Positions 1 to 41,292 of a stretch of 41,292 nucleotides of DNA are shown piece after piece; within the stretch, counting starts at the first letter, position 1, and each line of letters starts with the position of its first letter. Both the position numbers and the translations under genes were made by a program. Source of the DNA: Loigolactobacillus iwatensis (lineage in GTDB: Bacteria; Bacillota; Bacilli; Lactobacillales; Lactobacillaceae); the NCBI RefSeq assembly GCF_003950295.1, contig NZ_RHNP01000027.1:1-41292 (forward strand), read 5' to 3'. The notes beneath the pieces were generated by a model, which was not told the origin of the DNA, ran no database searches, and worked only from the letters and a program-made list of their open reading frames with translations.

Positions 1-75
1 GAGCTCTTTTTCTGCACAAAAATCCTGTTAATAGTTTACCATTTGTAAACTATCAACAGGAAAAAGTATAGAGCC
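1..75. repeat. Left copy of 75-bp terminal inverted repeat (insertion-sequence end)
   Basis: Bases 1-75 are the exact reverse complement of 41217-41291. Read outward from unique sequence the repeat starts GGCTCTATACTTTTTCC and ends GAAAAAGAGCTC. It contains a hairpin with 16-bp arms (CCTGTTGATAGTTTAC and its complement, one G-T pair) around a 5-base loop. A GGCTCT terminus is typical of ISL3-family elements, so this is probably the first 75 bp of an IS whose body lies outside the window. No transposase is visible. The family assignment is an inference. Confidence 0.6.
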
Positions 76-156
76 AATGAATTTTGTTGTAACTCCTATT
101 TATATTTCTCGCGATTACAGCTCGAAAGTTCATAAAAATCAAGTCCTTCCCTACTT

Positions 157-990
157 CTAAATTTGGCCTCCGTGAATTTCGGTAATTGGCGTCGTGAAGA
201 TAAAGGCCGTCGAATCGACCGCATGAATCTGGTTAATAACGGCCTGATAATCCTGATTTTCGACAACCAACATTAACATTTCACGTTCAACTCCAGTATA
301 ACCACCCGTTACGGCAAAAACGGTCAGGCCCTTTTCCAGACGTTGTAATAATTTAAGCTTAATCTCGGCTAAATCCTCATTACTCATGATGTAAACTGCC
401 CGTTTACGATCCAAACCAGTCTCGATATAGTTCATCAGTATCGAAGTAATCACGGAGGAAAACAGAGCTAGGATAAACGCCTCCGTACCAGAAACAAAGA
501 TATTAAAGAAACAAACAATGCCATCAATTACTAAAAGACTGATCGAGGGTTTAATCCGAAAATATTTTTTTATAATCAGTGGTGGTACCGACGTTCCACC
601 ACTGGAAGCGTCTATCCGGTAAAGGATCGACAGGCCAATCGCAAAAATCGCACCACCTACAATTACATCCAATAATCGATCATCAACCACTTTTACCTGC
701 GGCGTCAGTGCTAAGAAAACCGGCAGCAAGAAACTCCCCGCCATAATTCTTAGGGTCGTCCCTTTGCCCAAAAATAAGTAAGAAAGAACCAGCATCACCA
801 GATTAATAACTAAAACAACTAACGAAACGTTCCAATTAAATGCCGCTTCCAACAAGATAGCAATCCCAGTTGCGCCACCAGCAGCAACTTGATGCGGTGC
901 GTAAAATAAATTGATACTAATTGCAATAATTTCTAGGGCAACCAACATTAATAAGGCCTGACGAATATTTTTCATGGTAATTCTCTTCAT
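157..990 (-). CDS. YitT-family membrane protein (DUF161/DUF2179)
   Basis: A 277-residue protein with the layout of the YitT family. About five or six hydrophobic segments fill residues 8-195, including the Gly-rich stretch AAGGATGIAIL near residue 36 and a second SGGTS motif near residue 130. A soluble C-terminal DUF2179 domain follows (about 215-270, with GLTVFAVTGGYTG). The family is widespread in Firmicutes; its substrate is unsettled and transport is only assumed. The start at 990 has a weak upstream site (AAAGTGAG); a second Met five codons in is possible. It is transcribed alone, reading toward the left terminal repeat, and no clear terminator is visible before it. Confidence 0.85.
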   Translation of the reverse strand: MKRITMKNIRQALLMLVALEIIAISINLFYAPHQVAAGGATGIAILLEAAFNWNVSLVVLVINLVMLVLSYLFLGKGTTLRIMAGSFLLPVFLALTPQVKVVDDRLLDVIVGGAIFAIGLSILYRIDASSGGTSVPPLIIKKYFRIKPSISLLVIDGIVCFFNIFVSGTEAFILALFSSVITSILMNYIETGLDRKRAVYIMSNEDLAEIKLKLLQRLEKGLTVFAVTGGYTGVEREMLMLVVENQDYQAVINQIHAVDSTAFIFTTPITEIHGGQI

Positions 991-1376
991 TATTTCAACT
1001 CACTTTAATTTTGTTTGTCCACTTCCAGTATGTCAGAAATTCATTTTATTTGCAGTCAATATGGAACAGTAAAACTGATTCTGTGAATTTTACAAAAAAT
1101 AGTTCAAGCACGTCTAAAAATTATTGTTTCCAATCCGATTAATTTTATTTATACAAGTGCTCAGAACTCAAACATTAACCGAACAGGACTCCTTTTCAGC
1201 TACGTTTACATCAGTGTTCAATCAGAGAACACGAATAAAAGTGGTTCCCAAAAATGCCTCTCCCCAATGCTTAGGCCGTGTTTACGGGAGTGTACAATAT
1301 AATAAATCATTTATGATTTTTTAACTAATTGGCCAGAATTGCTGAGTAAAGGCCACGTACTTTTTAAACGCGCTAG
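991..1376. other. Intergenic region without a convincing gene
   Basis: This 386-bp gap lies between yitT and the CDF gene. A 66-codon plus-strand frame (1124-1324) has no ribosome binding site, looks unlike a known protein and has a composition typical of AT-rich spacer. The promoter of yitT must lie here. A TTGACT hexamer is present on the minus strand, but I see no well-spaced -10. No strong terminator for the CDF gene is visible. Confidence 0.5.
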
Positions 1377-2258
1377 TTAAATACAATTATCCGAAGTTTC
1401 TTGAGTAACTTTGCCTAATTCAGGTTGAATCGTAACGTGGTTAATAGCAAACTTAGCCATCAGCTCTTGATTTAAATTCTCTAGTAATTCATTATTATTG
1501 GCTAATTCAGTTCGAACAATGTGGACAGTCAAAGCAGTGTCAGTGGTTCCTATCGCCCAAATGTGTAAATCATGGATTGCCTTGACTTCAGGATGCGCTT
1601 CGATAGCCTGCTTCACTTCAACGAGATCAATTGACGCTGGCACCGCTGCCAAGGCCAAATTGAGTGCATCCCGTAACAGTCCCCAAGTCCCAAGGAGAAT
1701 GAGCAACGCAATCAGTAGGCTAATTAGCGGATCAAGCCACGTCCAACCTGTAACTAGCATCAAGAACCCCGCAAGAACAACACCAATTGAAACACCAGCA
1801 TCGGCCGCCATATGCAAAAAGGCACCTTTAATATTCAAATCTTTTTTCCGGCCGGACATAAATAACAACGCGGTAAATCCATTAATTAATACACCGATTG
1901 CCGCAACAATAATGACTGGCCAACCAGCAACTGACGCCGGTTGATTAAAGCGCTGAATGGCCTCTGTTGCTATTCCCCCAACCGCAATTAAAAGAAAAAT
2001 TGCGTTTAGTAAAGCCGCAAGAATAGACGAACTTTTATAGCCATAGGTATAGCGTTGATTAGAATTTTTGCCACTCAACCAAACAGCAATCCAGGAAACG
2101 GCAAGACCAAGGACGTCACTAAGATTATGCCCGGCATCAGCAATTAGCGCTAACGAATTACTAGTAACGCCATAGCCGACTTCAATAATAATAAAAAGTA
2201 AATTTAAAAAAACACCGATTTTAAATGCTTTGCTGTACGCCATTTGGCCCGTTTGCAT
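1377..2258 (-). CDS. czcD: CDF-family heavy-metal (Zn/Cd/Co) efflux protein
   Basis: Cation diffusion facilitator, 293 residues from the chosen start. Six membrane segments carry the two HxxxD-type metal sites: HNLSD in TM2 (inside IADAGHNLSDVLG) and HMAAD in TM5. A cytoplasmic C-terminal domain follows (about 205-290, containing HDLHIW). It is expected to exchange Zn(II), and possibly Cd(II) or Co(II), for protons. The frame opens at a TTG at 2273, but the ATG at 2258 is preceded by GAGGTG at good distance and is the likelier start. The gene is monocistronic with its own operator-like palindrome at 2282-2305. No regulator gene is adjacent. Confidence 0.9.
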   Translation of the reverse strand: MQTGQMAYSKAFKIGVFLNLLFIIIEVGYGVTSNSLALIADAGHNLSDVLGLAVSWIAVWLSGKNSNQRYTYGYKSSSILAALLNAIFLLIAVGGIATEAIQRFNQPASVAGWPVIIVAAIGVLINGFTALLFMSGRKKDLNIKGAFLHMAADAGVSIGVVLAGFLMLVTGWTWLDPLISLLIALLILLGTWGLLRDALNLALAAVPASIDLVEVKQAIEAHPEVKAIHDLHIWAIGTTDTALTVHIVRTELANNNELLENLNQELMAKFAINHVTIQPELGKVTQETSDNCI

Positions 2259-2281
2259 GTTCTTACACCTCAATCATATTT

Positions 2282-2337
2282 ATATATGTTCAATTGTTCA
2301 TATATTAAATCTAGCATATTGTTTGCTAATTAGTCAA
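2282..2337 (-). promoter_or_regulatory. CDF gene promoter with palindromic operator
   Basis: On the minus strand TTGACT (2332-2337) and TAGATT (2308-2313) are 18 bp apart and form a plausible promoter. Directly downstream lies ATATATG-N10-CATATAT (2282-2305) with a central AATT, so the operator would cover the transcription start. AT-rich TGAAC-containing palindromes at this position are typical of metal-sensing ArsR/CzrA-type or SczA-type control of czcD genes. Which regulator binds cannot be told. Confidence 0.45.
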
Positions 2338-2511
2338 CTCTTTTTCTAGCGAGTGACTCAAAATTGAGGCGCTAACGTTAAACTATTGGGACAACGTTTG
2401 AATTCCTGCAGGTACCGTAAATTGGCCCGGGAAATACTAATCAAATTTTTTCAAACACGGCCTTGGAAAAAGATACTAAGCGACCCTAAATATTTTCTGT
2501 GGTCCATTGCT

Positions 2512-3438
2512 CTAATGTTTAAACGCAACCATTAATGCTGGGACAATTTGCTTTTTTCGTGACACTACATTTGGTAGTTGCATTCGATTTTGCCGCAACT
2601 TTTTATTAAATGCCGTTTCAACTATCTTTGCTTGGTTTCCAATCACTAATAATTCAACTTGGCCAATTAATATATTAGTCACCATTAAAATAACTAAATC
2701 ATAACCAGTATCCGCCTCTTGTTGCATTTCTTGTTCAAATGCAGTCTGCCGTTTAAAAATATCCGCCTCTGCCACAACGTTAACGTTCGCAATTTTCACC
2801 GGGTGGCCAACCATAATAAAATCTTTGGTGTCAGCAGCTAATATTTGGTGAACAGACCTAGTATCCACTCGTGTCCCAGCACGCAACATTTTTGGTCCAT
2901 AAAAGGCTGGATCAACTTGCGCAATTATGGCTAGATTGGCCAGTGCCCGCCGATCAATCAGAGTCGTTGTCGGTGACTTTAACAGTAAAGTATCCGAAAT
3001 AATGGCAGATAGTAATAGTCCAGCCAATTTGGCAGGAACCTCAATGTCTAATTCCTTAAATAACTCCCATAGAATTGTACTGGTACATCCTACTGGCTCA
3101 GCACGATAATATAGCGGCTGATTCGATGTAAAATTAGCAAGACGATGATGATCAACTACTACGGACACCTTAAGCTGCTCAATATCAGCAACACTTTGTT
3201 GCCGCTCATTATGATCAACCAACATCACCGTTGCCACCTCGCTTGCTGCCTTAGTAATCACTCGCGGCATCGTTTCACCAAAATAATCGAGAACAAAGCG
3301 TGTTTCGGCGGTTGGTTCACCTAAAGCAACTGCCTCAGTATTTTTACCTAACTGATTTTCTAAATAACTGAGCCCGATTGCGGCAACAATCGCATCAGTA
3401 TCCGGACTTCGGTGTCCAAAAACGAGTTGTTTTTCCAA
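2512..3438 (-). CDS. ppaC: Manganese-dependent family II inorganic pyrophosphatase
   Basis: A 308-residue cytoplasmic DHH-family enzyme that hydrolyses pyrophosphate to two phosphates and pulls biosynthetic reactions forward. The N-terminal metal motif is present as GHRSPDTDA (residues 8-16; usually GHKNPDTDS). DHNE and the DHH signature (VVDHH) follow, and the C-terminal substrate motif SRKKQIVP is intact near residue 293. Length matches the family (about 309). RBS GGAGG precedes the ATG. It lies 29 bp downstream of the ClC gene and is probably co-transcribed with it. Confidence 0.93.
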   Translation of the reverse strand: MEKQLVFGHRSPDTDAIVAAIGLSYLENQLGKNTEAVALGEPTAETRFVLDYFGETMPRVITKAASEVATVMLVDHNERQQSVADIEQLKVSVVVDHHRLANFTSNQPLYYRAEPVGCTSTILWELFKELDIEVPAKLAGLLLSAIISDTLLLKSPTTTLIDRRALANLAIIAQVDPAFYGPKMLRAGTRVDTRSVHQILAADTKDFIMVGHPVKIANVNVVAEADIFKRQTAFEQEMQQEADTGYDLVILMVTNILIGQVELLVIGNQAKIVETAFNKKLRQNRMQLPNVVSRKKQIVPALMVAFKH

Positions 3439-3467
3439 AAAATTCCTCCACCCTTCAATTCCATTGA

Positions 3468-5033
3468 TTACTTCATCGGTTTGCTTTTACCAAGTATGGT
3501 TAACATTTGCCGAATATGTGCTCGCTGATTATGGTCCGTTAAGACAATTAACGTATCCCCAGAATGAATACTTGTATCACCTCGGGGAATTATTTCTCGT
3601 TCGCCGCGACGAATCGCCATCAATAAGGTATTATCCGGCCACTTAATATCCCGAACTTGTTGCTCAGCAAAATGGCTGTCTGTAAAAATAGGAACCTCTA
3701 CTCGATCATTCTTTCCACTTAAAACATTTAATTTTTTACCTAAATTCATCCGTTCTAACAATGAAGCGTAAATTGGTGCACCACCTAATAGGTCGACGAC
3801 AACGTACGCCGTCAATGAAACAACAGCCAGCGGCATCAAGTGCTGCAAGGTGCCAACCATTTCCGTAATTAATAGAATGGCCGTAAATGGTGCTTTGCCG
3901 ATACCGGCAAAATAGCCTGCCATTGAAAAAATCAATAAGTTCAAAATATCATCCTTAGGCAATAAACCTAGGTGAAACATGATCGTTCCGTAAAGCGCGC
4001 CGATAATTGCACCTAACGTTAGGATCGGTAAAAAGATTCCTCCTGGTAGTCCAGAACCGTACGAAATCATCGAAAAAACAAAACGAAGAATTAGTAGTCC
4101 AATTAAAATACGAATACTGGGGTTAACTTTTGCAATCGTGAGGATAACCCCATTACCACCACCTAGTGTCCGCGGCCAAAAATAACCAATTGGAATGACG
4201 AGAATAAATGGTACCAGACCGTTTAAATAACGCGGTAACCGAATAAAACGCGCGTACCAACCTGGTAATTTTAGTAAGACAACTTGGTAAAAATAACCCA
4301 GGCCACCTAAAATCAAACCCAGTAAAATTAAATGCCAATATAAGGACAGCGGAAAACTATGGGCGTAAGTGATATGTAAGACGGGCACTAATCCAAAAAA
4401 GTTAGTTGTAACAAAATTAGCACCAATCGCCCCTGCCAGCGAACTCATCCACACTAAAGGCGAAAAATTATGGTAAACCTCCTCCAAAACAAATAAAGTT
4501 CCCGCAATCGGTGCGTTAAAGGCTGCCGCTAGTCCAGAAGCAGCACCACTCGCGATTAAAACACGTCGCTGCATCCCAACATCCTTAAAACGTTCGGCAA
4601 CCCCTTGGCCAACCGCCGCGCCTAACTGAATGGAGGGCCCTTCACGACCTAAAAACAGACCAGAACCAATACCCAAAATTCCACCAATAAACTTGCGCCA
4701 AAGAATTGACCACCAATGAACTTCTAGCTCTCCGGCTAATTGGCCTTCAACTTCAGGAATCCCTGATCCCATAATATGGGGTTGCGCTTTAATCAACCAA
4801 GCAATAAAAACGGCCATTAACATGAGCCCAGCCAGTATGGCCAATAATATCAGCGGTTGTTTTTGTGCTTGTAAGTACGCCCAAGTCCACGCCGCCAATG
4901 ATTTTTCGATAAACAAACGAAACAAACTAACAACAATTCCGGTTAGAACGCCAACTAATAACCCCTTCAAGATAAAAACTAGGTGTGTTGTATCCACACG
5001 GTGCAACTTTTTTGGTGCCACCAAAATACCCAC
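3468..5033 (-). CDS. ClC-type chloride/proton antiporter with C-terminal TrkA-C (RCK_C) domain
   Basis: 521 residues. The ClC membrane core shows the three selectivity motifs: GSGIP (about 89-93), GREGP (about 129-133, with gating Glu131) and GIFLP near residue 330. The EE pair in LFVLEEVYHNF (about 184-185) matches the internal proton glutamate of ClC exchangers, so H+/Cl- exchange is expected rather than a passive channel. Residues from about 440 onward form an RCK_C/TrkA-C regulatory domain absent from E. coli ClcA. The start is uncertain: the GTG at 5033 is preceded closely by AAAGTGA, and other GTG/TTG codons follow within eight residues. It precedes ppaC in a probable two-gene unit. Confidence 0.9.
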   Translation of the reverse strand: MGILVAPKKLHRVDTTHLVFILKGLLVGVLTGIVVSLFRLFIEKSLAAWTWAYLQAQKQPLILLAILAGLMLMAVFIAWLIKAQPHIMGSGIPEVEGQLAGELEVHWWSILWRKFIGGILGIGSGLFLGREGPSIQLGAAVGQGVAERFKDVGMQRRVLIASGAASGLAAAFNAPIAGTLFVLEEVYHNFSPLVWMSSLAGAIGANFVTTNFFGLVPVLHITYAHSFPLSLYWHLILLGLILGGLGYFYQVVLLKLPGWYARFIRLPRYLNGLVPFILVIPIGYFWPRTLGGGNGVILTIAKVNPSIRILIGLLILRFVFSMISYGSGLPGGIFLPILTLGAIIGALYGTIMFHLGLLPKDDILNLLIFSMAGYFAGIGKAPFTAILLITEMVGTLQHLMPLAVVSLTAYVVVDLLGGAPIYASLLERMNLGKKLNVLSGKNDRVEVPIFTDSHFAEQQVRDIKWPDNTLLMAIRRGEREIIPRGDTSIHSGDTLIVLTDHNQRAHIRQMLTILGKSKPMK

Positions 5034-5311
5034 TCACTTTCAACTTCATTTAACGAAAAAAGCAGCACCGTTAGCTCTCGCCACCGGTGCCGCCACTCGT
5101 AGTTTCCTATTCATCATAACAAACTTTAGTAATTAACTTCAATACTAGTTACTGCAAAAACCAAGAGGAGCTCTTTTTCGTTAATTAAAGTTAGTTTTCA
5201 ACGACACCCTATTTCTCTGTAGTACCAAACATTTTCAACAAGAATAAGTGCAAAAAGTAGGCCTAAATCGATATTTTAAAAATTGGCCTTTCAATTCCTC
5301 CTTAGCAATGA

Positions 5312-6562
5312 TTAAATTGGTTTAATCATTGACTTCGGTAATTCATGTGGTTTAGTTTCCGGTAATTGCAGAACAAAAACTAGGTACAGTAATGAACCCA
5401 GAATCCAGAACTCACCTGCCGCAGTCCAGCCCAGGTTACCTAGAATAACACTCCAAATAATATTAAGAATCGTGTACACGAAGTAAGAAATTGCCCAGAA
5501 CATGCCAAATATGATCGTTAATTTTTCTGGTGACATACCAGGCATCTCATGCGGAAGATTCATATATAGTGGATACATAATGAACATAATGAAGCCAGTT
5601 GCACCAGCTGCTACGTAGGCCAAATTTGGTGCTTTTGCGGCAAAGAATAATGTAGCTGCTGAGCCCAAAATCATTAACACACCAGTCCAAAAAAGAATTG
5701 GTTTACGTGCGTGATTAGTTAGGCCAATCATGGTTCCTACTACGGTGCCTAAAATACCAAAACCAGTCACCATCAATTCAATCAAAGAGCCATTAACCCG
5801 AGGTGCATAAGTTGCAAATAATGAAGGTAGGCTGGTAATCGATAAAACATAAAGGAAGAGAAAACCACCAAAGCCTAAAGAATAGCGCCAAACAAAAGGA
5901 TCATGAATTGCATCCCGGTAGCCATAATGAACCTCTTCATGCTCACCGGCCCCAACGTCTTGCTTTGTGTTAAAGTTAACGGCCCCTAATTGCCAGATCA
6001 GTAAATAAAGAATACTAACCGAAGCCAAAACAGTTAATGTGATCTGCCAATCCAAACGTAAAAATTTACCGGCAAATAGAAAGGCCAGCGCAACCACGAA
6101 GGCCCCAAAATTATACGAAACCGTATTCAGTGCATTGGCAATGATTTTACGGTCCGTTCGAACGTATCGTGCTACTACTGGGTTCATATAAACAATAATC
6201 ATCGAACCACCTAAAGTCATAATCATCCGCGCAATGGTGTAGCCCCAATAATTTGGAATCCACACGGCGACAATTGAAAACATCAATAGAACCAGCGCAG
6301 TCGTAACAGCATGCTTTGGTCCTAATTTAATTAGAATAAACGCAGCCAAAAAATTTGCAAAAACCCGCGCTAATGTAATCGAATAATTTACCACTTGCAT
6401 TGTTAATGGCGATACTGGTCCCTTGAAAAATGCCTTAATAATTTCAGGCGTTAACGTTGACCCCGTCACCCAGTTCATTGCGAATAGAACGTAAGCCAGC
6501 CAAAGTATCACTAACATTAGCATTCCCCGTGAGCCTTGTTTCTTTTGTACATTTTGTGCCAT
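5312..6562 (-). CDS. MFS transporter, substrate unknown
   Basis: 416 residues with 12 predicted membrane helices in two halves and a charged central loop (about 205-225, containing KQDVGAGEHEEVHYGY). The first intracellular loop has a loose MFS signature (LGPKHAV near residue 80). I do not recognise a substrate-specific subfamily. The start is secure, with AAAGGAGG at proper distance. It is monocistronic; a cre-like sequence overlaps its probable -10, so repression by CcpA in the presence of a preferred sugar is plausible. Confidence 0.8.
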   Translation of the reverse strand: MAQNVQKKQGSRGMLMLVILWLAYVLFAMNWVTGSTLTPEIIKAFFKGPVSPLTMQVVNYSITLARVFANFLAAFILIKLGPKHAVTTALVLLMFSIVAVWIPNYWGYTIARMIMTLGGSMIIVYMNPVVARYVRTDRKIIANALNTVSYNFGAFVVALAFLFAGKFLRLDWQITLTVLASVSILYLLIWQLGAVNFNTKQDVGAGEHEEVHYGYRDAIHDPFVWRYSLGFGGFLFLYVLSITSLPSLFATYAPRVNGSLIELMVTGFGILGTVVGTMIGLTNHARKPILFWTGVLMILGSAATLFFAAKAPNLAYVAAGATGFIMFIMYPLYMNLPHEMPGMSPEKLTIIFGMFWAISYFVYTILNIIWSVILGNLGWTAAGEFWILGSLLYLVFVLQLPETKPHELPKSMIKPI

Positions 6563-6614
6563 AATTGTTGGCCTCCTTTTATTGACATATTACCCAAAAA
6601 TAGATCATGAATGA

Positions 6615-6631
6615 ATTATAAAGCGCTTTCA
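6615..6631 (-). promoter_or_regulatory. MFS promoter -10 overlapped by a cre-like (CcpA) site
   Basis: ATAAAGCGCTTTCA (6618-6631 on the plus strand) matches 12 of 14 positions of the cre consensus TGWNANCGNTNWCA. On the minus strand it abuts TATAAT (6615-6620). A site at this place would block RNA polymerase. The -35 region is poor. Confidence 0.45.
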
Positions 6632-6720
6632 TTATTTTAGCTAGTAATCTTACTTATATTTTCACTAAATTATCATTTAACGAATAATAAAAAAATAACC
6701 TGATTATTTTTCGTAACTTA

Positions 6721-6766
6721 TCCAAAAAAAGCGACCACAACAAAATTAATTTTGTTGTGGTCGCTT
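6721..6766 (-). terminator. Rho-independent terminator of the Apf-like gene
   Basis: A perfect 38-bp palindrome (6729-6766, arms beginning AAGCGACCACAACAAAATT) is followed on the minus strand by seven Ts. Confidence 0.85.
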
Positions 6767-6810
6767 CCTAATTATTTTTATTTAGTTATTTAATCTTTCA
6801 AATTGTCTTT

Positions 6811-7557
6811 CTAGTATGAACCGTTAGCTTGCCAATAAGCTTGGGCGGCAGTCCATGAGCCATAGCGTGAAGTCACATATTGATTAGCGACACGATCCTG
6901 GTTAGCGGCAGAGTAATCACCATTTAAGTATGAAGAACTTAATTGATATTTACCAATGTACTGGCCATTAGTTGCTGAGTATGAACCACCAGATTCTTTG
7001 TTAGCAATCCAAGCCTTTGCGGCATCTTCAGATGAACTAGCTGTACTTGTCTGAGTAGTTGCCTGGCTTTGACTAGTCGCTGCTGGTGCCTGACTTGTTG
7101 TCTGAGTCTGACTTTGGTTAGTCGTCGCTTGAGCCTGACTTTGACTAGTCGTTGCTTGACTTGTTGGTTGTGTCTGTGTTTGTTGTACTGGTGCCTGTTT
7201 CTGAACCGGCGCCGCTACAGTTTGCTGCTGTTGAACAGGTTGTGCCTGCTGTACAGGAGTTGTTTGTTGTGTTGCAGCAGTTGTCTGCGCTGACGCAGTA
7301 GATTGTGTTGTACCATCAGGAATATTATATTGATGACCAGCATAGATCAAATGCGTTGTCGAGCTAATACCATTAGTTTTTTCAATGGCATCAACGGTTG
7401 AGCCGTATTTTGTAGCTAGCTTGGCAACCGTGTCTCCTTGTTGTGCTGTAACTGTTGCGGCATTTGCAGCCTGAACGCCACCAACTAATAAACCAGCGGC
7501 ACCAGCAGTTGTAACTAATAACATTTTGATACGTTTACTTAATAAAATAAGAATCAC
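6811..7557 (-). CDS. apf: Secreted LysM protein with Apf-type C-terminal domain
   Basis: About 248 residues. A signal peptide (KRIKMLLVTTAGAAGLLVGG, cleavage near ANA-A) is followed by one LysM domain (about 35-80; VTAQQGDTVAKLATKYG, HLIYAGHQYNIP). A low-complexity Gln/Thr/Ser linker with PVQQ-type repeats spans about 80-175. The C-terminal domain (about 180-248: WIANKESGGSYSA, GQYIGKYQLS, YVTSRYGSW) is the one of lactobacillar aggregation-promoting factors, which relates to Rpf/transglycosylase folds. It is expected to be peptidoglycan-bound and extracellular. The start is unclear: AGGAG directly abuts the GTG at 7557, while the best-spaced codon (8 bases after AGGAG) is an ATT, the fourth codon of this frame. 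Confidence 0.85.
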   Translation of the reverse strand: MILILLSKRIKMLLVTTAGAAGLLVGGVQAANAATVTAQQGDTVAKLATKYGSTVDAIEKTNGISSTTHLIYAGHQYNIPDGTTQSTASAQTTAATQQTTPVQQAQPVQQQQTVAAPVQKQAPVQQTQTQPTSQATTSQSQAQATTNQSQTQTTSQAPAATSQSQATTQTSTASSSEDAAKAWIANKESGGSYSATNGQYIGKYQLSSSYLNGDYSAANQDRVANQYVTSRYGSWTAAQAYWQANGSY

Positions 7558-7930
7558 TCCTAAATGGGATTTGTTTGTTTTGTCTAACTTTCTTCTTAGT
7601 AGAATGCGCTAATTTGTTTCCATCACATTCAACGAGACCTAGTATAGCAACTCGGTGTAACAAACAAATACCTAGAGCGTTACAAAAGTCAATGATTTCG
7701 CAACACTGTCATATCATTGACATGTTTTGCAATATAAAAAACCAGTAAAAGATAACTTTCCTGCACTTACCTAAGTACGAACGTATGTACACAAAAATTA
7801 CAAAATTGATATTTTCCACCCTTTTTTCCCTGAATTTGCTGAAAAAAGATGAAAAAAACTTTTTTTAGTGCAAAATAAATGAAAAATTAGCCGATTTTAT
7901 TCTTTTAATCAATAAAAACGACTACATCAC
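7558..7930. other. Upstream region of the Apf-like gene
   Basis: No gene is seen in this 373-bp gap. A TATACT (minus strand, 7641-7646) may be the -10 of the Apf-like gene, giving a leader of about 80 nt. At about 7700-7732 lies an imperfect inverted repeat (GCAACACTGTCAT paired with ATTGACATGTTTTGC), which could be an operator. The rest is AT-rich with poly-A and poly-T runs. Confidence 0.4.
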
Positions 7931-7944
7931 TTAGTCGTTTTTTG
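7913..7944 (-). terminator. Terminator overlapping the end of the marR-like gene
   Basis: The hairpin AACGACTA/TAGTCGTT, with an 8-base loop and flanking T-runs, contains the MarR stop codon. It could act in both directions. Confidence 0.65.
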
Positions 7945-8341
7945 CTAATAATTTAAGTTTGGCAGCTAGCTCCTCATTTAATAAATTCGCTGGTTGCTGC
8001 TGCCACCAATCCTGAAGTTTACGCTGCGCCGCTACCAAGATTTTTTGACCGTTAGTGCTTAGATTAAGCAGCTTTTTCCGATGATCCACCGTATCCTGCT
8101 CACGAGTAAGGTAGGCCAATTTAATTAGCTTACGTACCATTCGCGTTATTTCATCGTCTGCCAAAAGCATTTTTTGTGCAATAGTGTGTTGATTAACGGT
8201 CGCCGTTTGCCCAACTAATAATATTAGGTTTAATTCTGGTAGCGTCAATGGTAATTTTTTTTGCTGCAAAAAAAGGCTCAACTGCCCTTCAATTTGCCGA
8301 TTAATTAATAAAATAGCCGTACTGAGCTCTAAATAATTCAT
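7931..8341 (-). CDS. MarR-family transcriptional regulator
   Basis: A 136-residue winged-helix protein of MarR length. The central helix-turn-helix region (about 50-85, TVNQHTIAQKMLLADDEITRMVRKL) is followed by a wing with DHRKK, the usual D-x-R-x-K stretch of the family. The ligand is unknown. Its ATG overlaps the stop of the upstream methyltransferase by 4 bp, so the two are translationally coupled and the regulator may control this operon. Confidence 0.8.
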   Translation of the reverse strand: MNYLELSTAILLINRQIEGQLSLFLQQKKLPLTLPELNLILLVGQTATVNQHTIAQKMLLADDEITRMVRKLIKLAYLTREQDTVDHRKKLLNLSTNGQKILVAAQRKLQDWWQQQPANLLNEELAAKLKLLAKND

Positions 8342-9078
8342 CTAATCCTTCGCCACCAAATTAATTTAAAATCATAATAACGTGTATTTTCAAATACTGT
8401 TTTCCCTTTAAAACACTGATCTAAGCGTCGCAATACCAGTTGTTGCTGTTTAAAATTAAGCTCGTCAACCAGACTATTCCAAATTTCTTGCCGCCCAACT
8501 TGTTCATGAACTGCGTAATGAAAAATCTGTTGCTGGTAATCAATTTTGTTATCGTTCAACCATTTTTCGTACGTTGCCATTAACCTTTGTTCATCAGATG
8601 GATCGCTGATTCCTTCCAATAAATAATCCAGTAAAACGTCTTTTTGTTGAATCACACGACTGATAACAACCGTTTTTCGTGCAAGTTTAGTTAAAGCCGC
8701 TAGATCATCAGCCTTTAGAAAAGGGGCCATATTTACAAAGACAACGTCCGCGAGTTCCCGCTTTTGCTTTAAATTAGACCAAGCCTCATGCCGAAAACTA
8801 AGCTTGGTTAACTGCTGTTTTGTCGCCACTTGGTCAGCATAAGCCAACATATTTTTGGAAATATCGCTTAAAATAACTTTTTTAGCACTACTAGCAAAAG
8901 GTAACGCAAAGCGCCCGGCACCAGCGGCAACATCTAAGATAATTTGATCGGTCAATTGGGACTGCAACGTTTGAATAACATCCCGCACAATTGGTACCTG
9001 CGATTCACGCTGGGCTGCAATATAACTGTCCGCAAAGTCATCCCAAAAAGCAGCTACCTCTTCTTCCTCTTCATCCAC
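8338..9078 (-). CDS. Class I SAM-dependent methyltransferase
   Basis: 246 residues. Motif I of the Rossmann-like methyltransferase fold is clear (ILDVAAGAGRFALPF, about 47-61), followed by an acidic SAM-ribose position in VILSDISKNML. The N-terminus has a run of acidic residues (DEEEEE). The substrate is not recognisable; the overall layout resembles small-molecule methyltransferases. The GTG start is well supported by AAAGGAG about nine bases upstream. First gene of a two-gene unit with the MarR-like regulator. Confidence 0.8.
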   Translation of the reverse strand: MDEEEEEVAAFWDDFADSYIAAQRESQVPIVRDVIQTLQSQLTDQIILDVAAGAGRFALPFASSAKKVILSDISKNMLAYADQVATKQQLTKLSFRHEAWSNLKQKRELADVVFVNMAPFLKADDLAALTKLARKTVVISRVIQQKDVLLDYLLEGISDPSDEQRLMATYEKWLNDNKIDYQQQIFHYAVHEQVGRQEIWNSLVDELNFKQQQLVLRRLDQCFKGKTVFENTRYYDFKLIWWRRIR

Positions 9079-9248
9079 GGTAAATTCTCCTTTACACCAA
9101 TAAATAACGGTTTACCGGTTATTAAGTAACCACTTTCGCATTAACTAAAGTCACACCACATATATTTTACTTCTTATAGTAAGAAACCTAGCCGCCACAA
9201 ATTATTAATTTCAGTATAGCATCTTAAATAGCGACCTAGCGCAATAAA

Positions 9249-9300
9249 ATAGACCAAGATAAGCAATCGCTGAAATCACTTATCTTGGTCCATCTATTTT
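9249..9300 (-). terminator. Terminator after copB
   Basis: A 12-bp stem (GACCAAGATAAG and its complement) with a 15-base loop is followed on the minus strand by a T-rich tract, just after the copB stop. Confidence 0.75.
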
Positions 9301-9310
9301 CAAACAATCT

Positions 9311-11350
9311 CTATTCAGTTTTTTCCCTTCGAACGTGTAACGTCAGTGCGTTGATTGCAACAATAACCGTACTTAATGACATTAGAACAGCCCCCACCAT
9401 CGGATCTAAAATAAAACCGATTGGTGCCAATATACCGGCCGCCAATGGAATCGCCAAAATATTGTAGCCGGCTCCCCACCAGAGATTTTGCGTCATTTTC
9501 CGCGTTGTTTTGCGCGCCAACTCAAGAAACTCAACGACATCATTGGGGTCACTTTTGACTAAAACAACATCGGCGGAATCAATTGCAACGTCCGTTCCCG
9601 AACCAATTGCAACTCCAATATCAGCCCGCGCTAGACTCGGTGCATCGTTGATACCATCGCCAACCATCATGACTTTTCCTTTTTTCTGATAACGCCGAAC
9701 AAGTCTTTCCTTATCTTCAGGCAATAGCTGAGCCTGATACTCGGTAATACCCAATTGTCGGGCCACTTTTTTTGCGGTTTCTTCATTATCACCAGTCAAC
9801 ATCACTGGTGTAATATTTTGTTCTTTTAAACTAGCAATCAAATTTTTAGCCGCTGATTTAATTTTGTCACCTTGCGCAACGTAACCTAAAACATTTTTTT
9901 CTTTTAATAGGAAACTAACCGAATTACCGGCGGAGGCCAATTTGCTAAACGCCTTCCGATCATAGCTTATCTGCTGTTTATCCAAGTAAGCACCAGAGAC
10001 AATTTGGTAAGTTGTTTTATCAATAACACCTTGTAAACCAACACCAGTCAACTGTTTAACGTCACTAGCCTGCGGCAATGAAAGCTTTTTTTGCTTTGCC
10101 GCATTCAAAATACCAACAGCCAATGGGTGACTAGAACCATTTTCTAAAGCAGCAAACAACGCTAAAATCTTCTCGTCATTTTTTTCTGGTACTAAACTCT
10201 TAAAAGCGGCAACTTTGAAATCACCTTCTGTAAGCGTTCCAGTTTTATCCATTAACGTGTAACGGAGCCCTTTCACTTGTTCCATAGCGTCGCGGTTTCG
10301 AATCAATAAACCGTTGCTAGCCGCAATCGACGTGCTTCGCGCAACAACCAGCGGAATCGCAAGTCCTAATGCGTGAGGGCAGGCAATAATAAAGACCGTT
10401 ACGGCAATTGGTAGTGCCATCGCTAGGTTATCAACAAAGAGCCAAATGAAAAACGCTAAAATTCCAACAAATAAGGCGGCATAGAATAGATAGCCAGCAA
10501 CACGGTCTGCCATATTTTCTTGGCTAGATTTAGATTGTTGTGCGTCACTAACCAATTTCATCACTTGGGCCAAATAACCAGAATCTCCGGTGCCAGTAAC
10601 CGTCATTTCAAACGTACCATCGCCGTTTACCGAACCACCAACAACCTTTTCCTGATTCTTTTTCGTAACCTGACGTGCTTCACCAGTCACCATTGATTCG
10701 TTTACGCTGGTTTCACCACTAATTAGATTGCCATCGGCAGGAATCTTTTCACCAGCCTTGACTTGAAGCTGGTCGCCCTTAACTAAGTCACTAATCGCAA
10801 CGTCCTGAACTTTACCAGAAACCAATTTATGTGCTGTACTAGGTAATAATTTTGCCAAATTATCAACCGCTGAACCGGCACTCATGACAGCGTTCATTTC
10901 AATCCAATGGCCCAGTAACATGATATCAATCAAAGTAGCGAGTTCCCAGAAAAAATTAGTAACCTGCGGCTGAACTTGAAAAATATTATTTGCGATCACA
11001 GCGTAAATACTATAAACGTAAGCAACACCTATTCCCATCGTAATCAAGGTCATCATAGCAGGCTTATGTTCTTGCAATTCACCTTTGGCTCCTGAGAAAA
11101 ACGGTGCACCACCATAAATGAAGAGGATTGTGCCAAGTGCGGCCACTACCCAATCAGAGCCCGGAAACGTGATTTGGAAGGGTAATTTCATTCCCATCAT
11201 GTCGGACATTAGTAGCATCGGAATAGTCAGTACCAGTGAAATCCAAAACTTGCGGCGAAGATTTCCCATGTGCATCATGTGCCCACCGTGCATCATCATA
11301 TCATCCGAATGATCATCCTTCATCGACATCGCCATTTTATCGTCAGTCAT
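9311..11350 (-). CDS. copB: CopB-type copper-exporting P1B-ATPase
   Basis: 679 residues. The N-terminus is Met/His/Asp-rich (residues 1-29) instead of carrying CxxC metal domains, as in CopB. The membrane metal site is CPH (324-326, in IIACPHALGLA). The actuator motif TGEA is at about 222-225, the phosphorylated Asp368 is in MDKTGTLTEG, and GDGINDAP lies in the hinge. It is expected to export Cu(I) or Ag(I) using ATP. It is transcribed from its own promoter with a perfect cop box (11396-11411), separated from copY by a terminator, so CopY should repress it in trans. Confidence 0.93.
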   Translation of the reverse strand: MTDDKMAMSMKDDHSDDMMMHGGHMMHMGNLRRKFWISLVLTIPMLLMSDMMGMKLPFQITFPGSDWVVAALGTILFIYGGAPFFSGAKGELQEHKPAMMTLITMGIGVAYVYSIYAVIANNIFQVQPQVTNFFWELATLIDIMLLGHWIEMNAVMSAGSAVDNLAKLLPSTAHKLVSGKVQDVAISDLVKGDQLQVKAGEKIPADGNLISGETSVNESMVTGEARQVTKKNQEKVVGGSVNGDGTFEMTVTGTGDSGYLAQVMKLVSDAQQSKSSQENMADRVAGYLFYAALFVGILAFFIWLFVDNLAMALPIAVTVFIIACPHALGLAIPLVVARSTSIAASNGLLIRNRDAMEQVKGLRYTLMDKTGTLTEGDFKVAAFKSLVPEKNDEKILALFAALENGSSHPLAVGILNAAKQKKLSLPQASDVKQLTGVGLQGVIDKTTYQIVSGAYLDKQQISYDRKAFSKLASAGNSVSFLLKEKNVLGYVAQGDKIKSAAKNLIASLKEQNITPVMLTGDNEETAKKVARQLGITEYQAQLLPEDKERLVRRYQKKGKVMMVGDGINDAPSLARADIGVAIGSGTDVAIDSADVVLVKSDPNDVVEFLELARKTTRKMTQNLWWGAGYNILAIPLAAGILAPIGFILDPMVGAVLMSLSTVIVAINALTLHVRREKTE

Positions 11351-11395
11351 CGTTGTTTCCCCCTTAGTTACTTTTCAATAAACAATTCTTATTAC

Positions 11396-11411
11396 GTTTA
11401 CATTTGTAAAC
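11396..11411 (-). promoter_or_regulatory. cop box (CopY operator) upstream of copB
   Basis: The palindrome GTTTACATTTGTAAAC contains TACATTTGTA, a perfect match to the CopY/CopR box TACANNTGTA. It lies about 50 bp before copB, between a TTGTGG and a TAATAA on the minus strand. Confidence 0.85.
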
Positions 11412-11534
11412 CACAAACATAGATTACATCCTTGGGGTAAAAGTGTCAAGTTAAACTACTTGGTTTAGGTAACTTTCGCCTTTACTTCATCGTAACAAAG
11501 GAAAATTGAACAACTCAACTTATTCGCTTTAAAA

Positions 11535-11599
11535 TACAAAAAGCCAAGCAAATCAACAAAAAGAGTTTGATCTAACTACCCTTAATTGACTTGCTTGGC
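11535..11599 (-). terminator. Terminator after copY
   Basis: Stem GCCAAGCAA/TTGCTTGGC, extended by TCAA/TTGA past a bulge, has a long loop and is followed by TTTTTG on the minus strand. It separates copY from copB. Confidence 0.7.
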
Positions 11600-11651
11600 C
11601 TAGTGAATTTTGAAAAAAAGTAAACCAGACAATTGGTAAAACTGCACTAAA

Positions 11652-12086
11652 TCATTGGCAATGACAATCGTCTGGTAAACAATTACACGAAACTTTTTCT
11701 GGTGCTGTTTTAGCTTTTTCAGTTAATAATTTTTGTAAATTAGCGATGTCGGTCTGACTTAAGCTCACATGATCTGCTAAGGCAGTTAGTGTCGCCCCCG
11801 CACGCATCTGACATAAATGATCAAACAAGGAAATGGTTGCAACGTCCATTGCCTCTTGCTCCGGAATTTCAGGGAAATAGGTGAAGGCTCGGCCATTCTT
11901 TTTGGCCGTTAAGGCTCCTTTTTTCATTAAACGCCCTAATAGTGTTTTAGTCGTAGCCGCCTTCCAACCCATCTTTTCGGATAAGGCCTCAATGACGGTA
12001 TGACTTGTTGCCGAACCAAGCGTCCAAATGACGCGCATTACTTCCCATTCAGCATCACTAATCTCCATTTGCGCTTTAACTTCCAT
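11652..12086 (-). CDS. copY: CopY-type copper-responsive repressor
   Basis: 144 residues. The N-terminal BlaI/MecI-like winged helix spans about 1-75 (ISDAEWEVMRVIW, TTKTLLGRLMKKG). The C-terminal metal-binding motif is CNCLPDDCHC, a perfect CxCx4CxC. In this family Zn(II) keeps the dimer on DNA, and Cu(I) displaces Zn and releases it. The start has GGGAGGGTGAG upstream. A slightly degenerate cop box precedes it, suggesting autoregulation. Confidence 0.93.
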   Translation of the reverse strand: MEVKAQMEISDAEWEVMRVIWTLGSATSHTVIEALSEKMGWKAATTKTLLGRLMKKGALTAKKNGRAFTYFPEIPEQEAMDVATISLFDHLCQMRAGATLTALADHVSLSQTDIANLQKLLTEKAKTAPEKVSCNCLPDDCHCQ

Positions 12087-12130
12087 AACTCACCCTCCCT
12101 TTCAAATAAGCATAAATCGTTAAGTAAGTT

Positions 12131-12142
12131 TACGTCTGTAAT
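12131..12142 (-). promoter_or_regulatory. Degenerate cop box upstream of copY
   Basis: TTACAGACGTAA on the minus strand matches TACANNTGTA with one mismatch (CGTA for TGTA). It is located about 45 bp before copY. Confidence 0.55.
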
Positions 12143-12301
12143 TTAAAAGTGTCAATTATTAATCTTAACAAAAATTCAAATACATTTTTTGAACCCTATT
12201 TTTAGCGTCATCATATTCTCAGATTCAAAAATTCATGAAACACTTATCTGGAAAACTTTTTGACCTATTCAAATTTTAAACCATCTTCATTATACCAGAA
12301 A

Positions 12302-12344
12302 TAAAAAAAGGGTTGTCACTCAAATAAATGAGTAACAACCCTTT
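12302..12344 (-). terminator. Terminator after the cold-shock gene
   Basis: AAAGGGTTGT-x-ACTC pairs with GAGT-x-ACAACCCTTT around a 7-base loop, followed on the minus strand by TTTTTTTATT. Confidence 0.85.
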
Positions 12345-12365
12345 CAAGTTACTTAATAACTATAA

Positions 12366-12566
12366 TTAGTTCTTAGTAACGTTTGAAGCTTGTGGTCCAC
12401 GGTCGCTTTGTTCGATATCAAAGTTAACGCTCTGGCCTTCGTCTAATGACTTGTAGCCGTCGCCTTGGATAGCTGAGAAATGTACGAATACATCTGTACC
12501 ACTATCAGCTGTGATAAAACCGTAACCTTTGTCTGCGTTAAACCATTTTACTGTACCATGTTCCAT
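12366..12566 (-). CDS. Cold-shock protein (CspA family)
   Basis: 66 residues, a single cold-shock domain. RNP1 is KGYGFI (13-18) and RNP2 is VFVHF (26-30), with the usual aromatic nucleic-acid face (W8, F9, Y15, F17). It binds single-stranded RNA/DNA as a chaperone. An in-frame TTG 13 codons upstream extends the frame, but the ATG at 12566 has GGAGG at ideal distance and gives the family length. The leader upstream (12567-12720) is long and contains AAAGAG...CTCTTT, consistent with a structured csp leader. Confidence 0.95.
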
Positions 12567-12742
12567 AAGTGAAACCTCCAGTGCTTTTGCACAAAAATTT
12601 TGCATTTATCAAGTGAAACTAAAGAGGATTGCACTTAATGGAACTTGGCGCTCTTTAAAGTCATCATTATTAAATACATGAGTCTAGCTTAACAACTAAT
12701 CCGATAAAAAGCAACTAATTTTGCTAATTATATTGAACTAAT

Positions 12743-12790
12743 TAAAAAGGTAGCCCACTAAATCCCACTATAATGGGATTAAGGACTACC
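12743..12790 (-). terminator. Terminator of the candidate 44-aa gene
   Basis: A two-part hairpin (AATCCCA/ATGGGATT inside GGTAG/CTACC) is followed on the minus strand by TTTTTAATTAG. A terminator here implies a transcribed gene just upstream. Confidence 0.6.
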
Positions 12791-12796
12791 AATAAA

Positions 12797-12931
12797 TTAA
12801 TTTTGTTTTGAACGTTGTGCCTGTTCTCGCTTCAGCACAACAATAAAATTATTTAAGTAATCACTGATTGCTGATTTGGAGCGCCAATCAGGATTGCTGT
12901 GTACCTTACTTTGCAAATCTTGTTGCTTGAT
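12797..12931 (-). CDS. Candidate 44-aa hydrophilic protein with a non-canonical start
   Basis: The frame reads IKQQDLQSKVHSNPDWRSKS... and ends ...QRSKQN, with ordinary codon use and protein-like composition. Support is an AAAGGAAG ribosome site about ten bases before an ATC codon and a terminator right after the stop. There is no ATG, GTG or TTG at suitable spacing: an in-frame TGA sits two codons before the ATC, and the first in-frame TTG lies about 20 bases after the ribosome site. Either translation starts at ATC, or there is a mutation or sequence error, or the frame is dead. Function unknown. Confidence 0.35.
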   Translation of the reverse strand: MKQQDLQSKVHSNPDWRSKSAISDYLNNFIVVLKREQAQRSKQN

Positions 12932-13156
12932 AAGTCACACTTCCTTTCTTATCTAACTACTGGAAGTGTTGGTGTTCCGATAAAACATGGGTTGTTGTTT
13001 TAAACCAACTTGTATAGTTAACCATAGTTACCCGATTAGTGCAAGTAAAATGCTCGCCACCTATTTTTCTAAAAAAGCGAATTACTTACCATTTACGAAA
13101 AAAGGACTACAATGAAGTTGTAGGAAAGAAAAAATAATTATACGGAGGTTATCACT

Positions 13157-13378
13157 ATGGCAGAAGAAGTTACAGAACCTAAAATTCTAGATAAGAAAAT
13201 GAATGAAGCATTTGACTGGAGTAAGGATACGATTCCCGTTCGTGATGCAGTTTGGAATTACTTCATGGAAAATAATAACCATGATACTGAAAAGTCATTA
13301 ACAGAAATGAAACCATATGTTGATGGCCAGGATGATGCTAAGGTTAAAGACTTTGTTGAAAAAAATTTAAAGAAATAG
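13157..13378 (+). CDS. Small acidic protein, function unknown
   Basis: 73 residues (MAEEVTEPKILDKKMNEAFD...), charged and soluble, with no signal peptide, membrane segment, cysteine or known motif. A strong ribosome site (ACGGAGG, 8 bases from ATG) and a near-perfect terminator directly after the stop show that it is a real single gene. It is one of the few plus-strand genes here. I do not recognise the family. Confidence 0.8.
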   Translation: MAEEVTEPKILDKKMNEAFDWSKDTIPVRDAVWNYFMENNNHDTEKSLTEMKPYVDGQDDAKVKDFVEKNLKK

Positions 13379-13394
13379 CCTAAATTGGCAATGA

Positions 13395-13444
13395 AAAAAG
13401 ACGTGGTACCAGGATTAAGATTAATTCTGGTACCACGTCTTTTT
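13395..13444 (+). terminator. Terminator after the 73-aa gene
   Basis: Perfect 18-bp inverted repeat (AAAAAGACGTGGTACCAG and its complement) with a 14-base loop, ending in a T-run on both strands. It may also serve the aldo-keto reductase on the other strand. Confidence 0.85.
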
Positions 13445-13543
13445 ATAGTTTTCCATAAGATCTTTCTTTAGTATTTCAACCAAATGTTTTTGTGCCTTAA
13501 AAAAGCAACTTCCTGCGCCTTTTTCAAACATTTCCCAATCAAA

Positions 13544-14404
13544 TTAAAATGTTGTTGTATCTGGATCGGCCGCTAAGCCGGCAACGCCACGTAAACCGTC
13601 AATTTTTTGCATATCGGCAGCAGTAATTTCGAAATCAAATAACTTTGTATTTGCTTCAATTCGATCAGCGTGAACGGATTTAGGTAACGGCAAAAATCCG
13701 TGTTGTAATGACCACCGTAGAACTAATTGAGCAACACTTTTAGCATATTTTTCTGCTAGTTCCTTTAATTCGGGCACGGTAAATATCTTACCAGTGCCAA
13801 GTGGGCTGTACGCCTCAGATAAAATGTGATGTGCGTTATTATAAGCAACAACCTCAGGCTCAAGATCACTTGGATTTAAGAAAATTTGGTTAACTTGGGG
13901 AACAACCGTTGCTGTCTTCAGAAGTGCATCAATGTGTTTAGGTCGGAAATTAGAAACGCCGATTGCGCGTAATTTACCAGCCTTTTGTGCTTCTTCCATA
14001 GCACGCCATGAACCAGCATTATCCGCCTCCCAATTAGCACGGGATGCAATTGGATTTGGCCAGTGAATTAAGTATAAATCTAAATAATCTAAACCAAGAT
14101 TTTGCAACGATGTCTCAATAGCAGCCTTAGTTTTGTCGTAACCATGGACATCGTTCGTTAGCTTAGTCGTTACCCATAAATTTTCGCGCTTAATGCCACT
14201 TTCACGAATACCAGCGCCAACACTCTTCTCGTTACCATAAGCAAAGGCTGTATCAATGTGGCGATAACCGGCCGCAATAGCAGTTTTAACCGATTGACGG
14301 GCAACATCACCATCTGGCGTCTGCCAAGTACCAAATCCGACAATTGGAATTTGCGTTCCGTTATTTAATGTATAAGTATCCGTTAATTTAGTTAATTGTG
14401 TCAT
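13544..14404 (-). CDS. Aldo/keto reductase (2,5-diketogluconate reductase-like)
   Basis: 286 residues from the chosen ATG. The catalytic tetrad is complete: D51 and Y56 (in HIDTAFAYGNE), K81 (VTTKL) and H114 (LIHWP). The signature GVSNF follows, as does the C-terminal NADPH-binding stretch LPLPKSVHADRIEAN. It reduces aldehydes or ketones with NAD(P)H; the physiological substrate is unknown. A TTG two codons upstream is possible, but AGGAGG is seven bases before the ATG at 14404. Single gene. Confidence 0.9.
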   Translation of the reverse strand: MTQLTKLTDTYTLNNGTQIPIVGFGTWQTPDGDVARQSVKTAIAAGYRHIDTAFAYGNEKSVGAGIRESGIKRENLWVTTKLTNDVHGYDKTKAAIETSLQNLGLDYLDLYLIHWPNPIASRANWEADNAGSWRAMEEAQKAGKLRAIGVSNFRPKHIDALLKTATVVPQVNQIFLNPSDLEPEVVAYNNAHHILSEAYSPLGTGKIFTVPELKELAEKYAKSVAQLVLRWSLQHGFLPLPKSVHADRIEANTKLFDFEITAADMQKIDGLRGVAGLAADPDTTTF

Positions 14405-14549
14405 ACTCAACCTCCTATTTTTAGCTCATCCGTAAAGTATTTCAGAAACGGCTAGTAATTTTTATTTTCCCACTAAGCTTCTAAAATTACTTTGTTTCCA
14501 CTTCCATTAAAGTCATTCCAATTCACCTAGTCAAGTCATTTGATAAAAA

Positions 14550-15104
14550 TTATTGCCAACTATACCAATGAACTTGCCGGGTCACTCGTTGTAAGACAAA
14601 AAAGAATAACGGAACGGTGAAAAACATCAAAATACCCGTTAAGATATCGGCGGGCATTCCCACTAATGCTTGAATAGAGGCGCGCATTGGCGGCAATCCT
14701 AGATCAACACTACTTTCAATAAAATAACGAATAAAGCCAGTTACCATTTTGGTCAAACCAGCAATAATACCAAGGCTTACAATCGTACCCGAAGTTAATT
14801 GATGGTGCATTAATTTAAAGGCAAGTGCAACGACACCAACTAACAAAACTACTTCTAAAACGGTAAGATAGGCGTGATTGGCGTACCCATTCATTAAATC
14901 AAAAAGACCAAGCCCAATTGCACCAGCTAACATGGCATAGCGCCAACCCAAGAATAACGTTCCAAGTGCCACAAAAGTAAAACCAAGGTCCACAAACGGA
15001 TGTCCTACTGGTGATGGCACGTGAAATTGAAACATTGCAAGAATATAATCAATGGCGGCAAACATTGCCGCCTGTGTGACTAAACGTAAATGATCGTGTT
15101 GCAC
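14550..15104 (-). CDS. ECF transporter S component-like membrane protein
   Basis: 184 residues, about six membrane helices. The first helix carries the AxxxA pattern (QAAMFAAIDYIL) that S components use to dock on EcfT. The loop SPVGHPFVDLGFTF and the following LGWRYAMLAGAIGLGLFDLMNG resemble substrate-binding subunits of group II ECF vitamin transporters. The substrate is not determinable. No EcfA/EcfT gene is nearby, as expected for group II. GTG at 15104 with GGGGGAG six bases upstream is the best start; the frame extends 19 codons further without a ribosome site. Confidence 0.7.
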   Translation of the reverse strand: MQHDHLRLVTQAAMFAAIDYILAMFQFHVPSPVGHPFVDLGFTFVALGTLFLGWRYAMLAGAIGLGLFDLMNGYANHAYLTVLEVVLLVGVVALAFKLMHHQLTSGTIVSLGIIAGLTKMVTGFIRYFIESSVDLGLPPMRASIQALVGMPADILTGILMFFTVPLFFFVLQRVTRQVHWYSWQ

Positions 15105-15311
15105 GGACAACTCCCCCTTTTTTAAACAAACAAATAGCTGATTTAAGGTACACTTCGGCAAAACGGCAAATCATTAGCCAGTGACCCCTTAGTTGCAAGA
15201 CTTAAGACGGCTCAAAGTGTTAGATCCGTGTCCCATTACCGTAAGTTACTCCCTAGTATAAACTGCTCCTTTCCCTGAACAAGTACCAATCAGTAGATAA
15301 AAAAGCAGTCC

Positions 15312-15361
15312 AAAAAAGTGTTGCCCAAAGGATAATTGCTTTCCTTTGCGACAACACTTTT
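15312..15361 (-). terminator. Terminator after the FAD oxidase gene
   Basis: AAAGTGTTG...AAAGG pairs with CCTTT...CAACACTTT; a TTTTTTGG tract follows on the minus strand. Confidence 0.8.
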
Positions 15362-15395
15362 GTCGAGCACTAACTTAATTGTGTCATTTTTACGT

Positions 15396-16835
15396 TTATT
15401 TTTTTAGTTCCAATGGGCGATCAGGCCGATCATTCTCTCCTTTAACAGGGAAAACCTTATCTGGATTCAAAATATGTTTAGGATCAAAGGCATCCTTAAT
15501 TCGATCCAATAAGGCAACTCGATCAGTACCATAAAATGCGGCAAAATACGGTTCCCGCGCATAACCAATACCGTGCTCGCCGGACATCTCACCACCAATA
15601 TTCTTCGCAACCTGATATAATTTTCGAATGACAATATCTACTTTAACCGCAAAATCGGCCGCCGAATAATTATCCTGACAAATATAAATATGCAAGTTAC
15701 CATCACCAGCGTGCCCAAAATTAGGCATCCGAACCTGATCGGTCTCTTCTATCTGGTGCACTTGTTCCAAAACGGCCGCAATTTTACTACGAGGCACGAC
15801 AATATCAACCTCATCCATTGCCGGCGTAGTCGCCTGAATTGCCGTCAATAATTGATTCCGCGCCTCCCACACTAATGCCGCTTGATCCGCCGTATTCATT
15901 AAAACTGGCGCCTTTGCACCAGCATTTTTGGCAATTTCAAGTGCTCGCTCGTAGTCGGCTTGAACGGCGTCTTTATTACTACCGTCAAACGTTAATAACA
16001 GATAGCCGCCACCACTGTGATCAACAAACTGCTTTTTGGCATACTTTTCCCAATAACCTATTTCACGGCTACCAAAGAATTCAATTCCCGTTGGTACAAT
16101 CCCGGCCTCTAGAAATTTAGGAACAACCTTAATCGCTGCCTCAACCGAATCAAATGGCAATAAAACATCAATCGTAATTACTGGCCGCGGAATTAGGCGT
16201 AAAATAAGTTCGGTTATTACGGCCAAAGTTCCTTCACTGCCCACAATAAGATCTTTCAGATCATAACCAGAGCTATTTTTCACCGTTTTTCCGCCTAGTT
16301 GCAGACTCGTACCATCGGCTAAAATGACTTTTATTCCCCGTACATAATCGCGGGTTGTGCCATATTTAACTGCCCGCATCCCACCGGCATTAGTGCTCGC
16401 ATTGCCGCCAATAGTTGCCCACTTCATTGCTGGAGCCGGTACATAAATAAACGGTTTATCCGCCAAATATTCGTTAATATCACGTATTCGTAAGCCATTT
16501 TGAACCGTTATTGTTAAATTCTCTGGATCGTATTCAAGTACTTGATTCATTTTTATCATATCAAGTGCAATTCCGTGTTCAATTGCAACATTAGCACCCA
16601 TCAAACCGGTTGCGTTTCCCCGAACTGTTACTGGAATTGTATGCTCATTGGCATACGCCATGATCCTTGCAACCTCATTATCATTTATTGGTTGAACCGC
16701 AACATCAGGCAAACTACGGACAGATTTCATTTGATCGTGATCATAATGAACCGTCGCTGGATAAATAACGCGATCAGCACCAACAATCTTGGTTAATGCC
16801 GCAACGTCTACTTCAGTCACTTTATTATAGGCCAT
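15396..16835 (-). CDS. FAD-linked oxidase, GlcD / D-lactate dehydrogenase-type
   Basis: 479 residues. The PCMH-type FAD-binding domain covers about 35-215: VTVRGNATGLMGAN, the pyrophosphate-binding loop PAPAMKWATIGGNASTNAGG and YDLKDLIVGSEGTLAVIT. The C-terminal FAD-oxidase cap holds FGHAGDGNLHI and MSGEHGIGYAREPY, the His-rich active-site motifs of GlcD and D-2-hydroxyacid dehydrogenases. It is expected to oxidise a 2-hydroxyacid (D-lactate, glycolate or similar); the acceptor is unknown. Start supported by AAAGGAG. Single gene. Confidence 0.88.
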   Translation of the reverse strand: MAYNKVTEVDVAALTKIVGADRVIYPATVHYDHDQMKSVRSLPDVAVQPINDNEVARIMAYANEHTIPVTVRGNATGLMGANVAIEHGIALDMIKMNQVLEYDPENLTITVQNGLRIRDINEYLADKPFIYVPAPAMKWATIGGNASTNAGGMRAVKYGTTRDYVRGIKVILADGTSLQLGGKTVKNSSGYDLKDLIVGSEGTLAVITELILRLIPRPVITIDVLLPFDSVEAAIKVVPKFLEAGIVPTGIEFFGSREIGYWEKYAKKQFVDHSGGGYLLLTFDGSNKDAVQADYERALEIAKNAGAKAPVLMNTADQAALVWEARNQLLTAIQATTPAMDEVDIVVPRSKIAAVLEQVHQIEETDQVRMPNFGHAGDGNLHIYICQDNYSAADFAVKVDIVIRKLYQVAKNIGGEMSGEHGIGYAREPYFAAFYGTDRVALLDRIKDAFDPKHILNPDKVFPVKGENDRPDRPLELKK

Positions 16836-16960
16836 GATTATGTCTCCTTTTTTGTATTCGCTTACATTAGCATTCTAGCATGACTTTTCAAAATTGCCTA
16901 CTAATTTTACTTACACGATCTGCCTATTCAAACTAACGCTCAATCAGACAAAAATTGTGC

Positions 16961-16990
16961 AAAAAAAGCTGGGACAAAAAGTCCTAGCCC
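16961..16990 (-). terminator. Terminator of pyrD transcription
   Basis: GCTAGGAC-ttttt-GTCCCAGC followed by TTTTTTTGC on the minus strand. It forms the distal end of the structured repeat 16968-17135. Confidence 0.65.
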
Positions 16991-17135
16991 TTTCTTGTTT
17001 CCGAACATTGCTCTAGAACGTGCGCCAAAAGTCTGGGTTCACGTGTCTAACTACAGCTAATTCAATAACCATAGTACGGTTATTGGATCAGCTTACGTTA
17101 CACAGTGAACCCAAAATCGACTTTTGTCCCACTCC
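16968..17135. repeat. 170-bp highly structured intergenic element
   Basis: Nested inverted repeats fill the pyrD-glcD gap. The outer pair is GGGACAAAAAGTC (16971-16983) with GACTTTTGTCCC (17119-17130). Inside lie TGGGTTCAC (17034-17042) with GTGAACCCA (17105-17113), and the long hairpin AGCTAATTCAATAACC/GGTTATTGGATCAGCT (17055-17093). The mismatches that remain are G-T pairs on the plus strand. It resembles the BOX-like palindromic elements scattered in lactobacilli. No target duplication is evident. Confidence 0.65.
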
Positions 17136-17146
17136 CGCAATTATTA

Positions 17147-18085
17147 TTATAAAGTTTTTAATTTACCACGAAAATCAGCAATACTGTCGTATCCTTTTGC
17201 TGCCATAATTCGTGTTAATTCCTGGCTTAAGCGGTTGAAAATTTTTGACCCTTCAAAGCCAAGTTGAGTGCCTACTTGAACCATGCTGGCACCGCACAAA
17301 ATATGTTCAAAAATGTCCATCCCACTCTGCACGCCACCAGTCCCGATAATCGCTATCTCAGGATTCAAGCGCTGGGCCAAAGCTCGAACATTGGCCAAGG
17401 CAGTTGGCTTGATGTAAGCACCACCAATTCCACCAAAACCGCCTTTAGGCTTAATTAAAACGGTCTCCGACTCTGGATCGATCATCAGCCCATTGCCAAC
17501 GCTGTTAATCGAATTAACGAAAGCGAGTGGATATTGGTTCAAAATCGCGGTAACTTGATCAAAGTGCATCAAGTCAAAGTAAGGTGGTAGCTTAACACCT
17601 AGTGGCTTTTTAAAGAAAGCAAAAGCCGCTGTTAAATAGCGTTCTACTGCATCAAAATCATAGCCTACTTGGGGCTTGCCCGGTACATTAGGACACGAAA
17701 GGTTTAATTCCGTTAATCCGGCAAATTCAGATTCCTGAATCTGCTTTAACATGTTCAAATCATCTTCAAGCGTGGTACCAGCAATTGACATAAAATTCGT
17801 TTGCTGGGGATGGCTCTTCTGCTCTGCCAACAAAAAGTTCAAGTAGTAGTCAAAACCGTGATTTGGTAGCCCCATTGAATTAATACAGCCATATTGTAGG
17901 CCGCGCATCCGAGGTTCTGGATTACCATCACGGGGTTGTGGCGTTGCACTTTTAGTAACTAACGAACCTGCTCGTGAATCCCGCAAACCGGCTAAATCAG
18001 TCACCGTTGCGCACCGAATTCCCGCTGCGTTCATCATGCAATTATCAAACTCGTACCCTGCTAAAGCTGTTTTTAAAGTTGTCAT
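17147..18085 (-). CDS. pyrD: Dihydroorotate dehydrogenase, class 1A (fumarate-dependent)
   Basis: 312 residues, a cytosolic FMN enzyme that oxidises dihydroorotate to orotate in pyrimidine synthesis. Class 1A features are the catalytic Cys131 in NLSCPNVPGKPQ, the FMN/substrate Lys45 (LVTKSATPQPR), NSINSVGNGL and the GTGGVQSG phosphate loop. Class 1A uses fumarate as acceptor and needs no PyrK. As often in lactic acid bacteria it stands apart from other pyr genes. The ribosome site is GGGAG, about 12 bases from ATG. Confidence 0.93.
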   Translation of the reverse strand: MTTLKTALAGYEFDNCMMNAAGIRCATVTDLAGLRDSRAGSLVTKSATPQPRDGNPEPRMRGLQYGCINSMGLPNHGFDYYLNFLLAEQKSHPQQTNFMSIAGTTLEDDLNMLKQIQESEFAGLTELNLSCPNVPGKPQVGYDFDAVERYLTAAFAFFKKPLGVKLPPYFDLMHFDQVTAILNQYPLAFVNSINSVGNGLMIDPESETVLIKPKGGFGGIGGAYIKPTALANVRALAQRLNPEIAIIGTGGVQSGMDIFEHILCGASMVQVGTQLGFEGSKIFNRLSQELTRIMAAKGYDSIADFRGKLKTL

Positions 18086-18231
18086 TAAAAAGTTCAGCTC
18101 CCTGTCTGATCTTATTTTTAGTTCACGTCACTTTAACGTATTTTAGGTTGTTCGTCAACTCACAATCTCAATTAATTCCGTCTCGGATAATCAAAATCAG
18201 CAGTATGACGCGTTAACCAGAGTCCCAAACT

Positions 18232-18492
18232 TTATTCTGGCGCTAGGCCCTTTTCTAAAAAGTGAATGACCTGTGGCGCTTCCTCTTCTGGAGAATTAAC
18301 CAGCTTTGGAAAAGTTATTTGTTTAACTAAATAACCACCTACAATTGAAATTGTATACTGGAAAATCAACTTAATTGGCCAATTCACAATTAAGTTTTTT
18401 TGCTGCAGGGCTTTAACACTAGCTGCGTATTGGTTGGTTAAAACTGCCTGCATTGCACTAACAATTTGATTACGAATCGAAGTATTTCTGGC
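18232..18492 (-). pseudogene. C-terminal remnant of a TetR/AcrR-type regulator
   Basis: An open frame begins just after a TAA at 18493-18495 and encodes about 86 residues ending ...VIHFLEKGLAPE. The hydrophobic helical sequence (LIVNWPIKLIFQYTISIVGGYLVKQ) and its terminal position resemble the ligand-binding end of a TetR regulator. There is no helix-turn-helix and no ribosome site, and the next 130 bp upstream hold no coding continuation. I read it as a decayed gene; the family call is tentative. Confidence 0.45.
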
Positions 18493-18539
18493 TTAATATT
18501 CGGGGTATGCGTCGTTTCCGTAAGGTCTAACCACTAAAA

Positions 18540-18569
18540 TTGAACCCCGTGATTAAAGCATGCTATGAT
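18540..18569 (+). promoter_or_regulatory. Promoter of the 129-aa gene
   Basis: TTGAAC (18540-18545), 18 bp, TATGAT (18564-18569), with the start codon 26 bp further on. Confidence 0.6.
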
Positions 18570-18595
18570 GAAAGTAGGCGGAAGGAGGCCTACGA

Positions 18596-18985
18596 ATGCT
18601 AAATTTATTAACTGACGAGCAGTACACGCTCGCTGAAGAAATTATTTTTGATCGTGTCAGCATTGAATATCGCCGGCAATTAACCGAGAAAGGTCAGTTT
18701 TTTCTTGCTGAAAGCAGCGATGAAACCCAACCCGATTCGCAGCTATTCACTGATATTACCGAGGAAATCCTGCGTAAATGTTTTAAAAAGGATGATGATG
18801 CGGCAATCGAACCAGATTATCATGATGAACAACTTCAAATTCATCACTTAATCAGTCACTTTCTGAACAGTTTCACTAATCATTTAGTTCAAGTTGACCA
18901 AGAAAACAACGCAACCAGTTACTACACCAATGATTTCACGGTTAGAACAGTCGCCGCCTACGATCGTAAATATCATCTAAATTAA
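18596..18985 (+). CDS. Acidic soluble protein, function unknown
   Basis: 129 residues (MLNLLTDEQYTLAEEIIFDR...), rich in Asp, Glu, Gln and Thr, without membrane segment or cysteine pattern. A DDDAAIEPDYHDEQ stretch lies near the centre. A good promoter, an AAGGAGG ribosome site seven bases before ATG and a terminator after the stop show that it is a real single gene. I do not recognise a domain. Confidence 0.75.
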   Translation: MLNLLTDEQYTLAEEIIFDRVSIEYRRQLTEKGQFFLAESSDETQPDSQLFTDITEEILRKCFKKDDDAAIEPDYHDEQLQIHHLISHFLNSFTNHLVQVDQENNATSYYTNDFTVRTVAAYDRKYHLN

Positions 18986-18997
18986 AAAATAAACAAC

Positions 18998-19048
18998 TTA
19001 AATTGGCCCTAAATTCAGTTGGATTAACTGAATTTAGGGCCAATTTTA
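18998..19048. terminator. Bidirectional terminator between convergent genes
   Basis: A long hairpin (about 20 bp per arm, TTGGCCCTAAATTCAGTT with its complement, 5-base loop) lies between the plus-strand 129-aa gene and the minus-strand aminotransferase. Confidence 0.7.
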
Positions 19049-19107
19049 AGATGCATTTTAAAGCGCACACGGCTTCTGTGTGATGTGCCACCTACAGCCT
19101 ACTTTTA

Positions 19108-20268
19108 CTAGTGTTTTGCAACGTAAGCCTGTAGCTTAGTAACTGCTTTTTGTAGATTTTCCATACTAGCAGCATAACTAATTCGAACGTAGCCTTCTCC
19201 ACCTGGGCCAAAGGAAATTCCGGGAATGAGTGCTAATTTTTCGGTTTTGGCCAAATCGCGAACAAAGTCCCAGGACTTTTGCGGACAACTAGCGGGAATT
19301 TTAGCGAACAAATAAAAGGCGCCATCTGGTCGTGCCATTTTAAAGCCTAATGGTTGCAACGCAGAGATCAAATAATCACGCCGTTTCTTATATTCTACGG
19401 CCATAATGGCACTATCACCCTGGCCATGTTTAACGGCCTCTAAAGCAGCTGCCTGCACCATTGTCGTTGGCGCTGTTACCATGTACTGATGTGCCTTAAC
19501 CATCTGTTCAACAAAACTAGTTGGCGCTAGCACAAAGCCTAAACGCCAGCCAGTCATGGCGTGTGATTTAGAAAGGCCATTCACCATAATAACTTGGTCA
19601 GGAATGTAACTGGCTAATGATGTGTGCGGTTCTGAATAAGATAATTCACCATAAATTTCGTCACTCAGCACCCAAAGTTGGTGAGCCTTAATCACCTTAG
19701 CCAGCTCTGCTAACTCCGCTGAACTATAAGTAACGCCAGTCGGATTACTTGGATAATTTAAAACTAACGCCTTAACGGTTTTATTCCCTTGGGCCTGAAT
19801 CGCCGCTTCCAGACGCTGCGGGGTTAAAACAAAACCATCCGCGCTAGTATCAATGAAAACAGGTGTAGCATGATTGAGCTGGGTATCAGGGATATAAATT
19901 GGAAAAATTGGTGTTGGGATCAAAACAACATCATCAGGATTCAACAACGTCTGTAATACCGCCGCAATGCCTTCAGTTGCCCCCACCGTTGTAATCACAT
20001 TTTTGCCTGAATAATGCAATTTAAATTTAGCATTATAGTATTCAGCGGCCGCCTGGCGTAATTCTGGCGTGCCTGGATTAGGCGTATAATGTGATTCATT
20101 ATTTTCAATTGCCTTAATTCCGGCCTGCTTAACGTGTTCAGGTGTATTAAAATCTGGTTCACCTAACGTTAGTTTCAACATTCCAGGAATCTGGCTAACT
20201 TCATTATCAAACTGTCGAATATCTGAAACTGCAATTGACTTGACCACTTCATTAAAATCTTCGCGCAA
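19108..20268 (-). CDS. PLP-dependent aminotransferase, class I/II
   Basis: 386 residues, fold type I. The PLP lysine is K234 in NGLSKSHAMTGWRLGF. Asn175 (NYPSNPTG) and Asp203 (LSDEIY) contact the cofactor, and the C-terminal carboxylate-binding Arg lies in GYVRISYA. It resembles the aromatic/aspartate and N-acetyl-diaminopimelate (PatA) aminotransferases of lactobacilli; sequence alone does not decide between them. The start is a TTG with GGGGAGA upstream. Single gene. Confidence 0.88.
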   Translation of the reverse strand: MREDFNEVVKSIAVSDIRQFDNEVSQIPGMLKLTLGEPDFNTPEHVKQAGIKAIENNESHYTPNPGTPELRQAAAEYYNAKFKLHYSGKNVITTVGATEGIAAVLQTLLNPDDVVLIPTPIFPIYIPDTQLNHATPVFIDTSADGFVLTPQRLEAAIQAQGNKTVKALVLNYPSNPTGVTYSSAELAELAKVIKAHQLWVLSDEIYGELSYSEPHTSLASYIPDQVIMVNGLSKSHAMTGWRLGFVLAPTSFVEQMVKAHQYMVTAPTTMVQAAALEAVKHGQGDSAIMAVEYKKRRDYLISALQPLGFKMARPDGAFYLFAKIPASCPQKSWDFVRDLAKTEKLALIPGISFGPGGEGYVRISYAASMENLQKAVTKLQAYVAKH

Positions 20269-20426
20269 AATTTTCTCCCCACTTTCAAAGCTAATTCTAA
20301 TTTAATTATACCTGTTAAACAGAAATTTTTCATTTATTCCATTATTAATCGGATTGTCAGAAAATACGTAAATTTTTTGTGCTGCAGCGACAACTATTAT
20401 TCGAATAAGTAAAAAAGTGTCTTCGG

Positions 20427-20455
20427 TTGCATAATGTAACTTTTAGTATTACAGT
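20427..20455 (+). promoter_or_regulatory. Promoter of the NAD(P)-binding protein gene
   Basis: TTGCAT (20427-20432), 17 bp, TACAGT (20450-20455), 33 bp before the ATG. Confidence 0.55.
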
Positions 20456-20488
20456 TAATTTGAAATCAAATTGAAGGGAAGTTTTTTT

Positions 20489-21130
20489 ATGAGTAACGTT
20501 TTAATTTTAGGTGCCGCAGGTAAAATTGCACGTTTAGCAACCCAATTATTTTTAGATCGTACTGATGACAAGTTGACCCTCTATTTGCGTCGTGCCAACC
20601 GTTTAACAGCCACTGATGAACAACGTGAAAAGCTAATCGACGGTGATACCATTGATGAAACCAAATTAAGTGCAGCCGTAAAAGGCCAAGACGTTGTTTA
20701 CGCCAACCTTGCTGGTGGCAATATTGAAGCTCAGGCCAAAAGCGTCGTTAAGGCAATGGATGCCGCCAACGTTAAACGACTAATTTGGATTTCGACACTC
20801 GGTATTTACGATGAAGTTCCGGGTAAATTTGGCCAATGGAACCACCAAATGCTTGACGGTGGTTACCTCGAAACCTACGCCGCCGCGGCTAAAGTCATTG
20901 AGGCTTCCGATCTAGATTACACAATCGTTCGCCCAGCCTGGTTAACTAACACAGATGAAATCGACTATGAATTAACTCAAAAAGGTGAGCCATTTAAAGG
21001 TACTGAAGTATCCCGGAAGAGTATTGCCGACCTTGTCGTTAAATTAGCTCAAGATCCAACGCAAGAGGTTCACCACTCAATCGGCGTTAACAAAGCAAAT
21101 ACCGATGGTGCCAAACCTGCTTGGTATTAA
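20489..21130 (+). CDS. NAD(P)-binding atypical SDR protein
   Basis: 213 residues. A Rossmann N-terminus (NVLILGAAGKIARLAT, dinucleotide loop GAAGKIA) and the layout of atypical short-chain dehydrogenases (SDR_a5/NmrA-like): VVYANLAGG, LIWISTLGIYDE, YTIVRPAWLT. The classical YxxxK pair is not obvious, though Y and K occur in ETYAAAAKVIE. It could be an NAD(P)H-dependent reductase or a redox sensor. An upstream in-frame TTG exists, but AAGGGAAG precedes the ATG at 20489. Confidence 0.8.
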   Translation: MSNVLILGAAGKIARLATQLFLDRTDDKLTLYLRRANRLTATDEQREKLIDGDTIDETKLSAAVKGQDVVYANLAGGNIEAQAKSVVKAMDAANVKRLIWISTLGIYDEVPGKFGQWNHQMLDGGYLETYAAAAKVIEASDLDYTIVRPAWLTNTDEIDYELTQKGEPFKGTEVSRKSIADLVVKLAQDPTQEVHHSIGVNKANTDGAKPAWY

Positions 21131-21150
21131 AAATTTAATTTAGTTAATTT

Positions 21151-21195
21151 AAAAAAGAGTTCAACCAAAAGTAGATCACGGTTGAACCCTTTTTC
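21151..21195 (+). terminator. Terminator after the NAD(P)-binding protein gene
   Basis: GTTCAACC pairs with GGTTGAAC around a 13-base loop, followed by CTTTTTC on the plus strand. Confidence 0.75.
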
Positions 21196-21259
21196 TATAC
21201 ATTCCTTTTTAAATCGACTAAAACAATGCTTGGTATTGTTAGCCTTTACATATTTAAAT

Positions 21260-21781
21260 TTATTTACTAACTTTTTCTTTTATGTTCTGGTACCAACTGA
21301 TTTCCGCCTGTTGCACCTGTAATTTGTGCGTTAATAATTCTGCAGCCAAACCAGCCGTCGGAGCCTCTTTAATTGCAACTGCTAGTACCGAACAATCAGC
21401 CTTCAATTGACTAATATGTTGCGTGAGTGCCGCTTGCAAAACTGTTGGTTCAATTTGGTCGGCAAATAGCAAGCCAACCTTTGATGGTGATTGGCCCTTG
21501 TCTGGTTGTTTCAAATACTGGACGCTTAAGGACGCAAAGGTTTGTTTACCCTGTGCTGTAATCTGGTAGCTTGTTTTACTGACAAAGGCATTTTTAGTCG
21601 GCGAGTAAGCAACAACTTCGATATCACCAGCCGCTTCTAATGCGTCTACATTATAATAAAACGAACCCTTAGTTACTGTAATAAACGCATCGTAGTGGCG
21701 CTTCTTAACTAATTGCAATAATTCGTACGGATAACTGATACCATTTTGGGCCAGTAGACCTAGGATTAATAACTTAATCAT
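21260..21781 (-). CDS. PadR-family transcriptional regulator
   Basis: 173 residues from the chosen ATG. The N-terminal winged helix shows the PadR pattern: LLILGLLAQNGISYPYELLQLV, TKGSFYYNVDALEAAGDIE and a wing ending SYQITAQGKQ. The C-terminal helical dimerisation region (about 90-173) is of the Vir_act_alpha_C type. The effector is unknown. It lies next to the NAD(P)-binding protein on the opposite strand, convergent, so regulation of that gene is not obvious. AAGGAG sits eight bases before the ATG at 21781. Confidence 0.8.
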   Translation of the reverse strand: MIKLLILGLLAQNGISYPYELLQLVKKRHYDAFITVTKGSFYYNVDALEAAGDIEVVAYSPTKNAFVSKTSYQITAQGKQTFASLSVQYLKQPDKGQSPSKVGLLFADQIEPTVLQAALTQHISQLKADCSVLAVAIKEAPTAGLAAELLTHKLQVQQAEISWYQNIKEKVSK

Positions 21782-21885
21782 TTTCACAACTCCTTAAGCT
21801 GGAAGTGTTTGGCAAAGCGTTTAGATTCCAAGGATTGGCCACAGGAATTTACTTTTCCAAATACAACCTATCTGTAAAGTCTATG

Positions 21886-21977
21886 TTAAGTTTAATCAAA
21901 CCTAAACACAAGCTTGAATTTACTTCGTTTATATTAAGCTGTAATCCTTCAAAAAAAACTTAGGTATGGTTAACTTT
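21886..21977. promoter_or_regulatory. Paired TTAGGT motifs upstream of mntH
   Basis: Two related motifs in opposite orientation: TTAGGTTTGATTAAACTT (minus, around 21886-21906) and TTAGGTATGGTTAACTTT (plus, 21960-21977). TTAGGT half-sites are typical of DtxR/MntR-type metalloregulators, which usually repress mntH. This is a suggestion from pattern only. Confidence 0.3.
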
Positions 21978-21990
21978 AATCCAATGACTA

Positions 21991-22018
21991 TTGACTTTTT
22001 TCAAAAAAAGCTTATTAT
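21991..22018 (+). promoter_or_regulatory. mntH promoter and leader hairpin
   Basis: TTGACT (21991-21996), 16 bp, TATTAT (22013-22018); an alternative -10 is TATAAT three bases on. The leader contains an imperfect inverted repeat (AGTAAGTGAGTAAT/ATTACTTACTTT, about 22028-22055). Confidence 0.55.
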
Positions 22019-22114
22019 AATAGTCGCAGTAAGTGAGTAATCAATTACTTACTTTCGATTGAAGGCCTAGAAGAAGGCACTCAATTCTAAGCCAATAGAA
22101 AAGAGGGAAACATT

Positions 22115-23506
22115 TTGAAAAATAAAGGAAAATCGACATCAACTGAATCGAAGAAACACGAGAAGATTTTTGATTCAACTAGTTCAAATCAGCAATCTTT
22201 ATCTGAGGTTAATGGGAGTATTGATGTCCCGGAAAATGCAGGTTACTGGCGAACTTTACTCGCTTACACAGGACCTGGTGCGCTAGTCGCTGTTGGTTAT
22301 ATGGATCCAGGTAACTGGATTACATCAATCGCCGGTGGTGCGCAATTCAAGTACGTATTGATCAGTGTCATTTTACTTTCCAGTTTAATTGCCATGTTGT
22401 TACAGGCAATGGCTGCTCGTTTAGGCATTGTAACTGGGCGTGATCTTGCTCAGTTAACCCGTGAACGAACTTCAAAATCAGTTGGAATTATACTTTGGAT
22501 CATTACTGAACTAGCCATTATGGCAACTGATATTGCGGAGATCATTGGGTCGGCGATTGCTCTAGAATTACTCTTTGGCTTCCCACTGATCGTTGGTATT
22601 ATCATCACAGGTTTTGACGTTCTAATCTTGCTATTATTAATGAAAATGGGCTTCCGCAAAATCGAGGCCATCGTTGCGACATTAGTTGCAGTTATTCTCT
22701 TTGTTTTCTTATATGAAGTTATTCTAGCTCAGCCAAACGTTCCCGAAATCTTCCGTGGCTTTATACCAACCACTCAGATTGTAACGAATAAATCAATGTT
22801 GTATTTAGCACTTGGTATTGTTGGAGCGACAGTTATGCCGCATAACTTATACCTTGGTTCGTCAATTTCGCAAACACGGCACATTGACCGTAAAAACGAA
22901 AAACACGTTGCTAAATCAATTCGTTTCACGGTTGCTGATTCAAATATTCAACTAACCGTCGCTTTCGTTGTTAACTGTTTGCTCTTGATCTTGGGTGCTG
23001 CTTTATTCTACGGCACACACAGTGATCTTGGACGTTTCGTTGATCTATATCACGCACTTGGCGATAAAAAGATTGTTGGTGCCATTGCCAGCCCTGTACT
23101 CAGTATGTTATTCGCCGTTGCGTTGTTATCTTCGGGGCAAAGTTCAACGATTACTGGTACACTTTCTGGACAAATTATTATGGAAGGCTTCATTCACTTG
23201 AAAATGCCACTGTGGGCCCAACGTTTACTCACGCGACTACTTTCAATTACACCAGTTTTAATTTTTGCAATTTACTATCATGGTAATGAAGCTAAAATTG
23301 AAAACCTCTTAACTTTCTCGCAGGTTTTCCTTAGTGTTGCGCTACCATTTGCGATGGTTCCCCTAGTTATGTTCACGAGTAATAAAGAACTAATGGGTCC
23401 TTTCGCCAACCGTCCCTGGGTTAAATGGACTGCTTGGATAATCGCCATTATCTTGATTCTTCTAAACATTTATTTAATTCTTCAAACGCTTGGCCTTGTA
23501 GCCTAA
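22115..23506 (+). CDS. mntH: Nramp-family manganese/divalent metal transporter
   Basis: 463 residues, a proton-coupled Mn(II) (Fe(II)) importer with about 11 membrane helices. The TM1 metal site is in [11 protein letters not shown] (Asp and Asn of DPGN). The TM6 site is in [14 protein letters not shown] (Met of MPHN), and [13 protein letters not shown] is the conserved TM3 segment. The first 45 residues are a polar N-terminal extension, usual in lactobacilli. TTG start with AGAGGG eight bases upstream. Single gene, ended by a strong terminator. Confidence 0.95.
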
Positions 23507-23535
23507 CGTTTTGAACTCTTATAACAAGTGCCACT

Positions 23536-23585
23536 AAAAATGAGGTTACGACAAAATTCACTTTTTGTCGTAACCTCATTTTTTA
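23536..23585. terminator. Bidirectional terminator between mntH and the HAD gene
   Basis: AAAAATGAGGTTACGACAAAA with its near-perfect complement, T-runs on both sides. It overlaps the stop of the minus-strand HAD gene. Confidence 0.85.
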
Positions 23586-24398
23586 TTCATTTACCCGCGA
23601 TAAAACTTGATCGATGATGTCAAATACCCCTGCGGAATTATTATCTAAATTAGTCACAAAACTAGTTTGGGCTTTTAATTCTGGTCGTGCGTTTTTCATC
23701 GCGTAACCATAGTGAGCGTGTTGTAACATTTCCGCGTCATTTAAATTATCACCAAAGGCCATCACCTGATCAGGATTCAACTGCCAATAGTCTTCTAGCA
23801 ATGCCAGCGCCGTTCCTTTATTAACCACCGTCGGAATAATATCAATACTGCCAAAGCCACTTGGTGTTGCCTGAAAGTCGGTCGGTAAAATCTGCGTTAA
23901 ATAACGTGCATTCGGTGCCACCTTGGCGTGTTCACTAATCAAATTCACTTTATATATTTCATCTTGAACGGCGGCCAAATCCGAAACAAATTTGATATTA
24001 CTGAAGTAATACTGCATCTCAGGATCATCGCTTAGACGATCGCCCTTTTCCATGTAGTTGCCATTACGGCCAGATAAATTAATCGAACTATCCGCGAACG
24101 CAGGATCATGCGTTAGGCGCCGAAGCACCAGCCTTAATTGCGGCTGTGGTAACGGCTCAGCGTCAATCACCTGATTACGGTGCATAATAAGACCACCATT
24201 TTCGGAAATAAAGGTGTTAACCGGCGATTTTTCTTTAAAAATATCTTGTAGATGGCGGTATTGATTACCACTTGCCACGACAAAATGAATACCAAGCTGC
24301 TGCATTTGCTTTAATTGTCGATTAAAGCGTTCAACTGGATATTCATTTTGATCATTTAAAAATGTGCCATCAATATCAGTTGCAATTAATTTAATCAA
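23583..24398 (-). CDS. Cof-type HAD-superfamily phosphatase
   Basis: 271 residues. HAD motif I DIDGTFL (residues 8-14), motif II VASGN (about 41-45), a lysine in YKVNLIS or VVNKGTAL, and motif IV GDNLNDAEML near residue 217. An alpha/beta C2B cap lies between motifs II and III. Cof/YxeH-type enzymes dephosphorylate sugar phosphates or flavin precursors; the substrate is unknown. TTG start seven bases after AGGAGG. The gene is preceded by the uORF-hairpin leader at 24404-24550. Confidence 0.88.
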   Translation of the reverse strand: MIKLIATDIDGTFLNDQNEYPVERFNRQLKQMQQLGIHFVVASGNQYRHLQDIFKEKSPVNTFISENGGLIMHRNQVIDAEPLPQPQLRLVLRRLTHDPAFADSSINLSGRNGNYMEKGDRLSDDPEMQYYFSNIKFVSDLAAVQDEIYKVNLISEHAKVAPNARYLTQILPTDFQATPSGFGSIDIIPTVVNKGTALALLEDYWQLNPDQVMAFGDNLNDAEMLQHAHYGYAMKNARPELKAQTSFVTNLDNNSAGVFDIIDQVLSRVNE

Positions 24399-24403
24399 GA
24401 AAG

Positions 24404-24450
24404 CTCCTCCTAAATGTTTTAAGGTCTATTTTACGTTAGCAACGTAAAAT
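24404..24450 (-). promoter_or_regulatory. Leader module (hairpin, AGACCTTA, Shine-Dalgarno) before the HAD gene
   Basis: On the minus strand: hairpin TTTTACGTT-gct-AACGTAAAA (24429-24449), then AGACCTTA (24420-24427), then the Shine-Dalgarno AGGAGGAG (24404-24411). The same order and sequence occur at 24509-24550 and 37530-37571. The stop codon of an upstream mini-ORF ends one base before the hairpin. CATCCTCC inside that mini-ORF is complementary to this Shine-Dalgarno sequence, so sequestration is possible. Confidence 0.6.
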
Positions 24451-24451
24451 C

Positions 24452-24505
24452 TTAGTTACGGAGGATGTCCATTCTCCTTACGCGAACTGCGCGTACTCGA
24501 AACAT
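24452..24505 (-). CDS. Arg-rich leader peptide (17 aa, or inner 6 aa MDILRN)
   Basis: From the ATG at 24505 the frame reads MFRVRAVRVRRMDILRN and stops at 24452, one base before the leader hairpin. An AGGAGG lies three bases before this ATG. A second in-frame ATG (24472), preceded by AGGAGA, gives MDILRN, which matches in length and position the MAIRRK mini-ORF before the glycosyltransferase operon. A regulatory upstream ORF is the best explanation; there is no proof of translation. Confidence 0.5.
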   Translation of the reverse strand: MFRVRAVRVRRMDILRN

Positions 24506-24508
24506 GGC

Positions 24509-24550
24509 CCTCCTAAATTCTCTAAGGTCTATTTTGCGTCAACACCGCAA
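24509..24550 (-). promoter_or_regulatory. Second copy of the leader module, before the leader peptide
   Basis: Hairpin TTGCG-gtgttga-CGCAA (24534-24550), AGACCTTA (24523-24530) and AGGAGG (24509-24514) in the same order as the module before the HAD gene. It delivers the Shine-Dalgarno sequence of the 17-aa frame, so two modules are in tandem. Confidence 0.5.
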
Positions 24551-24602
24551 TTTATTTCTTTAAGCAGTATTTATTATTAAAGCGATTACAAATAAGTGAA
24601 AT

Positions 24603-24631
24603 AAAAAATGTCCACCCCAAAAGATAGACAT
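24603..24631 (-). terminator. Terminator after the 44-aa basic protein gene
   Basis: ATGTCTATC pairs with GGGTGGACAT with G-U pairs valid on the minus strand, followed by TTTTTTATTT. Confidence 0.6.
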
Positions 24632-24640
24632 CTAACGTAC

Positions 24641-24775
24641 TTATTTGCTTTCTTGTGCTTCCCGTTCTTTTAAGAAGTCCAAAACAGCTTTTGTGCTTTT
24701 AGCCTTTTTATCACGGTTCTTATGGTTTGTTGGGCGGCGGTTATTACCGACACCAGTATGGTTATTTTGTGCCAT
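24641..24775 (-). CDS. Small basic protein (44 aa), function unknown
   Basis: The frame starts MAQNNHTGVGNNRRPTNHKN and continues through KAKSTKAVLDFLKEREAQ to a TAA. It has a strong ribosome site (GAGGAGGG, seven bases before ATG) and a terminator after the stop, so it is very likely a real gene. The first half is Asn/Arg/Lys-rich and probably disordered; the second half could form a short amphipathic helix. A nucleic-acid or ribosome association would fit the composition but is a guess. Confidence 0.7.
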   Translation of the reverse strand: MAQNNHTGVGNNRRPTNHKNRDKKAKSTKAVLDFLKEREAQESK

Positions 24776-24785
24776 TCTGCAACCC

Positions 24786-24970
24786 TCCTCTCACAATCTT
24801 CTAAACTATCTCACTATTAGCAAGACAATAACTGTTCCTATCATATCAATTTAATTCGGCTTTGACAACTTAAAATTAAATTCTTATTTTATTTACAGTC
24901 AAAATTACGTGGAATCCGCGAGCAGGCAGCAATGATTTGAATCCTTTTACTAGTCCATTTCAAACACTGG
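24786..24970. other. Short spacer after the ABC transporter genes
   Basis: AT-rich; contains the upstream region of the 44-aa gene (ribosome site 24781-24792). No other gene or clear hairpin seen. Confidence 0.4.
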
Positions 24971-25645
24971 TTAGTCTTTTTTCTTCAAAACACCATCTTC
25001 AATTTGGTAGACAGTATCGACTAAATCCAGCACACGCTCATCGTGAGTGACCATGACGGCCGCTTTTTGATTCGCGTGAACTTCATCGCGTAACATCGTC
25101 ACAACCTCACGACCACGTTTTGAATCCAAACTAGCAGTTGGTTCGTCGGCCAAAATAAGTTGGGGATCATTCATTAGCGCCCGGGCAATTGCCACCCGCT
25201 GGCGCTCCCCACCTGATAAGGCGGCCGGATATTGTTGCAATCGTTTGGCTAGTCCAAGATGAGTCAGCAGCTCTTGAGCACGTTTTTCCTGCCCTTTTCG
25301 CCTTGCTAACACGCTCATATAACATAATTGATCCATAACGGTTAGATATGGAATTAATTCTGAATTTTGGAAAATAAAACCAATTTGCTCCAAACGTATT
25401 TTAGTCCACTGCTTTTGCGATAGTTGGGTGATTTCTTGACCTGCCAAGTAAACTTGGCCCTCGCTTGGACGTAAAAGTGCGCCAGCGATTGATAGAAAAG
25501 TACTTTTACCAGCACCACTAGGCCCTACCACCGCTGCAAATTCTCCAGGCTTAACGGCCAAGGAAACTTCGCGTAATACTTCAATCCGTGCGTCCCCATC
25601 TTGATAATATTTAACGACGTTGGTCAATTTCAATGTTTCAGTCAT
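24971..25645 (-). CDS. ABC transporter ATP-binding protein (MacB/LolD-type)
   Basis: 224 residues. Walker A GPSGAGKST (41-49), Q-loop in FQNSELIP, signature LSGGERQR, Walker B LILADEPT and H-loop VMVTHDE. The short stand-alone NBD of the MacB/LolD type pairs with FtsX-fold permeases. It overlaps the permease stop by 4 bp and is the last gene of the operon. Such transporters act in peptide/antibiotic export, lipoprotein release or mechanotransmission; cargo unknown. Confidence 0.92.
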   Translation of the reverse strand: MTETLKLTNVVKYYQDGDARIEVLREVSLAVKPGEFAAVVGPSGAGKSTFLSIAGALLRPSEGQVYLAGQEITQLSQKQWTKIRLEQIGFIFQNSELIPYLTVMDQLCYMSVLARRKGQEKRAQELLTHLGLAKRLQQYPAALSGGERQRVAIARALMNDPQLILADEPTASLDSKRGREVVTMLRDEVHANQKAAVMVTHDERVLDLVDTVYQIEDGVLKKKD

Positions 25646-26712
25646 TCGCCAGCACCTCCAATCGCTGTGTTCGGATCTACCCGGGCAACCTTAACCAGTG
25701 ACACCACCGCGCTTAAAACGGCAACGACAACAAAGATCAGGCTCGTCGTTAGTATAATTTGGCCGGAAATAATGAATGGCATTGCTGCTGGCATCACCTG
25801 TGCTAAAGCAGCAACAACAATATCAGCAATGATGACTGCTAAGAGTGCAACAACACCAATTTCACCGATCAAATAACGTGCCAGGTAACTCGTTTTGGTT
25901 CCTAAAGCCTTTAAAACACCAAATTCGCGAATCTTTTGAATCGTAATGACGTAGAAGAAAACGGCCAAAACAACGACGGAAATAATGTAAAGAAAGGCAA
26001 TCATCATATCTAAAGAACCTTGCTCGGCCGAATATCCCGGTACATTTTGGATAATTGCTTCTTTCGACACTAAGTGTGCTCCGGCCAATTTAGGCTTGGT
26101 GGTGGTTGTTTGTTTAACCGCCAATGCACTGACAGTTTGCGTTTCTTGTGGCATCATTTTTTGCCATTGATTAGGTGTCACGTAAACAACTGGCGTGTGG
26201 GAATAGGTCATCGCCGTGGTGAAACCAATAATTTTTAACGTCACACCACTTTGACTATCCTTAAATTTTTGGCCCAAACGATAGCCGGAAGCCTTTAATT
26301 TATCACTAACAACCACGCCAGTAGTATTTAGGGTCTGGCCACTAACACTTTTTGGCGCGATAAAACTTCCTTGTTTAACCACAAAATAGGCCATATCCGT
26401 TTTTTTGGCAGCGTCTTTTGCCCTTTGAATCGTTCCCTGCTGAATCGTTAACGGTGTTGCCTGCTTAAATTTCTTAGCAAGCTGTTGCGCCTTAGTCTTC
26501 GTCAAAGTTGAACGACTAAAACGGTTTTCTGCTCCCTTTTGTAAAACATAGCCACTTGCCGGACTTTCAGAAATTGCAGCGCCATTGTCACTAGCCAATC
26601 CAGCGGCTAGTCCAGTAATGAAAAGAACTAAAAAGACGATTAAAAAGATAATCAGACTGATTAGACCAAATTTCAGTTTAGCGTGGCGCAAATCACGTAA
26701 TGCTAAAAACAT
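25642..26712 (-). CDS. FtsX-type ABC transporter permease
   Basis: 356 residues. One N-terminal membrane helix (about 15-38) is followed by an extracytoplasmic MacB-like domain (about 40-225). Three C-terminal helices come next (about 233-340), with the FtsX motif KIREFGVLKALGTKTSYLARYL between the first two. It is the partner of the downstream ATPase. Promoter and direct repeats lie just upstream (26747-26779), and the two-component genes are immediately beyond. Confidence 0.9.
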   Translation of the reverse strand: MFLALRDLRHAKLKFGLISLIIFLIVFLVLFITGLAAGLASDNGAAISESPASGYVLQKGAENRFSRSTLTKTKAQQLAKKFKQATPLTIQQGTIQRAKDAAKKTDMAYFVVKQGSFIAPKSVSGQTLNTTGVVVSDKLKASGYRLGQKFKDSQSGVTLKIIGFTTAMTYSHTPVVYVTPNQWQKMMPQETQTVSALAVKQTTTTKPKLAGAHLVSKEAIIQNVPGYSAEQGSLDMMIAFLYIISVVVLAVFFYVITIQKIREFGVLKALGTKTSYLARYLIGEIGVVALLAVIIADIVVAALAQVMPAAMPFIISGQIILTTSLIFVVVAVLSAVVSLVKVARVDPNTAIGGAGE

Positions 26713-26746
26713 CTGCCTCTACTCCTCTTTTTGTTTTGATAAGGTT

Positions 26747-26779
26747 ACTATAAAGAGGAAGTATGAACTGAATATGAAC
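26747..26779 (-). promoter_or_regulatory. Direct repeats for an OmpR-type regulator at the ABC transporter promoter
   Basis: Two copies of TATGAAC (plus strand 26762-26768 and 26773-26779) are spaced 11 bp apart and sit where the -35 should be, ahead of TATAGT (minus, 26747-26752). Tandem half-sites at 10-11 bp overlapping a poor -35 are characteristic of activation by OmpR/PhoB-type regulators such as the one encoded next door. Confidence 0.55.
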
Positions 26780-26809
26780 AAGTGATTACAAAGCGTATTT
26801 TAATTGAAC

Positions 26810-28180
26810 TTACCGCTTTAAAGGTAACGAAACGCAAAAAGTGGTTACCTCAGGCATTGATTTAACGGAAATATGGCCGCCATGTATTGTGACAATTTCC
26901 TGGGCGATCGCCAGACCCAATCCGCTATGAGTTGTCCCGCGCGTTTGATCGGCTCGGTAGAAACGATCAAATAAATGCGCCTGAATATCTGGTGGAATTT
27001 GTGCTCCTTGATTACTTATTTCAACTTGCAGTGTTTCTGCTTTTACTTGTTGCGTAATTGAAATAGTACTGCCTACTGGCGCGTAACGAATAGCGTTGGT
27101 TAACAAATTTTGCCAAACCTGAAATAAAAGATCGGCGTTGCCTAATATAGCGAACTCAACTAAATGTGTGCTCACTAGTAAGTCCTTTTCGTCTAATTGA
27201 AATAAAAATGTTTGAATTACTTGGCGCAACTGTTCCGCCACTTGAATTGATTTTTTTTGCGTTAAAACTTGTTCCTGACTAACTGAAGCCAGTAAAAGCA
27301 ATTGTTTGGTTAATGAGGATAAACGCTCCGTTTCCTGTTGAATGATTTGGAGGTACTCTGCCCGCGTGGCCGCTGGTAAATCAGATTGCTGTAATTCCTT
27401 AGCGTAACCATTTAACGCGGTTAACGGCGACTGAAGGTCGTGTGAAACGTCAGCAACAAACTGATTCCGCGATGCTTCTACCTGAGCTAGTGCGGCGGCC
27501 ATTTTTTTAAATGCCACAATTAGCCGACCAAGCTCATCCCGAGAAGGTACTTTAATTTCTGGCTTTTGGTAATCGCCCGCCGCAATTTTTTCCGTTGCCT
27601 TAGTTAACCGCAAAATTGGCCGAACCAGCATCCGCAATGCAATAAAAAGCAACACTAAGGCCAAAATGACTGCCAAGACACTCAAGACCGTGAAATAAAC
27701 CCGTAATTCACCAAATTGAACGTCTGGGTCAGTTCGCAATAATAGTGCCTGGCGTCGATTCAAGCGAACACCAATCGTATCCGTAATATCACTGTCAAAA
27801 AAGCCCGTAACCAAGATTCCTTTACGAAAGGCCCGAATTCCGTGGTACGTATGCCCGGCAAAAATGGTTTGCCGTTTATTTCCCGGGAAATTTTTCTGCC
27901 GGAATTGACGCCCGTAAAAATCAGTTTTGCCATTACGGTCAATTACGGCAATCTGGTAACCACTTTTGGCAATGGTTTGTAAATACGTTTGCCGCTGTTT
28001 GGCTGGCAACTGTTGGTAAAAACGGCCAATCTTCTTAGTAATTGCCGTCATTTTATTATCATTGGCCGGTTGTAATCGCTGGTGATAATAGTGATTCGCG
28101 CCTAAAAAAGCGATGAAGAGGCTGCTGGCAACAATGATCACGATCACTAGGACACTTTTGCGGTACAACGAAGCTTTCAT
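26810..28180 (-). CDS. Sensor histidine kinase
   Basis: 456 residues. TM1 (about 9-28), an extracytoplasmic sensor of about 130 residues, TM2 (about 162-186), a HAMP linker, and a HisKA domain with His247 in VADVSHDLQSPLTAL. The HATPase domain has N-box NLLTNAIRYAP, F-box FDRFYR and G2 box GLGLAIAQ. The G1 box is divergent (SNQGAQIP). Overlaps the response regulator gene by 4 bp. The signal is unknown. Confidence 0.92.
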   Translation of the reverse strand: MKASLYRKSVLVIVIIVASSLFIAFLGANHYYHQRLQPANDNKMTAITKKIGRFYQQLPAKQRQTYLQTIAKSGYQIAVIDRNGKTDFYGRQFRQKNFPGNKRQTIFAGHTYHGIRAFRKGILVTGFFDSDITDTIGVRLNRRQALLLRTDPDVQFGELRVYFTVLSVLAVILALVLLFIALRMLVRPILRLTKATEKIAAGDYQKPEIKVPSRDELGRLIVAFKKMAAALAQVEASRNQFVADVSHDLQSPLTALNGYAKELQQSDLPAATRAEYLQIIQQETERLSSLTKQLLLLASVSQEQVLTQKKSIQVAEQLRQVIQTFLFQLDEKDLLVSTHLVEFAILGNADLLFQVWQNLLTNAIRYAPVGSTISITQQVKAETLQVEISNQGAQIPPDIQAHLFDRFYRADQTRGTTHSGLGLAIAQEIVTIHGGHISVKSMPEVTTFCVSLPLKR

Positions 28181-28848
28181 ACCGTAACCTCCAAGCTATA
28201 GCCAACGCCCCGCATTGTTTTAATCTCAATGCCACTATTGGCTGGTAAATGACTACGGAGGCGTTTGATGTGCACATCCACCGTTCGATCACTCCCATCA
28301 TAATCAGTGCCCCAGATGTGTTGAATCAAGGTCTCCCGGGGAAATATTTGTTGTGGTCGCGCCGCCAATTGGTATAACAACTCGAATTCTTTCAATGGCA
28401 AATAGAGCTCTTCCCCAGCCACTTCTAAAGAATATTGTTGCCGGTTTAAACGGATTTTGCCAATCTCAATCACATTGGCCAATAAATTATGGTAGCGCCG
28501 CAATAAAGCCTGAACCCGAAATAACAATTCCCGCTCATCAAATGGCTTGGTTAAATAATCATCACAGCCAGCCGCAAAACCCTTTTGCTTATCAAAAATA
28601 TCACTTTTAGCCGTCAACATAATCACCGGCAAATCTTTCGCGCGTTTAATCGCCCCGCAGGCCGCAACGCCATCCAACTTAGGCATCATGATATCTAAAA
28701 TTACCAGAACAACATCATGCTGCTCGGCTAACGTAACCGCCTGTTGACCATCGCTGGCCTCAATTGTGTCAAAGCCCGCTGCCGCTAGCTGATTACGCAC
28801 TAAACGTCGCAAATCGGTATTGTCGTCCGCAATTAAAATTTGCTGCAT
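28177..28848 (-). CDS. OmpR-family response regulator
   Basis: 223 residues. Receiver domain with acidic pocket D8-D9, phosphoacceptor D52 (VILDIMMP), T in MLTAK and K in LTKPF. C-terminal winged helix (about 128-223) with TVDVHIKRLR and TMRGVGYSL. The frame extends 18 codons upstream, but the ATG at 28848 is preceded by a G-rich ribosome site (GGGGGG) and gives the family length. It probably activates the ABC transporter at 26747-26779. Confidence 0.92.
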   Translation of the reverse strand: MQQILIADDNTDLRRLVRNQLAAAGFDTIEASDGQQAVTLAEQHDVVLVILDIMMPKLDGVAACGAIKRAKDLPVIMLTAKSDIFDKQKGFAAGCDDYLTKPFDERELLFRVQALLRRYHNLLANVIEIGKIRLNRQQYSLEVAGEELYLPLKEFELLYQLAARPQQIFPRETLIQHIWGTDYDGSDRTVDVHIKRLRSHLPANSGIEIKTMRGVGYSLEVTV

Positions 28849-28873
28849 AAATGTCCCCCCACTCGTTACGTTA

Positions 28874-28902
28874 ATTAAAAGCGTAACCAAAAAGTAAGTC
28901 AA
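28874..28902 (-). promoter_or_regulatory. Promoter of the two-component operon
   Basis: TTGACT (28897-28902), exactly 17 bp, TTTAAT (28874-28879) on the minus strand. Inverted GTTACG/CGTAAC sequences surround the -10. Confidence 0.65.
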
Positions 28903-28908
28903 GCGGAC

Positions 28909-28942
28909 AAAAAAAGAGTTGCGCCATAAGTTGGCACAACTC
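28909..28942 (-). terminator. Terminator after the Dps-like gene
   Basis: GAGTTG-x-GCC pairs with GGC-x-CAACTC around 7 bases, with seven Ts following on the minus strand. Confidence 0.8.
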
Positions 28943-29002
28943 CTTAAAAAGTGTTTAGAAAATACTTTTGCTGGTATCTATCTGACTAATTAGCGCGGAT
29001 AT

Positions 29003-29554
29003 TTAATCGTCGTCATCGTCTTCTTCATCCAGGCCAGTTCGTGCGCCGTTACCAAGATAGAATTGAAGGTCACGGATATTATGATTATTAATGCCACGCA
29101 ATTTGACTAGAAAGGCGGCCAATGCTGGTCGTTCTTCTTTTTCAGCCAATTTAATTGCGCGATCGATAAATAAATTTTCCGTATCGTAGTCATGGACAGT
29201 AGCGTCGACAATGGCCGTTGCTGTGAAATATTTATTCTTGCCGGATTCTTCTAGCATACTGTACTTTTGATAATCAGCAGTTGTGGATGGTGGTACTTCC
29301 CCTTCGTCTAACAAAAGGTGACCCAATTCACTACTTAACTGTTGGCTTTGGGCCAATAATTCAGTGAACTTAGGGACCAATGAAAAACGTTCAGGCCCTT
29401 TAACGTACCACGCAGCCTGCTGTAATTTACTAGCCTGAATAACCAAATTGGACAAAATATGGCCCGTCATGGCACCAGCAGTTGGTGTGTGGTGATCAAT
29501 ATCTGCTTGCTTTAATTCCTGTTCAAATTTTTCATCGATTGTTAGTTCTGCCAT
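29003..29554 (-). CDS. Dps/ferritin-like protein lacking ferroxidase ligands
   Basis: 183 residues with the Dps signature WYVKGPERFSLVPKF (about 48-62) and the downstream EGEVPPST turn. The residues that build the Dps ferroxidase centre are replaced: the two His before WYVKGP are Gln and Ala (KLQQAAWYVKGP), and the D-x-x-x-E helix positions read Ser and Gly (LSSELGH). The C-terminus is a run of acidic residues (DEEDDDDD). A structural or DNA/metal-buffering role is more likely than iron oxidation. It lies 15 bp downstream of the HMA gene and shares its FNR-type promoter. Confidence 0.8.
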   Translation of the reverse strand: MAELTIDEKFEQELKQADIDHHTPTAGAMTGHILSNLVIQASKLQQAAWYVKGPERFSLVPKFTELLAQSQQLSSELGHLLLDEGEVPPSTTADYQKYSMLEESGKNKYFTATAIVDATVHDYDTENLFIDRAIKLAEKEERPALAAFLVKLRGINNHNIRDLQFYLGNGARTGLDEEDDDDD

Positions 29555-29569
29555 TGTTGTTTCCTCCAG

Positions 29570-29800
29570 TTATTTAGGTTGTTTAACCTTGAGGCTTTGC
29601 ACTTCATAGCCTAGGCGATTTACGACTGCAGCCAAATCTTCGGCCGTTGTTTGACTTTCATCAAAATCCGTTTTTACTTTACTAGCGTTAAATAAAACTT
29701 TAACGTTCTCAACACCAGTTTGTTTCTTTAATGCCCCTTCAATTTTTTGCATACATGACGGGCAAGTTAAACCATCTAATTGCATAATTGCTTTTGCCAT
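29570..29800 (-). CDS. HMA-domain metal chaperone (CopZ-like)
   Basis: 76 residues, one heavy-metal-associated domain with GLTCPSC (Cys13, Cys16), the usual CxxC loop for Cu(I) or another soft metal. The babbab pattern continues to GYEVQSL. It probably delivers or exchanges metal with the ATPase encoded just upstream, which lacks its own HMA domain. It has its own promoter with an FNR-type box. GAGG lies about ten bases from ATG. Confidence 0.88.
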   Translation of the reverse strand: MAKAIMQLDGLTCPSCMQKIEGALKKQTGVENVKVLFNASKVKTDFDESQTTAEDLAAVVNRLGYEVQSLKVKQPK

Positions 29801-29837
29801 AGTGAAAACCTCATTTCTTTTTTATTTGATTATCTTT

Positions 29838-29879
29838 AGTATAGAACGCCTGCTTTATAAAAAAATTGATTGAAATCAA
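29838..29879 (-). promoter_or_regulatory. FNR/CRP-type box and promoter of the HMA-Dps operon
   Basis: TTGATTTCAATCAA (29866-29879), a perfect TTGAT-N4-ATCAA palindrome, lies upstream of TATACT (29838-29843). Taking TATACT as -12 to -7, the box is centred at -41.5, the class II activator position for CRP/FNR proteins. Spacing and -10 are identical to the ATPase promoter at 31851-31892. Confidence 0.7.
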
Positions 29880-29893
29880 TTTTTTGTTTTTAA

Positions 29894-31813
29894 TTAGGCG
29901 TGGGATACTTCTGATTGTTTGGTAGCTGTTTGTTGCTTAGAGCTGCGCGGTCGGTACTGAATCAAGCGCATTGCATTAAAAATAACGACTAAGATACTGG
30001 CTTCATGAACAAACATCCCACTAGCCATGTAAATGTAACCGAAGATCAAGCCAATGAGTAAGAAAACAACGGTCCCAATGGCAATGATGATGTTCTCGCG
30101 AGTATTTAAAACTGTCTTTTTGGCCAAGCCATACGCGTGCACTAGTTCGGCAAAGCTGGAACGCATTAACACAATATCGGACGTTTCAACGGCGACATCC
30201 GTGCCACCGCCCATGGCAATACCAATATCGGCAGTTGCAATTGAAGGACTATCATTGATCCCATCACCGATGAAAGCAACTGTTCGGCCCGCAGCCTTAA
30301 ACTGTTTAACAAATTTCACTTTATCCTCAGGCAATAAATTGGCGTGAACTTCATCAATTCCTAATTGCTCGGCAACGTAATTAGCAGTAATCTGATTGTC
30401 CCCGGTCAGCATAACCAAATGTTTAATCCCCATTTGCTTTAACTGCGCCAAAGCTGGCCGCACATTGTCCCGGACAACATCCGAGACACCGATAATCTGC
30501 TGAATGACCTGATCGACTGCCACAATCACTGTCGAGCTGCCTTCAGATTGTAATTGGTGTAAATCAGCCAACTGTGAGGTGGTTAATTCAACCTGATTAG
30601 CGGTCATCATTTTTTGATTGCCGACTAACAACTGGTGATCAGAAACTGTGGCGCTAACCCCTTGTCCCTTGACTGTCGTGCTATTAGTGACGGCCAAATT
30701 ATCAAAATCGATTTGTTTATTAGTTGCGTAATCAGTGATTGCCTTACCTAACGGATGATCAGAAAGACTCTCAATTTTGGCGACGAGCGCGGACACCAGC
30801 TTGGCATCGGCCGCGTAGTTCTTGACCGCAGAAACTTCAGTTGTTCCCTTAGTCAAGGTTCCCGTTTTATCAAAGACTAATGTATCCACTTTAGCGAAGG
30901 TATCCACAACCTCGCCACCTTTAATCAAAACACCATTCTTGGCACCATTACCGATCCCAGCAACGTTAGAAACTGGCGCACCGATAACCAAAGCACCTGG
31001 GCAACCTAGAACCAGAACCGTGATTGCCAAACGAAAATCCCGGGAAATCAGACCAACGATTAAAGCAATTATAATAACTGCAGGTGTGTAGTAAGTGGCA
31101 AACCGATCAATAAATTTCTCAGCGTGGGATTTGGTGTCCTGGGCGTCCTCAACTAACTCAATAATTTTGGCAAAAGTGGTGTCATCACCAACTTTAGTGG
31201 CCCGAATCTGTAAGGTTCCATTATCGAGAATTGTTCCAGAGAAAACGGCATCCTTTTCCCGTTTAGTCACTAGCTTTGACTCACCAGTAACACTGGCCTC
31301 ATTTAAATAGCCAGCACCATCAACAATATCGCCATCAACTGGGACTTGCGCGCCAGTTTTAACCAAGACGACATCACCTTCGTCAACATCATCAACGTCC
31401 GTCTCAACCGTTGTCCCATCATCCTGAACAACTAAGGCGGTGGTTGGGGCCATTTCAGTCAACGATTTAATTGATTGGCGCGTTCTGGCCAAAGTTTTCT
31501 CTTCTAGAAAGCCACCAAACAAGAAAAGAAAGGTAACAATTGCTGACTCATTGTACTCTTGAATGATGAAAGCACCGACTACCGCAATACTGACTAGTAG
31601 TTCAATGCTGATCGTCTTAACGCGCAAAGATTCATACGCGCGAATGATAATTGGCACCGCCGCTATAATCGAAGCGATAATAAACGCCACCGTATACAAT
31701 GTGTGCAACCCTAGCCAACTTGCAATAAAACCAATGGCAATTAAAATCGCCGTTGCAATCGTAATATTGTTCGTGTTCTTCTGAATAAAACGTTCAAACT
31801 TCATCTTAGTCAC
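29894..31813 (-). CDS. P1B-type heavy-metal ATPase with atypical CPG membrane motif
   Basis: 639 residues. TGES (176-179) in the actuator, DKTGTLTKG with Asp315, SDHPLG in the nucleotide domain and GDGINDSP in the hinge are all intact, so it should be an active transporter. No N-terminal metal-binding domain; the first helix begins near residue 17. The membrane metal motif is CPG (271-273, GCPGALVIGAPV) instead of CPC, CPH or SPC, so the metal cannot be inferred from the motif. The linked HMA chaperone points to a soft metal. RBS AAAGGAG. Confidence 0.88.
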   Translation of the reverse strand: MTKMKFERFIQKNTNNITIATAILIAIGFIASWLGLHTLYTVAFIIASIIAAVPIIIRAYESLRVKTISIELLVSIAVVGAFIIQEYNESAIVTFLFLFGGFLEEKTLARTRQSIKSLTEMAPTTALVVQDDGTTVETDVDDVDEGDVVLVKTGAQVPVDGDIVDGAGYLNEASVTGESKLVTKREKDAVFSGTILDNGTLQIRATKVGDDTTFAKIIELVEDAQDTKSHAEKFIDRFATYYTPAVIIIALIVGLISRDFRLAITVLVLGCPGALVIGAPVSNVAGIGNGAKNGVLIKGGEVVDTFAKVDTLVFDKTGTLTKGTTEVSAVKNYAADAKLVSALVAKIESLSDHPLGKAITDYATNKQIDFDNLAVTNSTTVKGQGVSATVSDHQLLVGNQKMMTANQVELTTSQLADLHQLQSEGSSTVIVAVDQVIQQIIGVSDVVRDNVRPALAQLKQMGIKHLVMLTGDNQITANYVAEQLGIDEVHANLLPEDKVKFVKQFKAAGRTVAFIGDGINDSPSIATADIGIAMGGGTDVAVETSDIVLMRSSFAELVHAYGLAKKTVLNTRENIIIAIGTVVFLLIGLIFGYIYMASGMFVHEASILVVIFNAMRLIQYRPRSSKQQTATKQSEVSHA

Positions 31814-32111
31814 TCCTTTAATAAAATACCCTTATCGATTGAATGACTTTAGTATAGTGAGGTTTTGTTCAGTTTAACTTGATCACCATCAAGTTTTGAC
31901 CAAAATAATTTAAAAGCGGTTAATTTGAGCACAACAATGCCTAGCTAGTAAGGTCAAACAGGTTTCCACTAAATTAGTCAGGTGAATATTAGTAAAGGTA
32001 TTTGCCAAACACGGCTAGTGGGATGTAGCGCTCATATTTAATATATCGTTACTAAAAATAATGCTTAGGCCGCTTGGCTACTGAATTCCACGTGGGCAGA
32101 TTTGGTTAGGT
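31814..32111. other. Upstream region of the metal ATPase
   Basis: 31814-31900 holds the ATPase promoter. 31901-32111 contains no gene. A possible plus-strand promoter (TTGACC 31896-31901, 17 bp, GTTAAT) overlaps the FNR box and points toward the 398-bp element. CCACGTGG (about 32088) and CCACTA...TAGTGG are further small inverted repeats. Confidence 0.4.
31851..31892 (-). promoter_or_regulatory. FNR/CRP-type box and promoter of the metal ATPase
   Basis: TTGATGGTGATCAA (31879-31892), extended to AACTTGAT-N4-ATCAAGTT, is centred at -41.5 relative to TATACT (31851-31856). The distance from box to -10 and the following TATACTAAAG are the same as at the HMA promoter, while the sequence in between differs. 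That is strong evidence for a shared activator. Confidence 0.7.
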
Positions 32112-32139
32112 TCCATTCCGGCGCTGGCGTATGGAACGC

Positions 32140-32262
32140 GTGCGACTTGGACTTGCCGGATTTCGGCTTAGTCCAATCGACAACGGGAAACAAGTCCTGT
32201 TTAGCGAATATGTTCTAGTAATTAATACTTGCTAAAATTAGTTGTTAAGAATGAGCGACAGT
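32140..32262 (+). repeat. Structured direct repeat, copy A
   Basis: 123 bp, aligns without gaps to 32381-32503 with about 98 identities (80%). Four hairpins: TTGGACT/AGTCCAA with GCCG/CGGC (32147-32176); AAACA/TGTTT (32188-32202); TAGTAA/TTGCTA, 7-base loop (32216-32234); GTTGTT/AGCGAC, 7-base loop (32241-32259). Several pairs are G-U on the plus strand. Confidence 0.75.
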
Positions 32263-32380
32263 GGCGCGTTGACAAGCTTATTTTCTTTCCGATTAAACCC
32301 ACCGGAAAAGAAAATGGATCTTGTCAATCACGCAAGGTACTAAATGACCACAATTCGGTCATCAAGTACCTTCGACACGG

Positions 32381-32503
32381 GTGCGACTTGAACTTGGCGG
32401 TCTTTGCCTTAGTTCAATCGACAACGGGAAGCGAGTTTTGTTTAGCGAATAGGAACTAGCAACTGATACTTGCTAGAAAGTGTTGTTGAGAACGAGTAAC
32501 AGT
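32381..32503 (+). repeat. Structured direct repeat, copy B
   Basis: Differences from copy A preserve pairing. TTGGACT/AGTCCAA becomes TTGAACT/AGTTCAA, and GCCG/CGGC becomes GGC/GCC (C-G to G-C). TAGTAA/TTGCTA becomes CTAGCAA/TTGCTAG (32456-32476). GTTGTT/AGCGAC becomes GTTGTT/AGTAAC (32482-32500). The stem at 32429-32443 is kept by two G-U pairs. The pattern is that of selection on RNA structure read from the plus strand. Confidence 0.75.
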
Positions 32504-32636
32504 GATACGCCAGCGCCTCCATTCCACCTTGGCAGTGGTTGAACTCTGATTATTGATTAATTTAATTGTTTAGTTAGTACACAATTGAATAGGAACCACA
32601 GTTTTATGGTTGACGATGCACTAGTCAAGAACTCAC

Positions 32637-32993
32637 CTACAGCCAACCAGCAACCCAAACACCTAAGTAGGCTAGCCCAACACCTAACGCAGTAGACAAT
32701 ATTAAGTACTGCAGCAATGAATACCACTGTTCCCTTCGTTGGAAGATGACTAGCTCGTTCATCAAAGTTGAAAAAGTGGTGAGCCCACCTAAAACACCAG
32801 TACTAAATAGTAGGTGATTAATTGAAGTGGCCGGATTAAGGCTTAATAATCCGATTAAGAAGCTGCCAACTAAATTAATTCCAAATGTTGCGATTGGGAA
32901 GCGAATATTTGCAACTCGTTTGACCCAATTACTGATTGTAAAGCGGATTACCGCTCCAATTGCCGCACCTAAACCAACCAACATAAATGCCAT
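32637..32993 (-). CDS. crcB: CrcB/FluC fluoride ion channel subunit
   Basis: 118 residues, four membrane helices. The family motifs are GAAIGAVIRF (residues 6-15), ATFGINLVGSFLIG (about 35-48, with the conserved Asn) and GVLGGLTTFSTLMNE (about 66-80, the TTFST fluoride-track motif). It exports fluoride as a dual-topology dimer or a heterodimer with the second CrcB. The open frame extends 30 codons upstream, but the ATG at 32993 has GGGGGAAG at good distance. Last gene of the fluoride operon, 145 bp after the other crcB. Confidence 0.93.
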   Translation of the reverse strand: MAFMLVGLGAAIGAVIRFTISNWVKRVANIRFPIATFGINLVGSFLIGLLSLNPATSINHLLFSTGVLGGLTTFSTLMNELVIFQRREQWYSLLQYLILSTALGVGLAYLGVWVAGWL

Positions 32994-33138
32994 TTTCGCT
33001 TCCCCCTTTTTTAATGACGGCAAAAGAATTGTGCCGCGTGAACTGAATACTTTTTGCAAATGCGTTTGCCCTAAATTGATCAAAAACCGTTAATTAAAAT
33101 TGGCAGCAAAGTACGCCGAAGTATCTTTTCGATACGTG

Positions 33139-33507
33139 CTAATTTAAAAGCTTTCGTCCCAGTGACATTCCAAAACTGGCCAATAAGAAACCACCGATTA
33201 ATGAAGTCAGTAAATAAATTAAGCCTAGACCCAATTGGTGCCGCGTTAATAACGTTAATTCTTCCAAACTAAAACCGGAAAAGGTCGTAAATGCACCAAC
33301 AAATCCCGTACTCATACCAACGACAAGCCAATGGGGCAAAGGCCAACGTTCCGTAATGTAAGTTGTGATAAAGGCCAGCAAAAAACTGCCAGTTAAATTA
33401 ATTAATACCGTTGCAATTGGAAAATGCTGGTTAGGGATGATTGAGCTTAGGAAAAAGCGCAGATCACCACCGAGAAAGGCGAAAAAAGCAACCGCTAAAC
33501 TATCCAT
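33139..33507 (-). CDS. crcB: CrcB/FluC fluoride ion channel subunit
   Basis: 122 residues, four membrane helices, with FLGGDLRF at the N-terminus, ATVLINLTGSFLLAF (conserved Asn) and GFVGAFTTFSGFSLEE (TTFSxF motif). Paired crcB genes in Firmicutes usually encode heterodimeric channels of fixed opposite orientation. It overlaps the end of the DUF190 gene by 8 bp. Confidence 0.93.
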   Translation of the reverse strand: MDSLAVAFFAFLGGDLRFFLSSIIPNQHFPIATVLINLTGSFLLAFITTYITERWPLPHWLVVGMSTGFVGAFTTFSGFSLEELTLLTRHQLGLGLIYLLTSLIGGFLLASFGMSLGRKLLN

Positions 33508-34162
33508 TCACATCACCGCCATTAACTAAATCTACTGCCGTTGTAAACAAGACACCATCCGTAGCCAAAGGAGCCATAGCCGTTAATAGTGGCTGTAAGT
33601 CAACCTGAGCAACAATCGCCTCGACAACAATTGGTTCGTTATGACTAAACGAAAAAACTTTTGGTCGGTGGATTTCATGATCCTTGCCGTAACCGGCAAT
33701 CCCCCGCGTAACGGTTGCCCAGCCGACATGGTGTTTCTGCAACAAATCAAGCACATCTTCGTAGTGATCTTTTCTAAACCACTGATTATCGGCTTTAGTA
33801 AATAATTTTACAACGTAATGTTGTCCCTCAGTTTGCATCATTTCACTCCCAATCTGACCACTAGCCGCACTAATTTGTCCCTTGTTTGCAATAATCCGAT
33901 TAACACCTGGTACAACTGCCTGATAGGTTTCCGCTGGTAAGACTGATTCAATAATGAGTGGCAAATCATTAAACGGTTCGTCCTCCAGAATACTTTCATG
34001 GCGGTTATTCTGTTGATCAATTCCAGTCATAGCCTTGCGCATGGTGACTCCTGAAATATGCTGCGCCCATAAGTAACGTAGCACGCGGTGGGCCAACGTA
34101 TGGTGCCCACTATCCATCTCTAATTCATTAAAAACAATCCGTAATAAATAGCCTGTCGCCAT
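33500..34162 (-). CDS. Tandem DUF190 (PII-like) protein
   Basis: 220 residues containing two DUF190 units. Unit 1 is about 4-105 (LLRIVFNELEMDSGHHTLAHRVLRYLW, ISGVTMRKAMTGID, PLIIESVLPAE). Unit 2 is about 117-218 (VVKLFTKADNQWFRKDHYEDVLDLL, GWATVTRGIAGYGKDHEIH, PIVVEAIVAQVD). DUF190 proteins are PII-like and recur beside crcB genes, probably as regulators or accessory proteins of fluoride export. Most family members have one unit; a fused pair would form a pseudo-tetramer or hexamer with fewer chains. RBS AAAGGAGG. First gene of the operon. Confidence 0.88.
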   Translation of the reverse strand: MATGYLLRIVFNELEMDSGHHTLAHRVLRYLWAQHISGVTMRKAMTGIDQQNNRHESILEDEPFNDLPLIIESVLPAETYQAVVPGVNRIIANKGQISAASGQIGSEMMQTEGQHYVVKLFTKADNQWFRKDHYEDVLDLLQKHHVGWATVTRGIAGYGKDHEIHRPKVFSFSHNEPIVVEAIVAQVDLQPLLTAMAPLATDGVLFTTAVDLVNGGDVNG

Positions 34163-34360
34163 CTGTTCAGGCCTCCTTTATTTTTTGTATTTATGTAAAA
34201 ACTTACTTTCCTAATGCATATTGATTAGACAACAAAAAATATTGATAACTAAAAATGATTGTTGCCGGTCATTTCTTACAGTAGTTGGGCCCGCCAGTTA
34301 AGCACCATTCCTAATTGCTATTAGTCTACTCGTTATTTGGTTTTCTGAAAATAGAAAATT
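34163..34360. other. Upstream region of the fluoride operon
   Basis: The promoter and leader of the DUF190-crcB operon must lie here. I looked for a fluoride riboswitch: an ATGG and an AATGACC are present on the minus strand, but the pseudoknot partner and the P2 hairpin of the consensus are missing. Confidence 0.4.
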
Positions 34361-34410
34361 AAAAAAATAGGAACCCACGACAAAATTACTTTTTATCGCG
34401 GTTCCTATTT
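34361..34410 (-). terminator. Terminator after the glycosyltransferase operon
   Basis: AAATAGGAACC pairs with GGTTCCTATTT, with an inner CGACAAAA/TTTTATCG extension, followed by TTTTTTT on the minus strand. Confidence 0.8.
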
Positions 34411-34445
34411 CCGATCATTATTTTAGTGTGCATCAAAAACCTGTA

Positions 34446-35969
34446 CTACTGCACAATTTGTTGCCACTGCTGCCAAACAGTGTCTTCAGAAAAGCGTGAA
34501 CTGCTGCTATAGGCCTGTTCACTGAATTTCTGTAATTTATTTGGATCCTTAAATAACTCAATAATACTATTGGCCATACTAAACATATTCCCGTTTTCAA
34601 TTAAGAAGCCATTTTCGCCATCTTCAATAATTTCATTGGGTCCATAATTGAAATCATAACTAACAATTGGTAAGCCATGGCTCAAGGCTTCGATCATGGC
34701 TAAAGGCTGGGCATCAATCCGACTGGCAATGACAAAGACTTGGGCGCTATCATAAATATCGTTTAAGTCCGCCGTGTAGCCCGGAATGCTAACCGCGTCA
34801 GTTAGATTAAGCTCCTTAATCAAAGCGTTAAGCTCATCAATTGTTTCACTAGGGCCATAACCCCGTAGTTCCAGCGTTGCGTCTGGCATACCGTTATGCA
34901 CTAAATTAAACGCTCGAATAAGCTGATCAACCCGCTTTTCTGAGCCCAAGCGTCCAACAAATAAGAGCTTGTGTGATGTTCGTTTGGCCATCATAATTGG
35001 TGCCTTTGCAGCCTGTTCAGCCGGAATAACACCACCGGAAATTGTCATAATTGGCATTTGCGGCTGTTTTAAGCGCATTTCCAAATCACCACGCTGCCGG
35101 TTAGTCATCGTAATTAGGCCGTCCAATTTCGCCAAGCCTTGCATGCTTAACGGAACTTGATAATAGCCGTCTAATGGCGCATTCAGCTGATCTTCTGGTT
35201 CAGTTGCGTGGGCAATTGGAAAGAAGACGTACTTGCGCGCCTTAGTTGTCATCGCCAGTAAAGGCTGATTGGCAACTCCTGGTCGATCAGCGATAAAGGT
35301 GTTAGTTTCCTCAGTTTGCCGATTTAGTCTATCTAAGAAGAAGGTAAATAGATCTTCAACACTAGTAAAATAGTGCGCTACGTCTTGATCAGTAATGAGC
35401 TTAATCAACGTGTTCAGTGGATTGCCCTGCGTATCCTTAACGTAATAGCGCTCCATTACACGCTTACCAGTTGGTGTATACAAGTTTTCCGCCATTAATT
35501 GGCCATCTTGCCCGTAGAGTTGTTCCGCAGATTTGAAGCCACGCCAATCATATAAATCAGTTTGACTTAAATTTCCAGAAGCATCAAAAAAGTTAACGTA
35601 ATACAATTGGCCAATCGTTCCTGGCGTAAACCAAACGTCTTCCACTAAATGATCACCACTACGAACGTGGCTCACATTAGCACCTGGTTCAATTTGATAA
35701 TCAACTGGCAAATGTAGGTCTTGAATGTGTAACGTTTTATAGTCGGCTTCATCAATGAACTCAGCATTCTGAAAATAGTCGAACATATTAACCAAATCAT
35801 CGTCAGTTAACCCAAATTGCTTAATTGTTCGGTGTTGCGAACGATCAAAATCCCGCGTAACAATTTTTGCCGGAACACTTTTAGCATCAAATAGCTGAAC
35901 CCGCTTAATTTCGGCGTGTTCCACACCTGAGTTGCGTTCAAAAATATATTGATTTAGAAAGTAATACAT
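34446..35969 (-). CDS. GT4 glycosyltransferase-like protein, GtfB-type partner (degenerate active site)
   Basis: 507 residues, paralogue of the upstream gene along its whole length (MYYFLNQYIFERNSGVEHAEIKR). The C-terminal GT4 domain keeps the nucleotide-sugar Arg and Lys (VGRLGSEKRVD). The EX7E motif is altered: the first Glu is Asp419 and the following Gly-Phe is Ala-Gln (SRIDAQPLAMIEA). This suggests a non-catalytic partner, as GtfB is to GtfA in O-glycosylation of adhesins, although weak activity is possible. Older annotation would call it TagE, a teichoic-acid glucosyltransferase. Its ATG follows the previous stop without a gap. Confidence 0.8.
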   Translation of the reverse strand: MYYFLNQYIFERNSGVEHAEIKRVQLFDAKSVPAKIVTRDFDRSQHRTIKQFGLTDDDLVNMFDYFQNAEFIDEADYKTLHIQDLHLPVDYQIEPGANVSHVRSGDHLVEDVWFTPGTIGQLYYVNFFDASGNLSQTDLYDWRGFKSAEQLYGQDGQLMAENLYTPTGKRVMERYYVKDTQGNPLNTLIKLITDQDVAHYFTSVEDLFTFFLDRLNRQTEETNTFIADRPGVANQPLLAMTTKARKYVFFPIAHATEPEDQLNAPLDGYYQVPLSMQGLAKLDGLITMTNRQRGDLEMRLKQPQMPIMTISGGVIPAEQAAKAPIMMAKRTSHKLLFVGRLGSEKRVDQLIRAFNLVHNGMPDATLELRGYGPSETIDELNALIKELNLTDAVSIPGYTADLNDIYDSAQVFVIASRIDAQPLAMIEALSHGLPIVSYDFNYGPNEIIEDGENGFLIENGNMFSMANSIIELFKDPNKLQKFSEQAYSSSSRFSEDTVWQQWQQIVQ

Positions 35970-37520
35970 TTAATCAACCTCCGCGACAGTTTGTTGCTGC
36001 TGGTAAAAACGATCAGCCTCAGTAATTAAAAGTTGCCACTGAGCCATAACTGCATCTTCTGAATAACGCCGACTATTATCGTAGGCGGCCTCACTAAAGT
36101 TCATCAATTTTGCCGGATTACTTAATAAATCGAGAATGGCTTCGGCCAAACCGTCAATATCATCATTTTTAGTTAGAATCCCCGTTTTCTGATCCTGAAT
36201 AATATCAGCGGGGCCATACTTAATATCGTTGGCAATCAACGGCAGCCCGTGCGCCTGGGCTTCCAATAACATCAGTGAGAAACCTTCCGCCCGACTTGGT
36301 AGTAACCCAATTTGTGCACTATTATAGATCTCACTAACATTTTCTGAATAACCCATAAATTTAACACTATCCGTCAAGCCAGCCTCAGTCACTTGTTGGC
36401 GTAGCTTTTCTTCAGTATCACCGTTACTGTAGCCCCAGAATTCCAGGGTTGCTTTAGGATAATGCTGATGAACTTTTTCGAACGCCTTAATGGCTTGATC
36501 TTGCTGTTTTTCTGGTGCTAGGCGAGCAACTTCAACCAATTTTTGAGGGGTGCGCGTTTGCCAATCGACGTGGGGCTCGTTCAGCGTTTCATTGGCGACA
36601 AAACCAACTGGGATCGTAAATTCAGGAACTTTTTTACCAAAGCGCGCCACCATATCAGTTGTTTGCTGTGGCGTTGCTGAAATAACCGCATTCCACTGGC
36701 CCAAATTATTAAGGGCATGTTCGTAATTGGAATTCAAAGTTGAGTGCTGCATATCGCTAGGATCATTAACGTGGTCGTTATGCAAGTGTAATACTTTGAA
36801 GGCCTTCGTTTCCATGTGGAACAACGACCAAGCTAACTCAACCGTTCGATCACAAATGAAAACATTGTGCCCGCCATCACTTTGATTCAGCTCATCGTAG
36901 AAAAAGCGTGTTAACTCAGCCATCCCGTTGAAAGAATAGTCTTGGCCGTGATAATTTAAAACGCGCCACGAATTTTGTTCATTTCCCTGCCGATCTAGCA
37001 AATGCAACTTTTGAATGTGGGCCACACCATCGAGACCAAGGTATTGTTCGTTAGCAATCTTACCGTCCCAATCAAAATATTGCTCCAAACTGATGAAGCC
37101 CCGCGTATCGTACCAAACCATTTTTACAGTTTTACCATTAGGTTCTAGATACTGAATATTTTTAAGATCAGTAAATTCTGGTTCACGCGTTGTGATAATC
37201 ATCAAGCGTTTGTCCTGTTGCGTAACAACGTAATCATGACCATCTTTTTGCAACGAACAATCATCTGGCAGCTTTAAATCATTCACGGTAACCTGCTGAT
37301 AATCCACTTGTTCAGTGTTATTAAAAAAATCAAATAAGTTAATAAAATTTGCAGTACTAATATTCGCTTGTGCCAGTACCTGATGAAGATCCAGCGCAAA
37401 TGAACGCGTGACAATTTTTGCGGCGACATTATTTTTATTAAAAAGCATTAACCGCTTAATTTCGGCGTGCTCAATACCAGATTTTTGGGCTTGCATATTA
37501 TCATTTAAAAAATAATACAT
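35970..37520 (-). CDS. GT4 glycosyltransferase, GtfA/TagE/TarM-like (catalytic)
   Basis: 516 residues. The N-terminal extended domain (about 1-240, starting MYYFLNDNMQAQKSGIEHAE) is typical of TarM/TagE/GtfA enzymes. The GT4 domain has R333 and K338 in VARLAPEKQ and a complete EX7E motif, E412 and E420, in SRAEGFSLMLLE. It transfers a sugar from a UDP donor to protein Ser/Thr (GtfA) or to wall teichoic acid (TagE/TarM). The tandem with a degenerate paralogue favours a GtfA-GtfB complex; no adhesin or SecA2 gene is in the window. Preceded by the MAIRRK leader module. Confidence 0.83.
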   Translation of the reverse strand: MYYFLNDNMQAQKSGIEHAEIKRLMLFNKNNVAAKIVTRSFALDLHQVLAQANISTANFINLFDFFNNTEQVDYQQVTVNDLKLPDDCSLQKDGHDYVVTQQDKRLMIITTREPEFTDLKNIQYLEPNGKTVKMVWYDTRGFISLEQYFDWDGKIANEQYLGLDGVAHIQKLHLLDRQGNEQNSWRVLNYHGQDYSFNGMAELTRFFYDELNQSDGGHNVFICDRTVELAWSLFHMETKAFKVLHLHNDHVNDPSDMQHSTLNSNYEHALNNLGQWNAVISATPQQTTDMVARFGKKVPEFTIPVGFVANETLNEPHVDWQTRTPQKLVEVARLAPEKQQDQAIKAFEKVHQHYPKATLEFWGYSNGDTEEKLRQQVTEAGLTDSVKFMGYSENVSEIYNSAQIGLLPSRAEGFSLMLLEAQAHGLPLIANDIKYGPADIIQDQKTGILTKNDDIDGLAEAILDLLSNPAKLMNFSEAAYDNSRRYSEDAVMAQWQLLITEADRFYQQQQTVAEVD

Positions 37521-37529
37521 TTAGTCAGT

Positions 37530-37571
37530 CCTCCTCAATCTTCTAAGGTCTATTTTGCGTGTCCGCAAAAT
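37530..37571 (-). promoter_or_regulatory. Leader module (hairpin, AGACCTTA, Shine-Dalgarno) before the glycosyltransferase operon
   Basis: Hairpin ATTTTGCG-gaca-CGCAAAAT (37552-37571), AGACCTTA (37544-37551), Shine-Dalgarno GAGGAGG (about 37529-37535), nine bases from the start. Same order, spacing and conserved CGCAAAATAGACCTTA as upstream of the HAD phosphatase. The mini-ORF stop ends one base before the hairpin. Confidence 0.65.
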
Positions 37572-37572
37572 C

Positions 37573-37593
37573 CTATTTTCGGCGGATAGCCAT
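37573..37593 (-). CDS. Leader mini-ORF MAIRRK
   Basis: ATG, five codons, TAG, preceded by AGGAGA. It starts only about 20 bp after the likely transcription start. Its stop is separated from the leader hairpin by a single G, exactly as for MDILRN before the HAD gene. The conserved geometry, with little peptide similarity beyond Ile and Arg, suggests that translation or stalling on it controls the hairpin. Confidence 0.5.
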   Translation of the reverse strand: MAIRRK

Positions 37594-37616
37594 TCTCCTA
37601 AATCCCACCTAGTTTT

Positions 37617-37622
37617 ATTATA
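37617..37622 (-). promoter_or_regulatory. Probable -10 of the glycosyltransferase operon
   Basis: A perfect TATAAT on the minus strand 24 bp before the mini-ORF. TTGCGC lies 15 bp upstream of it as a weak -35. The leader would be about 90 nt. Confidence 0.5.
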
Positions 37623-37699
37623 CGCTCAAAGCCGGTTGCGCAACAGTGGGCGGAAAGTCCCTATTTAAGCACAGTCCATTTAATTAATTCAGGCCGCTT

Positions 37700-38278
37700 T
37701 TAAATTAAAACGGCCGCCTTAAGTAACGTTAAAATTTGTTCCAATGGTACTTTGACTGGATCTAACTGTTTGGCCGTCACTGCACGGGCGTAAGTTAATA
37801 AAGTTGTACTGATCATTGTTTGCAGAATTGGCGCAGCCGTTTTACGAAAAACACCTGCTTTGATACCGGCCGATAAAAAATCGTTCGGCGCATTAAAAAC
37901 AGCTTGCCGCTGTTGAATTGGCACCGGCAGTGTTTGTAAGATTGGATCAACCGCAAATTGCTGCAATAACTGAACTTGTTCTGGATGTTCAATACTATAT
38001 TGATAAAGCGCCCGCATATAAATTTCAAGCTGTTCTGCCGGCGTTTCAACATCCGCTAATTGTTGCTGCAAATAACCGGCAAGCTGTTCCTGCGTTGTTT
38101 GAAAAACAGTTGCCAGTAGAACCTCTTTGCTAGAAAAATAAATATACAAATTAGACTGAACAAGACCAGCGGCCCTAGCAACCTTGGCCGTTGTCACGCT
38201 GCTCAATCCATTTTTAACAATTAAATTGGTTGCACTTTTTAAAATAGCCAAGCGTTTCTGATCGTCTTTTATTCGCAT
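37700..38278 (-). CDS. TetR/AcrR-family regulator
   Basis: 192 residues. The N-terminal helix-turn-helix is typical (ILKSATNLIVKNGLSSVTTAKVARAAGLVQSNLYIYFSSKEVLLATVF, residues 10-57). The C-terminal ligand domain is not specific. It lies 23 bp after the dehydrogenase gene in the same direction, so the two are co-transcribed, and the regulator may act on the divergent promoter region at 39190-39343. The nearest AGGAG is 16 bases from the ATG, a weak initiation site, so expression may depend on coupling. Confidence 0.85.
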   Translation of the reverse strand: MRIKDDQKRLAILKSATNLIVKNGLSSVTTAKVARAAGLVQSNLYIYFSSKEVLLATVFQTTQEQLAGYLQQQLADVETPAEQLEIYMRALYQYSIEHPEQVQLLQQFAVDPILQTLPVPIQQRQAVFNAPNDFLSAGIKAGVFRKTAAPILQTMISTTLLTYARAVTAKQLDPVKVPLEQILTLLKAAVLI

Positions 38279-38301
38279 AATTTAGTCTAAACTACTCCTA
38301 G

Positions 38302-39189
38302 TTATTTAGTTGGCTGATCGCCAGCCGGCCACCAGAGTTTGATCAATGCCTGCGTTCCATCATTGCCCAGTTGTTTTTGATCAACCAACTGCTCGTACAG
38401 TTGCGCGGCCGTTTTAGTTGCTGGCAAATCTAACTTCATCTTTTTAGCTTCATCCAGCGCAATTCGCAAATCCTTCAGGAAGTGTTTGGCAAAAAAGCCG
38501 GGCGTATAATCATGCTGTAAAATTCGCGGTGCGTACGTATTCATACTCCAATTGTCAGCACCACCAACATGTAAGGTGGCCAAAACATCGGTTAGGTTAA
38601 GCCCAGCAGCCTGTGCGTAAACTAACATTTCGGTCAAGCCAGTCATCGTGCCGGCAATCATAATCTGATTGGCCATCTTGGCGTGCTGACCCAAACCAGG
38701 TCCACCAAATAAATTAACGCGTTGACTAAAAGCCTTCAGAATTGGCTGCATTTGTTTATAGGCCACTTTCGTAGCACCAACCATAACGGTCAAAGTGCCA
38801 TTTTTGGCGCCAATATCACCGCCAGAAACAGGCGCATCTGCTACTTGAAACTGTTGTGCTTGTCCATCTGTCGCTAATTTTTTAGCTAAGGTTGGCGTAC
38901 TTGTCGTCATATCAACTAACAATTGATTAACCTTAGCACCGGCAAAGATACCAGCAGCACCATAATAGACTGCCTCAACGTCGGCCGGAAAACCAACCAT
39001 TGTGAAAGTCACATCACTTGACTGTGCGACGGCCTTTGGTGTGTCCGCCCAGGTTGCGCCAGCCGCAAGTACCTCGGCTGCGTGTGCTTTTGTCCGATTG
39101 TAAACAACAACCTGATAACCTGCCTTCAAAAGGTTGTTAATGATGCCGCTGCCCATAACGCCAGTCCCCACAAAACCGATCTTTTCCAT
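38302..39189 (-). CDS. NAD(P)-dependent 3-hydroxyisobutyrate dehydrogenase-like oxidoreductase
   Basis: 295 residues. Rossmann motif GFVGTGVMGSGII (residues 5-17), substrate motif DAPVSGGDIGAKNGTL (about 117-132) and catalytic Lys in GQHAKMANQIMIAG (about 166-179). This is the pattern of beta-hydroxyacid dehydrogenases (3-hydroxyisobutyrate, tartronate semialdehyde, succinic semialdehyde reductases). Exact substrate unknown. AAAGAAGG before ATG. It is divergent from the esterase gene. Confidence 0.88.
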   Translation of the reverse strand: MEKIGFVGTGVMGSGIINNLLKAGYQVVVYNRTKAHAAEVLAAGATWADTPKAVAQSSDVTFTMVGFPADVEAVYYGAAGIFAGAKVNQLLVDMTTSTPTLAKKLATDGQAQQFQVADAPVSGGDIGAKNGTLTVMVGATKVAYKQMQPILKAFSQRVNLFGGPGLGQHAKMANQIMIAGTMTGLTEMLVYAQAAGLNLTDVLATLHVGGADNWSMNTYAPRILQHDYTPGFFAKHFLKDLRIALDEAKKMKLDLPATKTAAQLYEQLVDQKQLGNDGTQALIKLWWPAGDQPTK

Positions 39190-39225
39190 ATTTTTGCCTT
39201 CTTTCCAGTTGCGCTCCCTTCTAGC

Positions 39226-39273
39226 TTAGTCCACTAACTAAGTTTTGTGAACTTTAAAATTTTACAATGTAAA
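39226..39273. promoter_or_regulatory. Operator-like palindromes between dehydrogenase and esterase
   Basis: TTAGTCCACTAA (39226-39237) and TTTACAATGTAAA (39261-39273) are two perfect inverted repeats in the divergent promoter region. Either is a candidate site for the TetR regulator encoded in the dehydrogenase operon. A related TTTAGTCTAAA overlaps the start region of that tetR gene. Confidence 0.4.
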
Positions 39274-39277
39274 GTGC

Positions 39278-39305
39278 TTGCTTCTCTTCTTAGATGGCCC
39301 ATACT
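39278..39305 (+). promoter_or_regulatory. Promoter of the esterase gene
   Basis: TTGCTT (39278-39283), 16 bp, CATACT (39300-39305), 38 bp before the ATG. Confidence 0.45.
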
Positions 39306-39343
39306 AGAATTGATTAGATACAAATTTGATAAGGAGGATGCTT

Positions 39344-40153
39344 ATGCAGATTATTGAAAAACCATTAACGGATAAAGGAATGGCCGGCCCTTATTTAAAG
39401 GGGTTATTAAAATCCCCTGATCCAGCCGCTGGTCAGACCAAATTACCAGCAATTATCATCATTCCTGGTGGTGCCTATACGCACATTCCAGTTGAACAAA
39501 CCGAAACAATGGCAGTGGCTTTTGCCAACCAAGGCTTCCAGAGCTTTTACCTTCGTTATTCCTTTATGGATGAGGCCCAACCGCTAATGCCGCAACCATT
39601 AATCGAACTCGCTAAGGCCGTGCAGCTACTACACCAAAACGCCGACGAATGGCAGCTTGATTCTGACAAGATTGTCATTGCTGGCTTCTCAGTTGGTGGC
39701 CATATTGTTGGGCTTTATAATGATTATTGGGATAGTGCTTGGTTAACTAAGGCAACTGGTTTTGGCGCCGATGAATTAAAAATTAACGCCGCAATCATGG
39801 GTTATCCTGTTGTCAGTCCTAAGCTCGGTTTCCCAAAGGATGCCGCAACCGTTCAAAAATGGGCGGACGACCCTGACTTCATCGCCGCTGACGAACAAGT
39901 GACTGCCACCAACGCCCCAACTTTTGTTTGGACAACCTTAGATGATAATGTTGTTCCTTCTGCTAATGCGCTCGCTTATGTAGCGGCGTTAAAGACCGCC
40001 GAAGTTTCAGTTGAAAGTCACCTTTTCCGCCACGGTCCCCATGGTCTTGCATTAGCCAACCAACAAACGGGCAATGATAGTGAGACGGTTAATCCCCACG
40101 TTGGTCATTGGTTTGAACTTGCTATCGAGTGGTTGACAGATATTTTAGATTAA
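39344..40153 (+). CDS. Alpha/beta hydrolase (esterase/lipase, acetyl-xylan-esterase-like)
   Basis: 270 codons with the stop (269 residues). Oxyanion region IIPGGAYTH, nucleophile elbow GFSVGGH (Ser in GxSxG), an acid in WTTLDDNVVP and His in FRHGPHGLAL complete the triad. This resembles small cytosolic carboxyl esterases of the BD-FAE/XynB-like group common in lactobacilli. No signal peptide. The frame opens at a TTG 18 bases earlier, but the ATG at 39344 is seven bases after AAGGAGG. Confidence 0.87.
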   Translation: MQIIEKPLTDKGMAGPYLKGLLKSPDPAAGQTKLPAIIIIPGGAYTHIPVEQTETMAVAFANQGFQSFYLRYSFMDEAQPLMPQPLIELAKAVQLLHQNADEWQLDSDKIVIAGFSVGGHIVGLYNDYWDSAWLTKATGFGADELKINAAIMGYPVVSPKLGFPKDAATVQKWADDPDFIAADEQVTATNAPTFVWTTLDDNVVPSANALAYVAALKTAEVSVESHLFRHGPHGLALANQQTGNDSETVNPHVGHWFELAIEWLTDILD

Positions 40154-40274
40154 ATCCGCTAAACAAACGAATTTATCTACGTGCTAATTATTTTCAACTG
40201 CTGATTAGAATCTTAAGGCCCCTTTTGGCAGTTAATCATTTTTATCAGTTAGAATTCTAAAGATTATTGAGAAC

Positions 40275-40313
40275 AAAAAAGCGAAGTGCCTAGAAATCAC
40301 GGCACTTCGCTTT
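40275..40313. terminator. Bidirectional terminator between esterase and SDR genes
   Basis: AAAGCGAAGTGCC pairs perfectly with GGCACTTCGCTTT around a 10-base loop, with A-run before and T-run after. Confidence 0.85.
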
Positions 40314-40353
40314 AATTTGTTAATTTACTTTTACAGCATTAGCGCCTTATTGC

Positions 40354-41085
40354 TTAACGTTGTTGCGTAATTGGTCGTAATAAAATTTCGTTAATGCCAA
40401 CATTGTTTGGTTGGTCAATCGCGTAGGCCACAGCGTTAGCAACATCTTCTGCTGCTATGCCAGACGTTTGCTCGTCACTTTTAATTTGCTGCCGCTTTTT
40501 TTCGTTAGTAATCGTTCGGTAAAGTTCAGTGTTAACTGCACCCGGTGAGATCATCGTTGTCCGAATTTTACCAGCCTGCTCTTGCCGTAAGCCATCCATA
40601 ATTGCTTGAATCGCCCACTTGGTACCGGAATAAACAGCAGTACCAGGGTGAACAACGTGCCCAGCTACCGAATCAGTTGTAATAACGTGGCCGGAACCTT
40701 GTTTTTCCATAATTGGTAAAACAGCAGCAATGCCATACAGTACGCCCTTGATATTAACATCAATCATTTGTTCCCACTCGTTTACTTTTAACTCACTTAA
40801 CTCAGAAAGTGGCATTAAACCAGCGTTGTTAAACAAGACATCCACGCGGCCAAATTTTTCTACAGCCAAATTAACCAAAGACTGTACTTGCTTCTTATCA
40901 GTCACATCAGTTACCTGGTAAACCACTTCGGCCAGTGCCAAAGAGGTCACCAAATCTTCCAGACGATCCTTTCGCCGGGCGCCGATCACCAACTTGGCTC
41001 CTGCTTGTGCTAACCGCCGGGTTGTTGCCGCGCCAATACCACTGGATGCGCCAGTAATTACAACAACTTTTCCTTTAATTGCCAT
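40354..41085 (-). CDS. Short-chain dehydrogenase/reductase (classical SDR)
   Basis: 243 residues. Cofactor motif TGASSGIG (11-18), NNAG (about 88-91), catalytic Ser in TTDSVAGHV and Y-x3-K in YSGTKWAI. The ARRKDRL segment after beta-2 favours NADP(H). The substrate is unknown. AGGAGG precedes the ATG. Single gene. Confidence 0.9.
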   Translation of the reverse strand: MAIKGKVVVITGASSGIGAATTRRLAQAGAKLVIGARRKDRLEDLVTSLALAEVVYQVTDVTDKKQVQSLVNLAVEKFGRVDVLFNNAGLMPLSELSELKVNEWEQMIDVNIKGVLYGIAAVLPIMEKQGSGHVITTDSVAGHVVHPGTAVYSGTKWAIQAIMDGLRQEQAGKIRTTMISPGAVNTELYRTITNEKKRQQIKSDEQTSGIAAEDVANAVAYAIDQPNNVGINEILLRPITQQR

Positions 41086-41216
41086 GTTTATGCCTCCTAA
41101 ATTATTTAAGAATTATCTTGCGGATCTGTTTAAAATTCAATTTATTTTATTGCAAAAAAATGTGGTATAAAATAGGGCTCAACGACCACCTCATTCTCAT
41201 TAACTAAAGATTAAGG

Positions 41217-41291
41217 GGCTCTATACTTTTTCCTGTTGATAGTTTACAAATGGTAAACTATTAACAGGATTTTTGTGCAGAAAAAGAGCTC
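41217..41291. repeat. Right copy of 75-bp terminal inverted repeat (insertion-sequence end)
   Basis: Exact reverse complement of bases 1-75, beginning GGCTCTATACTTTTTCC at 41217. The inner flanks differ (AATGAATT after the left copy; GATTAAGG before the right copy), so the two copies are not the two sides of one insertion. Confidence 0.6.
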
Positions 41292-41292
41292 A

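Follow-up and report, generated by a model that had tools for sequence, protein, structure and literature searches.

The window, that is, the whole stretch of 41,292 nucleotides of Loigolactobacillus iwatensis analysed here, holds an element at about 32015-32624, between two minus-strand genes, one encoding a P-type ATPase (29894-31813) and the other CrcB (32637-33083). The crcB gene is 98% identical to that of Loigolactobacillus backii JCM 18665. The left end of the element is a terminal inverted repeat (TIR; 32015-32042, plus strand) that begins with CTAG and has one mismatch to the 28-bp pattern CTAGTGnnnYGTAGCGnnCATnTTTAAA. The right end (32612-32624, minus strand) is degenerate, with GACGATGCACTAG where other copies have CTAGTGCATCGT; it was recognised by eye against the TIR rows and was unmatched by the pattern search itself. 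Farther in, a perfect 13-nt inverted repeat (32120-32132 and 32505-32517, given on the plus strand) makes up the two strands of a stem named P1. It encloses two direct repeats, 32136-32263 and 32377-32504, which are 80% identical over 128 nt with about 25 differences. Both the direct repeats and the 13-bp ends had been reported in a first-pass annotation of this DNA, and both are present.

Each direct repeat includes a copy of a smaller repeat of ~121 bp, here named unit A. The first copy (32141-32261, plus strand; nhmmer match 32141-32263) reads TGCGACTT...GACAG and is followed by TG, and the second lies at 32382-32502 (plus strand; nhmmer match 32382-32504). Hairpin 1 of the two units, at 32143-32179 and 32384-32420 on the plus strand, was matched by R1, our covariance model of this hairpin, at 32141-32186 (74.9 bits) and 32382-32427 (72.4 bits). 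Two middle hairpins on the plus strand, M1 (32269-32327) and M2 (32334-32372), separate the direct repeats.

Two other features of the window are recorded here. Directly left of the element, positions 31954-32014 are another dispersed repeat of ~60 bp, found in at least about 39 further places in the window's own genome (G000) and at least about 37 in a second genome of the genus (G007), with none among the 40 candidates scored per genome in six other genus genomes. A cspA thermoregulator (RF01766, 94.2 bits) lies at 12309-12705 on the minus strand.

Dispersal and ends of the larger element

A BLASTN search of G000 with positions 32080-32560 gave 46 matches, ten of them longer than 115 nt. When 60 genomes were searched, the window's own included, eight matched: G000, six of the seven other genomes of the genus and, weakly, G034 from another genus. 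One of the matching genomes (G001) was reached only via a 39-nt hairpin, and G006 was the sole one of the seven other genus genomes with no match. The phage and plasmid collections also had no match to the element. At all 14 own-genome loci the element lies outside open reading frames of at least 80 amino acids, with overlaps of at most 50 nt at the ends (the limits are partly estimated), and the flanking genes are found in every orientation.

With up to three mismatches allowed, the TIR pattern was found 19 times in G000, 29 times in G007 and twice in G003, and the reversed-pattern control gave no match. No match was obtained in the five other genus genomes (three of eight positive), although arms occur in more of them. 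By arm we mean the part enclosed by the TIRs, made up of stem P1, the middle hairpins M1 and M2 and, immediately within P1, two slots. Many relatives of the element carry two arms in inverted orientation. From TIR to TIR, the elements range from a bare palindrome of 72 bp (L177) up to 967 bp (L018), and L027 is a long palindrome.

One element (L026) sits inside the CTAG of another repeat, and CTAG is thus the likely target; a duplicated CTAG target is indistinguishable from an element end that itself holds CTAG. The interrupted sequence belongs to a terminator-like repeat (GCACGTTCTAGAG..AATGATCG...AGGCC; L164 and the flanks of L026 and L017); L026, and probably L017 too, shows the larger element inside its CTAG. 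Five elements were tested via their joined flanks: three are present at the same place in G007 and two are absent. Both vacant sites are altered, one with a 10-nt deletion and the other with an apparent end remnant, and therefore deletion is as possible as insertion.

No transposase was found between inward-facing pairs among the TIR matches in the genus genomes, nor was a parent insertion sequence found. The Y1 transposase (PF01797), present in two of the eight genus genomes, was rejected as mobiliser, since none was detected in G000. The only gene enclosed by two TIR matches (L176) encodes a TnpB/Cas12f-like protein. Similar proteins of ~510-590 amino acids, with a C-terminal zinc domain, were aligned from six genus genomes (L199 on G000:C78, L200, L201, L202, L203 and L206). 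Their scores are far below the NCBIfam cut-offs (41 versus 450 bits for Cas12f2), and it is possible that the protein is a domesticated relative of TnpB. The gene lies beside the element in G000 and G007 only. It was set aside as a partner, since the repeat patterns are missing near it at L201, L202, L203 and L206, in four other genus genomes, and G006 has the gene without matching elements.

Unit A is an optional module found in two slots

The HMM search for unit A gave 75 matches, whole and partial, in 61 sources. Nine own-genome copies of the larger element were aligned, of which six (L018 to L023) have no unit, two carry just the left unit and the one in the window carries both. In the six copies the left arm, the middle and the right arm are joined directly, with a clean join at the site of the slot-1 unit. 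Removal of the units left 44 full-length arms fit for alignment: 21 have no unit, 7 have slot 1 (left) only, 7 have slot 2 (right) only and 9 have both, a tally that is not a census because the loci were picked by query match and the orthologues of G000 and G007 were counted apart. All 42 units within arm matches have the same orientation and 41 of them lie at core offset 29-32 or 146-154; the remaining one, in L043, is poorly aligned. A TG is common to both junctions, ACGC^GTG^GCGCG in slot 1 and ACAGC^TG^ATACG in slot 2.

The unit is also found outside arms, both solo and in tandem in G005 and solo in L066. In another genus (G071), empty and filled host repeats lie side by side, and the filled one holds 57 nt with a hairpin, placed before TG, as judged by eye. 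A further dispersed family (L030-L035; AAGCAG..CTGCGGTTGCCATGTTTCAACTTGG...) carries the first hairpin of unit A, with its stem changed yet paired. A protein encoded by the minus strand of unit A was weighed by eye and dropped, since the copies break the frame.

Evidence for the separate presence of a unit comes from L. backii JCM 18665 (L076), which aligns with the window over 1385 nt at 96.5% and 1098 nt at 94.4% identity; at this same locus the second unit is precisely missing. It is likewise missing in G007, which is probably the same assembly as that of L076, and therefore the two count as one comparison only. In the unit tree, unit 1 of the window clusters with slot-1 units of G000 and G007, and unit 2 with slot-2 units of G007. 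The two units thus belong to different clusters, which rules out their recent tandem duplication; they are also present or absent independently, and the internal tandem duplication proposed in the first-pass annotation finds no support. The base adjoining unit 2 of the window is G, against C in the empty site. The same G occurs in the G007 copies L036 and L038, at other loci; its occurrence in two-unit copies elsewhere suits conversion.

Folding and covariation

The 418-nt stretch of the window folds at -149.4 kcal/mol on the plus strand (z -6.1 versus shuffles) and at -136.7 kcal/mol on the minus strand (z -5.6), and the plus strand folded as DNA reaches z -7.6. As both strands fold better than shuffles, folding names no strand. 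In the 44 arms the closing stem P1 is of three types, GGCGCTGGCGTAT, GGCGCCAGTGGAC and GGGGCGCGAGGAC, each with its matching complement. Pairing statistics were computed on 39 of these arms, after five near-identical rows were dropped: 97.9% of cells pair, against a shuffle mean of 88.4% with none of 500 shuffles as high, and against 35-45% for slid partners. A two-sided change was seen in 23 of the 50 pairs (shuffle mean 16.4), and both M1 and M2 keep their pairing with two-sided changes among arms. This supports a conserved multibranch fold with the 13-bp ends as its closing stem, as first proposed. Under a phylogeny-aware null, for which our own script and not R-scape was used, none of the 50 arm pairs reached E≤0.05, because the changes are few and common within subfamilies; the two top-ranking column pairs do belong to the structure.

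For unit A the consensus alignment comprised 61 of the 75 matches, with partial and family C matches left out. Of the four hairpins once described as persisting in each repeat, hairpin 1 is the single one kept in the RNAalifold consensus of these 61 copies. Its two compensatory changes between the repeats of the window, G-C to A-T in the lower stem and C-G to G-C in the upper stem, do exist. A wider set of 92 hairpin 1 matches, 80 of them distinct, was collected from the 64 sources searched; 97.9% of its cells are paired and two-sided changes occur in 8 of 14 pairs, in an alignment that is biased towards the model, having been fitted to it. In the same fitted alignment two of the 14 pairs pass the phylogeny-aware null at E≤0.05, with values of 0.0025 and 0.0325, and every one of the five top-ranking column pairs belongs to the structure. 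Under this null, the covariation called for by the earlier proposal was thus found in homologues of hairpin 1 and not in the arms, the latter counting against that proposal. Moreover, the 5' bulge of hairpin 1 and its unpaired flanks (TG before, ACA after) are kept while the stem bases vary.

The G-U pairs had been taken as marking the plus strand as the RNA. In the 39 arms there are 30 G-U versus 27 A-C cells, one always-G-U pair being set aside. The 80 distinct copies of hairpin 1 have 48 G-U versus 14 A-C cells, 36 of the G-U cells belonging to the loop-closing pair; without that pair the counts are 12 and 14, and the strand argument does not hold.

Reach of hairpin 1 and other hairpin repeats

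The consensus unit query matched 8 of 151 genomes of the family, in 4 of 40 genera. Across the order, R1 matched 17 of 395 genomes from 10 of the 81 genera at E≤0.01; matches below 1e-6 are found in nine genomes of four genera and the remainder are doubtful. These relatives in other genera place hairpin 1 in a larger group of repeats with bulged hairpins. In a genus of another family (g40), four genomes (L219, L221, L222 and L223) have one or two R1 matches in the same gap, after the same preceding gene, and where paired the matches are about 100 nt apart. Judged by eye, the genes concerned may encode an FMN-binding protein and ApbE. The hairpin 1 relatives of g40 are conserved between the same two genes and could have a function of their own there.

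Another hairpin repeat, with a TTTTGCCACAAGAATGG core, has 64 matches in G005 (C1; L163 and L184) and 27 in G000. Some of those in G005 are in tandem, with a spacing of 98-108 bp, and 58 of the 64 are oriented on the plus strand in the first half of the contig and on the minus strand in the second, if base 1 is assumed to be the origin. Near the G005 tandem array, positions 1331-1401 (plus strand) of L163 match the group II intron family (RF00029, 49.3 bits); apart from this match, the Rfam search of 12 related loci gave nothing.

Interpretation

According to these data the element is likely to be a copy of a mobile repeat of Loigolactobacillus that is non-coding, non-autonomous, palindromic and modular, similar in kind to BOX elements and MITEs. 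The copies are dispersed and have terminal repeats, the two slots hold units in a single orientation, unit A is precisely present or absent, and pairing is conserved. As for how such a structure might arise, the larger element would be placed at CTAG targets by a transposase acting in trans. Each slot optionally holds unit A, a smaller second repeat that is also found alone elsewhere, and the unit may enter directly before TG; recombination between dispersed copies would then spread or remove units. The fold is probably of importance in the single-stranded DNA form of the repeat, while it is being mobilised, or when neighbouring genes are transcribed through it, rather than in a plus-strand RNA of its own.

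Among the alternatives, it is conceivable, at rather low probability, that the paired changes arise at the level of the DNA, through hairpin-templated correction of imperfect palindromes together with gene conversion between copies, which would keep the arms complementary with no selection on the fold. In favour of this are the balance of G-U and A-C mismatches, long palindromes like L027 and the bare 72-bp L177, and the failure of every arm pair under the phylogeny-aware null. However, correction alone does not predict that the bulge and the TG and ACA flanks of hairpin 1 are kept while its stem changes, and two of the 14 hairpin 1 pairs do pass that null.

The view of the first-pass annotation, a new class of large structured plus-strand RNA with optional domains, now appears improbable. 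Arm pairing that persists in all three types of closing stem would fit a functional RNA as well, as would the excess of paired cells and of two-sided changes over shuffles, the covariation of hairpin 1, the fold energy of the plus strand (z -6.1) and the hairpin 1 kept between the same two genes in the four g40 genomes; against this, the minus strand folds nearly equally well, none of the 50 arm pairs is significant, the genomic places are variable and there is no G-U asymmetry beyond the loop-closing pair. Sigma-70-type promoter-like sites numbered 0, with 1.9 expected from shuffles, and the neighbouring genes are on the minus strand. Moreover, as many relatives have inverted arm pairs, a transcript of those would hold both senses. 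The argument for a plus-strand RNA thus fails on the balance of G-U and A-C, the minus-strand neighbours, the lack of a promoter-like site and the folding of both strands, and the locus reads as a member of a dispersed family of TIR-bearing repeats. At gathering scores no Rfam family matched within the element, and at permissive scores (E≤10) positions 31800-32700 gave just three chance-like matches, with E from 1.1 to 4.2, none of them to OLE, GOLLD, ROOL or HEARO.

It is equally hard to credit that the units regulate their neighbours, as a recruited leader or 3' structure in a minus-strand read-through RNA between crcB and the P-type ATPase gene: the minus strand does fold (z -5.6) and both neighbours lie on it, but the neighbours of the 14 own-genome copies are oriented every way and unit 2 is missing in L. 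backii.

A broader and more tentative proposal may also be made. Unit A and its short relatives might form a Lactobacillales superfamily of hairpin mobile units that insert right before TG, in one orientation and in fixed slots of other folded repeats, by a single-strand mechanism that dispenses with a Y1 transposase, the host fold presenting the slot.

The tempting reading of the locus as a new large RNA is corrected by this analysis, as a modular mobile repeat can yield both strong folding and paired changes. In addition, the natural series of copies with no unit, with one in either slot and with two offers a way to work out how a hairpin-dependent mobile unit chooses its target. If an enzyme is found, it may represent a new way to move hairpin DNA in lactic-acid bacteria.

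Comparison with known systems

In the open-licence literature we recognised no description of this repeat. The large RNAs OLE, GOLLD, ROOL and HEARO resemble it in size and multibranch folding; unlike them, it occurs as mobile dispersed copies with terminal inverted repeats, and none of them is among the Rfam matches. With REP/RAYT systems it shares a small bulged hairpin and tandem and inverted arrangements. However, unit A begins with TGCGACTT and by eye has no GTAG tag at the foot of its hairpin, and no Y1 transposase was detected in the genome of the window. The CGTC REPs are likewise described as having no dedicated transposase (PMC3733652).

Terminal inverted repeats, a non-coding sequence, a strong fold and many copies are traits of MITEs as well; here, in contrast, no parent insertion sequence was found and a second mobile unit is nested at fixed slots. 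The BOX elements of Streptococcus pneumoniae have the arrangement boxA-boxB(n)-boxC, and they too are dispersed, non-coding, modular and folded, with terminal inverted repeats, with an internal module that folds on itself and is absent or repeated, and with insertions into other repeats (PMC3049150). The likeness drawn here is one of organisation, and the optional module differs in being ~121 bp long, in occupying two separate slots and not one tandem block, and in occurring also solo outside. The closest known kind is thus that of the BOX/MITE-type modular repeats, among which this one is unusual in having no Y1 transposase detected in its own genome, in the apparent insertion of its unit before TG and in its two-slot modularity.
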